Part shown: piece by piece, positions 1 to 64,000 of the stretch
Position numbering within the stretch: position 1 is the stretch's first letter
Layout of the letters: every line of letters begins with the position of its first letter
Source of the DNA: Gemmatimonadota bacterium
Lineage (GTDB): Bacteria > JAAXHH01
Length of the DNA stretch: 64,000 bases
Reading direction: 5' to 3'
Assembly: GCA_009837395.1 (NCBI GenBank)
Contig: VXTP01000043.1
Span: 248,001-312,000 of the forward strand
Translations under genes and position numbers: made by a program
The notes under the pieces: model-generated
Seen by the model: the letters and a program-made list of their open reading frames with translations, nothing else
Databases searched by the model: none
Told to the model about the DNA's origin: nothing

Positions 1-1
1 G

Positions 2-40
2 GCCGAGGACACCGGTAAAACCGGGGAAGCGGACGGATAA
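2..40 (+). CDS. C-terminal end of an upstream gene (partial, tentative)
   Basis: In the frame starting at base 2 there are 12 sense codons, ending in ADG, followed by TAA. The next gene starts 35 bases later. A second frame is also open across the edge, so this is only a plausible gene tail, and no family can be recognised. Confidence 0.25.
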   Translation, partial: AEDTGKTGEADG

Positions 41-75
41 ACACCCGTCCGTTACCAGCGGGACAGAGGTCTTTC

Positions 76-1620
76 GTGACTCAACCTGGCTTGGCCCCGG
101 CGCCTGATACGCCGACGGTAGCCTTGCATACGCTCGGCTGCCGTCTGAATCAATACGAGACCGAGGCCATTCGCGAGCAGTTCGTATTGCGGGGCTTTCA
201 TGTCGTGCCCTTCAGCGGGCCCGCGGATGTCTATGTCGTCAATACCTGCACGGTGACCAACCAGGCCGATGCGTCTGCCCGGCAGGCGCTTCGCCGGGCC
301 GTCCGGACCGTGCGGGCCATGAGGTCCAAGCAGTCCGCAGGGCGCGATCCGGCGTCCATCGTTGTCGCCACGGGCTGTTACGCCCAGACGAATCCCAGCC
401 AGCTCCTGGAAATTGAGGGCGTGGACCTCGTCCTCGGCAACGTGGAAAAGGGAGATCTCGTCGACCACGTGCTGACGATGCGCGCGGGTGATCCTCCCAA
501 TGCCCGGGTGACCCGCAGGGCGGAGATGGCGCAATTCGACGAGCGTCTCGACGTCTCCGCTTTCGAAAACCGAACGCGGGCCACACTGAAGGTCCAGGAC
601 GGCTGCGATCAATTCTGCTCGTTCTGCATCATTCCCTGGGCCCGCGGCCGGCATCGCAGCCTGCCGCCGGACGCCGTGTTGCGCCAGGTTCAGACCCTGG
701 TGGACAGAGGTTACGCCGAGATCGTGCTCACCGGCGTGCATCTCGGCGAATACGGCACCGACCTGCCCACGTCCGTCACGCTCAACGACGTCGTTCGGCA
801 GATCCTGGAACGGACCACGCTGCCCCGCCTGAGGCTGAGTTCCATCTGGCCCACGGCGGTGGACGGTGAACTGATCGACCTGTTCGGGCACCACGCGCCG
901 AGGCTGTGCCGTTACACGCACCTGGCCGTTCAACATGGCGACGACCGCCTGCTGGGGGCCATGCGCCGGACTTACACGGCCGGTCAGGCCGAGGAGGTAA
1001 TCGAACGGCTGGTCGACGCGGTGCCGGATATCTGTATCGGCGCTGACGTCATGGTAGGATTTCCGGGGGAAACCGACGCCTCCTTCCAACGCATGTACGA
1101 CTGGCTGGACCGCCTGCCCTACGCGTATTTCCACGTATTCTCCTATTCCAAACGGGACCATACCCGCGCCGCCCGCATGCCGGACCAGGTGCCGCCTTCG
1201 ACGGCACGGGATCGGAGCCGGTTGCTTCGAACGTTGAGCGATCGGAAATCAGCGGCCTATAACAGCCGGTTCTTGGGCAGGAAACTGTCCGTACTGGTGG
1301 AGGAAGAGTCGGATGGGTTACCTGGACCGCATGGCTCGCCTGGATCGCCCGGTGAACAAGGCCCGCCCGGTGAACAAGGCCCGCAAGCGCAGGTCATGAC
1401 GGGGAGGACGGACCACGGACTGAGATGCTGGTTCGAGGGACGGGTGGAGCAGGTGAATACCTTCGTCGAAGTGGAAGTATGCACGACTGACGCCCGGGGC
1501 GCGACCGGCCGGCTCTCCGTTCCCGATGCCCGGGACGCCGGTGCCGCCGACACGGTACCCGCAATCCGGGGCGCGACCGGCCGGGTTCCCGTCGCCGGCG
1601 CCACCCTTGAATTGGATTGA
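76..1620 (+). CDS. mtaB: tRNA t6A37 methylthiotransferase MtaB, with a collagen-like insert
   Basis: Radical-SAM enzyme that methylthiolates N6-threonylcarbamoyladenosine at position 37 of ANN-decoding tRNAs. The N-terminal UPF0004 domain (about residues 13-130) contains HTLGCRLNQYE and a NTCTVT motif. The 4Fe-4S radical-SAM cluster is C177-x3-C181-x2-C184. The start is GTG at 76; no closer start leaves the UPF0004 domain complete. The protein is 514 aa, longer than the usual 430-450 aa. The extra length lies at the start of the C-terminal TRAM-like region: residues 416-437 carry seven Gly-X-Y triplets, and a 19-bp exact direct repeat (1494-1512 and 1566-1584) encodes RGATGR twice. The core assignment is firm. 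What the collagen-like insert does is unknown. Confidence 0.93.
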   Translation: MTQPGLAPAPDTPTVALHTLGCRLNQYETEAIREQFVLRGFHVVPFSGPADVYVVNTCTVTNQADASARQALRRAVRTVRAMRSKQSAGRDPASIVVATGCYAQTNPSQLLEIEGVDLVLGNVEKGDLVDHVLTMRAGDPPNARVTRRAEMAQFDERLDVSAFENRTRATLKVQDGCDQFCSFCIIPWARGRHRSLPPDAVLRQVQTLVDRGYAEIVLTGVHLGEYGTDLPTSVTLNDVVRQILERTTLPRLRLSSIWPTAVDGELIDLFGHHAPRLCRYTHLAVQHGDDRLLGAMRRTYTAGQAEEVIERLVDAVPDICIGADVMVGFPGETDASFQRMYDWLDRLPYAYFHVFSYSKRDHTRAARMPDQVPPSTARDRSRLLRTLSDRKSAAYNSRFLGRKLSVLVEEESDGLPGPHGSPGSPGEQGPPGEQGPQAQVMTGRTDHGLRCWFEGRVEQVNTFVEVEVCTTDARGATGRLSVPDARDAGAADTVPAIRGATGRVPVAGATLELD

Positions 1621-1663
1621 CAGATGGAGCAACCGCCCGTTATATTGCGGGCTGGTAAGTCCT

Positions 1664-1737
1664 GCGCCAGTAGCTCAGCTGGATAGAGCGACGGCCTCCG
1701 GAGCCGTAGGTCAGAGGTTCGAATCCTCTCTGGCGTA
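1664..1737 (+). tRNA. tRNA-Arg (anticodon CCG)
   Basis: A full cloverleaf can be folded. The acceptor is 1664-1670 with 1730-1736 (first pair G-U), the D stem GCTC/GAGC, the anticodon stem ACGGC/GCCGT (1691-1695 and 1703-1707) with loop CTCCGGA, and the T stem AGAGG/CCTCT with loop TTCGAAT. Anticodon CCG at 1698-1700 reads CGG arginine codons. The 3' CCA is not encoded. It lies 43 bases after mtaB and converges with the recombinase gene. Confidence 0.96.
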
Positions 1738-1745
1738 TATCCCCC

Positions 1746-1829
1746 GGGTTCAGCCCTTCCCCCGGTCCGGATCCGATCGTCCCCGAACCAGTCCTGTTTG
1801 TCTCCGGTTCAGTCCTTTTCCCCGGTCGG
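1746..1829. repeat. Imperfect direct repeat (two copies, 24-25 bp) between tRNA-Arg and recombinase
   Basis: Copies at about 1746-1770 and 1805-1829 share GGTTCAG, CCTT and CCCCGGT blocks, with a few mismatches. The first begins 9 bases after the tRNA and the second runs into the 3' end of the recombinase gene. They could be remnants of an attachment-site duplication or simply a local duplication. Confidence 0.4.
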
Positions 1830-2558
1830 GCCGTCTTCCTCTTCTTCGGCAAGGTAGAGTTCGTTTTTCAGCAGGTACCGGACCGTGGACGCGTACCAGC
1901 GGGTTTCCCGTGAAACCGCCGCGGCACGCTTGGTGGGGATCCCCATCCCGTTGAGTTCTTCCGCGATGCTGCGCAGGCTCCTGCCTTCGGTCCGCCAGAG
2001 CTTCACCTGCCGGATGATCTCCTGCTCCCTGGCGTTGGGCACCAGTTGGTTGCCGGAGAGGTCGTAACCATAGGGGACCGCGCCATAGACGAACCGGTTG
2101 TTCTTCTTCAGCCGTATCCGGTTCCTCGTCCGCTCGGCGGGCAGGTCGTGGGCCATCCCGGCGAGCACGTTGAGCGTGCTCATGACCAGCTTGCCCGGCT
2201 CCTGGTCGGTGCGGACGGACCGGCCGTCGAGGTCAAGCACGTGGCACGCGATGTCTTCGCCGGACCAGGCCGCGAGGCAGCCCGACATTTCCGCCGCGGA
2301 CCTGAACAGCCGGTCGAGCCGCCAGATAACGACATGCTGGATGCCCTTCGACTCGACCGTATCGACCAGGTCCCGGCCGCCCAGACGTTCCTCGAGCGGA
2401 ATGAACGCTTCGACACGGATATCGCGGATCACCAGCATGATGTCGAGGTCGTTTTCCGCGCAGTAGGCGCGCAGCCGTTTCTCCTGGTCCGCCCTTCGAA
2501 AGGGATGCTTCCGGGTCTCCATCGAGCCGACCCTGATATAGCAAACCGCCTTGTTCAT
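1809..2558 (-). CDS. Serine recombinase (resolvase family), possibly inactive
   Basis: 249 aa. Residues 1-140 are the resolvase catalytic fold: YIRV at 7-10, RLDRLFRS with the paired arginines, a long E helix with the AERTR signature, and PYGYD starting the Recombinase domain. The C-terminal part has the usual RSIAEELN-GIPTKR and W-STVRYLL signatures, then stops, so the zinc-ribbon and coiled-coil of large serine recombinases are missing. At the nucleophile position (YIRVS in the family) the sequence reads YIRV-G11-S12, so serine is displaced by one residue. It is the only - strand gene in the first 13.5 kb and sits next to a tRNA gene, which suggests a remnant of an integrated element. Confidence 0.8.
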   Translation of the reverse strand: MNKAVCYIRVGSMETRKHPFRRADQEKRLRAYCAENDLDIMLVIRDIRVEAFIPLEERLGGRDLVDTVESKGIQHVVIWRLDRLFRSAAEMSGCLAAWSGEDIACHVLDLDGRSVRTDQEPGKLVMSTLNVLAGMAHDLPAERTRNRIRLKKNNRFVYGAVPYGYDLSGNQLVPNAREQEIIRQVKLWRTEGRSLRSIAEELNGMGIPTKRAAAVSRETRWYASTVRYLLKNELYLAEEEEDGPTGEKD

Positions 2559-2695
2559 CCGGTGTCTCCTGGACGGTCTCGACCGTGCGTTTGACCTGTC
2601 CCTTCAGGACTAAACATATTTTGTGTCTTTTCATGATCCAAGGACTTTTTTGAGGCCGCCCGGAACGGGCCGGGAATCGACGTAAAACTTTTTGC

Positions 2696-2724
2696 TTGCT
2701 TGGTTTAATGTGCCCCCATATATT
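2696..2724 (+). promoter_or_regulatory. Predicted sigma-70 promoter of the rimP-nusA-infB operon
   Basis: TTGCTT at 2696-2701, a 17-base spacer and TATATT at 2719-2724. This is 80 bases upstream of the rimP start and just ahead of a terminator-like hairpin. Confidence 0.65.
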
Positions 2725-2741
2725 AGAGTGGTGCTGCAGAA

Positions 2742-2769
2742 GTGGGCGAAGTAGTGCCCGCTTTTTTTT
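2742..2769 (+). terminator. Leader terminator / attenuator upstream of rimP
   Basis: GTGGGC (2742-2747) pairs with GCCCGC (2756-2761) around an 8-base loop and is followed at once by eight T residues (2762-2769). It is a textbook intrinsic terminator, but it lies between the predicted promoter and rimP, so it should act as an attenuator in the operon leader. Similar GC hairpins with a T run precede rimP in many bacteria. Control by NusA, the second gene product, is a reasonable inference. Confidence 0.7.
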
Positions 2770-2803
2770 GTGTCTTTTTTGTGGTGGAACTCGAAATTAC
2801 GCG

Positions 2804-3286
2804 ATGGAAACTGACCGCGATTCGATCGTTCGGATCGTCTCGTCGCTCGCCGGGCCGATCGTCGACGAAGCCGGATTCGAAGTGGTGGATCTGGAACTGG
2901 CGGGAAGGCAGGGAAGTTACGTCCTCAGGCTGTTGATCGACAAGCCGGGCGGCGTTACGATCAACGACTGTGCACAGGTGAACCGCGAACTGTCCAGCCT
3001 GCTCGATCTTGAAGACCCCATTCCATCCCGCTATACGCTCGAAGTTTCCTCACCCGGTCTGGACCGGCCGTTCAAGACGGAAAGAGATTTCCGCAGGGCC
3101 CTGGGAAAGCGGGTCAAGGTCGTTTCCGAGGACGGGAACGGCGGATCGGTGACCCTGGTGGGCCTTCTCGAAGGCATCGAGGACGGTACGGTTGAAATCG
3201 ACAGCGACGGGGAGAAGCATCGCATACCCGTCGCAAGCATCCGGAAAGCCCACCGGGAACTGGAACATGGATGGGACAATGGTTAG
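2804..3286 (+). CDS. rimP: Ribosome maturation factor RimP
   Basis: 160 aa 30S assembly factor. It has the N-terminal alpha/beta domain (IVRIVSSLAGPIVDEAGFEV), the conserved LEVSSPGLDRPF motif around residues 80-91, and a C-terminal SH3-like beta barrel ending in KAHREL. ATG 2804 is chosen because everything upstream in frame is the leader hairpin and T-run, and RimP proteins begin right before this domain. It is the first gene of the nusA-infB operon, 18 bases before nusA. Confidence 0.93.
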   Translation: METDRDSIVRIVSSLAGPIVDEAGFEVVDLELAGRQGSYVLRLLIDKPGGVTINDCAQVNRELSSLLDLEDPIPSRYTLEVSSPGLDRPFKTERDFRRALGKRVKVVSEDGNGGSVTLVGLLEGIEDGTVEIDSDGEKHRIPVASIRKAHRELEHGWDNG

Positions 3287-3304
3287 GAGAGGGAGCCCCA
3301 GGTA

Positions 3305-4564
3305 ATGAATTACGAGGTCATTGAAGCGCTTGCGCAGATCATACGAGAGAAAAACGTGGAGCGTGAAGTGGTCTGGGACACGGTGAAGACCGGCCTGGTC
3401 ACGGCGGCGAAGAAGCGTTTCGGCACGGGCGACGACAACGTCGAGGTGCGTGTCGACGAAAAACTGGGCACGATCGAGATGGCTGCGGTCTGGGACGTCG
3501 TGGACGAGGTGGAGGATCCCGAAACGCAGATCACCCTCGATGCCGCGCTGGACATCAACCCGGAGGCGGAGGTCGGCGGCCGGGTCGAACAGGAGCTGGC
3601 CTTCGAAGAGTTCGGCCGCAACGCGATACAGGCGGTCAAGCAGGTTGTCGTGCAGCGCGTCCGTGAGGCGGAGCGGGAAAACGTCTACGAGTTGTACAAG
3701 GACCGGGTCAACGAAATCGTAATCGGCAGCGTGCAGCAGGTAGACCGGGGCAATATCATCGTCAAGATCGAGCGCACCGAGGCGCTGCTGCCGTGGCGCG
3801 AGCAGATACGGCGGGAAAGATACCGCCAGGGCGAGACGATCCGCGCCTATATCCTCGATGTACAGAACGACATAAAGGGCCCGCAGGTCATCCTGTCGCG
3901 GAGCTGCGAGGCGTTCCTGGAACTGCTTTTTCGGATGGAGGTGCCGGAGATCCACGAAGGCATTGTAGAAATCAAGGCGTCCGCGCGGGAACCGGGCGAC
4001 CGGTCCAAGATCGCCGTCCTTTCACACGACGACCGGGTCGACGCCGTCGGCGCGTGCGTGGGCATGAAAGGCACGCGGGTACAGGCAGTCGTCCGCGAGC
4101 TCAACAACGAGCGGATCGACATCGTGCCGTGGAGCAACGACCCGTCGGCCTTCGTAACCCAGGCGCTGCGTCCCGCCGAAGTGGCCCAGGTCCAGATTCT
4201 GGACATCGAGAAGAAGGACATGCGTGTGGTCGTCGAGGATGACCAACTCTCGCTGGCCATCGGAAAGGCGGGCCAGAACGCCCGGCTCGCAGTCAAGCTT
4301 ACCGGATGGAACATCGACCTGATCAAGCGCTCCGATCTCGAGAAGCAGCTCATTTCCGAGACCTTCGGCGCTGACGATACCGATGAGGAAGAAGCCGGGT
4401 CGCTCGCCGAAATAGACGGCATTTCCGATAAGCTGCGCCAGAAGCTGGAAGACGCCGGATACACGACTGTGGAGTCCCTGCAACAGGCCACCGCCGACGA
4501 CCTGCAGGAAATCTCCGGGATAGGCGGCGTGACGGCCGATAAGATCATGACGGCGGTTCAGTAA
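3305..4564 (+). CDS. nusA: Transcription termination/antitermination protein NusA
   Basis: 419 aa, standard length without the long proteobacterial C-terminal repeats. The order is NusA N-terminal RNAP-binding domain (1-125), S1 domain (about 135-200, IVIGSVQQVDRGNIIVKI), KH1 and KH2 (about 225-345, with GMKGTR and IGKAGQNARLA), and one helix-hairpin-helix module (about 365-419, IDGISDKLRQKLEDAGY). It binds RNA polymerase and nascent RNA at pauses, terminators and rRNA antitermination sites. A GAGAGGGAG ribosome-binding site precedes ATG 3305. The place between rimP and the L7Ae-like gene is the classical order. Confidence 0.96.
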   Translation: MNYEVIEALAQIIREKNVEREVVWDTVKTGLVTAAKKRFGTGDDNVEVRVDEKLGTIEMAAVWDVVDEVEDPETQITLDAALDINPEAEVGGRVEQELAFEEFGRNAIQAVKQVVVQRVREAERENVYELYKDRVNEIVIGSVQQVDRGNIIVKIERTEALLPWREQIRRERYRQGETIRAYILDVQNDIKGPQVILSRSCEAFLELLFRMEVPEIHEGIVEIKASAREPGDRSKIAVLSHDDRVDAVGACVGMKGTRVQAVVRELNNERIDIVPWSNDPSAFVTQALRPAEVAQVQILDIEKKDMRVVVEDDQLSLAIGKAGQNARLAVKLTGWNIDLIKRSDLEKQLISETFGADDTDEEEAGSLAEIDGISDKLRQKLEDAGYTTVESLQQATADDLQEISGIGGVTADKIMTAVQ

Positions 4565-4581
4565 AGGGCAGGGGAACTCCA

Positions 4582-4911
4582 GTGACGCAGCGTAACGATC
4601 AACCATCCGTGACCGGACTCCTGGGACTCGGCGTGCGCGCCGGCCAGGTGAGGGGCGGCGCGGAAGCCGTCAAGAAGTCCATTCACGGCGGGAAATCCCG
4701 GCTGGTCATCCTGGCCGGGGATGCCTCCGAGGGGACGAAGCGTTCTTTCAGAAGACTGGCCGATTCCCGGGGCGTACCCGTACTCGAATGTCATACCCGA
4801 TTGGAACTGGGCGCGTGCCTGGACCGGGCGCCCATGGCGGTGCTGTCCATTTCGGACCGGCACCTTGCGAGCGGAATGCTGAAGAAAGTGTCTCCGGAAG
4901 GAAACGATTAG
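4582..4911 (+). CDS. L7Ae-family ribosomal-like protein (YlxQ type)
   Basis: 109 aa single L7Ae/L30e/S12e-Gadd45 domain. It has the helix motif GLLGLGVRAGQVRGG near the N-terminus, typical of YlxQ proteins, and VILAGDAS around residue 44. The family binds kink-turn RNA; the exact role of the bacterial nusA-infB member is not settled. GTG 4582 starts 17 bases after nusA, and the stop lies 4 bases before infB, so it is translationally linked to both. Confidence 0.85.
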   Translation: MTQRNDQPSVTGLLGLGVRAGQVRGGAEAVKKSIHGGKSRLVILAGDASEGTKRSFRRLADSRGVPVLECHTRLELGACLDRAPMAVLSISDRHLASGMLKKVSPEGND

Positions 4912-4915
4912 ACAT

Positions 4916-7180
4916 ATGGCGTCAAAGAGAATCTACGAAGTAGCCAAGCAGTACAACATATCGAGCAACGCGCTCGTCCAGATGCTGCGGGACCTGGACC
5001 ACACGGTCAAGAGTCATATGAGCATCATGGACGAGAAGATGGTCCTCGACGTCAACATGCGGTTCGAGCAGGAGAAACTGGCGGCCCGGGAGGAACAGGA
5101 CCGCAAGAAGAAGATGGCCGCATCGGAGACCAAGGCAAAGCCGAAGACCGTGAAGGAGGGCCCGAGCCGGACCCGGCCGAAGGCGGAAGCGGGAAAGCCG
5201 GCCAGGAAGGACGGAGCCCCCGCCACCCAGGCGGTAAAGGGTGATGGGGACGTACGCGGGCGCCGCCGTCGATCCAAGAAGAAAAAGAAGGCGAAGGTCG
5301 ACCAGAAGGAAGTGGAAGCCAGCGTGCGCCGGACTATCGCCCAGATGGACAGCACCCGCACGCGCCGGCGCCGGCGCCGGGGCGACCGGGAAGAGGGAGA
5401 AGCCGACGACGAGGCCTTGAGCGTCATACGGGTACCCGAGTTCATTTCGGCCGGTGAGCTGGCCGAGCACCTTTCCGTCTCCCCGACGGAAATCGTCTCG
5501 AAATGCCTGCAGCTCGGACTCATGATCACGATCAACCAGCGGCTGGACATGGACACCCTGATGACCGTCGCGTCCGAGTTCGGTTTCGACATCGAGGAGC
5601 AGTCCGAGTACGGCCTCGAGTATATCGAAGAAGACGAAGAAGAAGAGGACGAGGGCGTCCTCGTGTCCCGTCCCCCGGTGGTCACCATCATGGGACACGT
5701 GGACCACGGAAAGACCTCCCTCCTCGACTACATCCGCAAGAGCAACGTGATCGCCGGCGAGGCCGGGGGCATCACGCAGCATATCGGCGCTTACGAAGTC
5801 GACCTGGAAAGCGGACAGATTACATTCCTGGATACACCGGGTCACGAGGCCTTTTCCGCCATGCGCGCCCGGGGCACGCAGGTGACCGACATCGTCATCC
5901 TCGTGGTGGCGGCGGACGAGGAAGTCATGCCGCAGACCATCGAGGCCATCGACCACGCCAAGGCCGCCGAAGTCCCCATCATCATCGCGCTGAACAAGAT
6001 GGATCTCGAAACGGCCCGACCCGACCGCATCAAAGAACAACTGAGCCAGCGCGGTCTTCTCGTCGAAGACTGGGGCGGCGACGTCATCGCCTGCGAAGTG
6101 TCGGCCCTGACCGGAGCGGGCGTGGACCACATCCTGGAAATGGTGCTGCTGCAATCGGAAATGCTGGATTTGAAAGCGAACCCCGACAGGCGGGCGCAGG
6201 GCGTGGTCGTGGAGGCCGAACTGGACCGTGGCCGCGGAACGCTAGCCACCGTCCTGATCCAGCAGGGCACGCTGCGCGTCGGCGACGCTTTCGTGGCCGG
6301 CCAGTTCAGCGGCCGGGTCAGGGCGCTGCTCAACGAAAGAGGCACGCGGATCGCGGAAGCGGGCCCGTCGGTACCCGTTCAGATCATGGGATTCTCCGGC
6401 ATGCCCCAGGTCGGCGACTCCTTCGCCGTCGTGGAATCGGAACCGCTGGCGAGAGAGATCGGCAACCGGCGCCGGCTGATGCGCAGGGAGCACGAATTCC
6501 GCCAGGCAAAGCCCATCACCCTGGAAGACATATACGACCAGATCAAGGAAGGCGAGATCCAGGAACTGCCCGTCATTGTCAAGGGCGACGTGGGCGGTTC
6601 CGTGGAAGCGTTGAGCGATTCGCTGCTGCGCCTTGAGAACGACGAGGTCAAGATACGGATCATCCACACGGGCATCGGGGCCATCAACGAATCCGATGTC
6701 CTGCTCGCCACGGCGTCCAACGCCATCATCATCGGATTTCACGTACGGCCCAACGCCCAGGCGCGGGCGCTGGCCGAGCGGGAGAAAGTCGACATACGCC
6801 TGTACGATATCATATATCGCGTCATTCAGGACGTCACGGACGCCCTGGAAGGCATGCTGAAACCGGATATCGAAGAACAGGTCGTGGGCATAGTGGAAGT
6901 GAGAGAGATATTCAGGGCGCCGCGCGTCGGAACGATCGCTGGCTGCTACGTCCAGTCCGGCAACGTGACCCGAAACGCCAACATCCGGCTCATACGCGAC
7001 GGAATCGTCGTCTACGAGAGCACAGTCGGATCGCTGCGCCGGTTCAAGGAGGACGTCCGCGAGGTACAGTCCGGGTTCGAGTGCGGCCTGACCGTCGACG
7101 GGTTCCAGGACATCAAGCAGGACGATACCATCGAGGTCTACGAGACCCGGGAAGTCGCCCGTCAACTGCAGACGCGTTGA
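4916..7180 (+). CDS. infB: Translation initiation factor IF-2
   Basis: 754 aa GTPase that places initiator tRNA on the 30S subunit. The N-terminal IF2_N helix (residues 1-50, IYEVAKQYNISSNALVQMLRDL) is followed by a low-complexity basic linker (about 60-160, rich in Lys, Arg and Pro, including runs of Arg). The second IF2_N-like region is about 165-235. G1 GHVDHGKT begins near residue 259, then DTPGHEAF and NKMD, then domains II-IV ending at QLQTR. ATG 4916 follows the ylxQ stop by 4 bases. Confidence 0.97.
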   Translation: MASKRIYEVAKQYNISSNALVQMLRDLDHTVKSHMSIMDEKMVLDVNMRFEQEKLAAREEQDRKKKMAASETKAKPKTVKEGPSRTRPKAEAGKPARKDGAPATQAVKGDGDVRGRRRRSKKKKKAKVDQKEVEASVRRTIAQMDSTRTRRRRRRGDREEGEADDEALSVIRVPEFISAGELAEHLSVSPTEIVSKCLQLGLMITINQRLDMDTLMTVASEFGFDIEEQSEYGLEYIEEDEEEEDEGVLVSRPPVVTIMGHVDHGKTSLLDYIRKSNVIAGEAGGITQHIGAYEVDLESGQITFLDTPGHEAFSAMRARGTQVTDIVILVVAADEEVMPQTIEAIDHAKAAEVPIIIALNKMDLETARPDRIKEQLSQRGLLVEDWGGDVIACEVSALTGAGVDHILEMVLLQSEMLDLKANPDRRAQGVVVEAELDRGRGTLATVLIQQGTLRVGDAFVAGQFSGRVRALLNERGTRIAEAGPSVPVQIMGFSGMPQVGDSFAVVESEPLAREIGNRRRLMRREHEFRQAKPITLEDIYDQIKEGEIQELPVIVKGDVGGSVEALSDSLLRLENDEVKIRIIHTGIGAINESDVLLATASNAIIIGFHVRPNAQARALAEREKVDIRLYDIIYRVIQDVTDALEGMLKPDIEEQVVGIVEVREIFRAPRVGTIAGCYVQSGNVTRNANIRLIRDGIVVYESTVGSLRRFKEDVREVQSGFECGLTVDGFQDIKQDDTIEVYETREVARQLQTR

Positions 7181-7187
7181 TTGAATC

Positions 7188-7469
7188 ATGATCGTAGGGC
7201 TGTGCCGAATCGACCTGTTTCTGCCCGAAAGCCGCTCGCTGAAGGCCAAGAGGCAGGTGATCAAGGGGCTGAAGGACCGGATCCGAAATCGATTCAACGT
7301 GTCGGTGGCCGAGGTTGAGCACCAGTCGCTCTGGCAGCGGGCAACCCTCGGACTCGCGATGGTTTCCGAAGAGAAGGGTTACGTCGACCGGACGCTGCAG
7401 CAGGTGCTGAATCTTGTCCAGGCGGAACCCCGGCTGCTGGTACTGGATCACGCCTTCGAGTGGTACTAG
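7188..7469 (+). CDS. DUF503 family protein (YlxP type)
   Basis: 93 aa. It matches DUF503: MIVGLCRIDLFLPESRSLKAKR at the start and NVSVAEVEHQSLWQRATLG in the middle. The family sits between infB and rbfA in many bacteria and its biochemical role is unknown. Location here (7 bases after infB, 17 before rbfA) fits that pattern. Translation or ribosome assembly is only an inference from neighbours. Confidence 0.9.
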   Translation: MIVGLCRIDLFLPESRSLKAKRQVIKGLKDRIRNRFNVSVAEVEHQSLWQRATLGLAMVSEEKGYVDRTLQQVLNLVQAEPRLLVLDHAFEWY

Positions 7470-7486
7470 GGGCCCAGGAGCGGTAA

Positions 7487-7891
7487 ATGGCACACCGTCG
7501 AACGGCGCGGGTGGCTGACCTGGTCAAGCAGGAAGTCAGCCAGATCATTCAGCACGAGATGAAGGATCCCCGTATCGGATTCGTGACGGTGACCTCCGTG
7601 GACGTATCGGTCGACCTGAGGCACGCGAGGGTCTATTTCAGCGTGCTCGGTACGCAGGAGGATCAGAAAGCGAGTCTGGAAGGACTCGAACGGGCGAAGG
7701 GGTACATCCGGACGCAGCTCGGCCGGAGGATCAAGCTGAGGCACATCCCGGAACTGCTCTTTCGGTACGACGAGTCGTTCGACTACGCACAGCGTATTTC
7801 AAATGTCATGAGGAGCATAGAAACCACGGACAACGAATCCGGTAGCCAGGCGGACCGGGTCCCGGCGGACAAAGGGGACGACGAAGGTTGA
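7487..7891 (+). CDS. rbfA: 30S ribosome-binding factor RbfA
   Basis: 134 aa KH-like cold-shock 30S maturation factor. It has the family signatures RVADLVKQEVSQIIQHEMKDPRIGFVTVTSVDVSVDLRHARVYFS (residues 5-49) and a second half ending FRYDESFDYAQRISNVM. The last 20 residues are a loose acidic tail. The stop TGA overlaps the ATG of ribF by one base, which indicates translational coupling. Confidence 0.94.
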   Translation: MAHRRTARVADLVKQEVSQIIQHEMKDPRIGFVTVTSVDVSVDLRHARVYFSVLGTQEDQKASLEGLERAKGYIRTQLGRRIKLRHIPELLFRYDESFDYAQRISNVMRSIETTDNESGSQADRVPADKGDDEG

Positions 7892-8820
7892 TGACGGTCC
7901 TTCGCTCCGTTGAGGAAGCCGCAACCCGCTTTCCCCGGGCCGTGATCGCCGTCGGCAACTTCGACGGGGTCCACCTGGGTCACGGCGCGATCATCGAGCG
8001 GGCGATAGACCGGTCGGAAGCCCTGCGCGCCCCCTGTATGGTCGTGACCTTCGATCCGCATCCTCAACTGGTCGTCGGCAGAAAACCGTCCTTGCCGATC
8101 CTGACGCCGACGGATCGGAAACTGGAGCTGCTGTCGCAATTCGAAATCGATGCCGTGCTCGTTATCCCCTTCACGGACGCGTTTGCCCGGATCGAGGCGG
8201 AATCCTTCGTTAAAGCGACGTATGTAGACACACTGGATATACGGGAGATCGTCGTAGGCTACAGCCACAATTTCGGTAGACACGGACAGGGAGACCGGTC
8301 GCTGCTGGACCGGCTGAGCGCGCATTACGGATTCGCGGTCCACGTCGTACAACCGATTCAGGTGGAAGGAAGTCCGGTAAACAGCAGCCATATCCGAGCC
8401 GTCCTGTCCGCTGGAGGAATTCACGACGCCGAGCGTCTGCTCGGCCATCCCTACGCGATCACCGGCACGGTGGTCCGCGGGGACGGACGAGGAAGCGCGT
8501 TGCGGTTTCCCACGGCAAACCTGGAACCGCACGATCCCGACACCCTGATCCCCAGGCGGGGGGTATACGCGGTTCGCGTCGGCCTGGACGAAAGGGTGCT
8601 CAACGGCGTGATGAACATCGGCGTCCGGCCCACTTTCGGCCAGGAGGTCGAACACTGCGAGGTGCACATCCTGGATTTCGAAGGGGACCTTTACAACCAG
8701 TCCATCCGGGTAGAATTCGTCGAGCGTATCCGGGACGAGAAGAGGTTCGAGACCGTCGAAGCGCTCAAAGACCAGATTTCAAAGGATGTATATACGACGT
8801 ACAACATGTTGAAAGCGTGA
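7891..8820 (+). CDS. ribF: Bifunctional riboflavin kinase / FAD synthetase
   Basis: 309 aa. The N-terminal FAD synthetase (nucleotidyltransferase) has VGNFDGVHLGHGAII and VTFDPHPQLV. The C-terminal flavokinase (about residues 180-305) has GRGSALRFPTANL and the RRGVYAVRV strand. It converts riboflavin to FMN and FAD. ATG 7891 is preferred over TTG 7888 because it overlaps the rbfA stop as TGATG. Presence of ribF between rbfA and rpsO is a conserved arrangement. Confidence 0.95.
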   Translation: MTVLRSVEEAATRFPRAVIAVGNFDGVHLGHGAIIERAIDRSEALRAPCMVVTFDPHPQLVVGRKPSLPILTPTDRKLELLSQFEIDAVLVIPFTDAFARIEAESFVKATYVDTLDIREIVVGYSHNFGRHGQGDRSLLDRLSAHYGFAVHVVQPIQVEGSPVNSSHIRAVLSAGGIHDAERLLGHPYAITGTVVRGDGRGSALRFPTANLEPHDPDTLIPRRGVYAVRVGLDERVLNGVMNIGVRPTFGQEVEHCEVHILDFEGDLYNQSIRVEFVERIRDEKRFETVEALKDQISKDVYTTYNMLKA

Positions 8821-8890
8821 TCGAGACGGGCGGCGCCCGTAGCGCTCCCGGTGAACCGGTCACAGTCAATTCATTCAAGGAGATCGTTTA

Positions 8891-9160
8891 GTGAGCATTG
8901 AGAAAGCACAGAAAGAGCAGATCCTTGCCGATCACGGACGTCACGAAAAGGATACGGGATCGTCCGAGGCGCAAATCGCCCTCATGACCGCCCGGATCAC
9001 CGAACTGACGGAGCATTTCAAAGTCCACAAGAAAGACCACCATTCGTTGCGCGGCCTGCTCAAGATCGTTGGCCGCCGGCGCCGGTTGCTTTCCTACCTG
9101 CGCAAGAATGACCTGGAACGGTATCGGAAACTGATCAAGGATCTGGGTATCCGCGGATAG
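8891..9160 (+). CDS. rpsO: 30S ribosomal protein S15
   Basis: 89 aa, exactly the usual length. It has the conserved core [36 protein letters not shown] and a C-terminal [13 protein letters not shown]. It binds the 16S rRNA central domain and begins platform assembly. GTG start with an AAGGAG ribosome-binding site at about 8878-8883. The 70-base gap to ribF may hold its own control, but no S15-binding pseudoknot could be drawn with confidence. Confidence 0.96.
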
Positions 9161-9171
9161 ACGGACAGGAC

Positions 9172-9223
9172 TTGATGAAGTAAATCCATTGATGAAGTAG
9201 ATCCAATGATGATGTAAGACCCA
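9172..9223 (+). repeat. 17-bp tandem repeat in the rpsO-pnp spacer
   Basis: Units TTGATGAAGTAAATCCA (9172-9188) and TTGATGAAGTAGATCCA (9189-9205) differ at one base. A third, degenerate 18-bp copy follows (9206-9223). The repeat lies between rpsO and pnp, upstream of the leader hairpin. Confidence 0.8.
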
Positions 9224-9227
9224 TTGG

Positions 9228-9245
9228 TGGCGGCAAAGGCCGCCA
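9228..9245 (+). promoter_or_regulatory. pnp leader hairpin
   Basis: TGGCGGC (9228-9234) pairs perfectly with GCCGCCA (9239-9245) around the tetraloop AAAG. It is 33 bases upstream of the pnp start. In enterobacteria pnp is autoregulated through a leader hairpin processed by RNase III; an equivalent role here is inferred only from position. There is no good T run, so it is not a clear terminator. Confidence 0.5.
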
Positions 9246-9278
9246 TCTGTCGACGATTTAAGGAGAAAACCAAGTATT

Positions 9279-11363
9279 ATGGCTCATCGTGTAGAACTTG
9301 AACTGGCTGGTAGGACGCTGTCCCTTGAAACCGGTAAAGTCGCCAAGCAGGCGGATTCATCCGTATGGGTGCAGTATGGCGAGAGTGTGATTATAGCCAA
9401 CGTCGTTTCAGAAAACAGGTACGTGGAAGGGCGCGACTACCTTCCGTTGATGGTGGATTACCGCGAGCGGATGTACGCGGCGGGACGCATTCCCGGCGCA
9501 CGGCTCCGGAGAGAAGGACCTCCTTCCGAGAAAGAGATCCTGAGCGGGCGGCAGGTCGATCACGCCATCCGTCCCCTTTTCCCCAAGGACTACTTCTACG
9601 AGACGCAGGTTTCCATCATAGTGCTGTCGACGGACATGGAAAACGACCACGACATCCTGGGCGTCATCGGCGCCGCCGCGGCCCTGCATATCTCGGACAT
9701 TCCCTTCAAGGCGCCCCTCGCCGCCATCCGCATGGGACGGGTCGAAGGCGAGTTCGTCGTCAATCCGACCTACAGCGACCTGGAGGACAGCGACCTGGAC
9801 TTCGTGGTGACCGGCACGCCGGACCACATCATGTCGCTGGAAGGCAGCGCCCATGAGATCTCGGAAGACGACCTGACCGACGCGATCCTGCTCTGCCACG
9901 AGAACATCAAGGCGGTCATCGAGAAGATCGAGGAGCTTCGCCAGATGGTCGGCGCACCGGAGCGGCGGTCGTACGATTCGCCCAAGACGGATGCCGAACT
10001 CGCCGACAAGGTGCGCGAGATCGCCCTTCCCCTCGTCCAGGAAGGCAACCGGACCCGGGAGAAGAAGGCGCGCGGAGACTGTTTCGGCCGCGCGGCCGAC
10101 CTGGCCGTCGAGCAACTGGCGGAAGCCTATCCGGACAGCGAGAACATCATCCGCGACCTGGTAAGGGACGTGCAAAGCGCCGACATGCATGACATGATAA
10201 AGAATGAAGGCGTACGCGTCGACGGCCGGGGCATGGACGATATCCGGCCCATCTGGTCGGAAGTCGGTGTGCTGCCGAGGACCCACGGATCGGCGCTCTT
10301 TACCCGGGGCGAAACGCAAAGCCTGACTGTGACGACCCTGGGATCCAAGATGGACGAGATGAAGCAGGACGATCTCGAAGGCGATTCGCTGAAATCCTTC
10401 ATGCTGCACTACAATTTCCCGCCGTACAGCGTCGGGGAAGTGCGCATGGCCCGGGGACCCCGGCCGCGCGACATCGGCCACGGTTCGCTGGCGGAACACG
10501 CCATCGCGCCCGTGATCCCGTCGGAGGACGCGTTCCCCTACACCATCCGCATCGTCTCCGAGATCCTGGAATCCAACAGTTCGTCGTCCATGGCCACCGT
10601 CTGCGGCGCCACCCTGTCCCTGATGGACGCGGGCGTGCCCATCAAGAGCCCCGTCGCCGGGGTGAACATCGGCCTGATTCCGGACGATCCCAAGCCCCAG
10701 TACCTGACCGACATCCAGGGCGTGGAGGACCACCTGGGCGGCATGGATTTCAAAGTGGCCGGCACGCGCGAGGGCATCACATCCGTGCAGCTCGACGTCA
10801 AGGTCATGGCCGTCAATGAGGAGATTCTCCGCGAGTCCTTCGCCCGGGCGAAGACGGCTCGGATATTTATCCTGGACAAGATGGCCGAGACCATCGCCGA
10901 GACGCGGGAGCAGCTATCCGATTACGCCCCCCGCATCCTGACCGTGCAGGTCAAGCAGGACCAGATCGGTTCCGTGATCGGTCCGGGCGGCAAGGTGGTG
11001 CGCGGCATCCAGGAGGAAACGGGCGCCCAGATCAACATCGAGAACGACGGGACGATTACGATCGCCGCCGTCGACGCGGCCGCCGGCGAGAAGGCCAAGC
11101 AGATCATCGAAAGCATGACGGAAGAGCCCGAGATCGGCAAGGTCTACCAGGGCACCGTGAAGCGGATCGTGGACTTCGGCGCCTTTGTGGAGATCCTTCC
11201 CGGCAAGGACGGCCTGGTGCACATTTCCGAATGGGAAAACCACCGGACGAATTCCATGCGGGACGTGACCAACGAAGGCGACGAGGTGACCGTCAAGATC
11301 ATCAATATCGATGATCAGGGCAAAGTCAAGCTGAGCCGGAAGCAGGTGCTCGCCGCGAACTGA
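9279..11363 (+). CDS. pnp: Polyribonucleotide nucleotidyltransferase (PNPase)
   Basis: 694 aa, normal length. It degrades RNA 3' to 5' by phosphorolysis and forms part of the degradosome. Order of domains: RNase PH 1 (1-about 145), all-alpha linker (about 150-300), RNase PH 2 (about 310-540, with the FFLHYNFPPYSVGE-type and RREIGHG-like PRDIGHGSLAE motifs), KH (about 550-610, IGSVIGPGGKVVRGIQEETG), and S1 (about 620-690, GKVYQGTVKRIVDFGAFVEI). A strong AAGGAG ribosome-binding site precedes ATG 9279. Confidence 0.97.
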   Translation: MAHRVELELAGRTLSLETGKVAKQADSSVWVQYGESVIIANVVSENRYVEGRDYLPLMVDYRERMYAAGRIPGARLRREGPPSEKEILSGRQVDHAIRPLFPKDYFYETQVSIIVLSTDMENDHDILGVIGAAAALHISDIPFKAPLAAIRMGRVEGEFVVNPTYSDLEDSDLDFVVTGTPDHIMSLEGSAHEISEDDLTDAILLCHENIKAVIEKIEELRQMVGAPERRSYDSPKTDAELADKVREIALPLVQEGNRTREKKARGDCFGRAADLAVEQLAEAYPDSENIIRDLVRDVQSADMHDMIKNEGVRVDGRGMDDIRPIWSEVGVLPRTHGSALFTRGETQSLTVTTLGSKMDEMKQDDLEGDSLKSFMLHYNFPPYSVGEVRMARGPRPRDIGHGSLAEHAIAPVIPSEDAFPYTIRIVSEILESNSSSSMATVCGATLSLMDAGVPIKSPVAGVNIGLIPDDPKPQYLTDIQGVEDHLGGMDFKVAGTREGITSVQLDVKVMAVNEEILRESFARAKTARIFILDKMAETIAETREQLSDYAPRILTVQVKQDQIGSVIGPGGKVVRGIQEETGAQINIENDGTITIAAVDAAAGEKAKQIIESMTEEPEIGKVYQGTVKRIVDFGAFVEILPGKDGLVHISEWENHRTNSMRDVTNEGDEVTVKIINIDDQGKVKLSRKQVLAAN

Positions 11364-11390
11364 CCGGAGCGAACGAAGCTAACCGCCAGT

Positions 11391-12776
11391 ATGATCCGAA
11401 CATCGCCGCCATGGCAGCCGTCCGATCGAGCGCCATGGCGGCGGTCTTACCTGTACGATCCTCCCTTGCCAGAATCCACCGACCGTACCAGAAAAACCGT
11501 GCTTCCCAACGGCATCCGGGTGGTAACGGAGCACATGCCGCACGTCCGATCCGTGACGATGGGCGTCTGGGTGTGGTCCGGCACGCGGTTCGAACCCGCC
11601 GAGAAGCCCGGAATCGCCCACTTTCTCGAACACGCGGTGTTCAAGGGTACCGAGAAGCGCAACGCGTACCAGATCGCCCAGAGCATCGAAAGTCTCGGAG
11701 GGTACCTCAACGCCTTTACCGGCCGGGAACTCAACTGCTACTTCGCCCGGGTGATGGACAGCCACCTGCCCGTCGCCGTGGACGTGATCGGCGACCTGCT
11801 GCAGTCCTCGAAGTTCGACCCCCAGGAGATCGAGAAGGAAAAGATGGTGGTCATCGAGGAGATACACGGCCTCGAAGACAACCCGGAAGACCTGGTCAGC
11901 GAGCTTTATGCCAACCTGATCTGGCAGCCTCATCCCCTGAGCCGGCCGATCCTGGGCAACGCGCCGTCCGTCTCGTCCTTCACGCGGAACCACCTCGTGG
12001 CGTACCTGAAAGACCGCTACCGGAACGACCATATATACGTCATTGCGGCGGGCAGCGTGGACCACGAGGCCCTGGTCGATCTCGTGCGGGAACAGTACGA
12101 TTTCACTGGAGAAAGTCACCAGGCGGATACGGATGTCGATACGGCCGTCGACACGGGCGTCGACACGAGCGTCCTGCTCGATTCGGAGCGGCATAAGCAG
12201 CGGCGCAGGATGCGGGTGCTGAGCAAGGACATCGCCCAGGCACACCTCTGCCTGGGGGGCGTCGCCCTGCCCTACGGCCATCCGTCGAAATACGCCCTGT
12301 TCCTGCTCAACGCCCTGCTGGGCGGCGGGATGACCTCGCGGCTGTTTCAGAAGATCCGCGAGGAGGCCGGACTGGCTTACTCCATCTATTCGGACCTGGA
12401 TTTCTATCGGGATACGGGCCAGATCTGCATCAGTGCCGGCGTGGACCCGAAGGACGCGCAGCGTGCGGTTGACCTGATCCGGCAGGAGTGCCGGGTGTTA
12501 TGCGAGCAACCCGTCCCGGAGGAGGAGCTCCGCGATACGCGGTCTCAGCTGACCGGCAGCCTGTACCTGTCGCTGGAGGAGTCCGGAAGCGTGATGAACC
12601 GGCTCGCCAGGGCGGAGATCTACGAAAACACCCATGTCAGCGTGGACGAGACCGTCCGGAAGCTGGAAGAAGTGACCACGGTCGATATCGCCGAACTGGC
12701 CGGGACCGTTTTTACGGCGGAAAACACCTACCTGACGGCCGTCGGCCCCCTGTCGGTTGACGATATCGCCCTGTGA
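11391..12776 (+). CDS. M16-family zinc metallopeptidase (processing-peptidase-like)
   Basis: 461 aa with an N-terminal M16 zinc site H77-x2-E80-H81 (HFLEH) and the downstream EEIHGLEDNPEDLV helix that supplies the third ligand. A C-terminal inactive M16 domain follows (GGGMTSRLFQKIREEAGLAYSI). The family follows pnp in many bacteria (YmxG/PqqL-like) and probably processes peptides. Residues 245-260 (12123-12170) are a four-fold 12-bp tandem repeat encoding ADTD-VDTA-VDTG-VDTS, not conserved in the family. The first 30 residues are suspicious: they cover a perfect 12-bp inverted repeat (11404-11415 with 11432-11443), so translation may really begin further in, for instance at TTG 11466. Confidence 0.88.
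   Translation: MIRTSPPWQPSDRAPWRRSYLYDPPLPESTDRTRKTVLPNGIRVVTEHMPHVRSVTMGVWVWSGTRFEPAEKPGIAHFLEHAVFKGTEKRNAYQIAQSIESLGGYLNAFTGRELNCYFARVMDSHLPVAVDVIGDLLQSSKFDPQEIEKEKMVVIEEIHGLEDNPEDLVSELYANLIWQPHPLSRPILGNAPSVSSFTRNHLVAYLKDRYRNDHIYVIAAGSVDHEALVDLVREQYDFTGESHQADTDVDTAVDTGVDTSVLLDSERHKQRRRMRVLSKDIAQAHLCLGGVALPYGHPSKYALFLLNALLGGGMTSRLFQKIREEAGLAYSIYSDLDFYRDTGQICISAGVDPKDAQRAVDLIRQECRVLCEQPVPEEELRDTRSQLTGSLYLSLEESGSVMNRLARAEIYENTHVSVDETVRKLEEVTTVDIAELAGTVFTAENTYLTAVGPLSVDDIAL
12123..12170 (+). repeat. In-frame 12-bp tandem repeat, four copies, inside the M16 peptidase
   Basis: Units GCGGATACGGAT, GTCGATACGGCC, GTCGACACGGGC and GTCGACACGAGC follow each other without gaps. They encode an acidic loop between the two M16 domains. 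Confidence 0.85.
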
Positions 12777-12794
12777 TCGGCCCTGGAGCAAGTC

Positions 12795-13247
12795 ATGAGC
12801 ACACCCGTCGTCATACCCATCGCCTCGACCCGGCCCGACAGAGTGCATCCGGCGCCGAGAAGGATGACCCCCGGATCCGCGGGGCTCGACCTGTACGCGT
12901 GCGTCGATGAGCCGATGGAAATCGCGCCGAAACAGCTTGAACTGATCGGGACGGGATACGCCATCGCGCTGCCCCCGGGATACGAAGGGCAGGTACGGCC
13001 CCGGAGCGGCCTGGCGCTCAATCACAAGATCGGCGTGCTGAACAGTCCGGGCACGATCGACTCGGACTACCGCGGGGAGATCAAGGTGATTCTCTTCAAT
13101 TTCGGTGATCAGCCGTACAGCGTAAGCGACCGGGAGAGAATCGCCCAGCTCGTCATTGCCGCCGTACCATTCGTCGTCTTCGAAGAGGTCGACCGCCTCG
13201 ATGAAACCGGGCGCGGCGCCGGCGGATACGGCCACACGGGAAGATAG
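12795..13247 (+). CDS. dut: Deoxyuridine 5'-triphosphate nucleotidohydrolase (dUTPase)
   Basis: 150 aa trimeric dUTPase, which removes dUTP and makes dUMP for thymidylate synthesis. The five family motifs are visible: SAGLDLYA (1), RPRSGLAL (2), NSPGTIDSDYRGEI (3), RIAQLVI (4) and RGAGGYGHTGR at the C-terminus (5, the P-loop-like arm). Eighteen bases after the peptidase and 2 bases before the next membrane gene, so probably one transcript. Confidence 0.96.
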   Translation: MSTPVVIPIASTRPDRVHPAPRRMTPGSAGLDLYACVDEPMEIAPKQLELIGTGYAIALPPGYEGQVRPRSGLALNHKIGVLNSPGTIDSDYRGEIKVILFNFGDQPYSVSDRERIAQLVIAAVPFVVFEEVDRLDETGRGAGGYGHTGR

Positions 13248-13249
13248 CC

Positions 13250-13588
13250 ATGCTGCTGAGAATGATCCTGACGACCCTGGCCATCCTGCTGGTGACCAAC
13301 GTGTACAGCGGCATCCAGGTCGATTCGGTAACCACCGCGATCATCGCGGCCGTCGTCCTGGCCCTCATCAATACGATCGTGCGGCCCGTCATCGTCCTCC
13401 TGACCCTGCCCATCAGCATGCTCACGCTGGGTCTCTTTCTACTCGTCATCAATGCGGCGATGCTGTACCTGGCCGCCTGGCTCGTCAACGGGTTCGACGT
13501 GGGCGGTTACTGGGACGCCCTGATCGCATCGCTTATCATCTCGGTCGTCGTGGCCCTGCTGAACGGGCTGATCAAGAGCAAGAGCTGA
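13250..13588 (+). CDS. Phage-holin-4-like four-helix membrane protein
   Basis: 112 aa and strongly hydrophobic: four predicted membrane segments at about residues 4-22, 28-48, 53-78 and 88-106, with the loop NTIVRPVIVLLTLPIS between the second and third. This is the pattern of the family annotated as phage holin family 4 (YvlD-like), a widespread bacterial inner-membrane protein of unknown function and usually not a phage gene. It begins 2 bases after dut. It converges with the next gene with only 3 bases between stops. Confidence 0.8.
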   Translation: MLLRMILTTLAILLVTNVYSGIQVDSVTTAIIAAVVLALINTIVRPVIVLLTLPISMLTLGLFLLVINAAMLYLAAWLVNGFDVGGYWDALIASLIISVVVALLNGLIKSKS

Positions 13589-13591
13589 CAA

Positions 13592-14506
13592 TCACAGGCT
13601 CTCGGCAAAGCCCTGCCGGCTCAGGAAGTCCAGCATCACCGCTGCGCACTCCTCCGGTTTCTCGAGCTGCAGAAAGTGTGTCGTTTCGGGCACGAACTTA
13701 TAGTCGACGCCTGCGGCGGCGCTGTAGTCAAACTTCGGACGGTTCGGATCCAGGGCGGGATCTGAGCCAACGATCCGGGTGGGACACCCCAGAGAGGCGA
13801 AGTCCACAGACACCGCAGGTTGCGAGGCTTCATACCAGATCTGCGCTTCGTACTCGCGCGGGCATCGGAGTTCGTAACCTTGTCCCGTCCCGGACTCCCT
13901 GAGGGTCGTCCGGGCAACGAGATCGAAGACGCCCGGCACAGCATGCTGGAAGTAATGCAGGTTGGTATGTAGTTCGGCGAGCTCTTCCCGGGCCCGAAAC
14001 CACGGCTCCCTCACGCTGAGCATGTTACCCGTTCGCACCGCCCGCTGCTCGAACTCCCTGTATATCGGGCCCGTGTTGCACAAAGGCGGTGTGAACAGCA
14101 CCATCGCGGAGTAGTGGTTGCCCCTCGATGGCAGGTGCAGGGCGGCCAGGGCAGAAATGGAGTGGAAGACGCCCACCGTGGGTTTCACGCCGTAGAGCTT
14201 TTCGATCACTGCGAAGATGCAGTCGTGGTCGCGGGAAAAGGCATCGAAACGATGGTTCTCCAGGGCTCCGACTTCGTTCCATCCGTGATTCCTGAGATCA
14301 TGGACCACCAGGTCGAAACCGTCGGTCAGCAGCGACCAGAACGGGTAGTAGAGGTCGATGGCGAGTCCATTTCCGTGACTCAGGACAAGCCGGGGACCCG
14401 CCGGATTCCCGTGGCGTCTCAGGACGATGACGGCGCCGTCGTCCATCTTTACGGTGTCAGTGGACAGCGGCTCGGGTATCTCCCAGATTGCTGGAGGTAC
14501 TGTCAA
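13592..14506 (-). CDS. Alpha/beta hydrolase
   Basis: 304 aa alpha/beta-hydrolase fold. The oxyanion strand is RLVLSHGNGLAIDLYYPF (about 39-56). The nucleophile elbow reads VFHSISA with S116 as likely nucleophile, an unusual elbow lacking the GxSxG glycines. VGSDPALDP carries the probable acid, and the catalytic histidine lies in ETTHFLQLEKPEECA. The substrate cannot be told; an esterase or lipase-like role is likely. Transcribed away from the enolase-superfamily gene. Confidence 0.8.
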   Translation of the reverse strand: MTVPPAIWEIPEPLSTDTVKMDDGAVIVLRRHGNPAGPRLVLSHGNGLAIDLYYPFWSLLTDGFDLVVHDLRNHGWNEVGALENHRFDAFSRDHDCIFAVIEKLYGVKPTVGVFHSISALAALHLPSRGNHYSAMVLFTPPLCNTGPIYREFEQRAVRTGNMLSVREPWFRAREELAELHTNLHYFQHAVPGVFDLVARTTLRESGTGQGYELRCPREYEAQIWYEASQPAVSVDFASLGCPTRIVGSDPALDPNRPKFDYSAAAGVDYKFVPETTHFLQLEKPEECAAVMLDFLSRQGFAESL

Positions 14507-14654
14507 AACAGCTTCCTTTCTTCACGACTTAGCGAAATCGAGCCAATAACAGTGGATCTCGATACGGACCTCCTGGTCCCATTCCCCCACGTGACAATAT
14601 ATCCCCATTTCGGCACGGTTACAATATGACACCGACAGGAACGCTGCCTAAACC

Positions 14655-14683
14655 TTGACAGCATATTCATTGGCTTTTATCAA
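14655..14683 (+). promoter_or_regulatory. Candidate promoter for the enolase-superfamily gene
   Basis: TTGACA at 14655-14660 and TATCAA at 14678-14683 with a 17-base spacer. The gene starts about 90 bases later. The rest of the 267-base divergent spacer (14507-14773) shows no gene or RNA that I can recognise. Confidence 0.45.
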
Positions 14684-14773
14684 TAGGCTTCCAAACTGGC
14701 CTGGTCCGATGAGCAGGTCGCCGCACGCGCGGTTCGAGTCAGCGGTGCGAGCTCGACAGAATCAAAGGACGTA

Positions 14774-16243
14774 GTGAGAAACAGAATGATCCAGATCAAA
14801 GAAATTGACCTCCGCATCCAGAACATGCGCACGCGCATGCCTTTCAAATTCGGCATATCGACCATGACGGCCGTGCCGCACCTGGTGCTCGGCATGGTGC
14901 TCGAGGTAGACGGCCGGACAGGCAGGGGATATGCGGCCGACCATCTTCCTCCGAAATGGTTCACGAAGAACCCCGATACGTCCCTTGAAGATGAAGTAGA
15001 GGACATGATCGCCGTCATCCGGCACGCCAGCGATGCCGCGCTGACCATCGGCCCTGCGCCGGAACCATTTACCCTCTGGCGGGAACTGTACGAGGCCCAG
15101 AAGCCCTGGGGAACCGAGCGCGGTTTTGCGCCCCTCCTGTGGGGCCTGGGCACCAGCCTGGTGGAAAGAGCCATGATAGAGGCTTTCTGCCGCCTGCAGG
15201 GCACGAATTTCGGCCAGGCCGTGCGTTCAAACGCCTTCGGCCTCCGACTGGACGCATTCAACCCGAATCTGCGGGACCTGGAACCAGCCGATGTGTTGCC
15301 CGACGCCCCGATCACCGTCACGAATGTGCGCCATACCGTGGGGTTGGGAGATCCTCTGACCCGTCCGGAAATACCTCCGGAGGAGTTGTGTAATGATGGG
15401 CTGCCCCAGTCGCTGGACGAGGTCATCGACACCTACGGCATATCCTACTTCAAGATCAAGCTGTTCGGGGATAAGGAACGGGATTTCGACCGACTGAAAC
15501 AGGCGGCGGAGATCATCGGAGGGCGCCTGGACCACTACGCCTTTACCCTGGACGGCAATGAGAATTACGGCGACATGGAGTCCTTCCGGTCATTCTGGGA
15601 GGCATTGCGGGCAGATCGCGACCTGACCAAGTTTCTGCGGCGTCTGATCTGTATCGAGCAGCCCCTACATCGCAACATCGCACTGGACGAAGCCGTCAGG
15701 CGGCACTTTCAGGCCTGGGCGGATCGTCCATCATTCATCATCGACGAATCCGATGGCGATATAGGCGACGTGGAAAGGGCCGTCGATATCGGTTACGCGG
15801 GAACAAGCTACAAGAACTGCAAGGGCGTGTTTAAAGGTCTGTCCAACGCGGCCAATCTGAAGTACCTGTCGAATCAGCACCCGGAACGTGCGTACGTGTT
15901 GACGAGCGAAGATCTCTCCAACATCGCACCGATTGCGTTGATGCAGGATCTCGCGGTACTGGCTACTTTAGGGGTTGACCATACCGAGCGTAACAGCCAT
16001 CATTATTTCAAAGGGATCACGGTCTGGCCGGACGAAGTACAGGTACAGGTGGTGAAATGCCACCCGGATCTGTTTGACTTGCATGCGGACGGGTTTCCAT
16101 GCATGCGTATCCGCCAGGGCCGGATCAACATGGAGAGCGTCACGACGAGTCCCTTCGGGGTCGGGTTTGAATTCGAAGACCAGCTTAGTGCACAACTCAC
16201 CCCGCTGGATGACTGGCGTTATGCTTCCCTGGATGATGGGTGA
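14774..16243 (+). CDS. Enolase-superfamily enzyme (mandelate racemase / muconate lactonizing type)
   Basis: 489 aa with the enolase-superfamily barrel. The first-strand base motif is K227-x-K229 (FKIKLFG), and metal ligands are D260 (DGNENYG), E295 (IEQPL) and D324 (IDESDG), with K347 (YKNCKG) as the opposite-face base. That residue set fits a muconate-lactonizing or o-succinylbenzoate-synthase-like acid-sugar or dipeptide enzyme, but the substrate is unknown. It is longer than the usual 370-400 aa because of insertions in the capping domain. GTG 14774 has an AAAGGA site; ATG 14786 is the alternative. Its 3' side faces the dif-like locus. Confidence 0.82.
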   Translation: MRNRMIQIKEIDLRIQNMRTRMPFKFGISTMTAVPHLVLGMVLEVDGRTGRGYAADHLPPKWFTKNPDTSLEDEVEDMIAVIRHASDAALTIGPAPEPFTLWRELYEAQKPWGTERGFAPLLWGLGTSLVERAMIEAFCRLQGTNFGQAVRSNAFGLRLDAFNPNLRDLEPADVLPDAPITVTNVRHTVGLGDPLTRPEIPPEELCNDGLPQSLDEVIDTYGISYFKIKLFGDKERDFDRLKQAAEIIGGRLDHYAFTLDGNENYGDMESFRSFWEALRADRDLTKFLRRLICIEQPLHRNIALDEAVRRHFQAWADRPSFIIDESDGDIGDVERAVDIGYAGTSYKNCKGVFKGLSNAANLKYLSNQHPERAYVLTSEDLSNIAPIALMQDLAVLATLGVDHTERNSHHYFKGITVWPDEVQVQVVKCHPDLFDLHADGFPCMRIRQGRINMESVTTSPFGVGFEFEDQLSAQLTPLDDWRYASLDDG

Positions 16244-16329
16244 TTGCTTCAGATACGGTTTCGGATTCGATCGGTGAACGTCAAGTACCTTGGTCGAGTG
16301 TCTCAGTGTCCGTGTAACTATCTGGTCAG

Positions 16330-16440
16330 CAATACAATTCGTAATTGTTTTGTACAAAACCGACAGATCAATGAACAACATAACCTATTTTTGTACATGC
16401 CCCGAAGCACATTGTACAGATAACATATCTATTGTACAAT
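16330..16440. repeat. Phased TTGTACA motif array, left arm (array A)
   Basis: Six motif positions with centres at 16333.5, 16353.5, 16374.5, 16394.5, 16415.5 and 16435.5, i.e. steps of 20, 21, 20, 21 and 20 bp. Four carry exact TTGTACA (starting 16350, 16391, 16412, 16432). Two are weaker (ATACAAT and TGAACAA). The copy at 16347-16360 is a perfect 14-bp palindrome, GTTTTGTACAAAAC, and that at 16431-16440 a perfect 10-bp one. A step of two helical turns would place all sites on one face of the DNA, as for a cooperatively bound protein. Confidence 0.85.
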
Positions 16441-16620
16441 GGTCAAAAACAGCCATGAAACGTCAAAATGAGCCCGCGAACAGAGACCAGAACCAGATTC
16501 CGATCGATTTCGGTCGGCTTGAGATGCTGGATAAGGCACGTTTCGGGCCGAAAATCGGGATTTTGAGGGTAGTTTCGAGCCACCCCCTGACCCTCCGGGA
16601 ACCGGATTAGAGACGAAATA

Positions 16621-16648
16621 GATTTACATAATATCTATTATGCGAAGT
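16621..16648 (-). other. dif: Xer recombination site, dif-like
   Basis: Read on the - strand the 28 bases divide into ACTTCGCATAA, TAGATA and TTATGTAAATC, the 11-6-11 layout of XerC arm, centre and XerD arm. From memory, the right arm matches the B. subtilis site at 9 of 11 and the E. coli site at 8 of 11; the left arm matches each at 8 of 11. The inner CATAATA / TATTATG is perfectly symmetrical (16627-16642). It lies in a non-coding AT-rich spacer, as expected for the chromosome-dimer resolution site at the replication terminus. Confidence 0.75.
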
Positions 16649-16722
16649 AGGGTTTTGGAGGGGTAAACGAGGAATTTTGGGGTCTGGGGCTATAAATCGG
16701 ATAAGAAAAGCATTAAAGCACC

Positions 16723-16911
16723 TATGTACAAATATAAATCGAGTTGTACAATCACCATGTGCCAGATGTACAAATAAATAACAATTAGTACAAACGGTGA
16801 TTCAGGATATACAAAGATATATAGCGTTGTACGACAGTGTTTTATACAAACCAGTGAATAATTGTACATAATGTGGGCAAAATTGTACAATAAGTAGATA
16901 AATTGTACATT
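16723..16911. repeat. Phased TTGTACA motif array, right arm (array B)
   Basis: Ten motif positions with centres at 16727.5, 16747.5, 16769.5, 16789.5, 16810.5, 16830.5, 16845.5, 16865.5, 16886.5 and 16906.5. Steps are 20, 22, 20, 21, 20, 15, 20, 21 and 20 bp. Exact TTGTACA starts at 16744, 16862, 16883 and 16903; TGTACA also at 16725 and 16767; the others keep at least TAC. It begins about 75 bases to the right of the dif-like site and ends about 50 bases before the oxidoreductase gene. Confidence 0.85.
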
Positions 16912-16958
16912 CGTCGAATTCGGATACTCTTGGAATCCAGGTATAATCCTACCGGTTA

Positions 16959-17990
16959 ATGTCAGAAACCCGCGTTTCATCACAACAAGTTACTTCATTG
17001 CGTCCACGTCGATTTGTCAGCTCAGAATTCAGAAAAATAGGACTGGAGGAGTATGATCTTCCTCCGGTACCGAATGATGGCGTACTCGTCCAAACCGAGT
17101 ATACAGCTGTTAGCGTGGGCACGGAGATATTCAACTTTATAAATGGTTGCGAGCCAGGTGGAACGCCGAGGTTTCCGCGATACACAGGTTATTGTAATAC
17201 AGGCGTAGTTTTGGAGGTTGGAAAGGATGTAAAGGAAATTGTTCCGGGCGACCGTGTTACTGGACAGGGGAATCATGCAAGTCATTCGATAATGTCTGGC
17301 TTAATCACCAAGGTGCCGGCGAATGTATCATCCAGGGCCGCGGCTTTCATGGTTATGGGGGCGACTTCGCTACATGGCCACCGCGTTGCCCGTCCGGAAC
17401 TGGGCGAGGCCGTGGTGGTGACCGGCATGGGAATCGTGGGTCAGCTGGCCGCCACTTTTGCGAAACTGAGCGGTGCCGTACCTGTTATCGGCGTGGATCT
17501 GGATGACTTTCGCCTTATAAAAGCCCGTGAACGCGGGGTCGACGTATGTATCAATCCGGATAATGAAACCGATGTGGCCGAAGCGGTGCGCCGGCACTGC
17601 GCGGCAGACGGTGCGGACCTGGTCATCGAAGCAACCGGCATTCCCGGTGTATATCCGATGGCGCTGACCCTGCCGCGCCTCGGCGGACGTCTGCTCGCGC
17701 TCGGTTCCCCGCGCGGATCGGTGGAGGTGAGTTTCTTACACGAGGTCCATCTGCGCGAGGTCACGATTCTAGGCGCCCACCAACCTAAAACGCCCGACGA
17801 GGCCGACCTGTACTATCCCTGGGGCAAGTGCAGGGACCGCGACCTGGTCCTGCGGCTCATGGGTGAAGGAAAACTGCCGATCGAGGACCTGATCACTCAC
17901 GAAGCCGACCCCTCTGACTGCCAGTCTGTCTACGATATGCTTGCAGATGATCCCAGGGAGGTGCTGGGGGTGGTGTTCAGGTGGGTGTGA
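16959..17990 (+). CDS. MDR-family (zinc-type alcohol dehydrogenase-like) oxidoreductase
   Basis: 343 aa. It has a GroES-like N-terminal domain (about 20-140) and a Rossmann domain with GMGIVGQLAATFAKLSGA (about 155-172) and ATGIPGVYPMAL. The structural four-cysteine zinc lobe is absent and the usual catalytic CGSD motif is replaced by VSVGTEIF, so it resembles the BchC/threonine-dehydrogenase-like MDR proteins lacking canonical zinc sites. NAD(P)-dependent sugar or polyol oxidation is a guess. The first third is AT-richer than the rest and there is no clear ribosome-binding site. Confidence 0.8.
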   Translation: MSETRVSSQQVTSLRPRRFVSSEFRKIGLEEYDLPPVPNDGVLVQTEYTAVSVGTEIFNFINGCEPGGTPRFPRYTGYCNTGVVLEVGKDVKEIVPGDRVTGQGNHASHSIMSGLITKVPANVSSRAAAFMVMGATSLHGHRVARPELGEAVVVTGMGIVGQLAATFAKLSGAVPVIGVDLDDFRLIKARERGVDVCINPDNETDVAEAVRRHCAADGADLVIEATGIPGVYPMALTLPRLGGRLLALGSPRGSVEVSFLHEVHLREVTILGAHQPKTPDEADLYYPWGKCRDRDLVLRLMGEGKLPIEDLITHEADPSDCQSVYDMLADDPREVLGVVFRWV

Positions 17991-18014
17991 GTAGCGACCG
18001 GGCTTAAACTTCGC

Positions 18015-18194
18015 CTAGGAACGAACATTACCTGTGCGGCTCTTGGGGTCTGAGGCCCGCCCAGGTTCTGTTTTATCGGTTGGGATCTTACCCGGGAGAC
18101 CGCTCCAGTCGGGTTTAGATGGATCCCGAATTAACTTGATATGTGCCTGGATTTTCGGAGCCGGTATTCGCTTAACGTGATCTTTGAGGCTCAT
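18015..18194 (-). CDS. Small ORF (59 aa) downstream of the trypsin-like protease
   Basis: Begins MSLKDHVKRIPAPKIQAH and ends NVRS before TAG. The ATG at 18194 is preceded by GAGGAGAG at a good distance, and it begins 14 bases after the protease stop on the same strand, so it is placed as a second cistron. It is basic and rich in Lys, Pro and Asp, with no membrane segment and no recognised family. The strong ribosome-binding site is the main argument that it is real. Confidence 0.45.
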   Translation of the reverse strand: MSLKDHVKRIPAPKIQAHIKLIRDPSKPDWSGLPGKIPTDKTEPGRASDPKSRTGNVRS

Positions 18195-18208
18195 ACTACT
18201 CTCCTCGA

Positions 18209-19102
18209 TTACCTTGATAGGTATGGAACGTTATGTTGATCAAGAATAGCCCTGATTGCCATGACCGTAACGGCTCTACCTACATAATATGACCAATCCG
18301 GCTCAGCCGTCGCAATGGGATATTTACGGGTATTGACTTGAATCCCACAGACCAGGCCATACTCATCCACAACAGGACCGCCACTCTGACCTCCCAAACC
18401 GGGCGAACTGGTTTCCATCCAAGCGCGTGCCATATAAGGGAAGTCGACAAAACGACTAACCAGTGCCTCGTTTATAAACTGTGGAAGTCTGTCTATATTG
18501 TAAAACTCAAACGTCCGGTTATTCCACCTTGGTTGGAAGCCTTCTTCAATGAAGGGATATCCAATTCGGCATAAGAGTTCTCCAGGTAATACTTCCCCGG
18601 ATCTAAAAACGGGATACTGGTGGTTTGGAGAAGGAGTGTAGCCTTTTAGTTTCCCCCATCCAAAATCAAGTTCTTCATGTATGTACCCGCCATCGAATAC
18701 AGCCTCAGTCGATCCGAATTTAGTAGTGTAAGAACTTGGTGGATTTCCCGCTTCCGGGGGCCGACTAATGCAGGTTAATACATGTGCTGCTGTTATGAAA
18801 TCACCGTCTTCGTTCACGATCAGACCTGCTCCCATGTTCCATGCCACACCTCCGTCTGATTGCAGCCAAGCAGTCAGAATCGGCATGACTATGTTCTCCA
18901 GCCGGCCATACGCATTCTGAAACACTTTAGACTCCCTTCTGGTTGTTACCGTCGTAGTAGATCTGGCTGTAATCGGAGGTCCAGTGAGGAAGATGATCAG
19001 TCGTATTAAGTAATAGTCGATTTCACAGCTTGCTTGTTCGTAAAGATCGGCCTTGGTTCTACACTTACTGCCCCGACGACCCACGTCCCTATTCCCCGCC
19101 AT
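18209..19102 (-). CDS. Trypsin-like serine protease
   Basis: 297 aa. The catalytic triad is visible: H107 in FITAAHVL, D146 in EELDFGWGKL and S240 in GGQSGGPVVDEYG. There is no PDZ domain and no convincing signal peptide; a short hydrophobic stretch lies at about residues 28-42. It resembles the lone bacterial trypsin-2 proteins rather than DegP. The start ATG 19102 has an AAGGAG site. The gene has lower GC than the flanking operons, which may mean transfer or simply its place near the terminus-like locus. A small ORF follows in the same direction. Confidence 0.85.
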   Translation of the reverse strand: MAGNRDVGRRGSKCRTKADLYEQASCEIDYYLIRLIIFLTGPPITARSTTTVTTRRESKVFQNAYGRLENIVMPILTAWLQSDGGVAWNMGAGLIVNEDGDFITAAHVLTCISRPPEAGNPPSSYTTKFGSTEAVFDGGYIHEELDFGWGKLKGYTPSPNHQYPVFRSGEVLPGELLCRIGYPFIEEGFQPRWNNRTFEFYNIDRLPQFINEALVSRFVDFPYMARAWMETSSPGLGGQSGGPVVDEYGLVCGIQVNTRKYPIATAEPDWSYYVGRAVTVMAIRAILDQHNVPYLSR

Positions 19103-19242
19103 CCCGATTTTCTCCTTGATCGAACCGTGATTTACCCGTTAAGTTAGCGGTCAGGATTCGCCCATGCACGGGTACGTCCTTAAACGCATAACCATCTGTA
19201 AAACAGGTATTTATCGATAACTAGAAATGGAGAGGATGCCCC

Positions 19243-19485
19243 ATGACCGTTTCCGTAAAGCTCTTTGCCACCCTGAGAAAATACCTGCCCGAGGACGCAG
19301 TCAACAAAACGGCGACGATTGAGCTCGGTGACCAGGCCACGGCGGGCGACATCATCTCGCAACTGGCCATCCCCGATGGACACATACATCTGATCCTGAT
19401 CGACGGAAAACACTCGGCTGAAGACACCCCGTTGACGGACGGCGCGGTGGTCAGCTTCTTCCCGCCGATTGCCGGCGGGGTCTAG
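19243..19485 (+). CDS. MoaD/ThiS-family ubiquitin-like sulfur carrier
   Basis: 80 aa beta-grasp protein with MTVSVKLFATLRKYLP at the start and FFPPIAGGV at the end. Thiocarboxylated carriers end in Gly-Gly; here one extra valine follows, so trimming or a tolerance for the extra residue would be needed. It could serve molybdopterin, thiamine or another sulfur-transfer reaction. No moaE or thi genes are in the window to decide. The next ORF begins 5 bases later. Confidence 0.85.
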   Translation: MTVSVKLFATLRKYLPEDAVNKTATIELGDQATAGDIISQLAIPDGHIHLILIDGKHSAEDTPLTDGAVVSFFPPIAGGV

Positions 19486-19490
19486 GACAG

Positions 19491-19784
19491 GTGTCCTGCC
19501 ACACCTATTTCGGATTCAAGCTGGAAGACGCTGTCCGGGGCCTGAAACGGGCGTTGCGGGACGAGAACATCCCCGTCGTGTCCGTCCGCGAGGTCGATGA
19601 TCGGGTCGTATTCGCGATCGATGTCGCCTCCGAAACCGGGGAAATCATCCTGGCCTACCATACCACGAAGTCCCATCCCCTGGCCAGGCTGGGTGAAATC
19701 CCCGCGATAGAGGTCACGGTCGACGACCACCTGCCCGATGTCAAACCCGTGCTGACCATGGCCTTTTTGAGAGGCGGAGGTTGA
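19491..19784 (+). CDS. Hypothetical protein, 97 aa
   Basis: I do not recognise this family. It begins at GTG 19491, 5 bases after the sulfur carrier, and ends 4 bases before the OmpA-like gene, so all three look co-transcribed. It is a soluble alpha/beta-type sequence with alternating strands (VVSVREVDDRVVFAIDV, EIILAYHTTKSH) and one cysteine (C3). Start choice is uncertain. Confidence 0.65.
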   Translation: MSCHTYFGFKLEDAVRGLKRALRDENIPVVSVREVDDRVVFAIDVASETGEIILAYHTTKSHPLARLGEIPAIEVTVDDHLPDVKPVLTMAFLRGGG

Positions 19785-19788
19785 CCTG

Positions 19789-21336
19789 ATGCGAGCAGGG
19801 ATCCTGGTTTCCCTTTGCTTTTGTATTTCCTTATTCCTGACGACTCCCCTTCCCATATCGGCGCAAGGCTCCGGGAGCGGTAGTGCAGCCAGTGCGGCCA
19901 GTGCGGCCGGTCGGATCACCGCGGCTACTTCGGCCCTGAATCAGCTTTCCGATCTGGACGCCGGTTTCCTGATCCCTGATACCTACAACAAGGTCCAGGA
20001 GGCCTACGATCGATATACCCGGGATATACGAGAAGGCAAATCAACCCGGGATATCGATCGGTCCTATACGGAGTTCGACGCCGCCCTGGTCCTGGCGCGG
20101 GAACGGCTGGATCGCGTAAACGAGATCCTGATGGTGCCGCTGGAGAAACGGTCGGCGGCCCAGCGGGCGAACGCCCCCGCGATGGTTCCGGATGCCTTCG
20201 AGGAGGCCGAAAGCCGCCTCGAACGGGCCATTTCCAGGCTGGAAGACGACCGGGTCTCCGACGCCTTCGCCCAGGGACAGGAAGCGGCCGCACTCTATGA
20301 TGACGCGAGGTCGTCGGTGATCGAGATGTCGCTCATCGGATCGGCGCAGATCGGCCTGGCCGAAGCCGAGAACCAGGATTGGGACCGGTTGGCCCCGGCG
20401 TCCTTCGCGCAGGCCCGCCGGTTGGTGGACGAAGTAACCGGCGCGCTGGACCGCGGAGAACCCCTGTCCGCCGCGCTCCGAAGCAAGGCCCAGACCGCCA
20501 ATTACGCGGTACGGCGCGCCATTGAGATTGCGGCGCAAGTCGATGGGCTTCGCAGCGATCCCGGGAACTGGGAGCGCATGTTGCTGGCACGGGAGGATCT
20601 CGTCCGACAGGCCGCCGACATGGCGGGGGTCGCCGCCGATTTTCTGGCCGATGACCCGCAGGCGATTATGACGGCAAGCCTGCACACACTCGCCGCGCGG
20701 CAGGATTCCCTTGACCTCCTGCTCCAGCGGGCAGAGGAGGACGCCGCGGCCCTCAGGGCCGAGGTCGATTCCCTGCACCAGGCCATCGAAGAGCAGCAGA
20801 TTCGTTTGTCGTCCATGGTGGAGAGTTACCAACAGGACCTTCAGCAGAGAAAAGAGGAGATTGACCGGGAACGTCGTGAACTCAGGGAGTACCTGTACGA
20901 AAAGACCCAGCTGGATGCCGCCGCACAGGCCCAGGAACGTTTTTCGGACAGCGAAGCGATCGTGGTGCGAGATGACGACCGACTTACCCTGCGGCTCATC
21001 GGGCTGTCTTTCCGGGCGGGAAGAACGGAAATACCTGGAGGCGCGCGCGGGCTGCTCGAAAAACTCGGGGAGTTCCTCGTGTTGTATCCTCAGACCCGCG
21101 TCGCCGTGGAGGGCCACACGGACGCCACCGGCGCGGAGGATAAAAACGTCACCCTCTCGAAGTCCCGCGCCGACGCGGTCATGCAGTTTCTGGCGGACCA
21201 ATCCGGTGTCGAGACCGAACGCATGACGTCCTCCGGCCTGGGCAGCGCCCAGCCCATTGACAGCAACAATACGCGCAGGGGCCGGGAACGGAACCGGCGA
21301 ATCGACGTGATCCTGACTTTCACCAGAGATCTGTAA
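19789..21336 (+). CDS. OmpA-family outer-membrane/periplasmic protein with a helical stalk
   Basis: 515 aa. A signal peptide (residues 1-25, ending ISAQG) is followed by a Gly/Ser/Ala-rich linker, a long alpha-helical, coiled-coil-rich region (about 45-385, DUF4398-like in its first part) and a C-terminal OmpA peptidoglycan-binding domain (about 395-510, VEGHTDATGAEDKNVTLSKSRADAV and RNRRIDV). It should tether the envelope to peptidoglycan. A long hairpin follows the stop. Confidence 0.88.
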   Translation: MRAGILVSLCFCISLFLTTPLPISAQGSGSGSAASAASAAGRITAATSALNQLSDLDAGFLIPDTYNKVQEAYDRYTRDIREGKSTRDIDRSYTEFDAALVLARERLDRVNEILMVPLEKRSAAQRANAPAMVPDAFEEAESRLERAISRLEDDRVSDAFAQGQEAAALYDDARSSVIEMSLIGSAQIGLAEAENQDWDRLAPASFAQARRLVDEVTGALDRGEPLSAALRSKAQTANYAVRRAIEIAAQVDGLRSDPGNWERMLLAREDLVRQAADMAGVAADFLADDPQAIMTASLHTLAARQDSLDLLLQRAEEDAAALRAEVDSLHQAIEEQQIRLSSMVESYQQDLQQRKEEIDRERRELREYLYEKTQLDAAAQAQERFSDSEAIVVRDDDRLTLRLIGLSFRAGRTEIPGGARGLLEKLGEFLVLYPQTRVAVEGHTDATGAEDKNVTLSKSRADAVMQFLADQSGVETERMTSSGLGSAQPIDSNNTRRGRERNRRIDVILTFTRDL

Positions 21337-21343
21337 TAGAACA

Positions 21344-21397
21344 CGCACCGGCGCATATACGCGCGATGTGAGCGTACGATGCGAGGCGTCCGGTGCG
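21344..21397 (+). promoter_or_regulatory. Extended hairpin between the OmpA-like and RraA-like genes
   Basis: Three nested stems: CGCACCGG (21344-21351) with CCGGTGCG (21390-21397), CGCAT with ATGCG, and TACGC with GCGTA, around a nine-base apical loop. No T run follows, so it is a structured spacer or a Rho-type end rather than a clear intrinsic terminator. It covers GTG 21393, which argues against that codon as a start. Confidence 0.5.
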
Positions 21398-21428
21398 GGG
21401 TGAACGCCATTGCGGGGAGAATGCGAAA

Positions 21429-22094
21429 TTGAGCAACGAAATCAGCAGCGAACGCTTCGAAGAGATGAAAGAGAAGCTGTTTTCGGCGGTCATCGCGGAC
21501 GCCCTGGACGCCTGCGGATACCGCGATCAGATCCTTCGGCACGATATCAGGCCCCTGTTTCCGGACGCGGTCGTCGTGGGCCGGGCGCTGACCGTGCTTT
21601 CCGTCGACGTATACGAGATACCCGACGAGCCCTACAAACTGGAACTTGAAGCCGTGGACGCGCTGAAACCCGGGGACGTTCTCGTGGCGCAGACCAACGG
21701 CACGACACGCAGCAGCCTCTGGGGCGAGCTGCTCTCGACCGCCGCGGAGGCCCGGGGAGCGCGCGGCGCCGTGATTGACGGCTTTACCCGGGATTCGCAG
21801 GCCATCGCCGACATGGGCTTTCCGCTGTTCGTCCGCGGCATCGCGCCCTATGATTCGAAGGGTCGGAGCGACGTCATCGCCTACAATACGCCCATCGACT
21901 GCGGCGGCGTGAAGGTCTGTCCGGGCGATCTTGTTTTTGGAGACTTCGACGGAGTCGTGGTCGTTCCGCGGGCCGTGGAAGAACAGGTACTGAACGCGGC
22001 CTTTGAAAAGGCGGCCGAAGAGAAAGAGGTCAAGCAGGCCCTTCAGAACGGCATGTCCGCCACCGCCGCCTTCGAAAAATACGGCATTCTCTGA
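21429..22094 (+). CDS. RraA-family protein (aldolase / RNase E regulator-like)
   Basis: About 221 aa from TTG 21429, which follows a GGGGAGA site; a longer form would start in the hairpin. It has the RraA fold signature: FSAVIADALDACGY, PGDVLVAQTNGTTRSSLWGELLSTAAEARGARGAVIDGFTRD and the GDLVFGDFDGVVVVP segment. The G-x20-R-D pattern is that of HMG/CHA aldolases, so a divalent-metal oxaloacetate decarboxylase or aldolase role is likelier than RNase control. The stop overlaps the ftcD ATG (TGATG). Confidence 0.85.
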   Translation: MSNEISSERFEEMKEKLFSAVIADALDACGYRDQILRHDIRPLFPDAVVVGRALTVLSVDVYEIPDEPYKLELEAVDALKPGDVLVAQTNGTTRSSLWGELLSTAAEARGARGAVIDGFTRDSQAIADMGFPLFVRGIAPYDSKGRSDVIAYNTPIDCGGVKVCPGDLVFGDFDGVVVVPRAVEEQVLNAAFEKAAEEKEVKQALQNGMSATAAFEKYGIL

Positions 22095-22999
22095 TGAAGC
22101 CCCTTGTCGAGTGCGTGCCCAATTTCAGCGAAGGACGCGATGCCGGCATCGTGGAGGCCATTGCCGCCAGCATCGCCGCCGTCGACGGTGTCCACCTGGC
22201 CGGCATGGAAATGGACGGAGACCACAACCGCTCCGTGATTACCTTCATGGGTGTCCCCGAAGACGTCGCCAGGGGCGCTTTCGAAGCCTGCCGGACGGCC
22301 CGTGATCTCATCGACCTGAGGCACCACCGGGGCGTACATCCCCGGATCGGCGCCACGGACGTCATCCCCTTCATAACCCTTTCCGACTGCACCATGGACG
22401 ACTGCGTCACCCTTGCCCGGGACTGCGGCGGGGAGATCGGCCGATCTCTCGGAATTCCGGTGTATTTCTACGGGCAGGCTGCCCTGAATGCGCAGCGGAG
22501 CGCGCTTCCGGTTCTACGCCGGGGAGGATTCGAACGCCTGTCCGGGGAGATGGAATCAGACGATGACCTCGCGCCCGACGCGGGTCCGGGCACGGTCCAC
22601 GCTTCCGCCGGAGCCACGGCGGTCGGCGTCCGCGATATCCTTGTCGCGTACAACGTGAACCTGGACACCGACGACGTGCGCGTCGCCCGGAGAATCGCGC
22701 AGGAGGTCCGGGAGAAGAACGGCGGCCTGCCCGGGGTCCGGGCGCTCGGACTGCTGCTGCCGGAACGGCACCTCGCGCAGGTTTCCATGAACCTGACCGA
22801 CTACCGGCAGACGGACATGGCCCAGGCTTACGACGCCGTCGCGCGCCTCGCGGAAGCGGAAGGGGTCGAGGTCCTGGAGAGCGAACTGGTCGGCCTCGCC
22901 CCCCGTGACGCCCTGGGTGGAGCGGCGCCCGGGGACCTGCGCATGGCACCCCTGGATCCCTCCCGGTTCCTGGAATACCACACCCGCCTGTTCGCCTGA
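22094..22999 (+). CDS. ftcD: Glutamate formimidoyltransferase
   Basis: 301 aa, the usual length of the stand-alone bacterial enzyme (N and C formiminotransferase domains, no cyclodeaminase). It transfers the formimino group from formiminoglutamate to tetrahydrofolate in histidine breakdown. Signatures are ECVPNFSEGRD at the N-terminus, HLAGMEMDGDHNRSVITFMG, RHHRGVHPRIGATDVIPF (about 76-93) and SMNLTDY. No hut genes are nearby; translation is coupled to the RraA-like gene. Confidence 0.92.
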   Translation: MKPLVECVPNFSEGRDAGIVEAIAASIAAVDGVHLAGMEMDGDHNRSVITFMGVPEDVARGAFEACRTARDLIDLRHHRGVHPRIGATDVIPFITLSDCTMDDCVTLARDCGGEIGRSLGIPVYFYGQAALNAQRSALPVLRRGGFERLSGEMESDDDLAPDAGPGTVHASAGATAVGVRDILVAYNVNLDTDDVRVARRIAQEVREKNGGLPGVRALGLLLPERHLAQVSMNLTDYRQTDMAQAYDAVARLAEAEGVEVLESELVGLAPRDALGGAAPGDLRMAPLDPSRFLEYHTRLFA

Positions 23000-23047
23000 T
23001 CCCCTTTCCCCGATCCGGTTGCAGCCTCTCGTCAGATTCGTATTTTC

Positions 23048-23076
23048 TTGACTCCGTACCGCGCTCTTCTTATAAT
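23048..23076 (+). promoter_or_regulatory. Promoter of the Rrf2-cysK-cysO module
   Basis: TTGACT (23048-23053), a 17-base spacer and a perfect TATAAT (23071-23076). The best sigma-70 match in the window; it is 46 bases upstream of the regulator's ATG. Confidence 0.85.
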
Positions 23077-23095
23077 GTTGACTAAATTAGTAAAC
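23077..23095 (+). promoter_or_regulatory. Probable Rrf2-family operator
   Basis: GTTGACTAAATTAGTAAAC directly follows the -10 box. It is a dyad with a core of ACTAA-TTAGT and symmetric GTT/AAC ends. The spacing and core resemble IscR/Rrf2 operators. Its place at the expected transcription start points to autorepression of the operon. Confidence 0.65.
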
Positions 23096-23121
23096 TAAAA
23101 CCCGGCGGCCAGGGAGGACGG

Positions 23122-23562
23122 ATGAGGGTTTCAGCCAAGGCGGAGTATGCGTGCAGGGCCGTGCTGGAATTGACAAGGTACCACGACAAGGCGGAAGTCA
23201 TCCACATCAGCGACATCGCCGTCCGCCAGTCCATTCCCGAAAAATACCTCGTTCAGATCCTCCTGCAGCTGCAGCGCGCCGGCCTGGTGCGGAGCAAGCG
23301 CGGAGCGACCGGGGGCTACTCGCTGGCACGGGCTCCGGGCGAAATCTCGCTGGGCGACGTGATCCGGGCCATGGACGGCGCCCTGATCTCCGTCGAAAGC
23401 CTTTCCGGCGACGCCGAGATAACAGACCAACTGAGCGGCCAGCACGTATTGAAGGACGTTTGGCTGGGGGTGCAGGAAAAACTCGGCGAGATCATGGACG
23501 GCATCACGTTCGAAGACATTTCCAGGCAGGCACAGAAAAGCCTGTCCATGTACTACATCTGA
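23122..23562 (+). CDS. Rrf2-family transcriptional regulator (CymR-like)
   Basis: 146 aa winged-helix regulator: MRVSAKAEYACRAVLEL, SIPEKYLVQILLQLQRAGLVRSKRGATGGYSLAR (recognition helix and wing). It lacks the three-cysteine Fe-S motif of IscR (the only cysteine is C11), so it is closer to cysteine-responsive CymR. CymR works with CysK as co-sensor, and cysK is the next gene, 10 bases away. Control of cysteine synthesis is therefore likely. Confidence 0.9.
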   Translation: MRVSAKAEYACRAVLELTRYHDKAEVIHISDIAVRQSIPEKYLVQILLQLQRAGLVRSKRGATGGYSLARAPGEISLGDVIRAMDGALISVESLSGDAEITDQLSGQHVLKDVWLGVQEKLGEIMDGITFEDISRQAQKSLSMYYI

Positions 23563-23572
23563 AGGGTAGCCC

Positions 23573-24520
23573 GTGGCGTCCGGGAACGGCATATACGACA
23601 ACGCGCTCGACCTGATCGGCAACACTCCCCTGGTTCGCCTGAACCGGATCAACAATGTCGCGGGGGTCGACCTGCTCGGCAAGCTCGAATCGGACAACCC
23701 CGGCGGCAGCGTCAAGGATCGCGTCGGCCTGAGCATGATCCTGGACGCCGAGCAGCAGGGACTGCTCAAACCGGGCGGCACCATCGTGGAGCCGACGAGC
23801 GGCAACACGGGACTCGGCCTGAGCATGGTGGCCGCGGTACGGGGTTACAAGGTCATCCTCGTGATGCCGGACAACATGAGTTCGGAGCGGCGCGTGCTGC
23901 TGACCTCCTACGGCGCGGAACTGGTACTGACACCGGGCATGCTCGGTATGGCCGGCGCCGTGCAGAAGGCGGAGGAGATACTCGCCGAACATCCCGATTA
24001 CTTCATGCCCCAGCAGTTCAAGAACCCCGCCAACGTGGAAATACACCGGAAGACCACGGCCGAGGAGATCTGGGCGGCGACCGACGGCAGGATCGACGCT
24101 TTCGTGGCCGCTGTGGGCACCGGGGGAACGCTGACCGGTGTAGGACAGTACCTGAAGGAGAAGGACGAAAGCATCCGCGTGATCGCAGTGGAACCCTCGT
24201 TGTCCCCCGTGATATCGGGCAAACCGGTGGAAAGCCTGGTGCACGCCATCCAGGGCATCGGCGCCGGCTTCATTCCCGATATCCTGGACCGATCGATCAT
24301 CGACGACGTGATGTTGATCGATGACGAGGAGGCCTACCAGACGGCCCGCCGCATGGGCCTGGAGGAAGGACTCCTGGTGGGCATCTCGGCCGGCGCCAAC
24401 GTATGCGCCGGCCTCAAGTTGGCGGAGGACATGGGAGAAGGCCGAATCGTGACCATTCTGTGCGATACCGGTGAAAGATATCTGAGCATCCGGGAGTATT
24501 TCGAAGGACAGAGCGATTAA
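23573..24520 (+). CDS. cysK: Cysteine synthase (CysK/CysM family)
   Basis: 315 aa PLP enzyme. The PLP lysine is in NPGGSVKDRVG (about residues 42-52), the phosphate loop is GTGGTLTGVG (about 181-190), and the substrate loop is PTSGNTGLGL. It makes cysteine from O-acetylserine (or O-phosphoserine) and sulfide or a protein thiocarboxylate. The following gene encodes a ubiquitin-like sulfur carrier, so a CysM-like enzyme that uses the carrier is a good alternative. GTG start with a GAAGGG site. Confidence 0.9.
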   Translation: MASGNGIYDNALDLIGNTPLVRLNRINNVAGVDLLGKLESDNPGGSVKDRVGLSMILDAEQQGLLKPGGTIVEPTSGNTGLGLSMVAAVRGYKVILVMPDNMSSERRVLLTSYGAELVLTPGMLGMAGAVQKAEEILAEHPDYFMPQQFKNPANVEIHRKTTAEEIWAATDGRIDAFVAAVGTGGTLTGVGQYLKEKDESIRVIAVEPSLSPVISGKPVESLVHAIQGIGAGFIPDILDRSIIDDVMLIDDEEAYQTARRMGLEEGLLVGISAGANVCAGLKLAEDMGEGRIVTILCDTGERYLSIREYFEGQSD

Positions 24521-24560
24521 GCGCGATTAAGCGCGATAGAGCGAGACTGAGCGAGACTGA
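24511..24560 (+). repeat. 10-bp tandem repeat at the cysK-cysO junction
   Basis: Five copies of a GCGMGAYTRA-like unit (24511, 24521, 24531, 24541, 24551), the first overlapping the cysK stop. It ends next to the ribosome-binding site of the following gene. Confidence 0.8.
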
Positions 24561-24576
24561 GAGGAGGATTCGTTAA

Positions 24577-24903
24577 ATGGCCGTTACCGTACGCATACCC
24601 ACCCCGCTGCGCAAGTTGACCGAGAACCAGTCCGAAATCGAAATCGACGGCGAAACCGTCGAATCGCTGATCGGCAACATGGAGGCATCCTACCCCGGCA
24701 TCAAGGATCGCCTCTGCGACGAGTCCGGAAAAGTGCGGCGATTCATCAACATCTACATCAACGAAGAAGACATCCGGTTTCTGGACGGTACGCACTCCGC
24801 GGTCAAGGCCGGAGACCGGGTTTCCATCGTACCCGCCATCGCGGGCGGCCTGGCCGGTGTGGCCGGCCAGCGCGGTCCAGGCGGTCTGCAGGATCGCGGC
24901 TGA
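24577..24903 (+). CDS. CysO-like ubiquitin-like sulfur carrier with a C-terminal tail
   Basis: 108 aa beta-grasp protein: [35 protein letters not shown], and [10 protein letters not shown] at residues 83-91. That G90-G91 is where carriers of the CysO type end. Here 17 further residues follow ([17 protein letters not shown]), so a protease would have to expose the diglycine, as for tailed ThiS/HcyS-type carriers. GAGAGGAGG is a strong ribosome-binding site. The stop overlaps thrB. With cysK upstream it suggests thiocarboxylate-dependent cysteine synthesis. Confidence 0.85.
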
Positions 24904-25808
24904 TGTCCTCCGTGCGGGTGCGCGTTCCCGCGACCACGGGCAACCTGGGTTCCGGCTACGACTGCGCCGGCATGGCCCTCGGCCTCTACAACACCATCGA
25001 GTTCTCCGAAACGGAATCCGGCCTGGACGTGGTCGTGGAGGGTGAAGGGGCCGAAGCGGTGCCCCTTGACGAAGGCAACCTGTGCATCGTCTCCGCCCGG
25101 GCCGTTTTCGACGCCGCGGACTGGCATCCTGCCGGCCTCAGGGCGCACATGCACCACGCCATTCCCGTCTCACGGGGCCTGGGCAGCAGCGGGGTCGCCA
25201 TCGTGGCGGGCGCCGTGGCGGCCAATGCCCTCGCGGGACGGCCGCTGGGAACACCCGAACTCCTACGCATCTGCTCCGACCTGGAAGGACATCCCGATAA
25301 TGTCGTTCCGTCCCTCCTCGGCGGGCTCTCCGTAAGTGGTGAGCGGGCGGGAACGATCGTGTACCAGACCTTCTCCGTACCCTCCGACCTCCAGGCCGTC
25401 GTGGCCATTCCCGAATTTACCCTCGATACGAAGGTAGCGCGCGGCGTCCTGCCGGAATCGGTATCCATGGAGGACGCAGTATTCAACCTGTGCAGCGTAG
25501 GCCTGCTGGTCGGCGGAATGGCGTCGGGGAACTATGCCCTGCTCCGGGAGGGCATGGCCGACCGCCTGCACCAGCCCTACCGGCAGCACCTCGTCCCCGG
25601 ATTGACGGAAGTTACCGGGGACGCCCTGGACGCCGGCGCCCACGGCGCGGCCCTCAGCGGCGCCGGACCCACTGCCATTGCCCTGGCCTCGGAAAACCAT
25701 GAGGGGATCGGGGACGCCATGGTCGATGCCTTCGCCCGGCACGGCGTTACCGGACAATACCGGATCCTCCCCATAGACAACGAAGGTTGCCAGGTCCTGC
25801 CGGACTGA
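24903..25808 (+). CDS. thrB: Homoserine kinase
   Basis: 301 aa GHMP kinase that makes O-phosphohomoserine for threonine synthesis. The N-terminal VRVPATTGNLGSGYDCAGMAL and the ATP loop PVSRGLGSSGVAIVAG (about residues 84-99) are diagnostic, and GAHGAALSGAGPTAIAL is the C-terminal GHMP motif. ATG 24903 overlaps the carrier's TGA, so the gene is coupled to the cysteine module. Confidence 0.93.
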   Translation: MSSVRVRVPATTGNLGSGYDCAGMALGLYNTIEFSETESGLDVVVEGEGAEAVPLDEGNLCIVSARAVFDAADWHPAGLRAHMHHAIPVSRGLGSSGVAIVAGAVAANALAGRPLGTPELLRICSDLEGHPDNVVPSLLGGLSVSGERAGTIVYQTFSVPSDLQAVVAIPEFTLDTKVARGVLPESVSMEDAVFNLCSVGLLVGGMASGNYALLREGMADRLHQPYRQHLVPGLTEVTGDALDAGAHGAALSGAGPTAIALASENHEGIGDAMVDAFARHGVTGQYRILPIDNEGCQVLPD

Positions 25809-25811
25809 GCC

Positions 25812-26996
25812 ATGAGCGCTCTCAAAGACATTCGCGTCATCGACCTGACCCGTGTGCTCGCCGGTCCTTTCACGACCATGACTCTGGGCGACCTGGGCGC
25901 GGACGTCATCAAGGTCGAGCCCTTCGGTGGGGACGAAGCGCGGGGATTCGGACCCTTCAAAGAAGGCGTGAGCGGCTACTTCGAGAACGTCAACCGGGGC
26001 AAGCAAAGCATCGCGATTGACCTGAAGCACCCCGACGGCCGCGAACTGCTCCTCGAATTGATCGCAAAGTCGGATGTCCTGGTGGAGAATTTCAGACCGG
26101 GCGTGATGAAGAAGCTCGGACTGGACTACGAGACGCTGCAGGAACGGTTTCCTGGCTTGATCTACGCGGCCTGTTCCGGGTTCGGACAGACCGGGCCCTA
26201 CGCTCGGCGCGGGGCCTACGACATGATCATCCAGGGCATGGGCGGCATCGTCAGCATTACTGGCGAACCGGACCGCCCGCCCGTCCGGGTAGGCGTGTCC
26301 ATCGGCGACATCGCCGCGGCCCTCTACACCTGTATCGGCATCCTCACGGCGCTCTTTACCCGTACGCAGACCGGCAGGGGACAGATGGTGGACATCGGCA
26401 TGATGGACTGCCAGGTCGCCCTACTCGAGAACGCCATCGCCCGGTACGACATGACGGACACCGTCCCGGAGCCCCTCGGAGCCAGGCATCCTTCCATCAC
26501 GCCCTTCCAGGCCGTCGAGACCCAGGACGGATGGATCATGATCGCGGCGGGCAACAACGTCCTCTGGCAACGATTGTGCGAGGTCATGGGGCGAGAGGAC
26601 CTGGCAGGCGACGATCGGTTCAGGGACAACAACCTGCGCACCGAGAACCACAGCGAGCTGCACGAGATTTTGACCGGTATTTTGGGAGAAAGCACTTCGG
26701 AAGACTGGCTGCAGCGTCTCGACGCGGCCGAGATACCCTGCGGTCCCATTCAGAACGTGAAGCAGGTCGTGGAAGATCCCCAGGTGCTGGCCCGCGAAAT
26801 GATCGTGAAGATCCTGCATCCCATTGCAGGCCCTCTTCGTGTGGCTGGATCGCCTCTCAAGCTGTCGGACACTCCGCCCGAAGTCACCCGCCACGCCCCC
26901 GCCCTGGGGGAACACACCGACCAGGTGCTTCAGTCGTTGCTCGAGGCGTCTACGGACGATTTGACGCGGTGGCGCGCATCTGGCGCGATCAAGTAA
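25812..26996 (+). CDS. CoA transferase family III (CaiB/BaiF)
   Basis: 394 aa. It has the family start LKDIRVIDLTRVLAGPFTTMTLGDLGADVIKVE, the FENVNRGKQSIAIDLK motif and catalytic aspartate D167-like position in MVDIGMMDCQVALLEN. Family members move CoA between organic acids, forming a glutamyl- or aspartyl-CoA intermediate. The acids used here cannot be inferred. It starts 3 bases after thrB and is followed by a hairpin at 26997-27021. Confidence 0.9.
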   Translation: MSALKDIRVIDLTRVLAGPFTTMTLGDLGADVIKVEPFGGDEARGFGPFKEGVSGYFENVNRGKQSIAIDLKHPDGRELLLELIAKSDVLVENFRPGVMKKLGLDYETLQERFPGLIYAACSGFGQTGPYARRGAYDMIIQGMGGIVSITGEPDRPPVRVGVSIGDIAAALYTCIGILTALFTRTQTGRGQMVDIGMMDCQVALLENAIARYDMTDTVPEPLGARHPSITPFQAVETQDGWIMIAAGNNVLWQRLCEVMGREDLAGDDRFRDNNLRTENHSELHEILTGILGESTSEDWLQRLDAAEIPCGPIQNVKQVVEDPQVLAREMIVKILHPIAGPLRVAGSPLKLSDTPPEVTRHAPALGEHTDQVLQSLLEASTDDLTRWRASGAIK

Positions 26997-27021
26997 AAGC
27001 CCTCCGGAGACCGAAGGGCTT
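26997..27021. terminator. Terminator-like hairpin between convergent genes
   Basis: AAGCCCT (26997-27003) pairs with AGGGCTT (27015-27021), loop of 11 bases. Followed by ATTCTTGTTG, a poor T run. It could end both the CoA transferase and leuB transcripts. Confidence 0.55.
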
Positions 27022-27065
27022 ATTCTTGTTGCTCTAATCAATATCACTGGAACCAGGAAAGTGCG

Positions 27066-28118
27066 TCAGCCCAACGCTCCGGCCACGAGGTCGCCGACTT
27101 CGCTGGTGCTGTACCCCATCCGGCCGGCGTCCATGCTCTTCATCTTGTTGCTGACCACGTCGATGATGGCCCGTTCCACGGCGTCGGCGGCCTGCGCTTC
27201 ACCGAGCTGCGCCAGCATCATCTGGCAGGAAGCGATGGCCGCGATGGGATTGATGACGTTCTGGTCCGTGTATTTCGGCGCCGAACCGCCGATGGGCTCG
27301 AACATGGCGGTGCCTTCGGGATTGATATTGCCCCCCGCGGCGATGCCCATGCCGCCCTGGATGATGGCGCCGAGGTCCGTGATGATATCGCCGAACATGT
27401 TGGTCGTCACGATGACGTCGAACCACTCGGGGTTCTTGACCATCCACATGCAGGTCGCGTCCACGTGGGCGTAATCGGCCGTGATGCCCGGGTATTCCTC
27501 GGCGACTTCGTAGAATGTCCGCTCCCAGAGGTCGTGGGCGTAGGTCAGCACGTTGGTCTTGGCACAGAGGGTCACCTTGTTCTGCTTGTTTCGTGCCTTC
27601 GCCGTTTCGAATGCGTAGCGGACGCAACGCTCCACGCCCTTGCGGGTGTTGATGGACTCCTGCACCGCGACCTCGTCGGGCGTGCCCTTCTTGTACACGC
27701 CGCCCGCGCCGACGTACAGGTCCTCGGTGTTCTCCCGGACCACGACGAAGTCCACGTCCTCGGGGCCCTTGTCCTTCAGCGGGCAGTCGACGCCCGGGTA
27801 CAGCTTGACGGGCCGCAGGTTGATATAGAGGTCCAGCTCGAACCGGATGGTCAGGAGGATGCCCTTTTCCAGCAGGCCCGGCGGGCAGTCCGGATGTCCG
27901 ATGGCGCCGAGGTAGATGGCGTCGTAGTGGCCCAGTTCCCGCAGGCCCTCCCGGGGCAGGATCTCTCCCGTCCTCAGGTATCTTTCACCGCCGAAATCGT
28001 ATTCCGTGAGTTCATAGTCGAATGAGAACTTCTTCGAGGCCGCGTTGAGCACTTTCAGCCCCTCACGCACGACCTCCGGGCCGGTCCCGTCGCCCGGAAT
28101 GACCGCGATATTATACAA
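27066..28118 (-). CDS. leuB: 3-isopropylmalate dehydrogenase
   Basis: 350 aa, isocitrate/isopropylmalate dehydrogenase fold. IAVIPGDGTGPEVV starts the protein; the substrate arginines are in RFELDLYINLRPVKLYPG; NMFGDIITDLGAIIQGGMGIA is the metal-binding helix. It oxidises 3-isopropylmalate to 2-oxoisocaproate. Members close to it can be tartrate dehydrogenases, but the position after leuA favours leuB. Last gene of the operon; leuC and leuD are not in the window. Confidence 0.88.
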   Translation of the reverse strand: MYNIAVIPGDGTGPEVVREGLKVLNAASKKFSFDYELTEYDFGGERYLRTGEILPREGLRELGHYDAIYLGAIGHPDCPPGLLEKGILLTIRFELDLYINLRPVKLYPGVDCPLKDKGPEDVDFVVVRENTEDLYVGAGGVYKKGTPDEVAVQESINTRKGVERCVRYAFETAKARNKQNKVTLCAKTNVLTYAHDLWERTFYEVAEEYPGITADYAHVDATCMWMVKNPEWFDVIVTTNMFGDIITDLGAIIQGGMGIAAGGNINPEGTAMFEPIGGSAPKYTDQNVINPIAAIASCQMMLAQLGEAQAADAVERAIIDVVSNKMKSMDAGRMGYSTSEVGDLVAGALG

Positions 28119-28154
28119 GTGTTCCTCCCGCGTATTTGGGAATGTGGGGTTGGT

Positions 28155-29681
28155 TTATTCGACGATCAGCCCGCCGTGCCGTGCAACGAGTTGATTGAGG
28201 GAGTGCAGGTAGGCCTGGATGCTGGCTTTCACGACGTCGGTGTCCGATGCGTGGCTGTTGAAGGACTGGTCGTGGAAACCCACGGAGACCTGGACGTGGT
28301 GGGCGCCGTCCCGGCCGTTCGACGAGGTCTGTATATCCTTCACGTAGGTGGGCAGCTTGGTGATCCGGTCGACGGCGTTCAGCGCGGCGAGGATCTGGTT
28401 GTCGCCCACGCCGCCTTCTTCGATCGTCTCGCCGCTGACGTGGAGACGCACGCTCGCATCGGCCTGGCCGGAGTGCGAGGAGGTTACCCTGAAGTCTTCC
28501 AGCAGGTACTGTTCGGGCACTTCGACCGGGGAGTCGGATACGATCCGGTGGAGGTCTTCGTCCGCCACCTCCTTCTGCCGGTCCGCCACGTTCAGGAAGC
28601 GCACGTGTACCTTCTCGAATTCTTCTTTCTGGGTCTCGTCGTACGTGTAACCCAGCAGCTCGAGCCGGTGCCGCAGCGCGTGCCGCCCGGACCGTGCAGT
28701 CAGCACGATGTCGCTCTTCTCGATGCCCACGTCCGACGGGCTCATGATCTCGTAGTTTTCCCGGTGCTTGAGGAAGCCATCCTGGTGAATGCCCGAAGAA
28801 TGGGCGAAGGCGTTGCTGCCCACGATGGCCTTGTTGCGCTGCACGGGCATGTGCATGAGATCTCTCACCAGCAGGCTCGTGGAATAGATCTGGGTGGTCT
28901 CGATGTCGGTGCGCGCGTCGTAGAAATCCCCGCGCATCTTGACCGCCATGACGATCTCTTCCAGGGAGGCGTTGCCCGCCCGCTCGCCCACGCCGTTCAC
29001 CGTGCATTCGACCTGGGTCGCGCCCGCTTTGATGGCCGCCAGGGAATTGGCCGTCGCCATGCCCAGGTCGTTATGGCAGTGCACGCTGACCTTGGCCTTT
29101 TCGATGTTGGGAACGGTGGCGATGAGCCGGGAGATCAGATTGCCCCACTGTTCCGGGACGGCGTATCCCACCGTATCGGGGATGTTCACCACGGTGGCGC
29201 CGGCGTCGATGACCGCCTCGACGGTCTCGCACAGGTAGTCGAAGTCGCTCCGGGAGGCGTCCTCGGTCGAGTACTCGATGTCCCCGCAGAGTTCCTTCGC
29301 GAAGAGGACGGCCTGCACGCCCATGTCCATGATCTGCTGGCGGGATTTGCGGAACTTGTGCTTGAGGTGGGTGTCGGACGTACCCAGGACGATGTGGATC
29401 CGGGGCCGTTTAGCGGGTTTGACGGCCTCGGCCACGGCCACGATGTCCGATTCCACGGCTCTCGCGAGGGCCGTGATCACGGGGCCTTCGACTTGCTCGG
29501 CGATGTTTTTGACCGCGGCGAAGTCACCGGGCGAGGACGCGGCGAACCCCGCTTCGATCACGTCGACGCCGAGTTCGGCAAGCTGGTGCGCGACCTGGAT
29601 CTTCTCGTCCCGGTTCAGCGAGGCGCCGGGGACCTGCTCTCCGTCACGCAACGTGGTGTCGAAGATATCCACTTTTCGCAT
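28155..29681 (-). CDS. leuA: 2-isopropylmalate synthase
   Basis: 508 aa. The DRE-TIM barrel has DTTLRDGEQVPG (DRE motif, residues 8-19), HCHNDLGMATAN (metal histidines, about 200-211), VNGVGERAGN and GSNAFAHSSGIHQDG. The C-terminal LeuA regulatory domain (about 385-505) is present, so leucine feedback is expected. It condenses acetyl-CoA with 2-oxoisovalerate. Citramalate synthase is an alternative that cannot be ruled out by eye, but overall length and leuB as neighbour favour LeuA. Confidence 0.9.
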   Translation of the reverse strand: MRKVDIFDTTLRDGEQVPGASLNRDEKIQVAHQLAELGVDVIEAGFAASSPGDFAAVKNIAEQVEGPVITALARAVESDIVAVAEAVKPAKRPRIHIVLGTSDTHLKHKFRKSRQQIMDMGVQAVLFAKELCGDIEYSTEDASRSDFDYLCETVEAVIDAGATVVNIPDTVGYAVPEQWGNLISRLIATVPNIEKAKVSVHCHNDLGMATANSLAAIKAGATQVECTVNGVGERAGNASLEEIVMAVKMRGDFYDARTDIETTQIYSTSLLVRDLMHMPVQRNKAIVGSNAFAHSSGIHQDGFLKHRENYEIMSPSDVGIEKSDIVLTARSGRHALRHRLELLGYTYDETQKEEFEKVHVRFLNVADRQKEVADEDLHRIVSDSPVEVPEQYLLEDFRVTSSHSGQADASVRLHVSGETIEEGGVGDNQILAALNAVDRITKLPTYVKDIQTSSNGRDGAHHVQVSVGFHDQSFNSHASDTDVVKASIQAYLHSLNQLVARHGGLIVE

Positions 29682-29798
29682 CGCCGCGTGCTCCTGTAGA
29701 CTACCGAATTATGCCGACCGTATGCCGACCGCGCGGTCCGGCCGGGCGATCGGGACGGTCAATCTTCTACGGTCTGCCGACCGGGCGGCCGGGACGCT

Positions 29799-30794
29799 TT
29801 ACTTCTTCTCTTCGATCCAGCTCATCATGCTGCGCAGCTGCCGGCCGACCTCTACGATCTTCTTCTCCGAAGCGTTGCGTCTGAGCGCGTTCATGACCGG
29901 CGCGTTGGCCTGGTTCTCGAGCATCCACTCGCGGGCGAAGGCGCCGGACTGGATTTCGCCAAGAATGCGCTTCATTTCGGCGCGGGTCTCCTCGTTGACG
30001 ATCCGGGGGCCGCGGGTCAGGTCACCGAATTCGGCCGTGTTGCTGACGGAATAGCGCATGCCTTCGATGCCGCCTTCGTACATGAGGTCCACGATGAGCT
30101 TCAGTTCGTGCAGGCACTCGAAGTAAGCGACCTCGGGCTGGTACCCCGCCTCGACCAGCGTCTCGAAACCGGCCATGACGAGTTCGGAAGTGCCGCCGCA
30201 CAGGACGGACTGTTCGCCGAAGAGATCGGTCTCGGTTTCTTCGCGGAAGGTCGTCTCGATGACTCCGCCGCGGGTGCCGCCGATGCCCTTGGCATAGGCC
30301 AGGCCGATATCCCGGGCGCGGCCCGTGTGGTCCTGGTGGACCGCCAGCAGGCACGGCACACCGCCGCCTTCCTCGAAGACCCGGCGCACGAGGTGGCCCG
30401 GTCCCTTGGGTGCGACCATGAAGACGTCCACGTTTTCGGGCGGGACGACCTGGTTGAAATGGATGTTGAACCCGTGGGCGAAGGCCAGGGCGTTGCCCTC
30501 CGCCAGATTCGGCGCAACGAAGTCATTGAAAAGTCGGGACTGAAGCTCGTCGTTGACCAGCATCATGATGATGTCGGCCTCGGCGGCCGCCTGCTCCACG
30601 GTACGGGGCTCGAATCCGTCCTCAACGGCCTGGTCCCACGAGCCGCCCTTACGCAATCCCACGATGACGTCCAGTCCGGAATCGCGCAGGGAAAGGGCGT
30701 GGGCGTGTCCCTGGCTGCCGTAACCGACAACCGCGATGGTCTTGCCGTCCAGTATGCCCAGGTCGGCGTCCTGATCGTAATACAGTCGAGCCAT
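29799..30794 (-). CDS. ilvC: Ketol-acid reductoisomerase
   Basis: 331 aa class I enzyme. It has [19 protein letters not shown] near the N-terminus (NADPH), HGFNIHF and [11 protein letters not shown], and the C-terminal knotted domain with [21 protein letters not shown]. It makes the dihydroxy acids for valine and isoleucine. The start at 30794 is supported by an AAGGAG site 6 bases before ATG; the 25 upstream in-frame residues look like spacer. Confidence 0.96.
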
Positions 30795-30875
30795 TGGTTC
30801 TCCTTCATGCCGTTCCGGCGTTCGGGCCGTTCCGGCGGTGATCTTGTCGCGTGCCGTACCTGCGGCCATGCTTGG

Positions 30876-31436
30876 TCAGGCCAGGTCGGCGGTGATCTGC
30901 TTGCGTTCCCGCTCCCAGACGGGCTGCGGGGTTTCCGGTGACGGGGTGTCCTTGCTGGTCGATTCACGGGCCAGCGCCACCCGGCCGGTCCGGGCGATCT
31001 CCCGCACGCCGAAGGGTCTTACCATGCTGATGATGGCGTCGATCTTGTCTTCGTTGCCCGTGGCTTCCAGCATGATCGTCTTCTGGTTGATGTCGACGAT
31101 CTTCGCCTTGAATATATCGGCGATCTGCACGAGTTCCTGTCGCGTGGCCTGACTGGCGTTCACCTTGATGAGGGCGAGTTCCCGGTTGATGTAGTTCTCC
31201 CCGGTCAGATCCACGACCCGGATCACGTCCACCAGGCGGTTCAACTGCTTGATGATCTGTTCGATGATCATCTCGTCGCCCTGCGTGACGATGGTCATGC
31301 GCGCCGTGCCGGGTTCCGCAGCTTCGCCGACGGCGATGCTGTCGATGTTGAAACCCCGGCCGCTGAACAGCCCGGAAATGCGGGCCAGGACCCCGAACCG
31401 GTTCTCGACCACCATGGATATGGTATGGCGTGCCAT
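30876..31436 (-). CDS. ilvN: Acetolactate synthase small (regulatory) subunit
   Basis: 186 aa. The N-terminal ACT domain has HTISMVVENRFGVLARISGLFSGRGFNIDSIAVG, and the C-terminal ALS_ss_C domain follows (about 85-160). It gives the synthase high activity and valine inhibition. The last 20 or so residues are a Ser/Pro/Glu-rich tail. It starts 10 bases after ilvB. Confidence 0.95.
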   Translation of the reverse strand: MARHTISMVVENRFGVLARISGLFSGRGFNIDSIAVGEAAEPGTARMTIVTQGDEMIIEQIIKQLNRLVDVIRVVDLTGENYINRELALIKVNASQATRQELVQIADIFKAKIVDINQKTIMLEATGNEDKIDAIISMVRPFGVREIARTGRVALARESTSKDTPSPETPQPVWERERKQITADLA

Positions 31437-31446
31437 GGTCTATCCT

Positions 31447-33186
31447 TTATTCTTCGATCATTTCGTGGGATGCCGCTCCTGCAGGAATCATGGGATACAC
31501 GTTGCCTTCTTCGGCGATCACCATGTCGAGCATTACGGGACGGTCCTTGACCTTGCAGGCCTCGAGCCAGGCGCCTTCCACGTCCTCATCCTTGAAGACC
31601 CGGATGCCCACCGCTCCGTAGGCCTCCGCCAGCTTCACGAAATCCGGGTTGGAGTCACGGAGGTCCACCTCCGAATAACGCTGCGCATAGAACAGCTCCT
31701 GCCACTGGCGCACCATGCCGAGGTAGCCGTTGTTCAGCAGCACGATCTTGATGGGCAGGCCGCAGGCCACGGCCGTGGCCATTTCCTGGATGTTCATCTG
31801 GATGCTGCCGTCGCCCGAAAATACGATGACGTCGCGGTCGGGAAAGGCGAACTGGGCGCCGATCGCCGCGGGCAGTCCGAAGCCCATGGTACCGAGCCCG
31901 CCGGAAGTGATCATCGACCGGGGGTTCGAGAAGCCGTACCACTGGGCTGCCCACATCTGGTGCTGGCCGACGTCGGTGACCACGTAGGCCTCGCCCTTCG
32001 TGAGTTGGCCGATCCGCTCGATGGCGTACTGGGCGCACAGCGGGAATTGATCCGTATCCTTCTCGACGGTCTCCCGGTCGACACCCTCCAGGCCTTCCTC
32101 GTGGAGCCCGATCGTGTTCGCGTAGGTCAGCGGGTGGTCCTGCTTCCACGCTTCGATCTGCTGGAGCCATTCGGCCGTATCGGCCCGTTCCACCAGGGGA
32201 ATCATCTGCTGCAGTACCTGCTTCACGTCGCCCACGATGGGGAGGTCCACCCGCACGTTCTTGTTGAGGGACGACGGATCGATGTCGATGTGGATCTTCT
32301 TCGAATGGGGCGAAAACTCCTCCAGCTTGCCGGTCACCCGGTCGTCGAACCGGGCGCCGATGCAGACCAGCAGGTCGCACATCATCACGGCCGTGTTCGC
32401 GTACCAGGTGCCGTGCATGCCGAGCATCTTGAGCGAAAGGGGATCGTTTTCCGGGTAGGCGCCGAGTCCCATCAGCGTGGTCGTCACCGGCGCGTTGAGC
32501 TTGCGGGCCAGCGTGCGGATTTCCTCCGACGCTTCGGAGATGATCGCGCCGCCGCCCACGTAGATCACCGGCTTCCTGGCCGAGGTGAGCATCTCCGCCG
32601 CCTTGCGGATCTGCTTCGGATGCCCCTCGGTCCGGGGCTTGTACCCGCGGATGTCCGGTCGCTCCGGGTAAGAGAACTCGGCTTCCCCGATCTGGACGTC
32701 CTTGGGCACGTCGATCAGGACGGGCCCGGGCCGGCCGGTCGTCGCGATATGAAACGCCTCCGCGAAAACCTGCGCGATGTCTTCGGTTTCCTTGATCAGG
32801 AAATTATGCTTCGTGATCGGCCGCGTGATGCCCACGGTATCCGATTCCTGAAAGGCGTCGTTGCCGATCAGGTGCACCGGTACCTGGCCCGTGATCACGA
32901 TCATCGGGATCGAATCCATGTACGCGGTGGCGATGCCGGTTACCGTGTTGGTGGCGCCGGGTCCTGAGGAGACGAGAACCACGCCGGGCTTTCCGGTCGC
33001 CCTCGCATAGCCGTCGGCCATGTGGGTCGCGCCCTGCTCGTGGCGTACGAGAATGTGCCTCAGGTCGGTGGTGCGCTGAATGACGTCATATGTCGGGATC
33101 ACCACGCCGCCGGGATACCCGAAGACGATATCGACCCCCTCTTTCTTCAGACACTCTATGACTATTTCAGCACCCGACAGTTTCAT
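31447..33186 (-). CDS. ilvB: Acetolactate synthase large (catalytic) subunit
   Basis: 579 aa thiamine-diphosphate enzyme. It has GYPGGVVIPTYD at the N-terminus, the catalytic glutamate in ILVRHEQGATHMADGYARATG, and the ThDP motif GDGSIQMNIQEMATAVACGLPIKIVLLNNGYLGMVRQWQ (about 440-478). It condenses pyruvate with pyruvate or 2-oxobutyrate. First gene of ilvB-ilvN-ilvC-leuA-leuB, with a good promoter 100 bases upstream. Confidence 0.96.
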   Translation of the reverse strand: MKLSGAEIVIECLKKEGVDIVFGYPGGVVIPTYDVIQRTTDLRHILVRHEQGATHMADGYARATGKPGVVLVSSGPGATNTVTGIATAYMDSIPMIVITGQVPVHLIGNDAFQESDTVGITRPITKHNFLIKETEDIAQVFAEAFHIATTGRPGPVLIDVPKDVQIGEAEFSYPERPDIRGYKPRTEGHPKQIRKAAEMLTSARKPVIYVGGGAIISEASEEIRTLARKLNAPVTTTLMGLGAYPENDPLSLKMLGMHGTWYANTAVMMCDLLVCIGARFDDRVTGKLEEFSPHSKKIHIDIDPSSLNKNVRVDLPIVGDVKQVLQQMIPLVERADTAEWLQQIEAWKQDHPLTYANTIGLHEEGLEGVDRETVEKDTDQFPLCAQYAIERIGQLTKGEAYVVTDVGQHQMWAAQWYGFSNPRSMITSGGLGTMGFGLPAAIGAQFAFPDRDVIVFSGDGSIQMNIQEMATAVACGLPIKIVLLNNGYLGMVRQWQELFYAQRYSEVDLRDSNPDFVKLAEAYGAVGIRVFKDEDVEGAWLEACKVKDRPVMLDMVIAEEGNVYPMIPAGAASHEMIEE

Positions 33187-33289
33187 CGACCGTCTCCTTA
33201 TAAAAAGAGGATATCCCGCGCAGGACGTGATCTACCGTTCACGAAACCGGCTGGATTTCGTCATGTTCAAAACCCAACTTGTGCCTCGT

Positions 33290-33317
33290 AAAATACGCCA
33301 AGGGTGCCTGTTGTCAA
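33290..33317 (-). promoter_or_regulatory. Promoter of the ilv-leu operon
   Basis: On the - strand: TTGACA (33312-33317), a 16-base spacer and TATTTT (33290-33295). The leader of about 100 bases to the ilvB ATG carries no obvious leader peptide or T-box. Confidence 0.65.
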
Positions 33318-33339
33318 GTTAAAACTCTATAGAAACCCC

Positions 33340-33368
33340 TTGACGTAAAGCCCCGATTCTCTTATATG
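33340..33368 (+). promoter_or_regulatory. Promoter of the TPR-protein gene
   Basis: TTGACG (33340-33345), a 17-base spacer and TATATG (33363-33368). It lies 23 bases from the start of the divergent ilv promoter. The remaining leader to 33507 shows nothing else recognisable. Confidence 0.65.
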
Positions 33369-33506
33369 TTTTAGGCTTTGCGCCGGGGTCGGAATCGCTG
33401 TCGATTCGACGGATTGGCCCGGTGCGGTATACGACGTACGACCAACGCGATTACAACGGATTTCAACCGGCAGTTCTGAGCAACCATTTCCTGGAGGACC
33501 GGTTCG

Positions 33507-34178
33507 ATGGCAAGAACGAGACGGCGCATCAGCCGTCGTGAGATGAAAGAAGACCGCTTCATTCTCTGGTTGTACGAGATAAGCAGCGAGATCGACAGGC
33601 ACTGGAAATCGCTCACTGCGGCCGTCGTCCTGGTGGTCGCCTGCGTAGTTGGCTGGTATTACTGGTCCAACATGCAGACTACTGATCTGGCGGAGGCGGG
33701 ACAGATATTCGCGCCGGGCCAGACGGCGATGCAGGACAGCCGCTATGAAGACGCCATTCCCGTTTTCGAACGGGTCGTGACCGAATACGGCGGCACTTCA
33801 GTGGCCCTCGAGGCGACGATCGAACTGGCCAACGCCTGTTTTCAGACCGGCGATTTCGAAAAGGCGCGCACCTACTACCAGACCTACCTGGACGAATTCG
33901 GCAGTCAGGACGCGCATTTCTGGCTGGCCGCACGCTCGGGACTGGCCGCGTGCGACGAAGAGGAAGAAAAGTACGAAGAAGCGGCCAACCAGTATCTCGC
34001 CCTGGCGTACGAAGATCCGGATAGCTATCTGGCCCCCGGTTTTCTCCTGAATGCCGCGCGATGTTTCGGGGCCGCCGACCAGAAGGACCAGGCACGGGCC
34101 CTGTACGACCGGGTGGTTGAGAACTACGAATCGACGCCCTACGCCCGGGATGCCCGCATCGCGCTGACCGCGCTCTAG
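33507..34178 (+). CDS. Membrane-anchored TPR protein (YfgM-like)
   Basis: 223 aa. A cytoplasmic basic N-terminus (MARTRRRISRREMKED) leads to one membrane segment at about residues 37-53 (SLTAAVVLVVACVVGWYYW). Tetratricopeptide repeats fill residues 70-220 (GQTAMQDSRYEDAIPVFERVV, CFQTGDFEKARTYYQTYL, KYEEAANQYLALAYEDP, DQARALYDRVVENY). The layout matches YfgM-type proteins at the Sec translocon or other periplasmic scaffolds. The partner is unknown. Strong GGAGGA site just before ATG. Confidence 0.82.
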   Translation: MARTRRRISRREMKEDRFILWLYEISSEIDRHWKSLTAAVVLVVACVVGWYYWSNMQTTDLAEAGQIFAPGQTAMQDSRYEDAIPVFERVVTEYGGTSVALEATIELANACFQTGDFEKARTYYQTYLDEFGSQDAHFWLAARSGLAACDEEEEKYEEAANQYLALAYEDPDSYLAPGFLLNAARCFGAADQKDQARALYDRVVENYESTPYARDARIALTAL

Positions 34179-34254
34179 CCTTTCGGGGTTCGAACGCCCA
34201 CCCAGCCGGGACCCAGTGCTCACCTCGCGTTGACCGCGCGCTAACGGAGATCGC

Positions 34255-35394
34255 GTGAAGGTTACCAACTTTGCCCCCGGACCCACACCGGTTCCCGACC
34301 GGGTCGTCCGGAAGATGTCGGCACCGATCCTCACCCACCGTTCCACCGAATTCAGCGATCTGCTAAGGCAAGTCGCCACGGGGCTTCAGCACGTTTTCCG
34401 GACCGAGAACGACGTGCTCGTACTCACGGCATCCGGCAGTGGCGCCATGGAGGCCGCGGTCGTCAACCTGCTTTCGCCGGGAGACCGGGTGCTGGCGATC
34501 AGCGGCGGCAAGTTCGGCGGCAGGTGGGTCGAACTGTGCGCGACCTACGGCATCGACGCTCTGACGCTCGATGTGGAGTGGGGAACCGCCGCGGATCCCG
34601 ATGAGGTCGACCGTATCCTGGGGGAACAGGGTCCTTTCGAAGCGGTGCTGGCCACCCACAGCGAGACCTCGACGGGCGTGCTCCACGACGTCGAGGCCCT
34701 GGGCAGGGTCGCCCGCGGGCATGGCTGCTACCTGGTCGTGGATGCCATCAGCGGCCTGGGCGCCAATGAACTGAGGACGGACGACTGGCACGTCGACATC
34801 GCCCTCACGGGTTCGCAGAAGGCGCTCATGATCCCGCCCGGTCTGGCCTTCATCAGCGTCAGCGAGCGGGCGTGGCAGCGCATTGAAGAAAGCCGCCAGC
34901 CTTCCTACTATCTGAACCTGAAACGGGCAAGGGATTCATTCGCGAAGGGACTCACGCCCTATACGCCGGCCGTGTCGTTGCTCATGGGACTGGATGAGTC
35001 GCTTAGGATGATGAAGGAACTCGGCCTGGAGGAAATCTACCGGATACACGAGCGGAACGCCCTGGTGACCCGCGCGGGCGTCGCGGCCCTCGGTCTGAAT
35101 CTCTTCGCGCGCAGGCCGTCCAACGTGCTGACCTCGGTCGTCATGCCGCCCGGTATCGACGGCTCCGGATTGCTGAAGACGATCAAGCAGGAATGCGGCG
35201 TGACCATCGCCAACGGGATGGATCACTACAGGGGCAAGTACATACGCATCGCGCACCTGGGCTACAACGTGGCTCCGTCGGACATGATTGTCGCCCTTTC
35301 GGCCCTCGAGCACGGCCTGAGCAAACATGGGTATGAGTTCGAGTCCGGTGCGGGCGTCGCCGCTGCGGAGCGAGTGATTCGGGAGACGGCGTGA
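34255..35394 (+). CDS. Class V aminotransferase (alanine-glyoxylate / serine-pyruvate type)
   Basis: 379 aa PLP enzyme. The start FAPGPTPVPDRVVRKMSAPILTHRSTEF is typical, LTASGSGAMEAAVVNLL binds the phosphate, VVDAISGLGANEL carries the PLP aspartate, and K189 in GSQKALM forms the Schiff base. It probably interconverts alanine or serine with glyoxylate or pyruvate, or acts in the phosphoserine or aspartate pathway. GTG start at 34255 follows GGAGATC. Confidence 0.88.
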   Translation: MKVTNFAPGPTPVPDRVVRKMSAPILTHRSTEFSDLLRQVATGLQHVFRTENDVLVLTASGSGAMEAAVVNLLSPGDRVLAISGGKFGGRWVELCATYGIDALTLDVEWGTAADPDEVDRILGEQGPFEAVLATHSETSTGVLHDVEALGRVARGHGCYLVVDAISGLGANELRTDDWHVDIALTGSQKALMIPPGLAFISVSERAWQRIEESRQPSYYLNLKRARDSFAKGLTPYTPAVSLLMGLDESLRMMKELGLEEIYRIHERNALVTRAGVAALGLNLFARRPSNVLTSVVMPPGIDGSGLLKTIKQECGVTIANGMDHYRGKYIRIAHLGYNVAPSDMIVALSALEHGLSKHGYEFESGAGVAAAERVIRETA

Positions 35395-35499
35395 GCGGGC
35401 AGGACGCCGGTTCGGTGAGTGGACTGGTCGCCGGGTGCTCAGTTCAGCGGGCAGGTCGCCTCCGGCAGACGCTGCAGCCTCTGATCAGTTCACACATCT

Positions 35500-36984
35500 T
35501 TATCTTTTCAGCTCGCGGATCTCTATGTTGCCTTCGCTGGTTTCCAGCCAGATCCTGTTTCCACCGCCGTTGAGGTTGTACGTTGCGCTGATCTCTCCCT
35601 TTTCCCCGTTTACATGTTTGAGCTCCGCTTCGAAATCGGACCTTATCGTGTGTCGCGAAAGGTTACCAGTCAATCTCATTCGTTTATTTACGGATTCCCG
35701 CTTTGCTGCCTGCAACTCCCTTTGGGCTGCCTGCAATTCCAGTTGGGCCTCTTTCAACATTCGTTGCAGTTCTTCAGCTGATATCTCTGCCCGGTCCATG
35801 CTACGCGAAACCGCTACTTCTATGTTCTTTGTGATCTTTTCAATAATCTCCTTCAACTTTTCCTCGTCGATCTCCGTGACCGGTTGATCGAGTTCGATGG
35901 TTTCGAACCTCGGCCAAAAGGCAGCCTCACGGTCTCCGTCGGGACCAATGACCTCAGCCCCGCGGCCAAAGCCAAACCACGTCTTGACGTGGATCCGCGC
36001 TTCTATCGTCGCCTTGGTCTTCGGATCCACGTAGAGCACGATGTCGCCGCCGGCCGAGATGAGCGAGCTGCCCTTGGAACCCTCCGGCGTGATTTCAGCC
36101 AGGACATCGCCGCCTGCGGTACGCGCGTCGATCGACCCCGTTACATTCAGGAGCTCCAGTTCGCCCCCGGCGGTTTTCACCTGCAATTCACCCTTCGCGT
36201 TACGCAGTTCAATGTCGCCGCCGGACGTGGTGATACGGGCGTCCTCCAGAAGTTCACCGATCTCGATATCGCCTCCGGATGTCCTGATCCGGGATTCTCC
36301 GCCTACGTACTCGATGGTGATGTCCCCACCGGAAGTCTGGGCTTCCAGTTCATTGCCTACGTGCCCGATCCGGATGTCGCCGCCGGAGGTCTGGACGTCC
36401 AGGTCGACCGAGGCCTTCTCGACCCGGATATCGCCGCCCGACGTCTGGAGGTGAACGTCTCCGCCCACCGTGCCCACCCGGATGTCTCCGCCGGAAGTGG
36501 TCAGTTCCACGTCACCGCCGATATCCCGAAGCGTTACGTCGCCGCCCGAAGTATGGCTTCTCACGTCTCCGCCCAGGTTGCCCACGACCTCGATATCGCC
36601 GCCGCCGGTGCGCAGGTCCAGGTCGAAATCCGATGGCAGATCGATCTTGAAACGCAGGCCCCTTCTTCGATTCATCGACCACCCACCGAATCTGGGGTCG
36701 TAATCGACGCGCAGTATGCCCCCTTCGTAACGTATTCTCAGATCCTCCGCGCCGCTCGCCGGGACGCCCTGAACATTCACGACCGCTTCATTTTTGCTCC
36801 ACGTGGAAATCGTGATATCGCCCGCCCGGGTGTTCAGGTCGAGCCGTCCGTCCTTTTCCACCTGGAAAGTCTCCGTCCGGTTCCCCGTAGCCCGGTTCTG
36901 GTCCTCGGCGAGGGCCAGGGCTTGCTGCGCCAGGGCCTGCTGCGCAAACAACAATACACCGAATGTACAAATCCATAATTTCAT
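35500..36984 (-). CDS. DUF4097 beta-repeat surface/periplasmic protein
   Basis: 494 aa. A signal peptide (1-25) leads to a DUF4097 region (about 40-310) of right-handed beta-helix type, built of repeats with the theme TSGGDI: at least ten copies such as TSGGDVTLRDIGGDVEL, TSGGDIRVGTVGGDVHL and TSGGDIRIGHVG. The C-terminal third is charged and helical (EELQRMLKEAQLELQAAQRELQAAKRE), then a short beta region. It is the last gene of the ECF operon, so it is a likely sigma-factor target or part of its sensing. Function unknown. Confidence 0.85.
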   Translation of the reverse strand: MKLWICTFGVLLFAQQALAQQALALAEDQNRATGNRTETFQVEKDGRLDLNTRAGDITISTWSKNEAVVNVQGVPASGAEDLRIRYEGGILRVDYDPRFGGWSMNRRRGLRFKIDLPSDFDLDLRTGGGDIEVVGNLGGDVRSHTSGGDVTLRDIGGDVELTTSGGDIRVGTVGGDVHLQTSGGDIRVEKASVDLDVQTSGGDIRIGHVGNELEAQTSGGDITIEYVGGESRIRTSGGDIEIGELLEDARITTSGGDIELRNAKGELQVKTAGGELELLNVTGSIDARTAGGDVLAEITPEGSKGSSLISAGGDIVLYVDPKTKATIEARIHVKTWFGFGRGAEVIGPDGDREAAFWPRFETIELDQPVTEIDEEKLKEIIEKITKNIEVAVSRSMDRAEISAEELQRMLKEAQLELQAAQRELQAAKRESVNKRMRLTGNLSRHTIRSDFEAELKHVNGEKGEISATYNLNGGGNRIWLETSEGNIEIRELKR

Positions 36985-37014
36985 GATCGATACTCCTCGG
37001 TCGGCCGCGTCCGG

Positions 37015-38010
37015 TTACGGTGCGGACAGATTACTCAGCACGGTTCTTGCCTTCGTGCGGATGTAAGCGTTCTCATCTAGAACCATCCTGGTCCTGAGTA
37101 CGCTTTCCAGCTGTTCGTCGAATGAGGCCGGCACCTGGTCCTGCAGCCGGTTGATCGCGTTTATTCTAAGGGCCGGATTTTCGTCAAATACCAGCGTGTG
37201 AATCATGGCATCCCGGATTTCTTCGTCAAAGGGATACCTGGACAGCGCGTTGAACGCCTCGCCGCGAACCCCGGCATTCGAGTCGGTCATCAAGGCCGTG
37301 ACGAGGGCGTCTCTGATCTCGTGATCCGAGTGAAGGCTTTCGGAAGCGCTCACGGCGTTCACCGCCCGAAGCCTGACCCCGGGGTTCTGCTCATTCAGGA
37401 CGGCAAAAGTCAGAACGCGTTGTATATCCGGATCGTCGACCGGTCCCATGATCTGCACGGGACGGACGGCCTCGAACCGGATTCCCAGCGTGCCGTCAGA
37501 CATGTCCGAATCCACGAACCGGACGTTGGATATGGCCACGTCGTCGTTGTTCAGCAGGTCCGTATGGTCCATGCCCGCAGCCGCGAATCCGAGCGTCCGG
37601 TCACCCTGAAAGGCCAGGTAGTAACCGGCTGCCAGGCCGATGAACAGGAGCAGCGCGCCTCCGAGTACCGTTCTGTACTGTGGGAAAACGCTGATCGTAA
37701 GTCCTTGCAGGCCATGCACAAAACGACTCATCCACCCATCGGAAACGCGATTTTCAGCGTGGCCGAGTGTCAAGTTGGACCACAGGTTGCCGCGGGCATC
37801 GAGCAGGTCGGTTTCTCCAGGTCTCGCCGGTGTGGCCTGCTCCATGACCAGCCGGAACTGATCCAGTTGCGCCCGGTATGCCTGGCATCGATCGCACGAT
37901 TCAATATGGGCATCCAGCTCCCGCTGATCCGTACCGGACAATTCACCGTACTGGGAGAGTTCAAGCCATTCCTCCCACTTCGCGTGTGATCGGTCCCTAT
38001 CCTTATTCAT
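37015..38010 (-). CDS. Anti-sigma factor: zinc finger, membrane segment and HEAT-like repeats
   Basis: 331 aa from ATG 38010. The N-terminal zf-HC2-type anti-sigma domain has WLELSQYGEL and the H-x3-C-x2-C set in DAHIESCDRCQ (about 38-48). One membrane segment is near residues 139-161 (VLGGALLLFIGLAAGYYLAF). The periplasmic part ends in about four HEAT-like helical repeats (RVLTFAVLNEQNPGVRLRAV, DALVTALMTDSNAGVRGEAF and so on). The ATG overlaps the sigma-factor stop as ATGA. It should hold the sigma factor at the membrane until an envelope signal arrives. Confidence 0.88.
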   Translation of the reverse strand: MNKDRDRSHAKWEEWLELSQYGELSGTDQRELDAHIESCDRCQAYRAQLDQFRLVMEQATPARPGETDLLDARGNLWSNLTLGHAENRVSDGWMSRFVHGLQGLTISVFPQYRTVLGGALLLFIGLAAGYYLAFQGDRTLGFAAAGMDHTDLLNNDDVAISNVRFVDSDMSDGTLGIRFEAVRPVQIMGPVDDPDIQRVLTFAVLNEQNPGVRLRAVNAVSASESLHSDHEIRDALVTALMTDSNAGVRGEAFNALSRYPFDEEIRDAMIHTLVFDENPALRINAINRLQDQVPASFDEQLESVLRTRMVLDENAYIRTKARTVLSNLSAP

Positions 38011-38609
38011 ATTCGTATGTCCTCGAGTTGAATGCGCAGCCGTCGCGTGGCGTCGAAGAGATATTTCTTCACGGTGCCTTCGGCACATTCCATGATGCCT
38101 GCGATTTCCCTCAGTTTGAATCCTTCGTGGTGACGCAGCACGAACACGGTCCGCAGCCGGGGAGAAAGGGTGTTGACGGCGGCACGTATCCGTGAGGCGA
38201 TTTCGTGGTTGATGACGGCCGCGTCCGGCCGGTCGGGGGATAAGAGGGTTACTCCATGTTTCGTCGAGTCCTGGTCTTCTCCCGGCTCGTCTTCAATCGG
38301 TACGAAGCTTCTTTTTCCGCTTCGCGCCCGATGTGAAAGGCAGGCATTGGTGACGATCCGGTACAAGTAGGTCGAAAACCGGCTGCGGAATTCGAATTTC
38401 GGCAAGGCTTTATATACCCGCATGAAGACTTCCTGGTAAATGTCCTTGGCATCGTCCATGTCACCCACGAAGGACATGGCCATGGACAGCACCTTCTCGT
38501 CGTATCGGTAGACCAGTTCCTCCAATGCCCGTGCGTCGCCGTCCCTTGCCTTGAGAATCAGCCTGCGATCCTCCAGGTCCGTGCGATCCCTTGCCGAATC
38601 GATCTTCAT
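38007..38609 (-). CDS. ECF-family RNA polymerase sigma factor
   Basis: 200 aa. Region 2 is ALEELVYRYDEKVLSMAMSFVGDMDDAKDIYQEVFMRVYKAL; region 4 is LSPRLRTVFVLRHHEGFKLREIAGIMECAEGTVKKYLFDATRRLR. There is no region 3. ATG 38609 has an AGGAAG site; the longer form would begin at a GTG without one. It is co-transcribed with its anti-sigma factor and the DUF4097 protein, so it probably directs an envelope response. Confidence 0.92.
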   Translation of the reverse strand: MKIDSARDRTDLEDRRLILKARDGDARALEELVYRYDEKVLSMAMSFVGDMDDAKDIYQEVFMRVYKALPKFEFRSRFSTYLYRIVTNACLSHRARSGKRSFVPIEDEPGEDQDSTKHGVTLLSPDRPDAAVINHEIASRIRAAVNTLSPRLRTVFVLRHHEGFKLREIAGIMECAEGTVKKYLFDATRRLRIQLEDIRI

Positions 38610-39191
38610 GTTTTCTTCCTGATGATCCGGTGCGATTCGGCCGTCGAGTTTGAGGGCAGTTTCCACGTTGTTACCTGACGTCGAATGCCGTATGCGGGCG
38701 CCATCTGTTGTATGAGACCGGGTATGGTCCGGATTGGTTGTGTGCGAGTGTGTTTTTTTAGGTAACCGTAGTTTTATGCGCGGTCGAGCGTGCGCGGTCG
38801 AGCGTGCGCGGTCGAGCGTGCGCGGTAAAGTCCATTGAACGCGGCGCGCATTCAGAAACTACGATATACAACTTATCAGGAATATAACGTACTGGAACGA
38901 GGAAAGTCGCGGGAATTACGGTTCAGGCATACGGCGGAAACAGCGGGGAAATGCGAGAGGTTGCCGGGTTGTCCGCGTCTGACAACACGTGAGCATCCGG
39001 CGCCAAGACCAATTGCAGGCGTCCCAGAATCCTTTGGGGTGACCCCTTAGGGCGACCCTTAAGGGCGACCCGAGACACCGGTAGGCGAACCAGGACACTG
39101 GAGGACGACCTGTCGATCCAACAGCCCAAACCGCTCATAAAAGGTGCCTCGGTACGCATCCGGAAAGACCGTTGCGCGCCGCTACAGGCGT
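38610..39191. other. 582-base gene-free region upstream of the ECF sigma gene
   Basis: It holds a 14-bp tandem repeat (38777-38826), a triple GGGCGACCCTTA-like 12-bp repeat (about 39037-39072), and an AT-rich segment at about 38850-38900. The open frames here have no ribosome-binding sites or recognisable families. The promoter of the ECF operon should lie in its left part, but I cannot point to one. Confidence 0.6.
38777..38826. repeat. 14-bp tandem repeat, 3.6 copies
   Basis: TGCGCGGTCGAGCG is repeated exactly at 38777, 38791 and 38805, with a partial copy TGCGCGGT at 38819-38826. It lies about 170 bases upstream of the sigma-factor start. Confidence 0.9.
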
Positions 39192-39386
39192 TCAGCCGTC
39201 TTTCGAGGCGGACGTGCCGGAGGTACCCTGTTTCTCTTCGGCCGGATCTTTGTTCTGTGCTTTCTTGAACTCGGTGATCCCCTGGCCCAGACCCTTGGCC
39301 AGTTCGGGAAGCTTCTTCGCCCCGAAAAGGATCATGACGATGACAAGAATGATAATCAGTTCGGTCGTGCCGAAACTACCTAGCAT
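39192..39386 (-). CDS. tatA: Sec-independent translocase protein TatA
   Basis: 64 aa. The N-terminal membrane helix [31 protein letters not shown] is followed by an amphipathic helix and a charged tail ([17 protein letters not shown]). The FGAKKLPE hinge is diagnostic for TatA/TatE; the short tail is too short for TatB. The start is ATG 39386 because GTG 39395, three codons upstream, is part of the AGGAGGTG ribosome-binding site. It forms the pore for folded proteins. No tatB or tatC here. Confidence 0.95.
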
Positions 39387-39407
39387 GTAAATCACCTCCT
39401 CGCATTG

Positions 39408-39436
39408 AGAATACCCTTATTGCCCCATGTTGTCAA
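39408..39436 (-). promoter_or_regulatory. Promoter of tatA
   Basis: On the - strand: TTGACA (39431-39436), a 17-base spacer and TATTCT (39408-39413), about 22 bases upstream of the ATG. Confidence 0.8.
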
Positions 39437-39482
39437 GCGCGAATGAATTGACCAGGGCCATACCTGTTCTGGAATGAACCTT

Positions 39483-39521
39483 GCCAGGCCGAACCCGGGC
39501 CATGCCAGGCCGAACCCGGGC
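39483..39521. repeat. Two-copy tandem repeat, 21-bp period, in the tatA-selenoprotein spacer
   Basis: GCCAGGCCGAACCCGGGC at 39483-39500 and again at 39504-39521, separated by CAT. The copies are identical. Confidence 0.85.
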
Positions 39522-39627
39522 GGCGCTGTTCAGAATCCTTGCCATGTCGTCTATCCGATGTTTATATAGTTTCTGACGTTTGCAGCCGATTCGGCTGCCG
39601 GCCGCACCTACGTTCAAGGAGGACACG

Positions 39628-39867
39628 GTGATCGTACGTATCGTTTACTGCGCTGATTGAAGCTACGAACAAGACGCCGCCGGGTTGGCGGTGAAACTGC
39701 TGGAGTACTACAAACACGATATCGAACAGCTGCAGCTCGTGCCGTCAGGAGGAGGCAGGTTCGAAGTCACTGTGGATGATTCGCTGATCTTCTCCAAGCT
39801 GGCGAACGACCGGTTTCCGGAATACGCGGAGGTCAAGGACGCCATCGAGGCGTCGATCGCGGGCTGA
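39628..39867 (+). CDS. SelW-like (Rdx family) selenoprotein, UGA read as selenocysteine
   Basis: 79 aa if TGA at 39658-39660 is read through. The N-terminus is then VIVRIVYC-A-D-U11-SYEQDAAGLA, i.e. the C8-x-x-U11 redox motif of the SelW/SelT/SelH thioredoxin-like family; the rest matches too (LVPSGGGRFEVTVDDSLIFSK and RFPEYAEVK). GTG 39628 follows AAGGAGG at the right distance, and there is no comparable start after the TGA. Directly downstream of the UGA, 39675-39681 pairs with 39687-39693 (7 bp, loop GGGUU), with the loop 22 bases from the UGA, a good place for a bacterial SECIS. Otherwise a 60-codon frame would remain with no N-terminus. Redox role. Confidence 0.85.
39675..39693 (+). promoter_or_regulatory. 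Predicted bacterial SECIS hairpin
   Basis: Seven-pair stem (one G-U) closed by GGGUU, located inside the reading frame 14 bases after the in-frame UGA. Bacterial SECIS loops usually lie 16-37 bases after the UGA and begin with G; this one fits both. Confidence 0.55.
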
Positions 39868-39901
39868 TGCGCTTTCATCCGCAACGAGGGATAAGGTAGG
39901 T

Positions 39902-40243
39902 ATGAATATCTACGTTTCGCTGGAAGACGAGATCGCCGTGCTTCGCATCGAAGGCAGGTTGTGGGAAGAAGGGGACAGCGTCGAGCTGGACCGGATGATC
40001 GACGACACCCTTGCCCGGGGCTGCACGCGGTTCGTCGCCGATCTGACCGGCGTGCCCATCATGAACAGTTCCGGACTGGGTTCGCTGATCGCGGCCATGA
40101 AGAAAATCCGGTCCCGGGACGGGGAGATGGTGCTCACGGGCGTCAACGACCGTCTGGATCAACTGTTCCGGATCACCCGGCTGTATACGGTCTTCAAGAC
40201 GTATGACGATGTGGACGCCGCCGTGGAAAACATGCTCGCCTGA
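39902..40243 (+). CDS. STAS-domain protein (anti-sigma-factor antagonist)
   Basis: 113 aa single STAS domain of the SpoIIAA/RsbV type. The phosphorylatable serine is in PIMNSSGLGSLIAAMKKI (the NSSG motif near residues 55-59). The fold ends with VFKTYDDVDAAVENML. It normally binds an anti-sigma kinase when dephosphorylated. No such kinase is next to it. ATG 39902 has AGGTAGG. It starts 34 bases after the selenoprotein, so they may share a transcript. Confidence 0.9.
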   Translation: MNIYVSLEDEIAVLRIEGRLWEEGDSVELDRMIDDTLARGCTRFVADLTGVPIMNSSGLGSLIAAMKKIRSRDGEMVLTGVNDRLDQLFRITRLYTVFKTYDDVDAAVENMLA

Positions 40244-40269
40244 CAATCCAACCGAAGCCCGAGGCCGTC

Positions 40270-42774
40270 ATGCCGGACTACCAGCCCCTGGACCTCACCC
40301 CGAACTACAACGCGAACCGCGGCGTATACGATTCCATTGGAGACCCTCCGCTGGGATCGCAGGTGTTTTACGGCCTGCCCTTCCAAATCGGCAACGGCAC
40401 GACAGAATCCGATTGCTTCATCGGTTTCGGGTCCGAAGTGGGCTGTCCGTCCGAGCCCGTCGAAATCCCGGTCGGCCAGGCCGCGGTCAACGTGGTTTTC
40501 GCCCACGCGGTAATCCGTTCGGAGATCGAGGCGGGCGGGCCGATCGCCCTTCCCGTGGCCACGTACCGGTTCGTATGGGACGACGGACAGGCCGAGTCCG
40601 TAACGATCCGTGAACGATTCGAGATCGGCTACATGCCCCTTCCCTGGGGGCAGTATCCCTTTCTCTGCGTCCCGGACGAGAAGCCGTCGACCTACGACCG
40701 GTCGGGCGGCGACTGGAGCGATGCGGGCCGCCGGCAGACGGAGGCCGAACAGGGATGGCCACGCGGCTACTATCTCTGGGCCTGGCGCAATCCACATCCC
40801 GACCGAAGAATCCGCTCGATTGAAATCACGCCGCAGGGCCCGCCCTTCGTCGTGGCCGCCGTCACCCTCGGCCATGTCGACGAAGATCCCATCTGTCGCT
40901 GGGCCGCCCGGGACGTCGAAATCGAACTCAGGAACCAGGAAGACGCCGAAAAACCCTTCAACCTCGAAGTCGAGGTCGACCGGGGCTACGCGACGTACGC
41001 TTATCCGCTGCCCGATCAGGTCGACCAGGCCTTCCTGACCGACACGCACCGCGGCTGGGGCCAGGCGGACACCCGTCGCACCAGTCCCGCCCACGTGGGC
41101 GTGGCCGGTACCCCGTCGGCCACCGTAACCGTAAAACAGGATGGGAAGGCGGTCGGTTCGGCCAACTGGGGCGAGCTGGAAGCCAAAGAGGTCGTCGAGA
41201 CCCCCTCGGTCCGGTTCGAGGTCATCGATACGGGCCGGAACTGGGTACACACCACGGTGCTGGATGACGAGACGGGCAAGCCGGTCCCGTGCCGCGTCCA
41301 TTTCCGGTCGGCCCGCGGCGTGCCCTACGCGCCGCACGGCCACCATGCCCACGTGAACTCGAACCTGGATACCTGGCATGTGGACGTGGGCGGCGACGTG
41401 CGCCTGGGCCAGATGTCCTACGCCTACATCGACGGCAAGTGCCAGGGGTGGCTGCCCCGGGGCGAGGTGCACGTGGACGTGGCACGGGGGTTCGAGTACG
41501 AGCCGATTCGCAAGCGCGTTCACATCGAGCCCGGGCAGCGCGAACTCACGCTGCGGCTCAAGCGGTGGTCCGATCTGAACGCGGAACGGTACTTCAGCGG
41601 CGACACCCACGTGCATTTCCTCTCCACCCAGGGCGCGCAGCTCGAGGCCCAGGGAGAAGATCTGAACGTGGTCAACCTCCTGCTCTCCCAGTGGGGAGGC
41701 CTTTTCACGAACACCGAGGAATTCACGGGATCGGCGAACGTGGCGCACGACGGCGACACGATCGTGTATGCCTCGCAGGAGAACCGGCAGCACATCCTGG
41801 GCCACCTGTCGCTCCTCGGCCTCAAAGAACCGGTCATGCCCTGGTGTTCGGACGGTCCCGGCGAGGCGGAACTGGGCGGCAACCTGGAAACGACCCTGTC
41901 ATACTGGGCCGACGCCTGCCACGCCCAGGGCGGGACGGTGGTGATCCCCCACATCCCCAATCCCAACTGCGAACCGGCGGTCCTCATCGCCACGGACCGC
42001 GCCGACGCCGTGGAGATGCTGGTGCACAGCGAGTACAACCACCTGGAGTATTACCGATACCTGAATTGCGGGTACAGGCTGCCGCTGGCCGGCGGAACGG
42101 ACAAGATGTCCAGCGATGTGCCGGTGGGGATCTACCGGACCTACGCCTACATCCCGCCGGACGAGCCCTTTACCTATGACAACTGGTGCAAGGCGCTGCG
42201 CGGCGGGAACACCTTCCTGAGCGCCGGTCCCATCATCCGTTTGACGGTGAACGGACAGCCCATCGGCGACACGGTGAATCTTCCCGGCAACGGCGGGACG
42301 GTGGAAATCGAGGCGTCGGCGGATTCGACGTTGCCGATCCATACGCTGGAAATCGTCCAGCAGGGCCGGGTGGTCGCCTCTGCGGAAGAACGCAAGGGCA
42401 CCCGCCGGCTGTCGCTCAGGACCTCCCTGAAAATCGAAGGCCACACCTGGCTGGCGGCGCGGTGCGCCGGACCGAACTACACCAGCATTCCGCACCATGA
42501 CGGCTGGCGCCGGGGCATCATGGCGCATACTTCGCCGGTATACGTAGCCTGCGGCGGCCCCTACTGGCTGTTCGACCTGGAGAACGCCCAGTACATGCTG
42601 AGCCTGATCGAAGGGGGCCTGTCCTACATCAAGCGCCGCAGCTGGCAGCACAAGCCGGGCACGACCACCCACCATCACGGTGGTGACGACCACGAGGCCT
42701 TCCTCGAAGCGCCCTACGTACAGGCCCGGGAAGCCATTCACAGGCGGATGCACGAGTTGAACATCCCCCACTGA
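40270..42774 (+). CDS. CehA/McbA-like PHP-type metallohydrolase
   Basis: 834 aa with no signal peptide. Residues 1-430 are beta-rich with carbohydrate-binding-like modules. The metal-binding start of a PHP-like domain is YFSGDTHVHF at about residues 438-447 (H-x-H). Further histidines are in VIPHIPNPNC and AGGTDKMSSD. A beta-sandwich follows (about 650-760), and the C-terminus holds a His/Asp-rich stretch THHHGGDDHE. CehA and McbA cleave carbamate insecticides, but the wider family acts on unknown esters or phosphodiesters. The BCCT transporter follows in the same direction. Confidence 0.7.
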   Translation: MPDYQPLDLTPNYNANRGVYDSIGDPPLGSQVFYGLPFQIGNGTTESDCFIGFGSEVGCPSEPVEIPVGQAAVNVVFAHAVIRSEIEAGGPIALPVATYRFVWDDGQAESVTIRERFEIGYMPLPWGQYPFLCVPDEKPSTYDRSGGDWSDAGRRQTEAEQGWPRGYYLWAWRNPHPDRRIRSIEITPQGPPFVVAAVTLGHVDEDPICRWAARDVEIELRNQEDAEKPFNLEVEVDRGYATYAYPLPDQVDQAFLTDTHRGWGQADTRRTSPAHVGVAGTPSATVTVKQDGKAVGSANWGELEAKEVVETPSVRFEVIDTGRNWVHTTVLDDETGKPVPCRVHFRSARGVPYAPHGHHAHVNSNLDTWHVDVGGDVRLGQMSYAYIDGKCQGWLPRGEVHVDVARGFEYEPIRKRVHIEPGQRELTLRLKRWSDLNAERYFSGDTHVHFLSTQGAQLEAQGEDLNVVNLLLSQWGGLFTNTEEFTGSANVAHDGDTIVYASQENRQHILGHLSLLGLKEPVMPWCSDGPGEAELGGNLETTLSYWADACHAQGGTVVIPHIPNPNCEPAVLIATDRADAVEMLVHSEYNHLEYYRYLNCGYRLPLAGGTDKMSSDVPVGIYRTYAYIPPDEPFTYDNWCKALRGGNTFLSAGPIIRLTVNGQPIGDTVNLPGNGGTVEIEASADSTLPIHTLEIVQQGRVVASAEERKGTRRLSLRTSLKIEGHTWLAARCAGPNYTSIPHHDGWRRGIMAHTSPVYVACGGPYWLFDLENAQYMLSLIEGGLSYIKRRSWQHKPGTTTHHHGGDDHEAFLEAPYVQAREAIHRRMHELNIPH

Positions 42775-42820
42775 ATACCCTTGCGGGACGCCGTCGGTAC
42801 AATCCAATCGGAGGAAAACC

Positions 42821-44413
42821 ATGGACGGACCCCGCGTCGACCGGGTCATATTCTGGGTCGCACTGCCGCTGATCGCGGGCGTCTCGGTACCCCTGGTCGT
42901 GTTTCCCGTCGAGGGAGAAGCCCTGCTCAGCGCGGCCTTCGGCTGGCTGACCCGAATCCTGGGATGGGCCTACCTCTGGTTCACCATCGCCGCCTTCGCG
43001 CTCCTCGTCTACTACGCCCTCGGCAAGTACGGCAACGTGCGTTTCGGCGGGCCCGACGCCAAACCCGAGTTCTCCCTGATCAGCTGGATCGCCATGATCT
43101 TCTGCGCCGGCATCGGCGCCAGTGTCCTGTACTGGGGCACGATCGAGTGGGCCTACTACTACATGAATCCGCCCTTCGGCCTCGAACCCCGGTCCGCCGA
43201 GGCCACGGAGTGGGCGGCGACCTACGGACTTTTCCACTGGGGATTCACGGCGTGGGCGATCTACTGCATTCCCACCCTGCCCCTCGCCTACCTCTTCTGG
43301 AACCGGCGGCGGCCGGTCCTGCGCATGTCGGCGGCCTGCGAAGGCGTGATCGGCGCGCAGGCGGCCCGGAGCCTTCCGGGCAAGTTCATCGACATGCTTT
43401 TCATGTTCGGCCTGCTCGGAGGGGTCGGGACGTCCATCGGGCTCAGCACGCCCATGATCTCGGCGGGGCTGTCGGAGATGCTGGGCGTCGACCGGGGGTA
43501 CTGGCTGGACGCCTCGGTGGTGATTACGCTGGGGACGATCTTCGGCGTGAGCGTCTACACCGGGTTGCAGCGGGGTATCCGCATGCTGAGCCGATTCAAC
43601 CTCTGGCTCACCATCGCGCTGCTGACCTTCGTCTTCCTGGCGGGGCCGACGCTGTTCATCATCGACACGATCACCAACAGTATCGGCCTGCTGGTGCAGA
43701 ACTTCGTCAAGATGAGCCTTTACCTGGATCCTATCGGAAAGTGGGGCTCGCTGATATCGGCGTCTGGGGAGGGGAGTCCGGGGCTACAGGCTACACCTCA
43801 GGCCACCTTCCCGGAGCAGTGGACCGTTTTCTACTGGGCGTGGTGGATCGCCTTCGCGCCGTTCATGGGGCTGTTCGTCGCCCGCATCTCCCGGGGCCGC
43901 ACGATCCGAGAGCTGATCGGCGCCGAGATCATCGGCGGCGCGATGGGTTGCTGGCTGTTCTTCGCGGTCCTCGGCAACACGAGCCTGTTCTTCCAGCTGG
44001 AGGGCTCACAGGACCTCACCGGTCTGGTCGCCCGCAACATGACGCCGGAAGCGATCATTGCCACGGTCGTCGCCGTGGGAGACCGGGTGATCCCCTTCGC
44101 CATACCGCTTCTGCTGGTGTTCGTGACCCTGGCCATCATCTTCGCCGCCACCACGCTGGACTCCGCCTCCTACATCCTGGCGTCGGTGGCGACCCGTGAA
44201 CAGGCCGAAGTGCGTGAACCCGCGCGCTGGCACCGCTGCTTCTGGGCGGTCGTGCTCAGTTCCGTGGCGCTGTCATTGATGTTCGTGGGGGGTACGGAAA
44301 GCCTGCGGGCGGTCCAGTCGGCTTCCCTGATCGTGGCGCTGCCGCTCATCGCCGTGCTGGTCCTGATGACCCTGTCCTTCATCCGGTGGCTTAAGCAGGA
44401 TCACGGCGCCTGA
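42821..44413 (+). CDS. BCCT-family transporter (betaine/choline/carnitine)
   Basis: 530 aa integral membrane protein, about 12 helices. The substrate and sodium-binding helix reads MFGLLGGVGTSIGLSTPMISAGLSEML (about 193-220), and W-rich signatures EWAYYYMNPPFGLEPRS and WAATYGLFHWGFTAWAIYCIP are typical. It takes up trimethylammonium compounds with sodium or protons. Terminal tails are short, so an osmosensing C-terminal extension is lacking. It lies 46 bases after the metallohydrolase; a shared substrate is possible but not shown. Confidence 0.93.
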   Translation: MDGPRVDRVIFWVALPLIAGVSVPLVVFPVEGEALLSAAFGWLTRILGWAYLWFTIAAFALLVYYALGKYGNVRFGGPDAKPEFSLISWIAMIFCAGIGASVLYWGTIEWAYYYMNPPFGLEPRSAEATEWAATYGLFHWGFTAWAIYCIPTLPLAYLFWNRRRPVLRMSAACEGVIGAQAARSLPGKFIDMLFMFGLLGGVGTSIGLSTPMISAGLSEMLGVDRGYWLDASVVITLGTIFGVSVYTGLQRGIRMLSRFNLWLTIALLTFVFLAGPTLFIIDTITNSIGLLVQNFVKMSLYLDPIGKWGSLISASGEGSPGLQATPQATFPEQWTVFYWAWWIAFAPFMGLFVARISRGRTIRELIGAEIIGGAMGCWLFFAVLGNTSLFFQLEGSQDLTGLVARNMTPEAIIATVVAVGDRVIPFAIPLLLVFVTLAIIFAATTLDSASYILASVATREQAEVREPARWHRCFWAVVLSSVALSLMFVGGTESLRAVQSASLIVALPLIAVLVLMTLSFIRWLKQDHGA

Positions 44414-44420
44414 ACGACAA

Positions 44421-44448
44421 ATGGGCGAGCCCGTGAAGGCCCGCCCAT
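44421..44448. terminator. Terminator-like hairpin between BCCT and TonB-receptor genes
   Basis: ATGGGCG (44421-44427) pairs with CGCCCAT (44442-44448), with additional GCC/GGC pairing inside. A T-rich stretch (GGTTTTTCCC) lies 13 bases further. The flanking genes converge. Confidence 0.55.
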
Positions 44449-44517
44449 CAGTCCCGTATCGGTTTTTCCCTTCAAAACACACCGGTCATTCGCACCCGGC
44501 GCTTCATTTCTTCCTGA

Positions 44518-47484
44518 CTACCTGAAACTGTACGTCACGCCCAGCTTGAACCGCCGGCCCTTGGGGTCATGGGTCAGCGCGTCGAAGGCCAGTTCCTGGT
44601 TCACGTAGGGCGGCGCCGCGTCCAGGAGGTTGAACAGCGACAGCGTGGCGACCACACCGGAATCGGGTATCCGCCACTGGAAGTTCATGTCGAAGGTCAG
44701 GAACGGGTCGATCTGGGTCCAGTCTTCGCCCGAAGGCCCCGTATCGAACCAGTAGTCCCCGTTCTCGTACGACGAGATGTAATGTCCCCTGGCGATGGCG
44801 CTGTAGTCGCTCCAGTGGTACCCGACGGTCGCGTTCATGCGCAGCGGAGGCAGGGGCGGCGCCAGGGGGTTCGTCGCGTTGAGGAAACCCACGGCCTCGT
44901 TCTCGGCGACGAGTTCCACGCCGTTGTGCATGAGCGCTTCGATGGTATAGTCCAGCGTGTAGCTGCCGTCCAGGTGGAGGTCGATCGCGCCGTTGCCCAG
45001 CACCTGCCGTCCGCCGATATGCAAGTCGATCCCCGATGTCTTGAGTCCGGGCCAGTTGATGTGGTTGATCCGGATCCGCTCCATGTCGCCCGGTGCGCAG
45101 CTCCCGTCGTTTCGGTTCCCGGGACAGTAAATGCGGTCCTGCACGGCGGCGCGGGTCGCCGGGTTCACGTAGGCCGCGGCCAGTGCGGCATCGGGGAGGA
45201 CGCCGATGGGATTGTTGAAATCGAAATTCCAGTAATCCACGGTCATCTCGAAACCGGTGTCGTTCTCGAAGATCACGCCCAGGTTATAGGTAAGTGCTTC
45301 TTCCGGCTCGAGATCTTCGACGCCCCTGTTCTCGATGGCCTTCCAGGCATCCGTCGGTCCCACGTACGCCGTGTAGATGACCACGTCCGTGTTGAGATCG
45401 TCCACAGAAGGCGTTCGGAAAGTAGTCTGCACCGTACCTCGCAGGGCCAGGAAATCGTTGACCTGCGCCCGCAGCGAGATCTTCGGGTCCAGGCTGTTCG
45501 CGAAACCGTAGTCCTCGAAATGCAACGCGGCCTGGCTGTCCAGCCAGTCGTTGGGTTTGAGCGCCAGTTCGGCGAACACCGCGTGGGTCGTTTGGTTGGC
45601 TTCGTAGGGATGGATCCCGGAGGTAAAGGTAAAGGACCCGGTCTGGATCGCGCAGCTCCTGTCCCCCGGTATGCGGCATGGATTTTGGGAGAGGTCGCCG
45701 GGCGCGTTGGGCACGGCGGAGACATCGACGCGGCGCAGCTGGTACCCCGCGGCGTAGCTGGCGACGTCTTCTCTGATCACGCCGTTCAGGATGGCTTCCA
45801 TGGACAGCAGGCTGGCCTCGCTGGTCGTGGCGACCTTCTCGTTGATCCAGTCGATCAGCCCGGCGCCGTGGGCCAGGTCGGCGCGGTAGTTCGGATTGGC
45901 GCTGTCGGTGTAAGGGGCGTCCGGTTGTGCGGAAAACTGGATACCGTTGCTGAACGGGTTGAAGTAGGAGCAGTTCCCGGTTCCGGGAGAGACGCCGCTG
46001 GGAATGGCACCGAGGGCGAGGCCGGAAGGCGCGCTGGGGTCCGGAACGACCCCGACGCCGCAGTTCGGCCCGCCGTACCCGCGGAAAGCCAGGAACTTGC
46101 GGTAGGCGTATTCCGCCGGCTGGCGCACCGTACCCTTCGTATCCGAATAGGAAATACCCAGGTCGTAGCTCAGGCTGGACTCGCCGAGCGGCCCCGTGAG
46201 GGAGCCTGCCAGGCGTCGGGTGCGGGACTCCCGGCTCTGGACGCGTCCGGGACCGGCGTTTCCGACCAGGCGACCGAAGAAGTACCAGGGCTGGTCGCCG
46301 GTCAGGTCCAGCGTGACTCCGGCTGAATTCGTATAGGTGGGGTTCTGCTCGACGAAGGCAACGCGTCCGGGATGGTCCGCGCCCACCTGCTGTACGCCGT
46401 CGTAAAAGGCGATCGGAGGAAAGGAAGGCGTGGTTTCCCATTCGGGTACCCGGGCGTCGTGGTAGAGTGCTTCCAGGTGATAGTCTGTCTCGCCGATCGA
46501 GCCGTTCAACTCGGCGAATCCCCGGGTATGCTGGAGTTTCTCGATGATGCTGTCCCAGGGTTGGTAGCGGAACCGGCACGTGCTCGCGCCCACCTGGTAC
46601 CCGCCCAGCCCCTCGCAGCCCGGGTCCACGAATCGAGGTTCCCCGGCCAGTATGCTCGCATCGGTCTGCAGTCCGTCCGGTATGATGAAGGCGCCGGGAT
46701 TCCCGTACCAGGACCAGCCCCATCCGTAGTTCGGAAAGGGGCGCAGCGCCCAGTCCCGCTCTTCGGCGCGCAGGTTGCCGCGACGCTTGTGTTCCAGGGA
46801 GATCACCAGGTTGGAATCGCCGACTTTACCGCCCCAGATCCCACCCAGCTGGGCGTCTCCGGCCGCGTCGAAATAGTCGTAGGAAACATCCAGTTCAAAC
46901 CCCTCGAAACTGCCGCGCGTGATGAAGTTGGCGACGCCCGCGATCGCATCCGATCCGTAGACGGCCCCAGCGCCTTCCTTGAGGATGTCCATCCGTTCGA
47001 TGGAGATGGAGGGGAAGGCGTTCACGTCGACGAACCGGCCTCCCACGAGCCGGCCAGGCACATAGGTCTGCCGCCGGCCGTTGATCAGCACCAGGCTGCG
47101 CGAGGCGCCGAGTCCGCGGAGGTTGATGTTCGCCACGGTTTCCGGGATGTCTCCCGACTGCGCGTTGTACCAGCTGTTCGCCTCGCCGATGACGCCGCTG
47201 CTCGCACTCAGGTTCTTGAACAGGTCGACCATGGATGGCGACCCCTGTTCGGCCAGCGACGCGCGGTCGATGCGGGCGACGGCATAGGGGAGTTCGATCG
47301 GAGATTCGCGAACCGCCGTTCCGGTAACGACAATCGCTTCCGCCTCCAGCACGGGCAGCAGGAAGAGGGAATCTGGCATCGCGTCTTCCTGTTGGTCGGC
47401 AAGCGCGACGGAGCATGGCATCCCTGCCAGGCAGAGCAAGCCAAACACTTTCAAGGCAAACGAACGCCTGATCGATGTGTACAT
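44518..47484 (-). CDS. TonB-dependent outer-membrane receptor
   Basis: 988 aa. Signal peptide 1-29 (ending VALA), then a possible TonB box EAIVVTGTAVRE at about 48-60, a plug domain (about 60-175, with the LRGLGASRSLVLINGRRQTYVPGRLVGGRFVDVNAFPSISIERMDILKEGAGAVYGSDAIAGVANFIT signature), and a 22-strand barrel to the C-terminal YSFR. Two long loops carry paired cysteines. It should import a large or scarce nutrient using TonB energy. The substrate is not known. No ExbB/D or TonB nearby. Confidence 0.93.
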   Translation of the reverse strand: MYTSIRRSFALKVFGLLCLAGMPCSVALADQQEDAMPDSLFLLPVLEAEAIVVTGTAVRESPIELPYAVARIDRASLAEQGSPSMVDLFKNLSASSGVIGEANSWYNAQSGDIPETVANINLRGLGASRSLVLINGRRQTYVPGRLVGGRFVDVNAFPSISIERMDILKEGAGAVYGSDAIAGVANFITRGSFEGFELDVSYDYFDAAGDAQLGGIWGGKVGDSNLVISLEHKRRGNLRAEERDWALRPFPNYGWGWSWYGNPGAFIIPDGLQTDASILAGEPRFVDPGCEGLGGYQVGASTCRFRYQPWDSIIEKLQHTRGFAELNGSIGETDYHLEALYHDARVPEWETTPSFPPIAFYDGVQQVGADHPGRVAFVEQNPTYTNSAGVTLDLTGDQPWYFFGRLVGNAGPGRVQSRESRTRRLAGSLTGPLGESSLSYDLGISYSDTKGTVRQPAEYAYRKFLAFRGYGGPNCGVGVVPDPSAPSGLALGAIPSGVSPGTGNCSYFNPFSNGIQFSAQPDAPYTDSANPNYRADLAHGAGLIDWINEKVATTSEASLLSMEAILNGVIREDVASYAAGYQLRRVDVSAVPNAPGDLSQNPCRIPGDRSCAIQTGSFTFTSGIHPYEANQTTHAVFAELALKPNDWLDSQAALHFEDYGFANSLDPKISLRAQVNDFLALRGTVQTTFRTPSVDDLNTDVVIYTAYVGPTDAWKAIENRGVEDLEPEEALTYNLGVIFENDTGFEMTVDYWNFDFNNPIGVLPDAALAAAYVNPATRAAVQDRIYCPGNRNDGSCAPGDMERIRINHINWPGLKTSGIDLHIGGRQVLGNGAIDLHLDGSYTLDYTIEALMHNGVELVAENEAVGFLNATNPLAPPLPPLRMNATVGYHWSDYSAIARGHYISSYENGDYWFDTGPSGEDWTQIDPFLTFDMNFQWRIPDSGVVATLSLFNLLDAAPPYVNQELAFDALTHDPKGRRFKLGVTYSFR

Positions 47485-47552
47485 GAGAGGCCGCCTGTTC
47501 TATGAGTTTTTTATGATATTTGGAATTTCAAGCGTACAGGAATTGGGCAGAA

Positions 47553-47581
47553 AGTATATGTAATAAACTTCATTATGTCAA
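47553..47581 (-). promoter_or_regulatory. Promoter of the TonB-dependent receptor
   Basis: On the - strand: TTGACA (47576-47581), a 17-base spacer and TATACT (47553-47558). The ATG of the receptor is about 70 bases downstream. Confidence 0.8.
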
Positions 47582-47659
47582 GGGAATTAAGGGCTTATGC
47601 ATGTGTTTACGAAATATCACAATACACGGAATAAATACGCTTACCCGTTTATGATCCGC

Positions 47660-48556
47660 TTAACCTCGCCTTCTCAGATGGAGGCACCAGAAGAGGGGCG
47701 GCAGATCGTACACGTCGCCGCGCCCTTCCACGTACCGCTTCTGCTGGTCGGCCGGCGAATCATTGCGGACGACCTCCCATTCGCCGCCGGCGTCGAAGTC
47801 TGCCTTTATGCTGGCCGGGTCGAAAGACGTAATCATGGGTTCCCCAAGCTTCCCGACATAGTTCTTCATGCTCTGGGCACGGGGACGTTCGTCTTCCGGT
47901 ATGCTGTTCGACTCGGCGAGGTAGTCGAAGACGATCTCCGAGCCGGGGCAGGTTATTCCGCACACTCTGTTCAGCGTATCCTGAATCGCGTCCCTGGACA
48001 GGTAGTACGTCACGCCCAGCCAGTTGAAGAAGGACCGTTTCTCCGGGTCGAATCCGTGGGCGGTCAGCCGGTCCGCGAGGTCGTCTTGCTCAAAATCGAT
48101 GGGGATCAGCCGCAGACTGTCCGGCAACGCCAGCCCGGCGGCCACGGCCCGTTCCCGTTTCAGGGCAATCGTGGAAGCGAGATCGATTTCGTAGATGGTC
48201 ACGTCTAGCCCGGGATGACGCAGCGAGAACGTATCGTAGCCGGAGCCTAGTATGACGTACTGGCCCACGCCGTCCTCGATCGCCGCCAGCAGGCAGTCTT
48301 CGGTAAAACGGGCCCGGGTCAGCGGTTGGGTGGTGATCGGCATGAGCCTGCGCAGCAGGATTTTGGAGACGAAGGCGTCGCGCAGCCAGGATCCGAGGAT
48401 CCGTTTCCACCGTTTGCTCAGAAACTGGTACGCGAAGGGATCGTGGAAGATGTAGGGCGGCTGGTGGCGGAGGAGGTGCCGTGCGCGGCTTACCGCCACG
48501 AGTTCGGCGGTCCGGCTTCCGTGGGTCTGGACCGGGCCGGGATGCTGATCAGCCAT
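47660..48556 (-). CDS. SAM-dependent methyltransferase, leucine-carboxyl-methyltransferase-like family
   Basis: 298 aa class I methyltransferase of the TIGR00027 / PPM1-related group. It has QYVILGSGYDTFSLRHPGLDVTIYEIDLAST (motif I and II, about 95-125), IDFEQDDLADRL and NWLGVTYYLSRDAIQDTL. Family members methylate small acids, often polyketide-like substrates, but the exact substrate is unknown. Near the stop sits only the receptor's promoter region. It begins 22 bases after the STAS gene on the same strand. Confidence 0.87.
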   Translation of the reverse strand: MADQHPGPVQTHGSRTAELVAVSRARHLLRHQPPYIFHDPFAYQFLSKRWKRILGSWLRDAFVSKILLRRLMPITTQPLTRARFTEDCLLAAIEDGVGQYVILGSGYDTFSLRHPGLDVTIYEIDLASTIALKRERAVAAGLALPDSLRLIPIDFEQDDLADRLTAHGFDPEKRSFFNWLGVTYYLSRDAIQDTLNRVCGITCPGSEIVFDYLAESNSIPEDERPRAQSMKNYVGKLGEPMITSFDPASIKADFDAGGEWEVVRNDSPADQQKRYVEGRGDVYDLPPLFWCLHLRRRG

Positions 48557-48578
48557 GTCAGGTATCAGTCCGCCCGGT

Positions 48579-48920
48579 TCAGGTTCCGAAGGCCTCGATG
48601 GCGCCTTCCAGCGTATCGTGGACGGCGAAAACGGTCGACAGCTTGGTCATCTGCAGGAGGCTGCTGACGCTGCGCGTCACACGCGCGAGTTTCAGATCGC
48701 CACCGACCTTCTGCATGCGGGTATAGGCGCGAATGAGCAGTCCCAGTCCCGAACTGTCGATCCAGTACACTTTGCTCAGATCGAAGATGATCTTCCTGGA
48801 ACCCTGGTCGGCCAGCCGGTTGATGCGTTCGCTCAGGGCGTCGGTGTCTCTTCCCTCGGCCATGCGGCCGCTCAGTTCCAGCACCGTGACGTCCCCGTGT
48901 TTGATTTCTCTGACTTTCAC
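48579..48920 (-). CDS. STAS-domain protein (anti-sigma-factor antagonist), second copy
   Basis: 113 aa. STAS core TVLELSGRMAEGRDTDALSERINRLADQGSRKIIFDLSKVYWIDSSGLGLLIRAYTRM with the DSSG serine near residue 57. Similar length to the STAS protein at 39902 but diverged; both lack a neighbouring kinase or phosphatase. They may act in a common partner-switching pathway. It is followed on the same strand by the methyltransferase. Confidence 0.9.
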   Translation of the reverse strand: MKVREIKHGDVTVLELSGRMAEGRDTDALSERINRLADQGSRKIIFDLSKVYWIDSSGLGLLIRAYTRMQKVGGDLKLARVTRSVSSLLQMTKLSTVFAVHDTLEGAIEAFGT

Positions 48921-49242
48921 AAAATCCTGCCTCTCTCAAGCGGAACCATCTACACAGTACGCTGGCGCTATCGCACGCGAGTCAAACGGTTTCAGGAATG
49001 GTATACCTGGGTGTGGCGGGGTACTGACACTGATAGGGCGACCCGCAAGTCAGGACCGGAGTTCCGACCGACCGCGGATGCGCTTCCTTCTTCCGGATGC
49101 CATCCCGGGGAATGAATCCGGACTATGTCTTGCTGAAATTCGACTTGAATAATATACTGGCATTGTTTATCTGTCAAGACGATTTTACGGGTGATTCCAA
49201 TAAACAGGACGCCTGAACCGAACGCCAACCGAAGCGCATCAA
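48921..49242. other. Divergent spacer (322 bases) with overlapping promoters
   Basis: A + promoter for the RibD-like gene is TTGCTG (49130-49135), spacer 17, TATACT (49153-49158). On the - strand TTGACA (49172-49177) and TATATT lie 15 bases apart, overlapping it, and could serve the STAS gene. The other 200 bases show no gene or RNA that I recognise. Confidence 0.5.
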
Positions 49243-49938
49243 ATGAAGTCTGACCAACGGCCGTACATCCTGCTGAATTACGCCTTGAGCCTGGATGGCA
49301 AGTTATCCACGGAGCAACGCGATCCGGTCCGATTCACGAGCAGAATCGATCGTGGGTTGATGGATGAGATCAGGGCGGACGCCGATGCCGTGCTCATCGG
49401 CGCCGGAACGCTCCGCGCGGAAGATCCGCCGGTCAGGGTCAAGTCCGCCCGGCGGAGAGACGAACGCAGGCGCATGGGCAAACCGCCGCATCCGGTCTCG
49501 GTGATCCTGTCCCGGTCCATGCGACTGCCAAGTGCCGGTAGATACTGGGAAGACGACCAGGTCGAACGGATCATCGCGACGACGCAGCAGGCGACGGACG
49601 AACAGGTCCTGCCCTTTCAGGACCTGGCCGAAGTGATCCGGGTGGGCCGGACCACCGTGGATCTTCATGAATTCTGCCGAAAGCTGTCCGACCGCGGCAT
49701 CGGCCGGTTGCTGGTCGAAGGCGGCGGCGAGGTCAACATGGCCTTCTGGGAGGCCGGACTGGTGGACGAGGTGTACCTGACCCTGTGTCCCGTCGTGATC
49801 GGCGGAAGCACCGCCCCGACGGCAGCGGACGGCAAGGGCTTCGCCAGCGACCGTTTCCGAAAGCTCAGGCTGATCGAGTCCAGGCGGGTCGGCCAGGAGC
49901 TGTTCCTTAGATACCGGGCGGTGCGGTCGAAACCGTAG
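49243..49938 (+). CDS. RibD C-terminal-domain reductase
   Basis: 231 aa stand-alone RibD_C/DHFR-like domain. It has LNYALSLDGKLSTEQRDPVRFTS at the N-terminus, IRADADAVLIGAGTLRAEDPPV (NADPH/substrate loop) and GIGRLLVEGGGEVNMAFWEAGLVDEVYLTLCPVVIGG. The N-terminal deaminase domain of RibD is absent. It is likely the reductase of riboflavin synthesis (5-amino-6-ribosylamino-pyrimidinedione reductase), as in other split systems; a general NADPH reductase role is possible. No other rib genes adjoin it. Confidence 0.86.
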   Translation: MKSDQRPYILLNYALSLDGKLSTEQRDPVRFTSRIDRGLMDEIRADADAVLIGAGTLRAEDPPVRVKSARRRDERRRMGKPPHPVSVILSRSMRLPSAGRYWEDDQVERIIATTQQATDEQVLPFQDLAEVIRVGRTTVDLHEFCRKLSDRGIGRLLVEGGGEVNMAFWEAGLVDEVYLTLCPVVIGGSTAPTAADGKGFASDRFRKLRLIESRRVGQELFLRYRAVRSKP

Positions 49939-49964
49939 CTCGCGTGGTATCCGGCCGGTTGAAA

Positions 49965-50432
49965 TCACTCGAGGACGTGCACCTTGATCCGGACGGACCC
50001 GTCCTGCACGGTCAGGGTGGATTCGGCCAGGTTCAGCGGGACGTTGACGGGACCTCCCTCCGCGCTTTCGGGTTCCAGCGTCACGTCCAGCCTCGAAGGT
50101 TTTAGTCCTTCCCAGGTTCCCCAGTAGATGTCGATGAAGAGGCCGATGCCGAGGGTGAGCAGGATGTCCGCGACGATTACCGAGGGCAGCTTGACCTTCT
50201 GCAGGACAATCCACTTCGTCTCGTAGCCCGGCTTGGTGATCTCCACCAGGTGGGACTCGTTCCGGGGTAGTTCGATCGTGAACGGGTTCGTGTCCCGGTC
50301 GATGCGGTCCGGGATCTTGATCCGGGCGTCCGCGGGGGTCACGTTGATCTCCACTTTCTGGGTGTCGCCCAGGAACACCCGTCCACATCCTGTACTGAAG
50401 ACGAGCAGAAGGCATAACATCAAGCGCCGCAT
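49965..50432 (-). CDS. Lipoprotein with a PEGA-like domain
   Basis: 155 aa. A lipoprotein signal peptide ends at FSTGC (lipobox cysteine C16). A short beta-rich domain follows (VEINVTPADARIKIPDRIDRDTNPFTIELPRNESHLVEITKPGYET), the pattern of PEGA surface domains. A hydrophobic stretch (VIVADILLTLGIGLFIDIYWG) is near residues 85-105. No function can be given. Read on the - strand, converging with the RibD-like gene. Confidence 0.72.
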   Translation of the reverse strand: MRRLMLCLLLVFSTGCGRVFLGDTQKVEINVTPADARIKIPDRIDRDTNPFTIELPRNESHLVEITKPGYETKWIVLQKVKLPSVIVADILLTLGIGLFIDIYWGTWEGLKPSRLDVTLEPESAEGGPVNVPLNLAESTLTVQDGSVRIKVHVLE

Positions 50433-50492
50433 CGATTTCCTCCAGTTTTCCTAAGTCTGTATATCATTTCGTCAAATGTGTGTTGAAGCACA

Positions 50493-51458
50493 TCACGTCC
50501 AGCTCGTGTATGGCGGCAGCGGCCAGTTCGCTTTCCCGCCAATGGCCAGCGCCTGTTTCCGTTCGTCGGCAGTCAACGGGGGGACGCCGTCCGCTCCCGC
50601 GTTCTCTTCCAGCTGCGCCCGGTTTTTTGCGCCGGGTATCACCGAGGTCACACCTGGCGTGTCCAGCACGAACCTGAGCGCCGCCTGCGCCATGGTGCGC
50701 TTTCCGCCTTTCGCCAGGAAGGAGAGCTCCGAGAGCTTCTGCAGCGCGGACCGTATCCGGGGATTGTCGAAACGCTCGTGCCGGCGGTCCTGTGGATCGA
50801 GCCCGGACAATGAGTCGAAATACTTACCGGTCAGCGCACCCTGGGCGAGCGGGACGCGGATGAGCGTCCCCAGGTTCTGGGCTTCCGCGAAATTCAGCCC
50901 CGGCTGTCCCACCGGATTAACGATGCTGTAGCCGATCTGGACCATCGAAAGATCGCCCAGCGCCATCAGGGCCCGCATGACCTCCGTTTCATAGGTCGAG
51001 ATGCCGAAACACCGTATCTTGCCCGCTTCGACCAGCCGCGTCAACGCCTCAACGATTGCCAGCATGCCGGCCTCGTCCGGTTCGCCGTGCAACTGGTAGA
51101 TGTCGATATAGTCAGTCCGCAGTCTTTCCAGGCTACCTTCGCAGTTCTTCGCGATGTACCGCTGTAACGGCTCCTCCGGGTCGTCGGACCGAGGCGCGAC
51201 CTTGGTGGCGACCACGTAGCGGTCCCGCCTGTCCCGGAGCGCCCGGCCGATGATCCGTTCGCTGTGGCCGGCGCCGTACCCGTTGGCCGTGTCGAGCAGG
51301 TTGATGCCGAGGGATTCCGCGTGTTGTATGGTGGCGATGGACTCCTCGTCGTCGATACCGGACCAGTTCGCCCCGCCGGCCATCCCGGCCATGGGCCAGC
51401 AGCCCAGGCCGACGGACGAGACCTCAATCCCGGTTTTTCCCAGTACGCGGTACTCCAC
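50493..51458 (-). CDS. Aldo/keto reductase
   Basis: 321 aa TIM-barrel NAD(P)H oxidoreductase. Signatures are GKTGIEVSSVGLGCWPMAG, LLDTANGYGAGHSERIIGRAL (catalytic Asp and Tyr), YVVATKV (lysine), DIYQLHGEP (histidine), and SVIPGAKNRAQLEENAGA binding the cofactor phosphate. The closest group is the general AKR/MocA-like 'aldo/keto reductase' class; the substrate is unknown. It starts 86 bases after penicillin acylase and could be transcribed with it. Confidence 0.9.
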   Translation of the reverse strand: MEYRVLGKTGIEVSSVGLGCWPMAGMAGGANWSGIDDEESIATIQHAESLGINLLDTANGYGAGHSERIIGRALRDRRDRYVVATKVAPRSDDPEEPLQRYIAKNCEGSLERLRTDYIDIYQLHGEPDEAGMLAIVEALTRLVEAGKIRCFGISTYETEVMRALMALGDLSMVQIGYSIVNPVGQPGLNFAEAQNLGTLIRVPLAQGALTGKYFDSLSGLDPQDRRHERFDNPRIRSALQKLSELSFLAKGGKRTMAQAALRFVLDTPGVTSVIPGAKNRAQLEENAGADGVPPLTADERKQALAIGGKANWPLPPYTSWT

Positions 51459-51543
51459 TCAGCTAACGCCCCTTCGGCGACAAAGTTTCAATATCGGCCG
51501 AGCGTCCTCGTCGCTCAGCGCGGAGACAGTCGGTCCACGCCGC

Positions 51544-53883
51544 TCAGCGCGGAGACAGCGTGAGCCGGTGCCCCGCGAGTGCTTCCACCGCCTCCCGGCT
51601 GAACGCCAGCTGGAGATACTCGTCGCTTCCCCAGGTCTCCAGCAGGCTGCCGTAGTAGGGGCTCCCGGGCTGGCCCGACTGGCCCGGCGTGATAATGAAG
51701 ACCGACCGGTCCCAGTCCTCCGTGTCCAGGATGTGCCGGAAGCTCACCGACGTGGCGGCGATGGTGCCGAACCCGCCCGACCGCTCCACGGCGGGCAGGG
51801 AGAAAGCATCGGACAGGAGATGGGTGAAGGGGCTCTTCTGCAGGCGTCCGTACCGCCATTGGCTCCAGTCCTCGCCCAGTTCACCCTTCAAACGGTCCAC
51901 GGTCTTGCGCAGGCCGGCTTCCACGAGCGGCCGGCGTTCGTCGGCCGGCGTCTCCGGTTCGTAGGCGGCGGCTTCGGCCTCGCCCCGCCAGCGGTACCAG
52001 ACCGCCGCGCCGGCGCTGTCGCGGTCCAGGACGCCGTTCCAGTCGGCTACAAGCGCACGGGCCCGTTCGACTTCCGCATCGTCCGACGTCCAGCCCTGAA
52101 ACGAGGGAATATCGGCCTCGGCCCGCAGCGAATAGGCATCCAGCTGGATGCGCTTGTGGTCGTCGACGGTGTATTTCCGGTTGGGCTGCAACAGTTGCTT
52201 CATGCGCTCGATCCGGGAGTATTCGACGCCTCTCGATGAGTGGAACATGACCGGGCGTCCGGTGTAGTCCGGCGGATGGGAATCGTTATTGGCCGTCCCG
52301 ACCCAGCCGCGCTGGGGATTGTACTCCCGGGGCAGATCTTCCCGGAACCCCTGCCACTCGTACCGCCCGTCGCCGGGAACCGGCAGCCGGCCGTTCCAGC
52401 CTTCGCGGTCCGGTGTGAGGGCCGATACCTGGAAGGCGATGTTGCCCTCCACGTCGCCGAAGACCAGGTTATGCGTCGGTACCTTCCAGAACATGGCCCG
52501 CTCGAAAAAGTCCTCGGCGCTCTCGGCCTGGGCCATGCGGAAGCATCCCAGGTACGGCGCGGTGCCGGGCTCGTGGGTGATGGAACGCACGGCATAGACC
52601 ACCCCGTTATCCGGATCTTCGTAGAACACGGGACCGTGTCGGCTGTACTTCAGCACGACTACCCGCGGCTCTTCGCCCTTCACCGGGATCTCCTCCGTGA
52701 TGACGCGCAGGGGTTCCCATCCGCCCTGCCACCGAACCATGTCGGGCTGCTCGGGGTGGAGTTCCTCTACGTATACGTCGTTCACATCGACCCCCGCGAA
52801 GGTGTATCCCCACGCGACCCGGTCGTTGTGTCCGGCGGTCACGCCTACGAAGGGCGGCTCGCTGGCCCCGATCACGTTCCAACCCGGGGCGTTCAGATGG
52901 GAATAGTACCGCAGCGAGGGGTTCTCGAGGCGGCGGTGGGGATCGTTGACGACCATGACCTGGCCCGTGATGGACAGGGCGCCGCTCACGGCCCAGTTGT
53001 TGCTGCCGATCTCGAGCAGCTGCTCTTCGGTGGGTGCTTCGGCCTGGCGGTCCGGGGGTACCAGGCCCGTATACGGTTCGACGAGCTCGAGTTGCGGCAG
53101 GCGGCCGGGTACCAGGGGATCGCCCTCCCCTTTCCGCATTGCGGCCACGATGTCTTCGTGGACGATGGTCACGTCCAGGCCCTCCGGCACCACGAGATCA
53201 TCCCAGGGCAGGGGCGCTGCGCGGCGATTGGCCTCCTCGACGCCCAGTTCCGCCACGGACCGGGCCAGCCGGATCTCGTCCCCGGCGTCGTTGCCCGCGC
53301 TCGGGAAGAAGAGCCCGGTCCAGCGCCGCACCACCGTCTCCTTCGTCCACCGGCCGGGCTGGATGCCCGTCAGCTTGAACTCCACCGGCAGATTGTCGGC
53401 GTGCGTGTCGATATAGGCGTTTACGCCGTTCGCATAGGCCGTGAAGATGCGTTCGCCCTCGGCGTGGTAGCTTGTCCACTCCCGTTCGTCGAAGGGACCG
53501 CGGTACATCATGAGCCGCGTCCGGGCGTCGTAGTCGAAGGCCTCGGGGCCGAAGATCTCCGCGAGACGGCCTTCCCGCCACCGGCGCCAGAGCTCCATCT
53601 GCCACAGCCGGTCCTGGGCCATCACGTAACCCTGGGCGAAGAAGAGGTCATCCGTGTTCTGTGCGTAGATGTGAGGTATGCCGTGGCGGTCCCGGATCAC
53701 CTCGACGGGCTCCTGCAGTCCTTCCAGGGACAGCTCCCCTTCGATCTGGGAGATGGACGCGCGAGCCAGGGACATGAGCTGTTCGTCTGAATCCACGGTG
53801 TCCACCTCCTCGCCGCAGCCCATGGCCAACAGGGGAATTACAACGCACGTGACAATGATTTGAAAGTAACTGGTATACGACAT
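51544..53883 (-). CDS. Penicillin-acylase-family N-terminal-nucleophile hydrolase (lipoprotein)
   Basis: 779 aa. The signal peptide ends in the lipobox LAMGC with C23, so the protein is probably membrane-tethered in the periplasm. The alpha-chain begins at about residue 55 (VEVIRDRHGIPHIYAQNTDDLFFAQGY). Autocleavage should free S294 in EIGSNNWAVSG as the beta-chain nucleophile, with VNDPHRRLENPSLRYYSHLNAPGWNVIGAS as the next signature. Family members hydrolyse penicillins, acyl-homoserine lactones or similar amides; the real substrate is unknown. Confidence 0.93.
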   Translation of the reverse strand: MSYTSYFQIIVTCVVIPLLAMGCGEEVDTVDSDEQLMSLARASISQIEGELSLEGLQEPVEVIRDRHGIPHIYAQNTDDLFFAQGYVMAQDRLWQMELWRRWREGRLAEIFGPEAFDYDARTRLMMYRGPFDEREWTSYHAEGERIFTAYANGVNAYIDTHADNLPVEFKLTGIQPGRWTKETVVRRWTGLFFPSAGNDAGDEIRLARSVAELGVEEANRRAAPLPWDDLVVPEGLDVTIVHEDIVAAMRKGEGDPLVPGRLPQLELVEPYTGLVPPDRQAEAPTEEQLLEIGSNNWAVSGALSITGQVMVVNDPHRRLENPSLRYYSHLNAPGWNVIGASEPPFVGVTAGHNDRVAWGYTFAGVDVNDVYVEELHPEQPDMVRWQGGWEPLRVITEEIPVKGEEPRVVVLKYSRHGPVFYEDPDNGVVYAVRSITHEPGTAPYLGCFRMAQAESAEDFFERAMFWKVPTHNLVFGDVEGNIAFQVSALTPDREGWNGRLPVPGDGRYEWQGFREDLPREYNPQRGWVGTANNDSHPPDYTGRPVMFHSSRGVEYSRIERMKQLLQPNRKYTVDDHKRIQLDAYSLRAEADIPSFQGWTSDDAEVERARALVADWNGVLDRDSAGAAVWYRWRGEAEAAAYEPETPADERRPLVEAGLRKTVDRLKGELGEDWSQWRYGRLQKSPFTHLLSDAFSLPAVERSGGFGTIAATSVSFRHILDTEDWDRSVFIITPGQSGQPGSPYYGSLLETWGSDEYLQLAFSREAVEALAGHRLTLSPR

Positions 53884-54003
53884 GAATGGCTCCTCCTGCT
53901 ACACGCCGCCGAGTTGCTTTGAGTATATCGAGGACTGAATCACAAGGTCTAGCGGTCACTAGGTTACGAAAAGCCGAAAAGTTGCCGACGACCTTTCAAT
54001 AGC

Positions 54004-54032
54004 ATCCTATCATGCGGTCGCCCGTATGTCAA
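54004..54032 (-). promoter_or_regulatory. Promoter upstream of the penicillin acylase gene
   Basis: On the - strand: TTGACA (54027-54032), a 17-base spacer and TAGGAT (54004-54009), in the 183-base gap before the gene. Confidence 0.65.
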
Positions 54033-54066
54033 GAAACCGAAGGCCGTAATGGGCTCGTAACCCGGA

Positions 54067-55023
54067 TCAGTCACGCAACCCCGCCCGTATGCGGTCGGCC
54101 AGCTTCATTGTCTCGACGGCCTCGTCCAGGCCCGCCGCGGGCAGCCCAACCGGCCGGTCTTCCTTGATGCAGTCGACCAGGAAGCGGGCCTGTTCGGCGG
54201 TGCCGCCGGACTCCACCACGTCGAATACCTCGGTCTTGCCGTCGCGTTGTACCACGGCTTTCCTGACGCCTTCCAGGTAGGCCGAGCAGTCCCGGCCGTG
54301 GATTTCGTAGCGCTCCAGCCGGGCATCCGTGGTGAAATTGGCCGTGAGCTGTGCCACGCACCCGTTCTCGAAGCGGATGAGCGCGGCGTAAACGTCGACG
54401 AAAGGCGAATTGGTCCTGCGGGCGACGGCGTGCAGCTCGGTGATGGGGGAACTGCCGGCCAGGGAACGGGTCAGGTCGATGGCATGGATCGGCGTCTCGT
54501 AAATGAAGTTGTCCAGAAGGTGGTCCGGGAAGCCCCGATCGCGCAAGCCTGTCATGCTCTTGTGGAACTCCGCCACGATTTGGGTGATGGGACCCCGCTC
54601 CTCGATCAGGCCGCGAGCCTTGCAGATCAACGAATGGAACCGCCGGTTCCAGCCGACCAGCACCTTCGCGCCGGACGCGTTGGCGGCGTCCCGAAGCCCT
54701 TCCGTTTCCGCGCCGGAGAGTCCGGGCGGCTTCTCGAGCAGCGTGTGGACCCCGGCCTGGATCACCGGCTGCGCGCACTGGCCGTTCAGGTGGGCCGGCG
54801 TCGCGATGACCGCCAGGTCCAGTTCCTCTTTCGCCAGCATGTCCCCGATTTCTTCGTACTTTCGCGGGACGTTGTTTTCGGCGGCCACCCGGTCGCGCAA
54901 TTCCTCCACGGGATCGCACACGGCCACGAACCGCAGGTCGTCGAAGGCCTTCATGGTCTCGAGGTGGCCCCGACCTCTGCCGCCGCACCCGATCAGTGCT
55001 GCATTAAGGATGGTTTCGGACAT
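54067..55023 (-). CDS. Gfo/Idh/MocA-family oxidoreductase
   Basis: 318 aa. NAD(P)-binding N-terminus NAALIGCGGRGRGHLETM, then FVAVCDPVEELRDRVA, and the EKPPGLS motif with the catalytic lysine region; the C-terminal sandwich domain follows (about 130-300). Members act on sugars and polyols. ATG 55023 has an AGGAG site; the 65 upstream in-frame residues are an artefact of a 12-bp tandem repeat and are not counted. Confidence 0.85.
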   Translation of the reverse strand: MSETILNAALIGCGGRGRGHLETMKAFDDLRFVAVCDPVEELRDRVAAENNVPRKYEEIGDMLAKEELDLAVIATPAHLNGQCAQPVIQAGVHTLLEKPPGLSGAETEGLRDAANASGAKVLVGWNRRFHSLICKARGLIEERGPITQIVAEFHKSMTGLRDRGFPDHLLDNFIYETPIHAIDLTRSLAGSSPITELHAVARRTNSPFVDVYAALIRFENGCVAQLTANFTTDARLERYEIHGRDCSAYLEGVRKAVVQRDGKTEVFDVVESGGTAEQARFLVDCIKEDRPVGLPAAGLDEAVETMKLADRIRAGLRD

Positions 55024-55097
55024 TTCCGGTGCTCCTGGTGGACTGCGAGGGTCAGTAACGTCGTGCAGGGATTTTAACGCGACGACCGTCGCTACGG

Positions 55098-55133
55098 CAA
55101 TCACTGCGACAATCGCTGCAACAATCGCTGCAA
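55098..55133. repeat. 12-bp tandem repeat, three copies
   Basis: CAATCACTGCGA (55098), CAATCGCTGCAA (55110) and CAATCGCTGCAA (55122). In the upstream-extended reading frame of the Gfo/Idh gene it would encode an AAIVAAIV stretch that mimics a membrane segment. Confidence 0.85.
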
Positions 55134-55241
55134 CGATAGGCGGAGTACTATATTGACGCGCGCGGTGAACTTCTTGACGCTGGCAATGTATGGTCATTTC
55201 TTTTGCAAGTAAACCCACCTTTAGCGATCGGTGTTTCCTGC

Positions 55242-55979
55242 ATGCTGGATCTGGGCTTTTTCAAACAGAATGGTTACGTCAACCTCGGCCAGGTTTTTAC
55301 CAGCCAGGAACTGGATCGATTCATCAAACTGTACGATGCGGACCGATCGGAACGGGGCTGTTTCTGGCATCCCATTTCCAATCACGGCCACCAGACCCTC
55401 AACTGCGATCCGCTGATCTCATCGCCGGAAATCGACGGCCTGATCCGCCATCCCGCCCTGATCGGCCCGATAGAGACCATCTTCGAAGGGCCCAGTTGGC
55501 TTGGAGAAGCGTGCCTGCGGCACATGGACCCGCGCGACAGCAATCCGGAGGAGATCTGGCACCGGGACCGTCCGCATGCGACGGACCGGCCCTATAGGTG
55601 CGGTTATTTGCAGATGATGCTCTACCTGACCGATGTCCACGAAGGTACGCACTGCTTCTCCATATCGCCGGAGCCCTGCGACGGTCCCATACTCGATACC
55701 GAGGAACAGCTCGCCCGGCGCGGCAAGGTCCACCTGCACGGTCCGGCAGGCACGGTTGTACTGTTCAACCTGTCCGTGCTGCACGCCGCGACGGTACGGA
55801 TCACGCCGCACGAGCGCAAGACCGTTCAGATCTATTACGGCCATCGCGGCGGCCCCGTGCTCAGCGACTGTACCATGATTCCCGCCCGGCTGTGGCGGGA
55901 TCATCCTGATCCGGAGGTACGGGGTTTCTACGGCATGATGACCAGTCGTACGCAGCAGTATGCCGAGGCCTTCGGCTGA
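55242..55979 (+). CDS. Phytanoyl-CoA-dioxygenase-family protein (1)
   Basis: 245 aa from ATG 55242 (a TTG-started form would be 13 residues longer). Fe(II)/2-oxoglutarate oxygenase fold. The HxD pair is W-H-R-D in EEIWHRDRPH, the distal histidine is in NLSVLHAATVRITPHERKTVQIYYG, and the 2-oxoglutarate-binding arginine is in that same motif. Substrate unknown. The three PhyH-like proteins in this region are clearly diverged from one another, so they are not recent duplicates. Confidence 0.85.
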   Translation: MLDLGFFKQNGYVNLGQVFTSQELDRFIKLYDADRSERGCFWHPISNHGHQTLNCDPLISSPEIDGLIRHPALIGPIETIFEGPSWLGEACLRHMDPRDSNPEEIWHRDRPHATDRPYRCGYLQMMLYLTDVHEGTHCFSISPEPCDGPILDTEEQLARRGKVHLHGPAGTVVLFNLSVLHAATVRITPHERKTVQIYYGHRGGPVLSDCTMIPARLWRDHPDPEVRGFYGMMTSRTQQYAEAFG

Positions 55980-56011
55980 GGCTGGACTACTAAGGAAGAC
56001 AAGGAGAGTAA

Positions 56012-57067
56012 ATGTCGAACAAGCGACCGCAAGTGCTCATCGCCTGCGACGAGCGGGTGCGCAACGGCTACCTGCCGCCGGCGGAACTGACCCGCCTCGA
56101 GGCCTTTGCCGACTGGGCGTGGTTCCATAGCGAGGGTGGAGGAATTTACGATACCAGCACGGACCCCGAAACCACTGCGCGGTTGGCAAAGGAAATGGAC
56201 GGCGTGGACGCCCTCGTCGTGTGCCACGGCGCGCCGCGGATCGCCGCCACGATCCTGGATGCCGCGCCCCGGCTGCGATTCGTCGGCGAACTGGAAGGCG
56301 ACCGGTTTGCCGCGCGCCTGGATCTGGAGACGTTGTGGGCGCGCGACATCCGCACCGTGGATACGACCAACGGATCCACCTATCCCGTGGCCGAATGGGC
56401 CCTGGCCCTGACGCTGATCTCCATGCGCAACGCCGGCGCGCTTTTCCGCCGCATCGTCGCGGGCAATACGCAGGATCGAGGTCTTATTCAGCCCATGGCG
56501 GGCATCCTCACCGGCAAGCGGGTCGGACTCATCGGCGGCGGACACATGGGACGGCGGCTGATGAAGCTGCTGCGCCCCTTCGAGGTCGAGCTATGGGTGC
56601 ACGATCCCTACCTGCCGCAGGAACTGCCCGAAGCGCTGGGCTTCCTGCAGACGTCGCTGGAAAACGTGCTTTCAAAGTGTGACGCGATCATCTGCGTGGC
56701 GCCCCTCACTCCCCACACCCGGGGCATGATCGGACGGCGCGAGCTGGAACTCATTCCATCGGGCGCGGTGTTCGTGAACGTTTCTCGCGGGGCCATCGTC
56801 GATTCCGCGGCCCTGATCGATCGCCTCAAGCGCGGGGACATCGCCGCGGGACTGGACGTTTTCGATCCGGAGCCCATCCCCGAAGACAGCGAGATCATCG
56901 GACTGCCGAACGTTTTTCTGACCCCGCACTTCTCCGGTCGCACGGGAGAGGACTATCCGCACTTCTTCCACTACATGGTCGATGAGCTGGAGCGGTTTTT
57001 CGCCGGCCATCAGACCTGGTTCAACCTGACCCCCCGCTCTAAGTCCAACCGCGAAGGAAACCGATGA
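56012..57067 (+). CDS. D-2-hydroxyacid dehydrogenase
   Basis: 351 aa NAD-binding 2-hydroxyacid dehydrogenase. The cofactor motif is VGLIGGGHMGRRLMKLLRPF (about 171-190). The catalytic arginine is in NVSRGAIVDSAALIDRL, followed by DVFDPEPIPEDSE (glutamate) and LTPHFSGRTGED (histidine). The N-terminal part is longer than that of typical family members. Its stop overlaps the sulfatase ATG (ATGA). Confidence 0.9.
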   Translation: MSNKRPQVLIACDERVRNGYLPPAELTRLEAFADWAWFHSEGGGIYDTSTDPETTARLAKEMDGVDALVVCHGAPRIAATILDAAPRLRFVGELEGDRFAARLDLETLWARDIRTVDTTNGSTYPVAEWALALTLISMRNAGALFRRIVAGNTQDRGLIQPMAGILTGKRVGLIGGGHMGRRLMKLLRPFEVELWVHDPYLPQELPEALGFLQTSLENVLSKCDAIICVAPLTPHTRGMIGRRELELIPSGAVFVNVSRGAIVDSAALIDRLKRGDIAAGLDVFDPEPIPEDSEIIGLPNVFLTPHFSGRTGEDYPHFFHYMVDELERFFAGHQTWFNLTPRSKSNREGNR

Positions 57068-58491
57068 AACGCCCCAACCTGCTCTACATTTTCACCGACC
57101 AGCAGCGCGCGGATACGCTGGGATGCTATGGCAACCACCAGATCGAAACCCCCGCGCTCAACGGGCTGGCGTCGGACAGTTTCGTGTTCGAAAACGCCTA
57201 CGTGAGCCAGCCCGTATGCAGCCCGGCCCGGGCCACCATGCTCACGGGGCTCTGGCCGCATACGGCGGGCGTGCCCTCCTGCAACGTGCCCCTGGGCGCC
57301 GGCATACCGACCATCGCAGAGATGCTGCCCGAGGGATACGACACGGCCTTCATGGGGAAATGGCACCTGGGAGACGAGATCTTCCCGCAGCACGGCTTCG
57401 AGACCTGGGTGGGCACTGAGGACCAGTACCGCCGCCACTTCTCGGAAGCGGACCGGCTTTCCGAAGTCAGCAACTATCACCACTTCCTGGTGGATAAGGG
57501 ATACAAGCCCGATATCGAGCTATTGGGACAAAAGGTTTTCTCGCGGCACTATGCGGCCTCCCTGCCCGAGGAATGCACCAAGGCGTGGTACCTGGGCGAA
57601 CGCGCGGCCGACTACATCCGCCAGCAGGACGACGCCCCCTTCGCCCTCTGCGTCAGCTACCTCGAGCCCCATCCCCCGCACACCGGTCCCCTGAACGACT
57701 ACTACGATCCGGACAGCCTGCCCACCGGACCGGCGTTCATGAGGCAGCCGCCCGATGACGCGCCTTTGCTCGTCCGCCTGATGGCCGCCTACTATATGCA
57801 GTCGGAGAACTACGGGCTGGATCTTCGTACCGAGCCGGGATGGCGGGCGCTCATGGCCCGGTACTGGGGCAACATCACCCTGGTGGACCGTTCGGTGGGC
57901 AGGATCCTCAAGGCTTTGGAGGAAAGCGGAAAGGCCGATGACACCATCGTCGTATTCACGTCTGACCACGGCGAGTTGATGGGCGATCACGGCATCCTGG
58001 GCAAGACGCTCATGTACGAGGAGTCCATCAAGGTGCCCATGGTGCTGCGCGCGCCTATGGTGGATCAGACTCCACGTCACATCGGCGGCCGGTTCAGCCA
58101 TATCGACCTGGTGCCCACGCTGATGGAGTTGCTCGGTCTCGAGCGGCCGGACCGGTTGCAGGGGCGGAGCCGGGTGCCGGTACTGCAGGGACACGAGAAC
58201 CTGGACGGCGACGACGTGTTCGTCGAGTGGAGCGGCGCCGACGGCCACGCTCCCGCCGGATTCGGCGAAGCGGAACCGAACCGGAGCATGGTCCACCAGC
58301 ATCGGACCATCCTGGCCGCGGACGGCTGGAAGCTCAACCTGTACGGGAAGGGTCAGGGGGAACTGTACGATCTGAAAAACGATCCCCATGAGTTGGAGAA
58401 TCTGTATCACCGGAGCGGGCAGGCCGGACGGATTGCGGATCTTACGGAGCGGATCCGCGCCTGGCAGGAAGAGACGGGGGACATACCATGA
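57064..58491 (+). CDS. Sulfatase (type I, formylglycine-dependent)
   Basis: 475 aa alkaline-phosphatase-superfamily sulfatase. It starts RPNLLYIFTDQQRADTLGCYG with metal-binding aspartates; the formylglycine-forming motif is C52-S-P-A-R56; MGKWHLGD and FTSDHGELMGDHG follow. C52 would need an anaerobic or FGE-type maturase, not seen here. No signal peptide is evident, so it may be cytoplasmic or begin further downstream. Coupled to genes on both sides by ATGA overlaps. Confidence 0.93.
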   Translation: MKRPNLLYIFTDQQRADTLGCYGNHQIETPALNGLASDSFVFENAYVSQPVCSPARATMLTGLWPHTAGVPSCNVPLGAGIPTIAEMLPEGYDTAFMGKWHLGDEIFPQHGFETWVGTEDQYRRHFSEADRLSEVSNYHHFLVDKGYKPDIELLGQKVFSRHYAASLPEECTKAWYLGERAADYIRQQDDAPFALCVSYLEPHPPHTGPLNDYYDPDSLPTGPAFMRQPPDDAPLLVRLMAAYYMQSENYGLDLRTEPGWRALMARYWGNITLVDRSVGRILKALEESGKADDTIVVFTSDHGELMGDHGILGKTLMYEESIKVPMVLRAPMVDQTPRHIGGRFSHIDLVPTLMELLGLERPDRLQGRSRVPVLQGHENLDGDDVFVEWSGADGHAPAGFGEAEPNRSMVHQHRTILAADGWKLNLYGKGQGELYDLKNDPHELENLYHRSGQAGRIADLTERIRAWQEETGDIP

Positions 58492-59588
58492 AAACCGGAA
58501 AAGTCGCTGTATATACCCAGCCGCAGGCACCGATGGAGATTCGCGAGTATCCCGTGCCATCGGTCACGGCGGACGACATGCTCGTCCGGATCCGCATGGC
58601 GAATATCTGCGGGTCCGATCTGCACATCTGGCGTGGACATGGCCCCAGGATTGAGACCGGTATCCCCCAGGTCCTCGGGCATGAGATGATCGGTACCATC
58701 GACGCCATGGGGCGCAACGTCGCCTCGGACAGCGCCGGACAACCACTGTCCGAAGGGGACCGCATCGTCTATTCCTACTTCAAGCCGTGCCAGCAGTGCT
58801 GGACGTGCCTCAACGGCAAGCCGGGATGCCCCGACCGATATAGGGACTGGATCGGTGTCTCAAGCGATCAGCCGCCGCACTTCCACGGCGCGTACGGTGA
58901 ATACTACTACATGAAACGCGGCCACTGGGTCTTCAAGGTGCCCGATGATCTCCCGGACGCGATCGTGTCCCCGATCAACTGCGCTCTTTCGGAAGTCATC
59001 TATGGTCTGAATCAGATCGGCGTCACCCTGGGCGACACGGTGGTCATCCAGGGAGCGGGCGGACTCGGACTCTATGCGACCGCCGTAGCACGGGAGATGG
59101 GGGCGGGCAGGATCATCGTGCTGGACCGGCTCCCGGCGCGCCTCGCGCTCGCCCGGGAATTCGGCGCCGACGACACCTTGAACATTGATGAAATGGACAT
59201 GAAAGCACGCATTGAGTTCGTGCTGGATCACACGGGCGGGGTTGGCGCCGACCTGGTCGCCGAATTCGTGGGATCGCCCCGCGTACTCGCCGAAGGCATC
59301 GACATGCTCAGGTGGGGCGGCCGCTATCTCTGGATCGGCAACATAAACCTTGGGTTCCCGACGGAGATCGATCCGGGCAACATCGTCCGGTGCAGCAAGG
59401 CGATTCGCGGCGTGATCGTGTACGAACCCTGGGTGATCCCGCGCGCCCTCGAATTTCTGAGTCGCACGCGGGACAAGTACCCCTTCCACAAGATCATCTC
59501 CGATACCTTCTCATTCACTGATATCAACGAGGCATTCACCTATGCGGGCGCGGGTTCTGCGATCCGGGTTGGGTTGGAGTTTGACTAA
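58488..59588 (+). CDS. Zinc-dependent alcohol dehydrogenase family protein
   Basis: 366 aa MDR enzyme with intact zinc sites: the catalytic cysteine in NICGSDLHIW, H-E in LGHEMIG, and the structural lobe C-x2-C-x2-C-x6-C (CQQCWTCLNGKPGC). The Rossmann motif is VVIQGAGGLGLYATAVAREMGA. It probably oxidises a sugar or polyol released by the preceding sulfatase. The ATG overlaps the sulfatase TGA (ATGA). Confidence 0.9.
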   Translation: MKTGKVAVYTQPQAPMEIREYPVPSVTADDMLVRIRMANICGSDLHIWRGHGPRIETGIPQVLGHEMIGTIDAMGRNVASDSAGQPLSEGDRIVYSYFKPCQQCWTCLNGKPGCPDRYRDWIGVSSDQPPHFHGAYGEYYYMKRGHWVFKVPDDLPDAIVSPINCALSEVIYGLNQIGVTLGDTVVIQGAGGLGLYATAVAREMGAGRIIVLDRLPARLALAREFGADDTLNIDEMDMKARIEFVLDHTGGVGADLVAEFVGSPRVLAEGIDMLRWGGRYLWIGNINLGFPTEIDPGNIVRCSKAIRGVIVYEPWVIPRALEFLSRTRDKYPFHKIISDTFSFTDINEAFTYAGAGSAIRVGLEFD

Positions 59589-59861
59589 TAGGAAGAACCT
59601 GACTTAGGGATCTGACCGTTTCAATAGATGTAAGGAAATTACAACTACTCGGTTGTTTCCTAATTGGAAGTTGCTTAACATAAACAAGACAGGACCTATA
59701 GTGATTTCAATGAAAGGGTTTTGAAGGTTTATTAACACAAATTGGTTCTTGTATATCGGCCGGATCATGAGCACTGCTGGTTTACCGAAACGGTACAGTC
59801 CGATTCCTGACACATCATGCGACAACTGCTTTAAACTTACATGGCAGTAGGAGTTGAATCG
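59589..59861. other. 273-base AT-rich spacer, no gene recognised
   Basis: Between the alcohol dehydrogenase and the HicB-like gene. It is AT-richer than its flanks. I see no RNA gene and no frame with a ribosome-binding site. Confidence 0.6.
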
Positions 59862-60062
59862 ATGCGACAAGTGGTTCTTTATCCCGGAGAGGACGGCTTC
59901 TGGATTGCGGAATGTCCCAGCCTGGCAGGTTGCATAAGCCAGGGCGAATCCAGACAGGCGGCGATTGCTAGTGTCAAGGAGGCAATCGAAGCATACATCA
60001 CAGCACTGAAAGATGACGGTCTTCCGGTTCCCGAGGACAATAGCAAACTTAACGACAAGTAG
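59862..60062 (+). CDS. HicB-like protein, solitary
   Basis: 66 aa from ATG 59862 (TAGGAG site 7 bases before it; ATG 59841 is the alternative). It matches the HicB partial RNase-H fold: VVLYPGEDGFWIAECPSLAGCISQGESRQAAIASVKEAIEAYI. Such proteins are antitoxins of HicA toxins, but no HicA-like frame adjoins it and there is no C-terminal DNA-binding domain. It is possibly an orphan antitoxin or a regulator. The AT-rich 270 bases upstream hold no recognised gene. Confidence 0.82.
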   Translation: MRQVVLYPGEDGFWIAECPSLAGCISQGESRQAAIASVKEAIEAYITALKDDGLPVPEDNSKLNDK

Positions 60063-60094
60063 CGGGAATCTGTCACCTTGAAGGACCCCTCCCC

Positions 60095-60901
60095 ATGTCC
60101 ATGACCGACGAAGAACGCTTCCGATTCGACCTGACCGGGTTTCTGGTCCGGCCGGCCATACTCACCGCGGATGAAGTCAAGGACATCCGCGAGCTGATCT
60201 ACCTGATCAAGCACGACCCCGAATCGCTGCCGCCGGAACACCGCGACGTGCCGGGCGGACCGTCGAGCGTGCTTATCGACCACCCCGCGGTCGTGGACGT
60301 GATCGAGGAGATCATCAGCAAGGATTTCCGTTTGGAGAACTGTTCCTGCGTGTGGCGCAACAAGGGGGAAGCGCACGGGGAACTGCACGGGGGTGGCCCC
60401 AGACAGATCGATCCCATCTTCGGCTACCGGGTGCAGCGCGATCAGATCTACGCGGGCATGGTCCGGGTGATCTTCGAGTTTACGGATATATGCATGGAAG
60501 ACCAGAGCACGCACTTCGTGGTGGGGAGCCACAAGGCCAACTTCCCCATGCATCCCGATCACATGTCCCTGGAGGAGGGCAAACGGAGCGAATTCCTGAT
60601 GACCTACGCCTGTCCCGCGGGGAGCGCGGTGTTCTTCACCGAGAACACCTGTCACGCCGGCCCCGTGTGGAACCGGGACGAGCCCCGGGTCACCGTCCTC
60701 AACGCCTATTCCCACCTGGCCACGCACTGGCACCGGCTCAAGACGCCACCGGAAGTCATCGCGGGCCTTCCCCGCGAGAAGCAGGTCTACTTCCGCGAGC
60801 CGTGGATCGCGGATTTCAGGACCAATCCGGCCACGAGGAACACGGCGGAGCGGTTCATCGGCAATGACGAGCCGCCTGTCAACGCCGATACGAAGCCATA
60901 G
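60095..60901 (+). CDS. Phytanoyl-CoA-dioxygenase-family protein (2)
   Basis: 268 aa. It starts MSMTDEERFRFDLTGFLVRPAILTADEV and shows DQSTHFVVGSHKANFPMHP, ENTCHAGPVWNRDEPRVTVLNAYSHLA (distal histidine and arginine). The proximal iron site reads GELHGGGP, i.e. HGG rather than the usual HxD, so hydroxylase activity is uncertain; halogenase-like or inactive forms have such changes. It starts 32 bases after the HicB-like gene. Confidence 0.8.
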   Translation: MSMTDEERFRFDLTGFLVRPAILTADEVKDIRELIYLIKHDPESLPPEHRDVPGGPSSVLIDHPAVVDVIEEIISKDFRLENCSCVWRNKGEAHGELHGGGPRQIDPIFGYRVQRDQIYAGMVRVIFEFTDICMEDQSTHFVVGSHKANFPMHPDHMSLEEGKRSEFLMTYACPAGSAVFFTENTCHAGPVWNRDEPRVTVLNAYSHLATHWHRLKTPPEVIAGLPREKQVYFREPWIADFRTNPATRNTAERFIGNDEPPVNADTKP

Positions 60902-60910
60902 ACGGAACTT

Positions 60911-60942
60911 CTGCGAATCTGCGAATCTGCGAAACTGCGCGT
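60911..60942. repeat. 8-bp tandem repeat, four copies
   Basis: CTGCGAAT, CTGCGAAT, CTGCGAAA and CTGCGCGT follow one another, between two convergent genes. Confidence 0.75.
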
Positions 60943-60974
60943 ATGAAACCGGCCTCGGTCGGAGTTTGTTACTG

Positions 60975-62192
60975 TCAAGGCCGGACGATACTGCCATCCG
61001 CCCTGCGATCCTCCGCGGCGTACCGGGGCGTCGCCGCGTCCTCCGCGTTCAGCAGCCTCGCCGCCGCATCCTCGTCGATGTCCAACCCCAGTCCGGGTTT
61101 GTCGTTGGTGTAGAGGTGGCCTTCCCTTAGCTCGCAAGCGCCTGGAAACGCCGAGTATTCTTCCTCGCTGAAGGTGTTCTCTTCCTGGATTCCGAAGCTC
61201 CAGCTCGACATGTCGAGGTGGACGGCCGCGGCTTGATTGACCGGGTCGTTGTCGCCGCCCTCCTGCCAGGCGGTATTGATGCCGAAGGATTCGCAGAGGC
61301 TCGCGATCTTGCGGCACGGCGTGATGCCGCCCGCCTTGGATACCCGCACGCGGACGTAGTCGATGAGGCGCTCGGTGATGAGGGGCGTCCATTCGTGAGG
61401 ATTCACGAAAAGCTCGCCCATGGCCTGGGGCGTCGTGCACTGTTCTCGGATGAGTCGGTACCACTGCACTTGTTCGGGCGAAAGGACGTCCTCGAGGAAG
61501 AAGAGCCGGTAGGGTTCGAGGCGCTTGGACAGGGCCACCGCCGACTGCGGGCGCAGATGTTCGTGCACGTCGTGGGTCAGCTTGGGGCCGAATCCGAGTT
61601 TCGAACGCAGGTACTCGAACATGTTCGGAATGGCTTCGATGTAGGCCTCGTCGTCGAAGACCTGGCTGGCGGGCCAGGCGTTGGCGGGGCGGGGTGCTTC
61701 TTCCGACGGGATGAATCCACCACCGCCGTAGCCGCCTAATTGGCAGCGGACCACGGGAAACCCCTCTTCGAGGTATCCCTGAATGGCTTCCAGCAGGGCT
61801 TCCGGCGTGCCGCCCCCCGCGTGGGCATAGCAGGGCACAGCGCTCCGGCAGGCGCCGCCGAGGAGCTGGTAAACGGGCATGCCGGCTTCCTTGCCCTTGA
61901 TGTCCCACAGGGCCATGTCGATCCCGGAAAGGGCTGTGTTGGTGATGGCGCCGTTGCGCCAGTAACCGCTCGTGTAGAAGGTCTGCCAGATATCCTCGAT
62001 GCGGCTGACATCCCGTCCGATGAGCCTCGGGGCCAGCATGGACTCGACGGCCTCGATAACGGCGCGCTGGTGGTAGTGATCGCTTGCGGACCCGATGCCG
62101 TACAATCCAGGCTGGTTCGTGGTGATCTTTACGATGCCCCAGGTGCCGTTCGAACGCGTCCGGATGCACTTCACGCCGGTGATCGTGGTCAA
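60975..62192 (-). CDS. Mannonate-dehydratase-like enolase-superfamily enzyme (ManD/RspA type)
   Basis: 405 aa. It closely follows the ManD/RspA layout: RIEDIWQTFYTSGYWRNGAITNTALSGIDMALWDIKGK, H-D-V-H-E-H-L around 207-213, and ligands D208, E234 (FFLEDV) and E260 (MGELF), the three metal-binding positions of ManD. It dehydrates an acid sugar such as D-mannonate or D-gluconate; which one cannot be decided. Divergent from the PhyH-like gene and next to a PhyH-like and an SDR gene on its own strand. Confidence 0.88.
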   Translation of the reverse strand: MTTITGVKCIRTRSNGTWGIVKITTNQPGLYGIGSASDHYHQRAVIEAVESMLAPRLIGRDVSRIEDIWQTFYTSGYWRNGAITNTALSGIDMALWDIKGKEAGMPVYQLLGGACRSAVPCYAHAGGGTPEALLEAIQGYLEEGFPVVRCQLGGYGGGGFIPSEEAPRPANAWPASQVFDDEAYIEAIPNMFEYLRSKLGFGPKLTHDVHEHLRPQSAVALSKRLEPYRLFFLEDVLSPEQVQWYRLIREQCTTPQAMGELFVNPHEWTPLITERLIDYVRVRVSKAGGITPCRKIASLCESFGINTAWQEGGDNDPVNQAAAVHLDMSSWSFGIQEENTFSEEEYSAFPGACELREGHLYTNDKPGLGLDIDEDAAARLLNAEDAATPRYAAEDRRADGSIVRP

Positions 62193-62236
62193 GGTCCGCT
62201 CCTTTGTTTGCGGGGTCTGCTCTGTGGCCGCAGCGC

Positions 62237-63007
62237 TTATTCGTCCGTTACCCGCTTGCCGTCCACGAGAAAGGGTTCCGCGTTGCTCCAGTTCCGCGTG
62301 CCATCTTCGGTCAGGATCGGTTCGGCGGAATACTGGGTCAGGTACACGCGGCGCCAGCCGTCGGAGGTGTTCGGACTGCTGCGATGGAAGGAGACGCTGG
62401 AGAATACGGCGATGCTCCCGGCCGGCGCGACCACGGGCACGCCCGGATCGTCTCCGAAGTAGCCGATCTTGTCGTTGGTCTCGTCCACGATGCGGTGATC
62501 CTGGCGGCGTCTCGTGCCCGCTCGTGAAAAGGGCAGGATGTAGACCGTGCCGTTCTCGTCGGAGACGTCGTCGAGAGCGGCCCAGCAGCTCATGTAGGGC
62601 CGGTGGTCGAACCCTACGTAGCCCGAGTCCTGGTGCCAGCCGAACTTCATGCCGACTTCGGGCCCCTTGACCACGAACTGCTCGTGGAAGAGATAGGCGG
62701 TATCGCCCAGAGTGCTCCTGCAGATCTCGGCCATGGTCTCGCTGAAAATGTACGGCCGCAGGCTGGGATTGTCGCGGTGCCGGTTCGAGATGAAGTAACG
62801 GCTGCCCTTGTGGGTGATGCCCCGGGATTTCTCCGCTTCCCTGGCCATCTCGGCCTCCATCTCAACCCGCAACCGGTCGCACTCGCCGCGTATGTATTCC
62901 AGCTGTTCATCGTCCAGGGCGGACTCGAGAATGAAGTACCCCTCCTCCTGGTATTGCTGCTTCTGCGCGTCGGTGATCTCGACGGGCTTTGCTCCAGTTA
63001 CCGACAT
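62237..63007 (-). CDS. Phytanoyl-CoA-dioxygenase-family protein (3)
   Basis: 256 aa non-heme iron dioxygenase. The iron site is H-Q-D in KFGWHQDSGYVGFDHRPY, with the distal histidine in FSSVSFHRSSPNTSDGWRRVYLTQYS and the arginine R in that same segment. The N-terminal helix QQYQEEGYFILESALDDEQLEYI is typical. It starts 0 bases from the SDR stop, so they are co-transcribed. Confidence 0.9.
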   Translation of the reverse strand: MSVTGAKPVEITDAQKQQYQEEGYFILESALDDEQLEYIRGECDRLRVEMEAEMAREAEKSRGITHKGSRYFISNRHRDNPSLRPYIFSETMAEICRSTLGDTAYLFHEQFVVKGPEVGMKFGWHQDSGYVGFDHRPYMSCWAALDDVSDENGTVYILPFSRAGTRRRQDHRIVDETNDKIGYFGDDPGVPVVAPAGSIAVFSSVSFHRSSPNTSDGWRRVYLTQYSAEPILTEDGTRNWSNAEPFLVDGKRVTDE

Positions 63008-63766
63008 TTATCCCCGTCCTATGTAGGGCATGGTGGTGGCCATGACCGTGATGAATTGTACGTTGGCGTCGAGGGGCAGTCCGGCCATAAATACCACGGC
63101 GTCGGCCACGTTCTTCACGTGCATCCGCGCCTCGGCCAGCAGATCGCCGGTGGGCTGCAGGATGCCCTCCTGCATGCGCTGGGTCATCTCCGTGGCCGCG
63201 TTGCCGATGTCGATCTGCCCGCAGGCGATGTTGTACTTCCTACCATCGAGGGAAGTCGAACGCGTCAAGCCGGTTACGGCGTGCTTGGTGGCCGTGTACG
63301 GCGCCGAGTTCGGCCGGGGCACATGGGCGGATACCGACCCGTTGTTGATGATCCGGCCGCCCTGCGGATCCTGATCCTTCATAATCCTGAATGCCTCCTT
63401 CGTGCAGAGGAAGGAACCCGTCAGGTTGACGTCCACCACCGTCTGCCACTGCTCGGCCGTCAGCTCTTCGAGGAGCACGGCGGGCGCCCCAGTTCCGGCG
63501 TTGTTGAACAGCAGGTCCAGGCGGCCGTGGGCGGCCCTTGTTTCGGCAAAGAGGCGCTCGACATGCGATGCGATCCCCACGTCCGTCGGCACGACCAGCA
63601 ACCGGTCCGCGGCATCGCCGGCATCGGCCACGGTCGACTCCAGGGCTTCCTTTCTCCGGCCCGCGAGGACCACGCTGTAGCCTGCGTCCAAAAGCGCCAG
63701 GGAACAGGCCTTGCCGATGCCGGAACCCGCGCCGGTGACGACGGCGACTTTGGTGGATTCACTCAT
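63008..63766 (-). CDS. Short-chain dehydrogenase/reductase
   Basis: 252 aa classical SDR. The cofactor motif is [28 protein letters not shown] (T-G-x3-G-x-G) and NNAGTG follows. The catalytic serine, Tyr and Lys are in [27 protein letters not shown] (Y-x3-K). It oxidises a hydroxyl of an unknown substrate. First gene of the SDR-PhyH-ManD run on the - strand. Confidence 0.93.
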
Positions 63767-63898
63767 GCTGTGCTCCTATCTCGATTGTAGATACTTTGTA
63801 TATACGCCATTCGATTACAGGTCCTATGGAGGTCGATTCGTCTCCTGTCGATACGACACTGCAACTAACCATACCTGGATGGACTCTGCAATCCTTTT

Positions 63899-64000
63899 TC
63901 ACGAATAAGGATCCGCGGCGTCGCGCAACGCGTCTCCCAGGAAGTTGAAGGCGATGACGACGACCAGCACCGGCGCGGCGGGGAAGAGCAACCAGGGGTG
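63899..64000 (-). CDS. ABC transporter permease, C-terminal end (DppC/OppC type, partial)
   Basis: The last 33 residues are in frame to the window edge. They contain a membrane stretch and FNFLGDALRDAADPYS, the standard end of DppC/OppC-type oligopeptide permeases (FNLLGDALRDALDP). The rest of the gene lies outside the window; the substrate-binding genes should be there. Confidence 0.82.
   Translation of the reverse strand, partial: HPWLLFPAAPVLVVVIAFNFLGDALRDAADPYS

Follow-up and report, generated by a model that had tools for sequence, protein, structure and literature searches.

The stretch of DNA analysed here (64,000 nucleotides, referred to as the window in the following) carries, between two protein-coding genes, a dif site for the Xer recombinases that is framed by two blocks of short palindromic repeats (Table 1). 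The gene to the left of the array encodes a protein which we take to resemble the enzymes of the enolase superfamily, and the same neighbour is present in the eight relatives of the genus in which this flank was compared. The original prediction had placed a dif-like Xer site between the two blocks, and a canonical dif was indeed found there. On the + strand its XerD-type arm, ATTTACATAA, lies to the left and its XerC-type arm, TTATGCGAAGT, to the right, if the naming is presumed to follow that of the E. coli dif.

Table 1. Coordinates of the genes, the dif site, the flanking conserved block and the dyad units of the array (positions of the window; unit scores are matches to the 12 half-site positions)
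Feature	Position	Strand	Description
Gene left of array	14774..16243	+	489 aa; no Pfam or NCBIfam match
Unit L1, left (XerD-side) block	16332..16355		ATACAA-N12-TTGTAC, 11/12
Unit L2, left block	16373..16396		GAACAA-N12-TTGTAC, 11/12
Unit L3, left block	16414..16437		GTACAG-N12-TTGTAC, 11/12
Conserved block on XerD side of dif	16545..16621	+	10-bp windows 0.86-0.99 conserved
dif site	16622..16648	+	sole match with at most 3 mismatches in the window
Unit R1, right (XerC-side) block	16726..16749		12/12
Unit R2, right block	16768..16791		GTACAA-N12-TAGTAC, 11/12
Unit R3, right block	16809..16832		ATACAA-N12-TTGTAC, 11/12
Unit R4, right block	16844..16867		ATACAA-N12-TTGTAC, 11/12; 35 bp from R3, not 41-42
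Unit R5, right block	16885..16908		12/12
Gene right of array	16959..17990	+	zinc-type alcohol dehydrogenase (ADH_zinc_N)

On the + strand, TTGTACA occurs at 16350, 16391, 16412, 16432, 16744, 16862, 16883 and 16903, and TGTACA is found additionally at 16725 and 16767. The sixteen motifs originally listed, including these eight exact and two shorter copies, were re-found in the places claimed, and the steps between them are exact (20, 21, 20, 21 and 20 bp on the left; 20, 22, 20, 21, 20, 15, 20, 21 and 20 bp on the right). On both strands of the whole window the motif has 18 matches against 1.64 expected, and a count of at least 18 was reached in none of 100 shuffles. The sixteen motifs form eight pairs, and the repeating unit is a 24-bp dyad of the form GTACAA-N12-TTGTAC, a reading which was adopted because the inward-facing halves of each pair are the better conserved ones. 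Three units precede dif on its XerD side and five follow it on its XerC side; together they span 577 bp, with the entire array contained within about 310 bp of dif and the blocks starting about 91 and about 198 bp from its centre. In two genomes (G003 and G010) the order of the steps is mirrored across dif, with 20, 21, 20, 22 and 20 bp on one side and 20, 22, 20, 21 and 20 bp on the other, and the window deviates from this by one base.

Within 600 bp on either side of dif, a spacer of 12 bp gives eight units matching at least 9 of the 12 half-site positions, compared with a mean of 0.68 and a maximum of 4 in 200 shuffles, and ten other spacers between 8 and 18 bp give 0-4 units in the same stretch. 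The spacing, for which the possibility had been raised that it might prove no better than that of shuffled AT-rich controls, stands out against them, and an origin as chance AT-rich repeats is ruled out by the shuffle counts. The proposal that the motifs share a single helical face is borne out inside each block, where the steps are 20-22 bp, but relative to dif the units R1 to R3 are out of phase by a quarter to a third of a turn if 10.5 bp per turn are assumed.

The comparison was carried out with 16 genomes of the phylum, which are the same 16 for the order; all of them are drafts, and nine reach a completeness of 90% or more with no more than 5% contamination. The window's own genome (G000) comprises 3.8 Mb in 47 contigs. 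Homologues of the left gene were found at seven loci, one of them in a distant Spirochaeta (42% identity) and the other six, at 83-90% identity, in genomes assembled from metagenomes, whose deposited names are Candidatus Latescibacterota or Gemmatimonadetes bacterium. Judging from the isolate names and from the literature on sponge Latescibacterota, the host group apparently consists of sponge symbionts. A dif with at most 3 mismatches, consisting of two inverted arms and a 6-bp centre, is present as a single copy in 12 of the 16 genomes, namely nine of the twelve of the genus together with G012, G014 and G015, and no such site was found in the remaining four (G005, G007, G009 and G013). In G007 one unit stands at the extreme start of a contig on which the left neighbour gene is also found, and dif is cut off there; G005 and G009, which are fragmented into 520 and 400 contigs, gave neither a dif nor a unit with at most one mismatch.

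All 27 left units of the nine dif-bearing genus genomes match 11 or 12 of the 12 positions. The right units are readable in full in seven genomes (35 units), as two of the five in G011, and not at all in G004, where the contig ends. Of the 64 readable units 62 match at least 10 positions, both failures lying in the right block of G008. The search was confined to within 3 bp of the nominal place of each unit, which bounds the shifts that could be seen, and a free scan recovered the same units. Between species the half-sites are identical at 0.93 of their positions and the spacers at 0.53 (227 comparisons), so that the suggested comparison of related genomes, in which the spacing should be kept as the sequence between the sites drifts, came out in favour of the array, with near-fixed distances throughout the genus.

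The conservation values for the block directly preceding dif (Table 1) come from eight genus genomes, G011 having been left out for a one-base deletion. The larger stretch between the left block and dif, 16445-16621, is likewise unusually conserved in the genus and contains, immediately past the left block, a reading frame of 51 amino acids. Its interpretation as a gene was rejected on the basis of nine genomes, given an early stop in G008, the one-base deletion in G011 and a changed stop in G001. An RNA element was also considered and rejected, as a comparison of 15800-17400 with Rfam gave nothing up to E = 1.

The units are confined to the surroundings of dif to a large extent. The exact pair pattern occurs five times in the window's own genome, every time at the dif locus, and with at most one mismatch of the unit there are nine places, eight of them at dif, compared with one for the reversed control. 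The ninth place lies within long open frames, which led to the rejection of an autoregulated binder for this genome, as it is the lone off-dif place there. In the other ten genus genomes that were searched, 0-3 off-dif places each were found against 1-7 for the reversed control, and 400 kb of G006 sampled away from dif contained no unit matching at least 11 positions and three matching at least 10. The genome scan called for by the original prediction therefore yielded a single locus in the own genome, at dif, and the existence of many similar arrays scattered through that genome is excluded by this clustering of the units.

On their own, TTGTACAA octamers show nothing unusual across the genome (37 places versus 25 for the reversed control), and the half-sites joined without a spacer, i.e. 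the 16-bp palindrome TTGTACAATTGTACAA, are found at five other places of the own genome and at three in G010. These lie near the middle of the loci L104, L105, L106, L107 and L108 (G000) and L109, L110 and L111 (G010). In both genomes the palindrome is located 55 bp upstream of a gene for a short-chain dehydrogenase (SDR), and by reading of the loci it is also upstream of two further orthologous gene pairs; six of the eight places fall within some reading frame 100 codons or longer, and the copy in L108 lies behind the nearest genes. A close variant (L117:1528-1542; near 1545 in L141) was noticed upstream of a PIN-domain (VapC-like) gene in G000 and G010, and in both a divergent MarR-family gene is found near that gene. 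Because TTGTACAATTGTACAA precedes genes, a transcription factor that recognizes the half-site probably exists, and this factor could be the binder of the array, a relative of it or an unrelated protein.

Outside the genus, G012, which belongs to another genus of the same family, has three units at dif, each matching 11 of the 12 positions; 200 shuffles gave a mean of 0.46 and a maximum of 3, equalling the observed count, and the case for an array in this genome is a moderate one. G015, from another family, has seven units of 9-12 of 12 around dif against a shuffle mean of 0.67 and a maximum of 3, with other spacers giving 0-5 units (five for spacer 8), and here the larger group, four of the seven units, is on the XerD side. 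In G014, from a third family (83% complete), dif is present, FtsK was not detected and there is no array around dif. The array is thus not universal among relatives with dif, and of the absence in close relatives that had been named as one of three refutations of the idea, the part that came true concerns G014 alone, a member of another family. A displaced array in G014 was considered and rejected, as just one perfect unit was found, at the end of a contig and 14.6 kb away from dif; a 28-bp palindrome near its dif lies directly past the stop of a leuS-like gene and is likely a terminator. The pair pattern also matched in G019, G022 and G035, which share the domain only; these matches were attributed to chance, the two short dif-arm patterns scanned being absent from the 3-kb loci.

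The genes beside dif differ among these genomes. By translation they are fumarase-like and TIM-barrel-like in G012 and acyl-CoA-dehydrogenase-like and MoaD-like in G015, and since the neighbours differ, the array goes with dif and not with the flanking enzyme genes. The suspected linkage to dif, at a single genomic place, is borne out, and the array is kept beside dif despite different neighbouring genes. The dif locus of G014 is orthologous, with homologues of pnp, an M16 peptidase and dut on one side and an OmpA-type gene with a 97-aa neighbour on the other. The 97-aa protein, which has no Pfam or NCBIfam match, and the OmpA-domain protein (19491-21336 in the window) are found near dif in G014 and G015 too, at 31-37% identity, and their genes form a conserved terminus gene pair.

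The dif site is placed at the replication terminus by the GC skew of G006, which is weak and changes sign at dif. In 20 samples of 20 kb from the 2.87-Mb contig of G006, the mean skew is +0.017 in the nine samples before dif and -0.008 in the eleven after it (two-sided Mann-Whitney p = 0.0098). In one strain, G002, foreign DNA begins directly after the left block and a perfect dif. The right block is on a different contig there and is preceded by a hybrid site that differs from dif at 5 positions, with the DNA outside both junctions matching the window. This is the arrangement that would be expected as the product of Xer-dependent integration at dif. Among the proteins of the insert is one with a match to phage single-strand annealing proteins (E = 6.5e-6), and the insert (L061:1-2110 and L060:4858-12001) looks phage-like as a whole, with this annealing protein and an HNH-type protein. 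It has to be noted that the two blocks need not adjoin in this strain, the right one being separated by the inserted DNA.

The recombinases that would act on this dif look standard. Four tyrosine recombinases are encoded by the own genome, all on contigs other than that of dif; XerD scores 365.6 bits against the NCBIfam cut-off of 329.6, and the XerC candidate, which adjoins a topA-like gene, reaches 330.0 bits, just below its cut-off of 335.15. No arm-binding domain was found in either of the two. An arm-binding recombinase acting on the array was considered and rejected, the sole Arm-DNA-bind_3 integrase being on another contig, by a phage-portal-like gene; the locus concerned (L102, in G000:C34, about 50 kb), with its arm-binding-domain integrase and portal-like gene, is a probable prophage.

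The usual partner of the Xer recombinases, the cell-division translocase FtsK, is a different matter. FtsK_gamma has no match in the own genome and was found in 8 of 14 control genomes, and the FtsK_SpoIIIE motor was detected in one of the 16 genomes (G015), compared with 10 of the 14 controls, eight of them over the cut-off; the controls without a match thus number four for the motor and six for FtsK_gamma. The motor end of the G015 protein (L144:1-2232) matches the anti-phage protein SspH in PADLOC with E = 1e-57, and the protein reaches 146.8 of 1566 bits against FtsK. Because this lone motor protein is SspH-like, a cell-division FtsK is considered undetected in all 16 genomes, and the notion of an FtsK/Xer accessory site in its usual sense is not supported, with neither a cell-division-type motor nor a gamma domain detected. 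Consistent with that, four of the XerD residues corresponding to the FtsK-gamma contacts of the E. coli protein are changed (Glu119 to G, Gln123 to E, Ile127 to H and Glu184 to Q) and Arg148 is kept, with the contacts taken from part of Table 1 of PMC5052618 and the numbering set from the alignment. These changes lend weak support, because such residues diverge also in species that keep FtsK (PMC5052618). In 400 kb of G006, GGGNAGGG, the KOPS of E. coli, is weakly polar, with 54 copies pointing towards dif and 34 away. Among the other octamers, GGGCCTGC (43 towards, 14 away) and AGGTGATC (30 and 7) were picked as the highest counted, and the best octamer with at least 25 copies has z = 3.8. 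Since some non-KOPS octamers are polar towards dif, there may be a translocase that uses other polar signals.

Several explanations can be weighed for the presence of such an array at dif. The original prediction had offered as an alternative that the array is an operator cluster for the dehydrogenase gene on its right, the proximity of dif being accidental. The 235 bp upstream of that gene do contain five units, and spacerless TTGTACAATTGTACAA precedes genes elsewhere, e.g. the SDR gene mentioned above. Against this, a distance of over 500 bp separates the left block from the gene, and in G002 the two are on different contigs; G008 retains the gene though its right block is degenerate; and in G012 and G015 the units surround dif, with the dehydrogenase not found in the stretches examined there (14 kb and a 3.7-kb contig, respectively, as also in 19 kb around the dif of G014). 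Because related arrays adjoin dif beside different genes, an operator for the dehydrogenase is insufficient as an explanation, and this alternative is disfavoured to the point of being highly improbable. That the blocks are the leftover attachment arms of an ancient element once integrated at dif is scarcely credible: dif does serve as an integration target in G002, but both blocks keep a near-fixed distance across the genus with constrained half-sites and are present in another family, and the own genome encodes its four tyrosine recombinases on other contigs.

The terminus position of the array would also suit a replication fork trap, in which the two blocks stop the forks at dif in the manner of RTP/Ter in Bacillus, where the sites are likewise terminus-associated and the Ter B site has a GTAC core. 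Ter sites are polar and are not arrayed at 41-42 bp, however, whereas the units described here are near-symmetric dyads without clear polarity, and the RTP family has no match over the cut-off in the 16 genomes (two weak ones were seen, with E of 0.167 and 0.866), which makes a fork trap improbable. A better case, if still a rather unlikely one, can be made for a terminus organizer or centromere-like site that keeps the sister termini joined or tethers them to the division site, with no direct action on XerCD. Centromere-binding proteins typically bind helically spaced arrays, the array is at one locus, dif, where the GC skew changes, and the step order on the two sides of dif is mirrored in G003 and G010. 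There is also a likeness to MatP/matS in that both are terminus-associated protein-binding sites, putative ones in the case of the array; matS is a 13-bp motif different from that of the array. In addition, matS sites are scattered over the terminus (PMC11724359), whereas the units cluster at dif only, within about 310 bp of it, and no partition gene was recognized by eye among the open reading frames at 8-26 kb of the window.

The reading that we favour, and to which we assign a nearly even chance, is that of an accessory nucleoprotein array that controls FtsK-independent recombination by XerCD as at the plasmid sites cer and psi, here at a chromosomal site. A dimeric or tetrameric DNA-binding protein would fill each unit, with its half-sites about two helical turns apart, presumably as one protein dimer per half-site palindrome and two per unit. 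The protein would cluster along both blocks into one nucleoprotein structure with dif, which would wrap or pair the sister dif sites and thereby license XerCD. It would thus be this structure, and not translocation by FtsK and contact with FtsK-gamma, that joins the copies of dif and limits strand exchange to dimers, in parallel to the role of ArgR/PepA or ArcA/PepA at plasmid cer and psi. More tentatively, it is possible that the lineage has lost FtsK and that its XerCD resolves the dimers of a multi-megabase chromosome under the dif-framing array and a new accessory protein.

Several observations count against the accessory role, namely the absence of the array in G014, the split blocks of G002, the loss of two of the five right units in G008, the larger group being on the XerD side in G015, the count in G012 equalling the shuffle maximum, and the distances from the centre of dif at which the blocks start. 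The mechanism is regarded as inferred because the binder is putative and because in G014 dif occurs with neither a detected FtsK nor an array. A role in FtsK-independent control of Xer recombination nevertheless appears to be the best-supported inference, with a putative binder.

The array resembles cer of ColE1 and psi of pSC101 in having a dif-like core with candidate protein-binding sequences beside the XerC arm, which are recognized here from sequence. In the genus, it is the XerC side that carries the larger block, with five units, as it does the accessory sequences of cer and psi; three further units are on the XerD side. The plasmid sites have XerC-side sequences of about 200 bp on small replicons, whereas here a chromosomal dif, in a genome of 3.8 Mb, has a dyad block on either side, and the motif of the array differs from the plasmid accessory sequences and, we presume, does not resemble the ARG box. 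At cer and psi the accessory sequences are on the XerC side, and ArgR or ArcA together with PepA replace FtsK, according to PMC11724359 and PMC5357621. According to a recent enterobacterial survey, replicons of Enterobacteriaceae larger than 250 kb use FtsK control, and Xer control of the FtsK type is mandatory for large replicons (PMC11724359). Another parallel, from organisms that lack FtsK, is the archaeal XerA/dif system of the Thermococcales, for which PMC2958812 describes a dif located in the termination region with conserved flanks, whose inverted repeats were suggested as partner-binding sites. That system, as described in the same paper, has a single recombinase and conserved flanks of about 23 bp, whereas XerC and XerD and eight units over 577 bp are found here. 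Among the matches listed from the open-licence PMC literature (subscription papers and preprints lie outside it), none describes a bacterial chromosomal dif with an array around it, nor is a loss of FtsK in this bacterial group reported in any of them.

If the role in FtsK-independent Xer control is true, the array would represent another way of coupling the resolution of chromosome dimers to topology or to the cell cycle, and the control of Xer systems without FtsK, including that of archaeal XerA, would become directly testable with a short DNA fragment.
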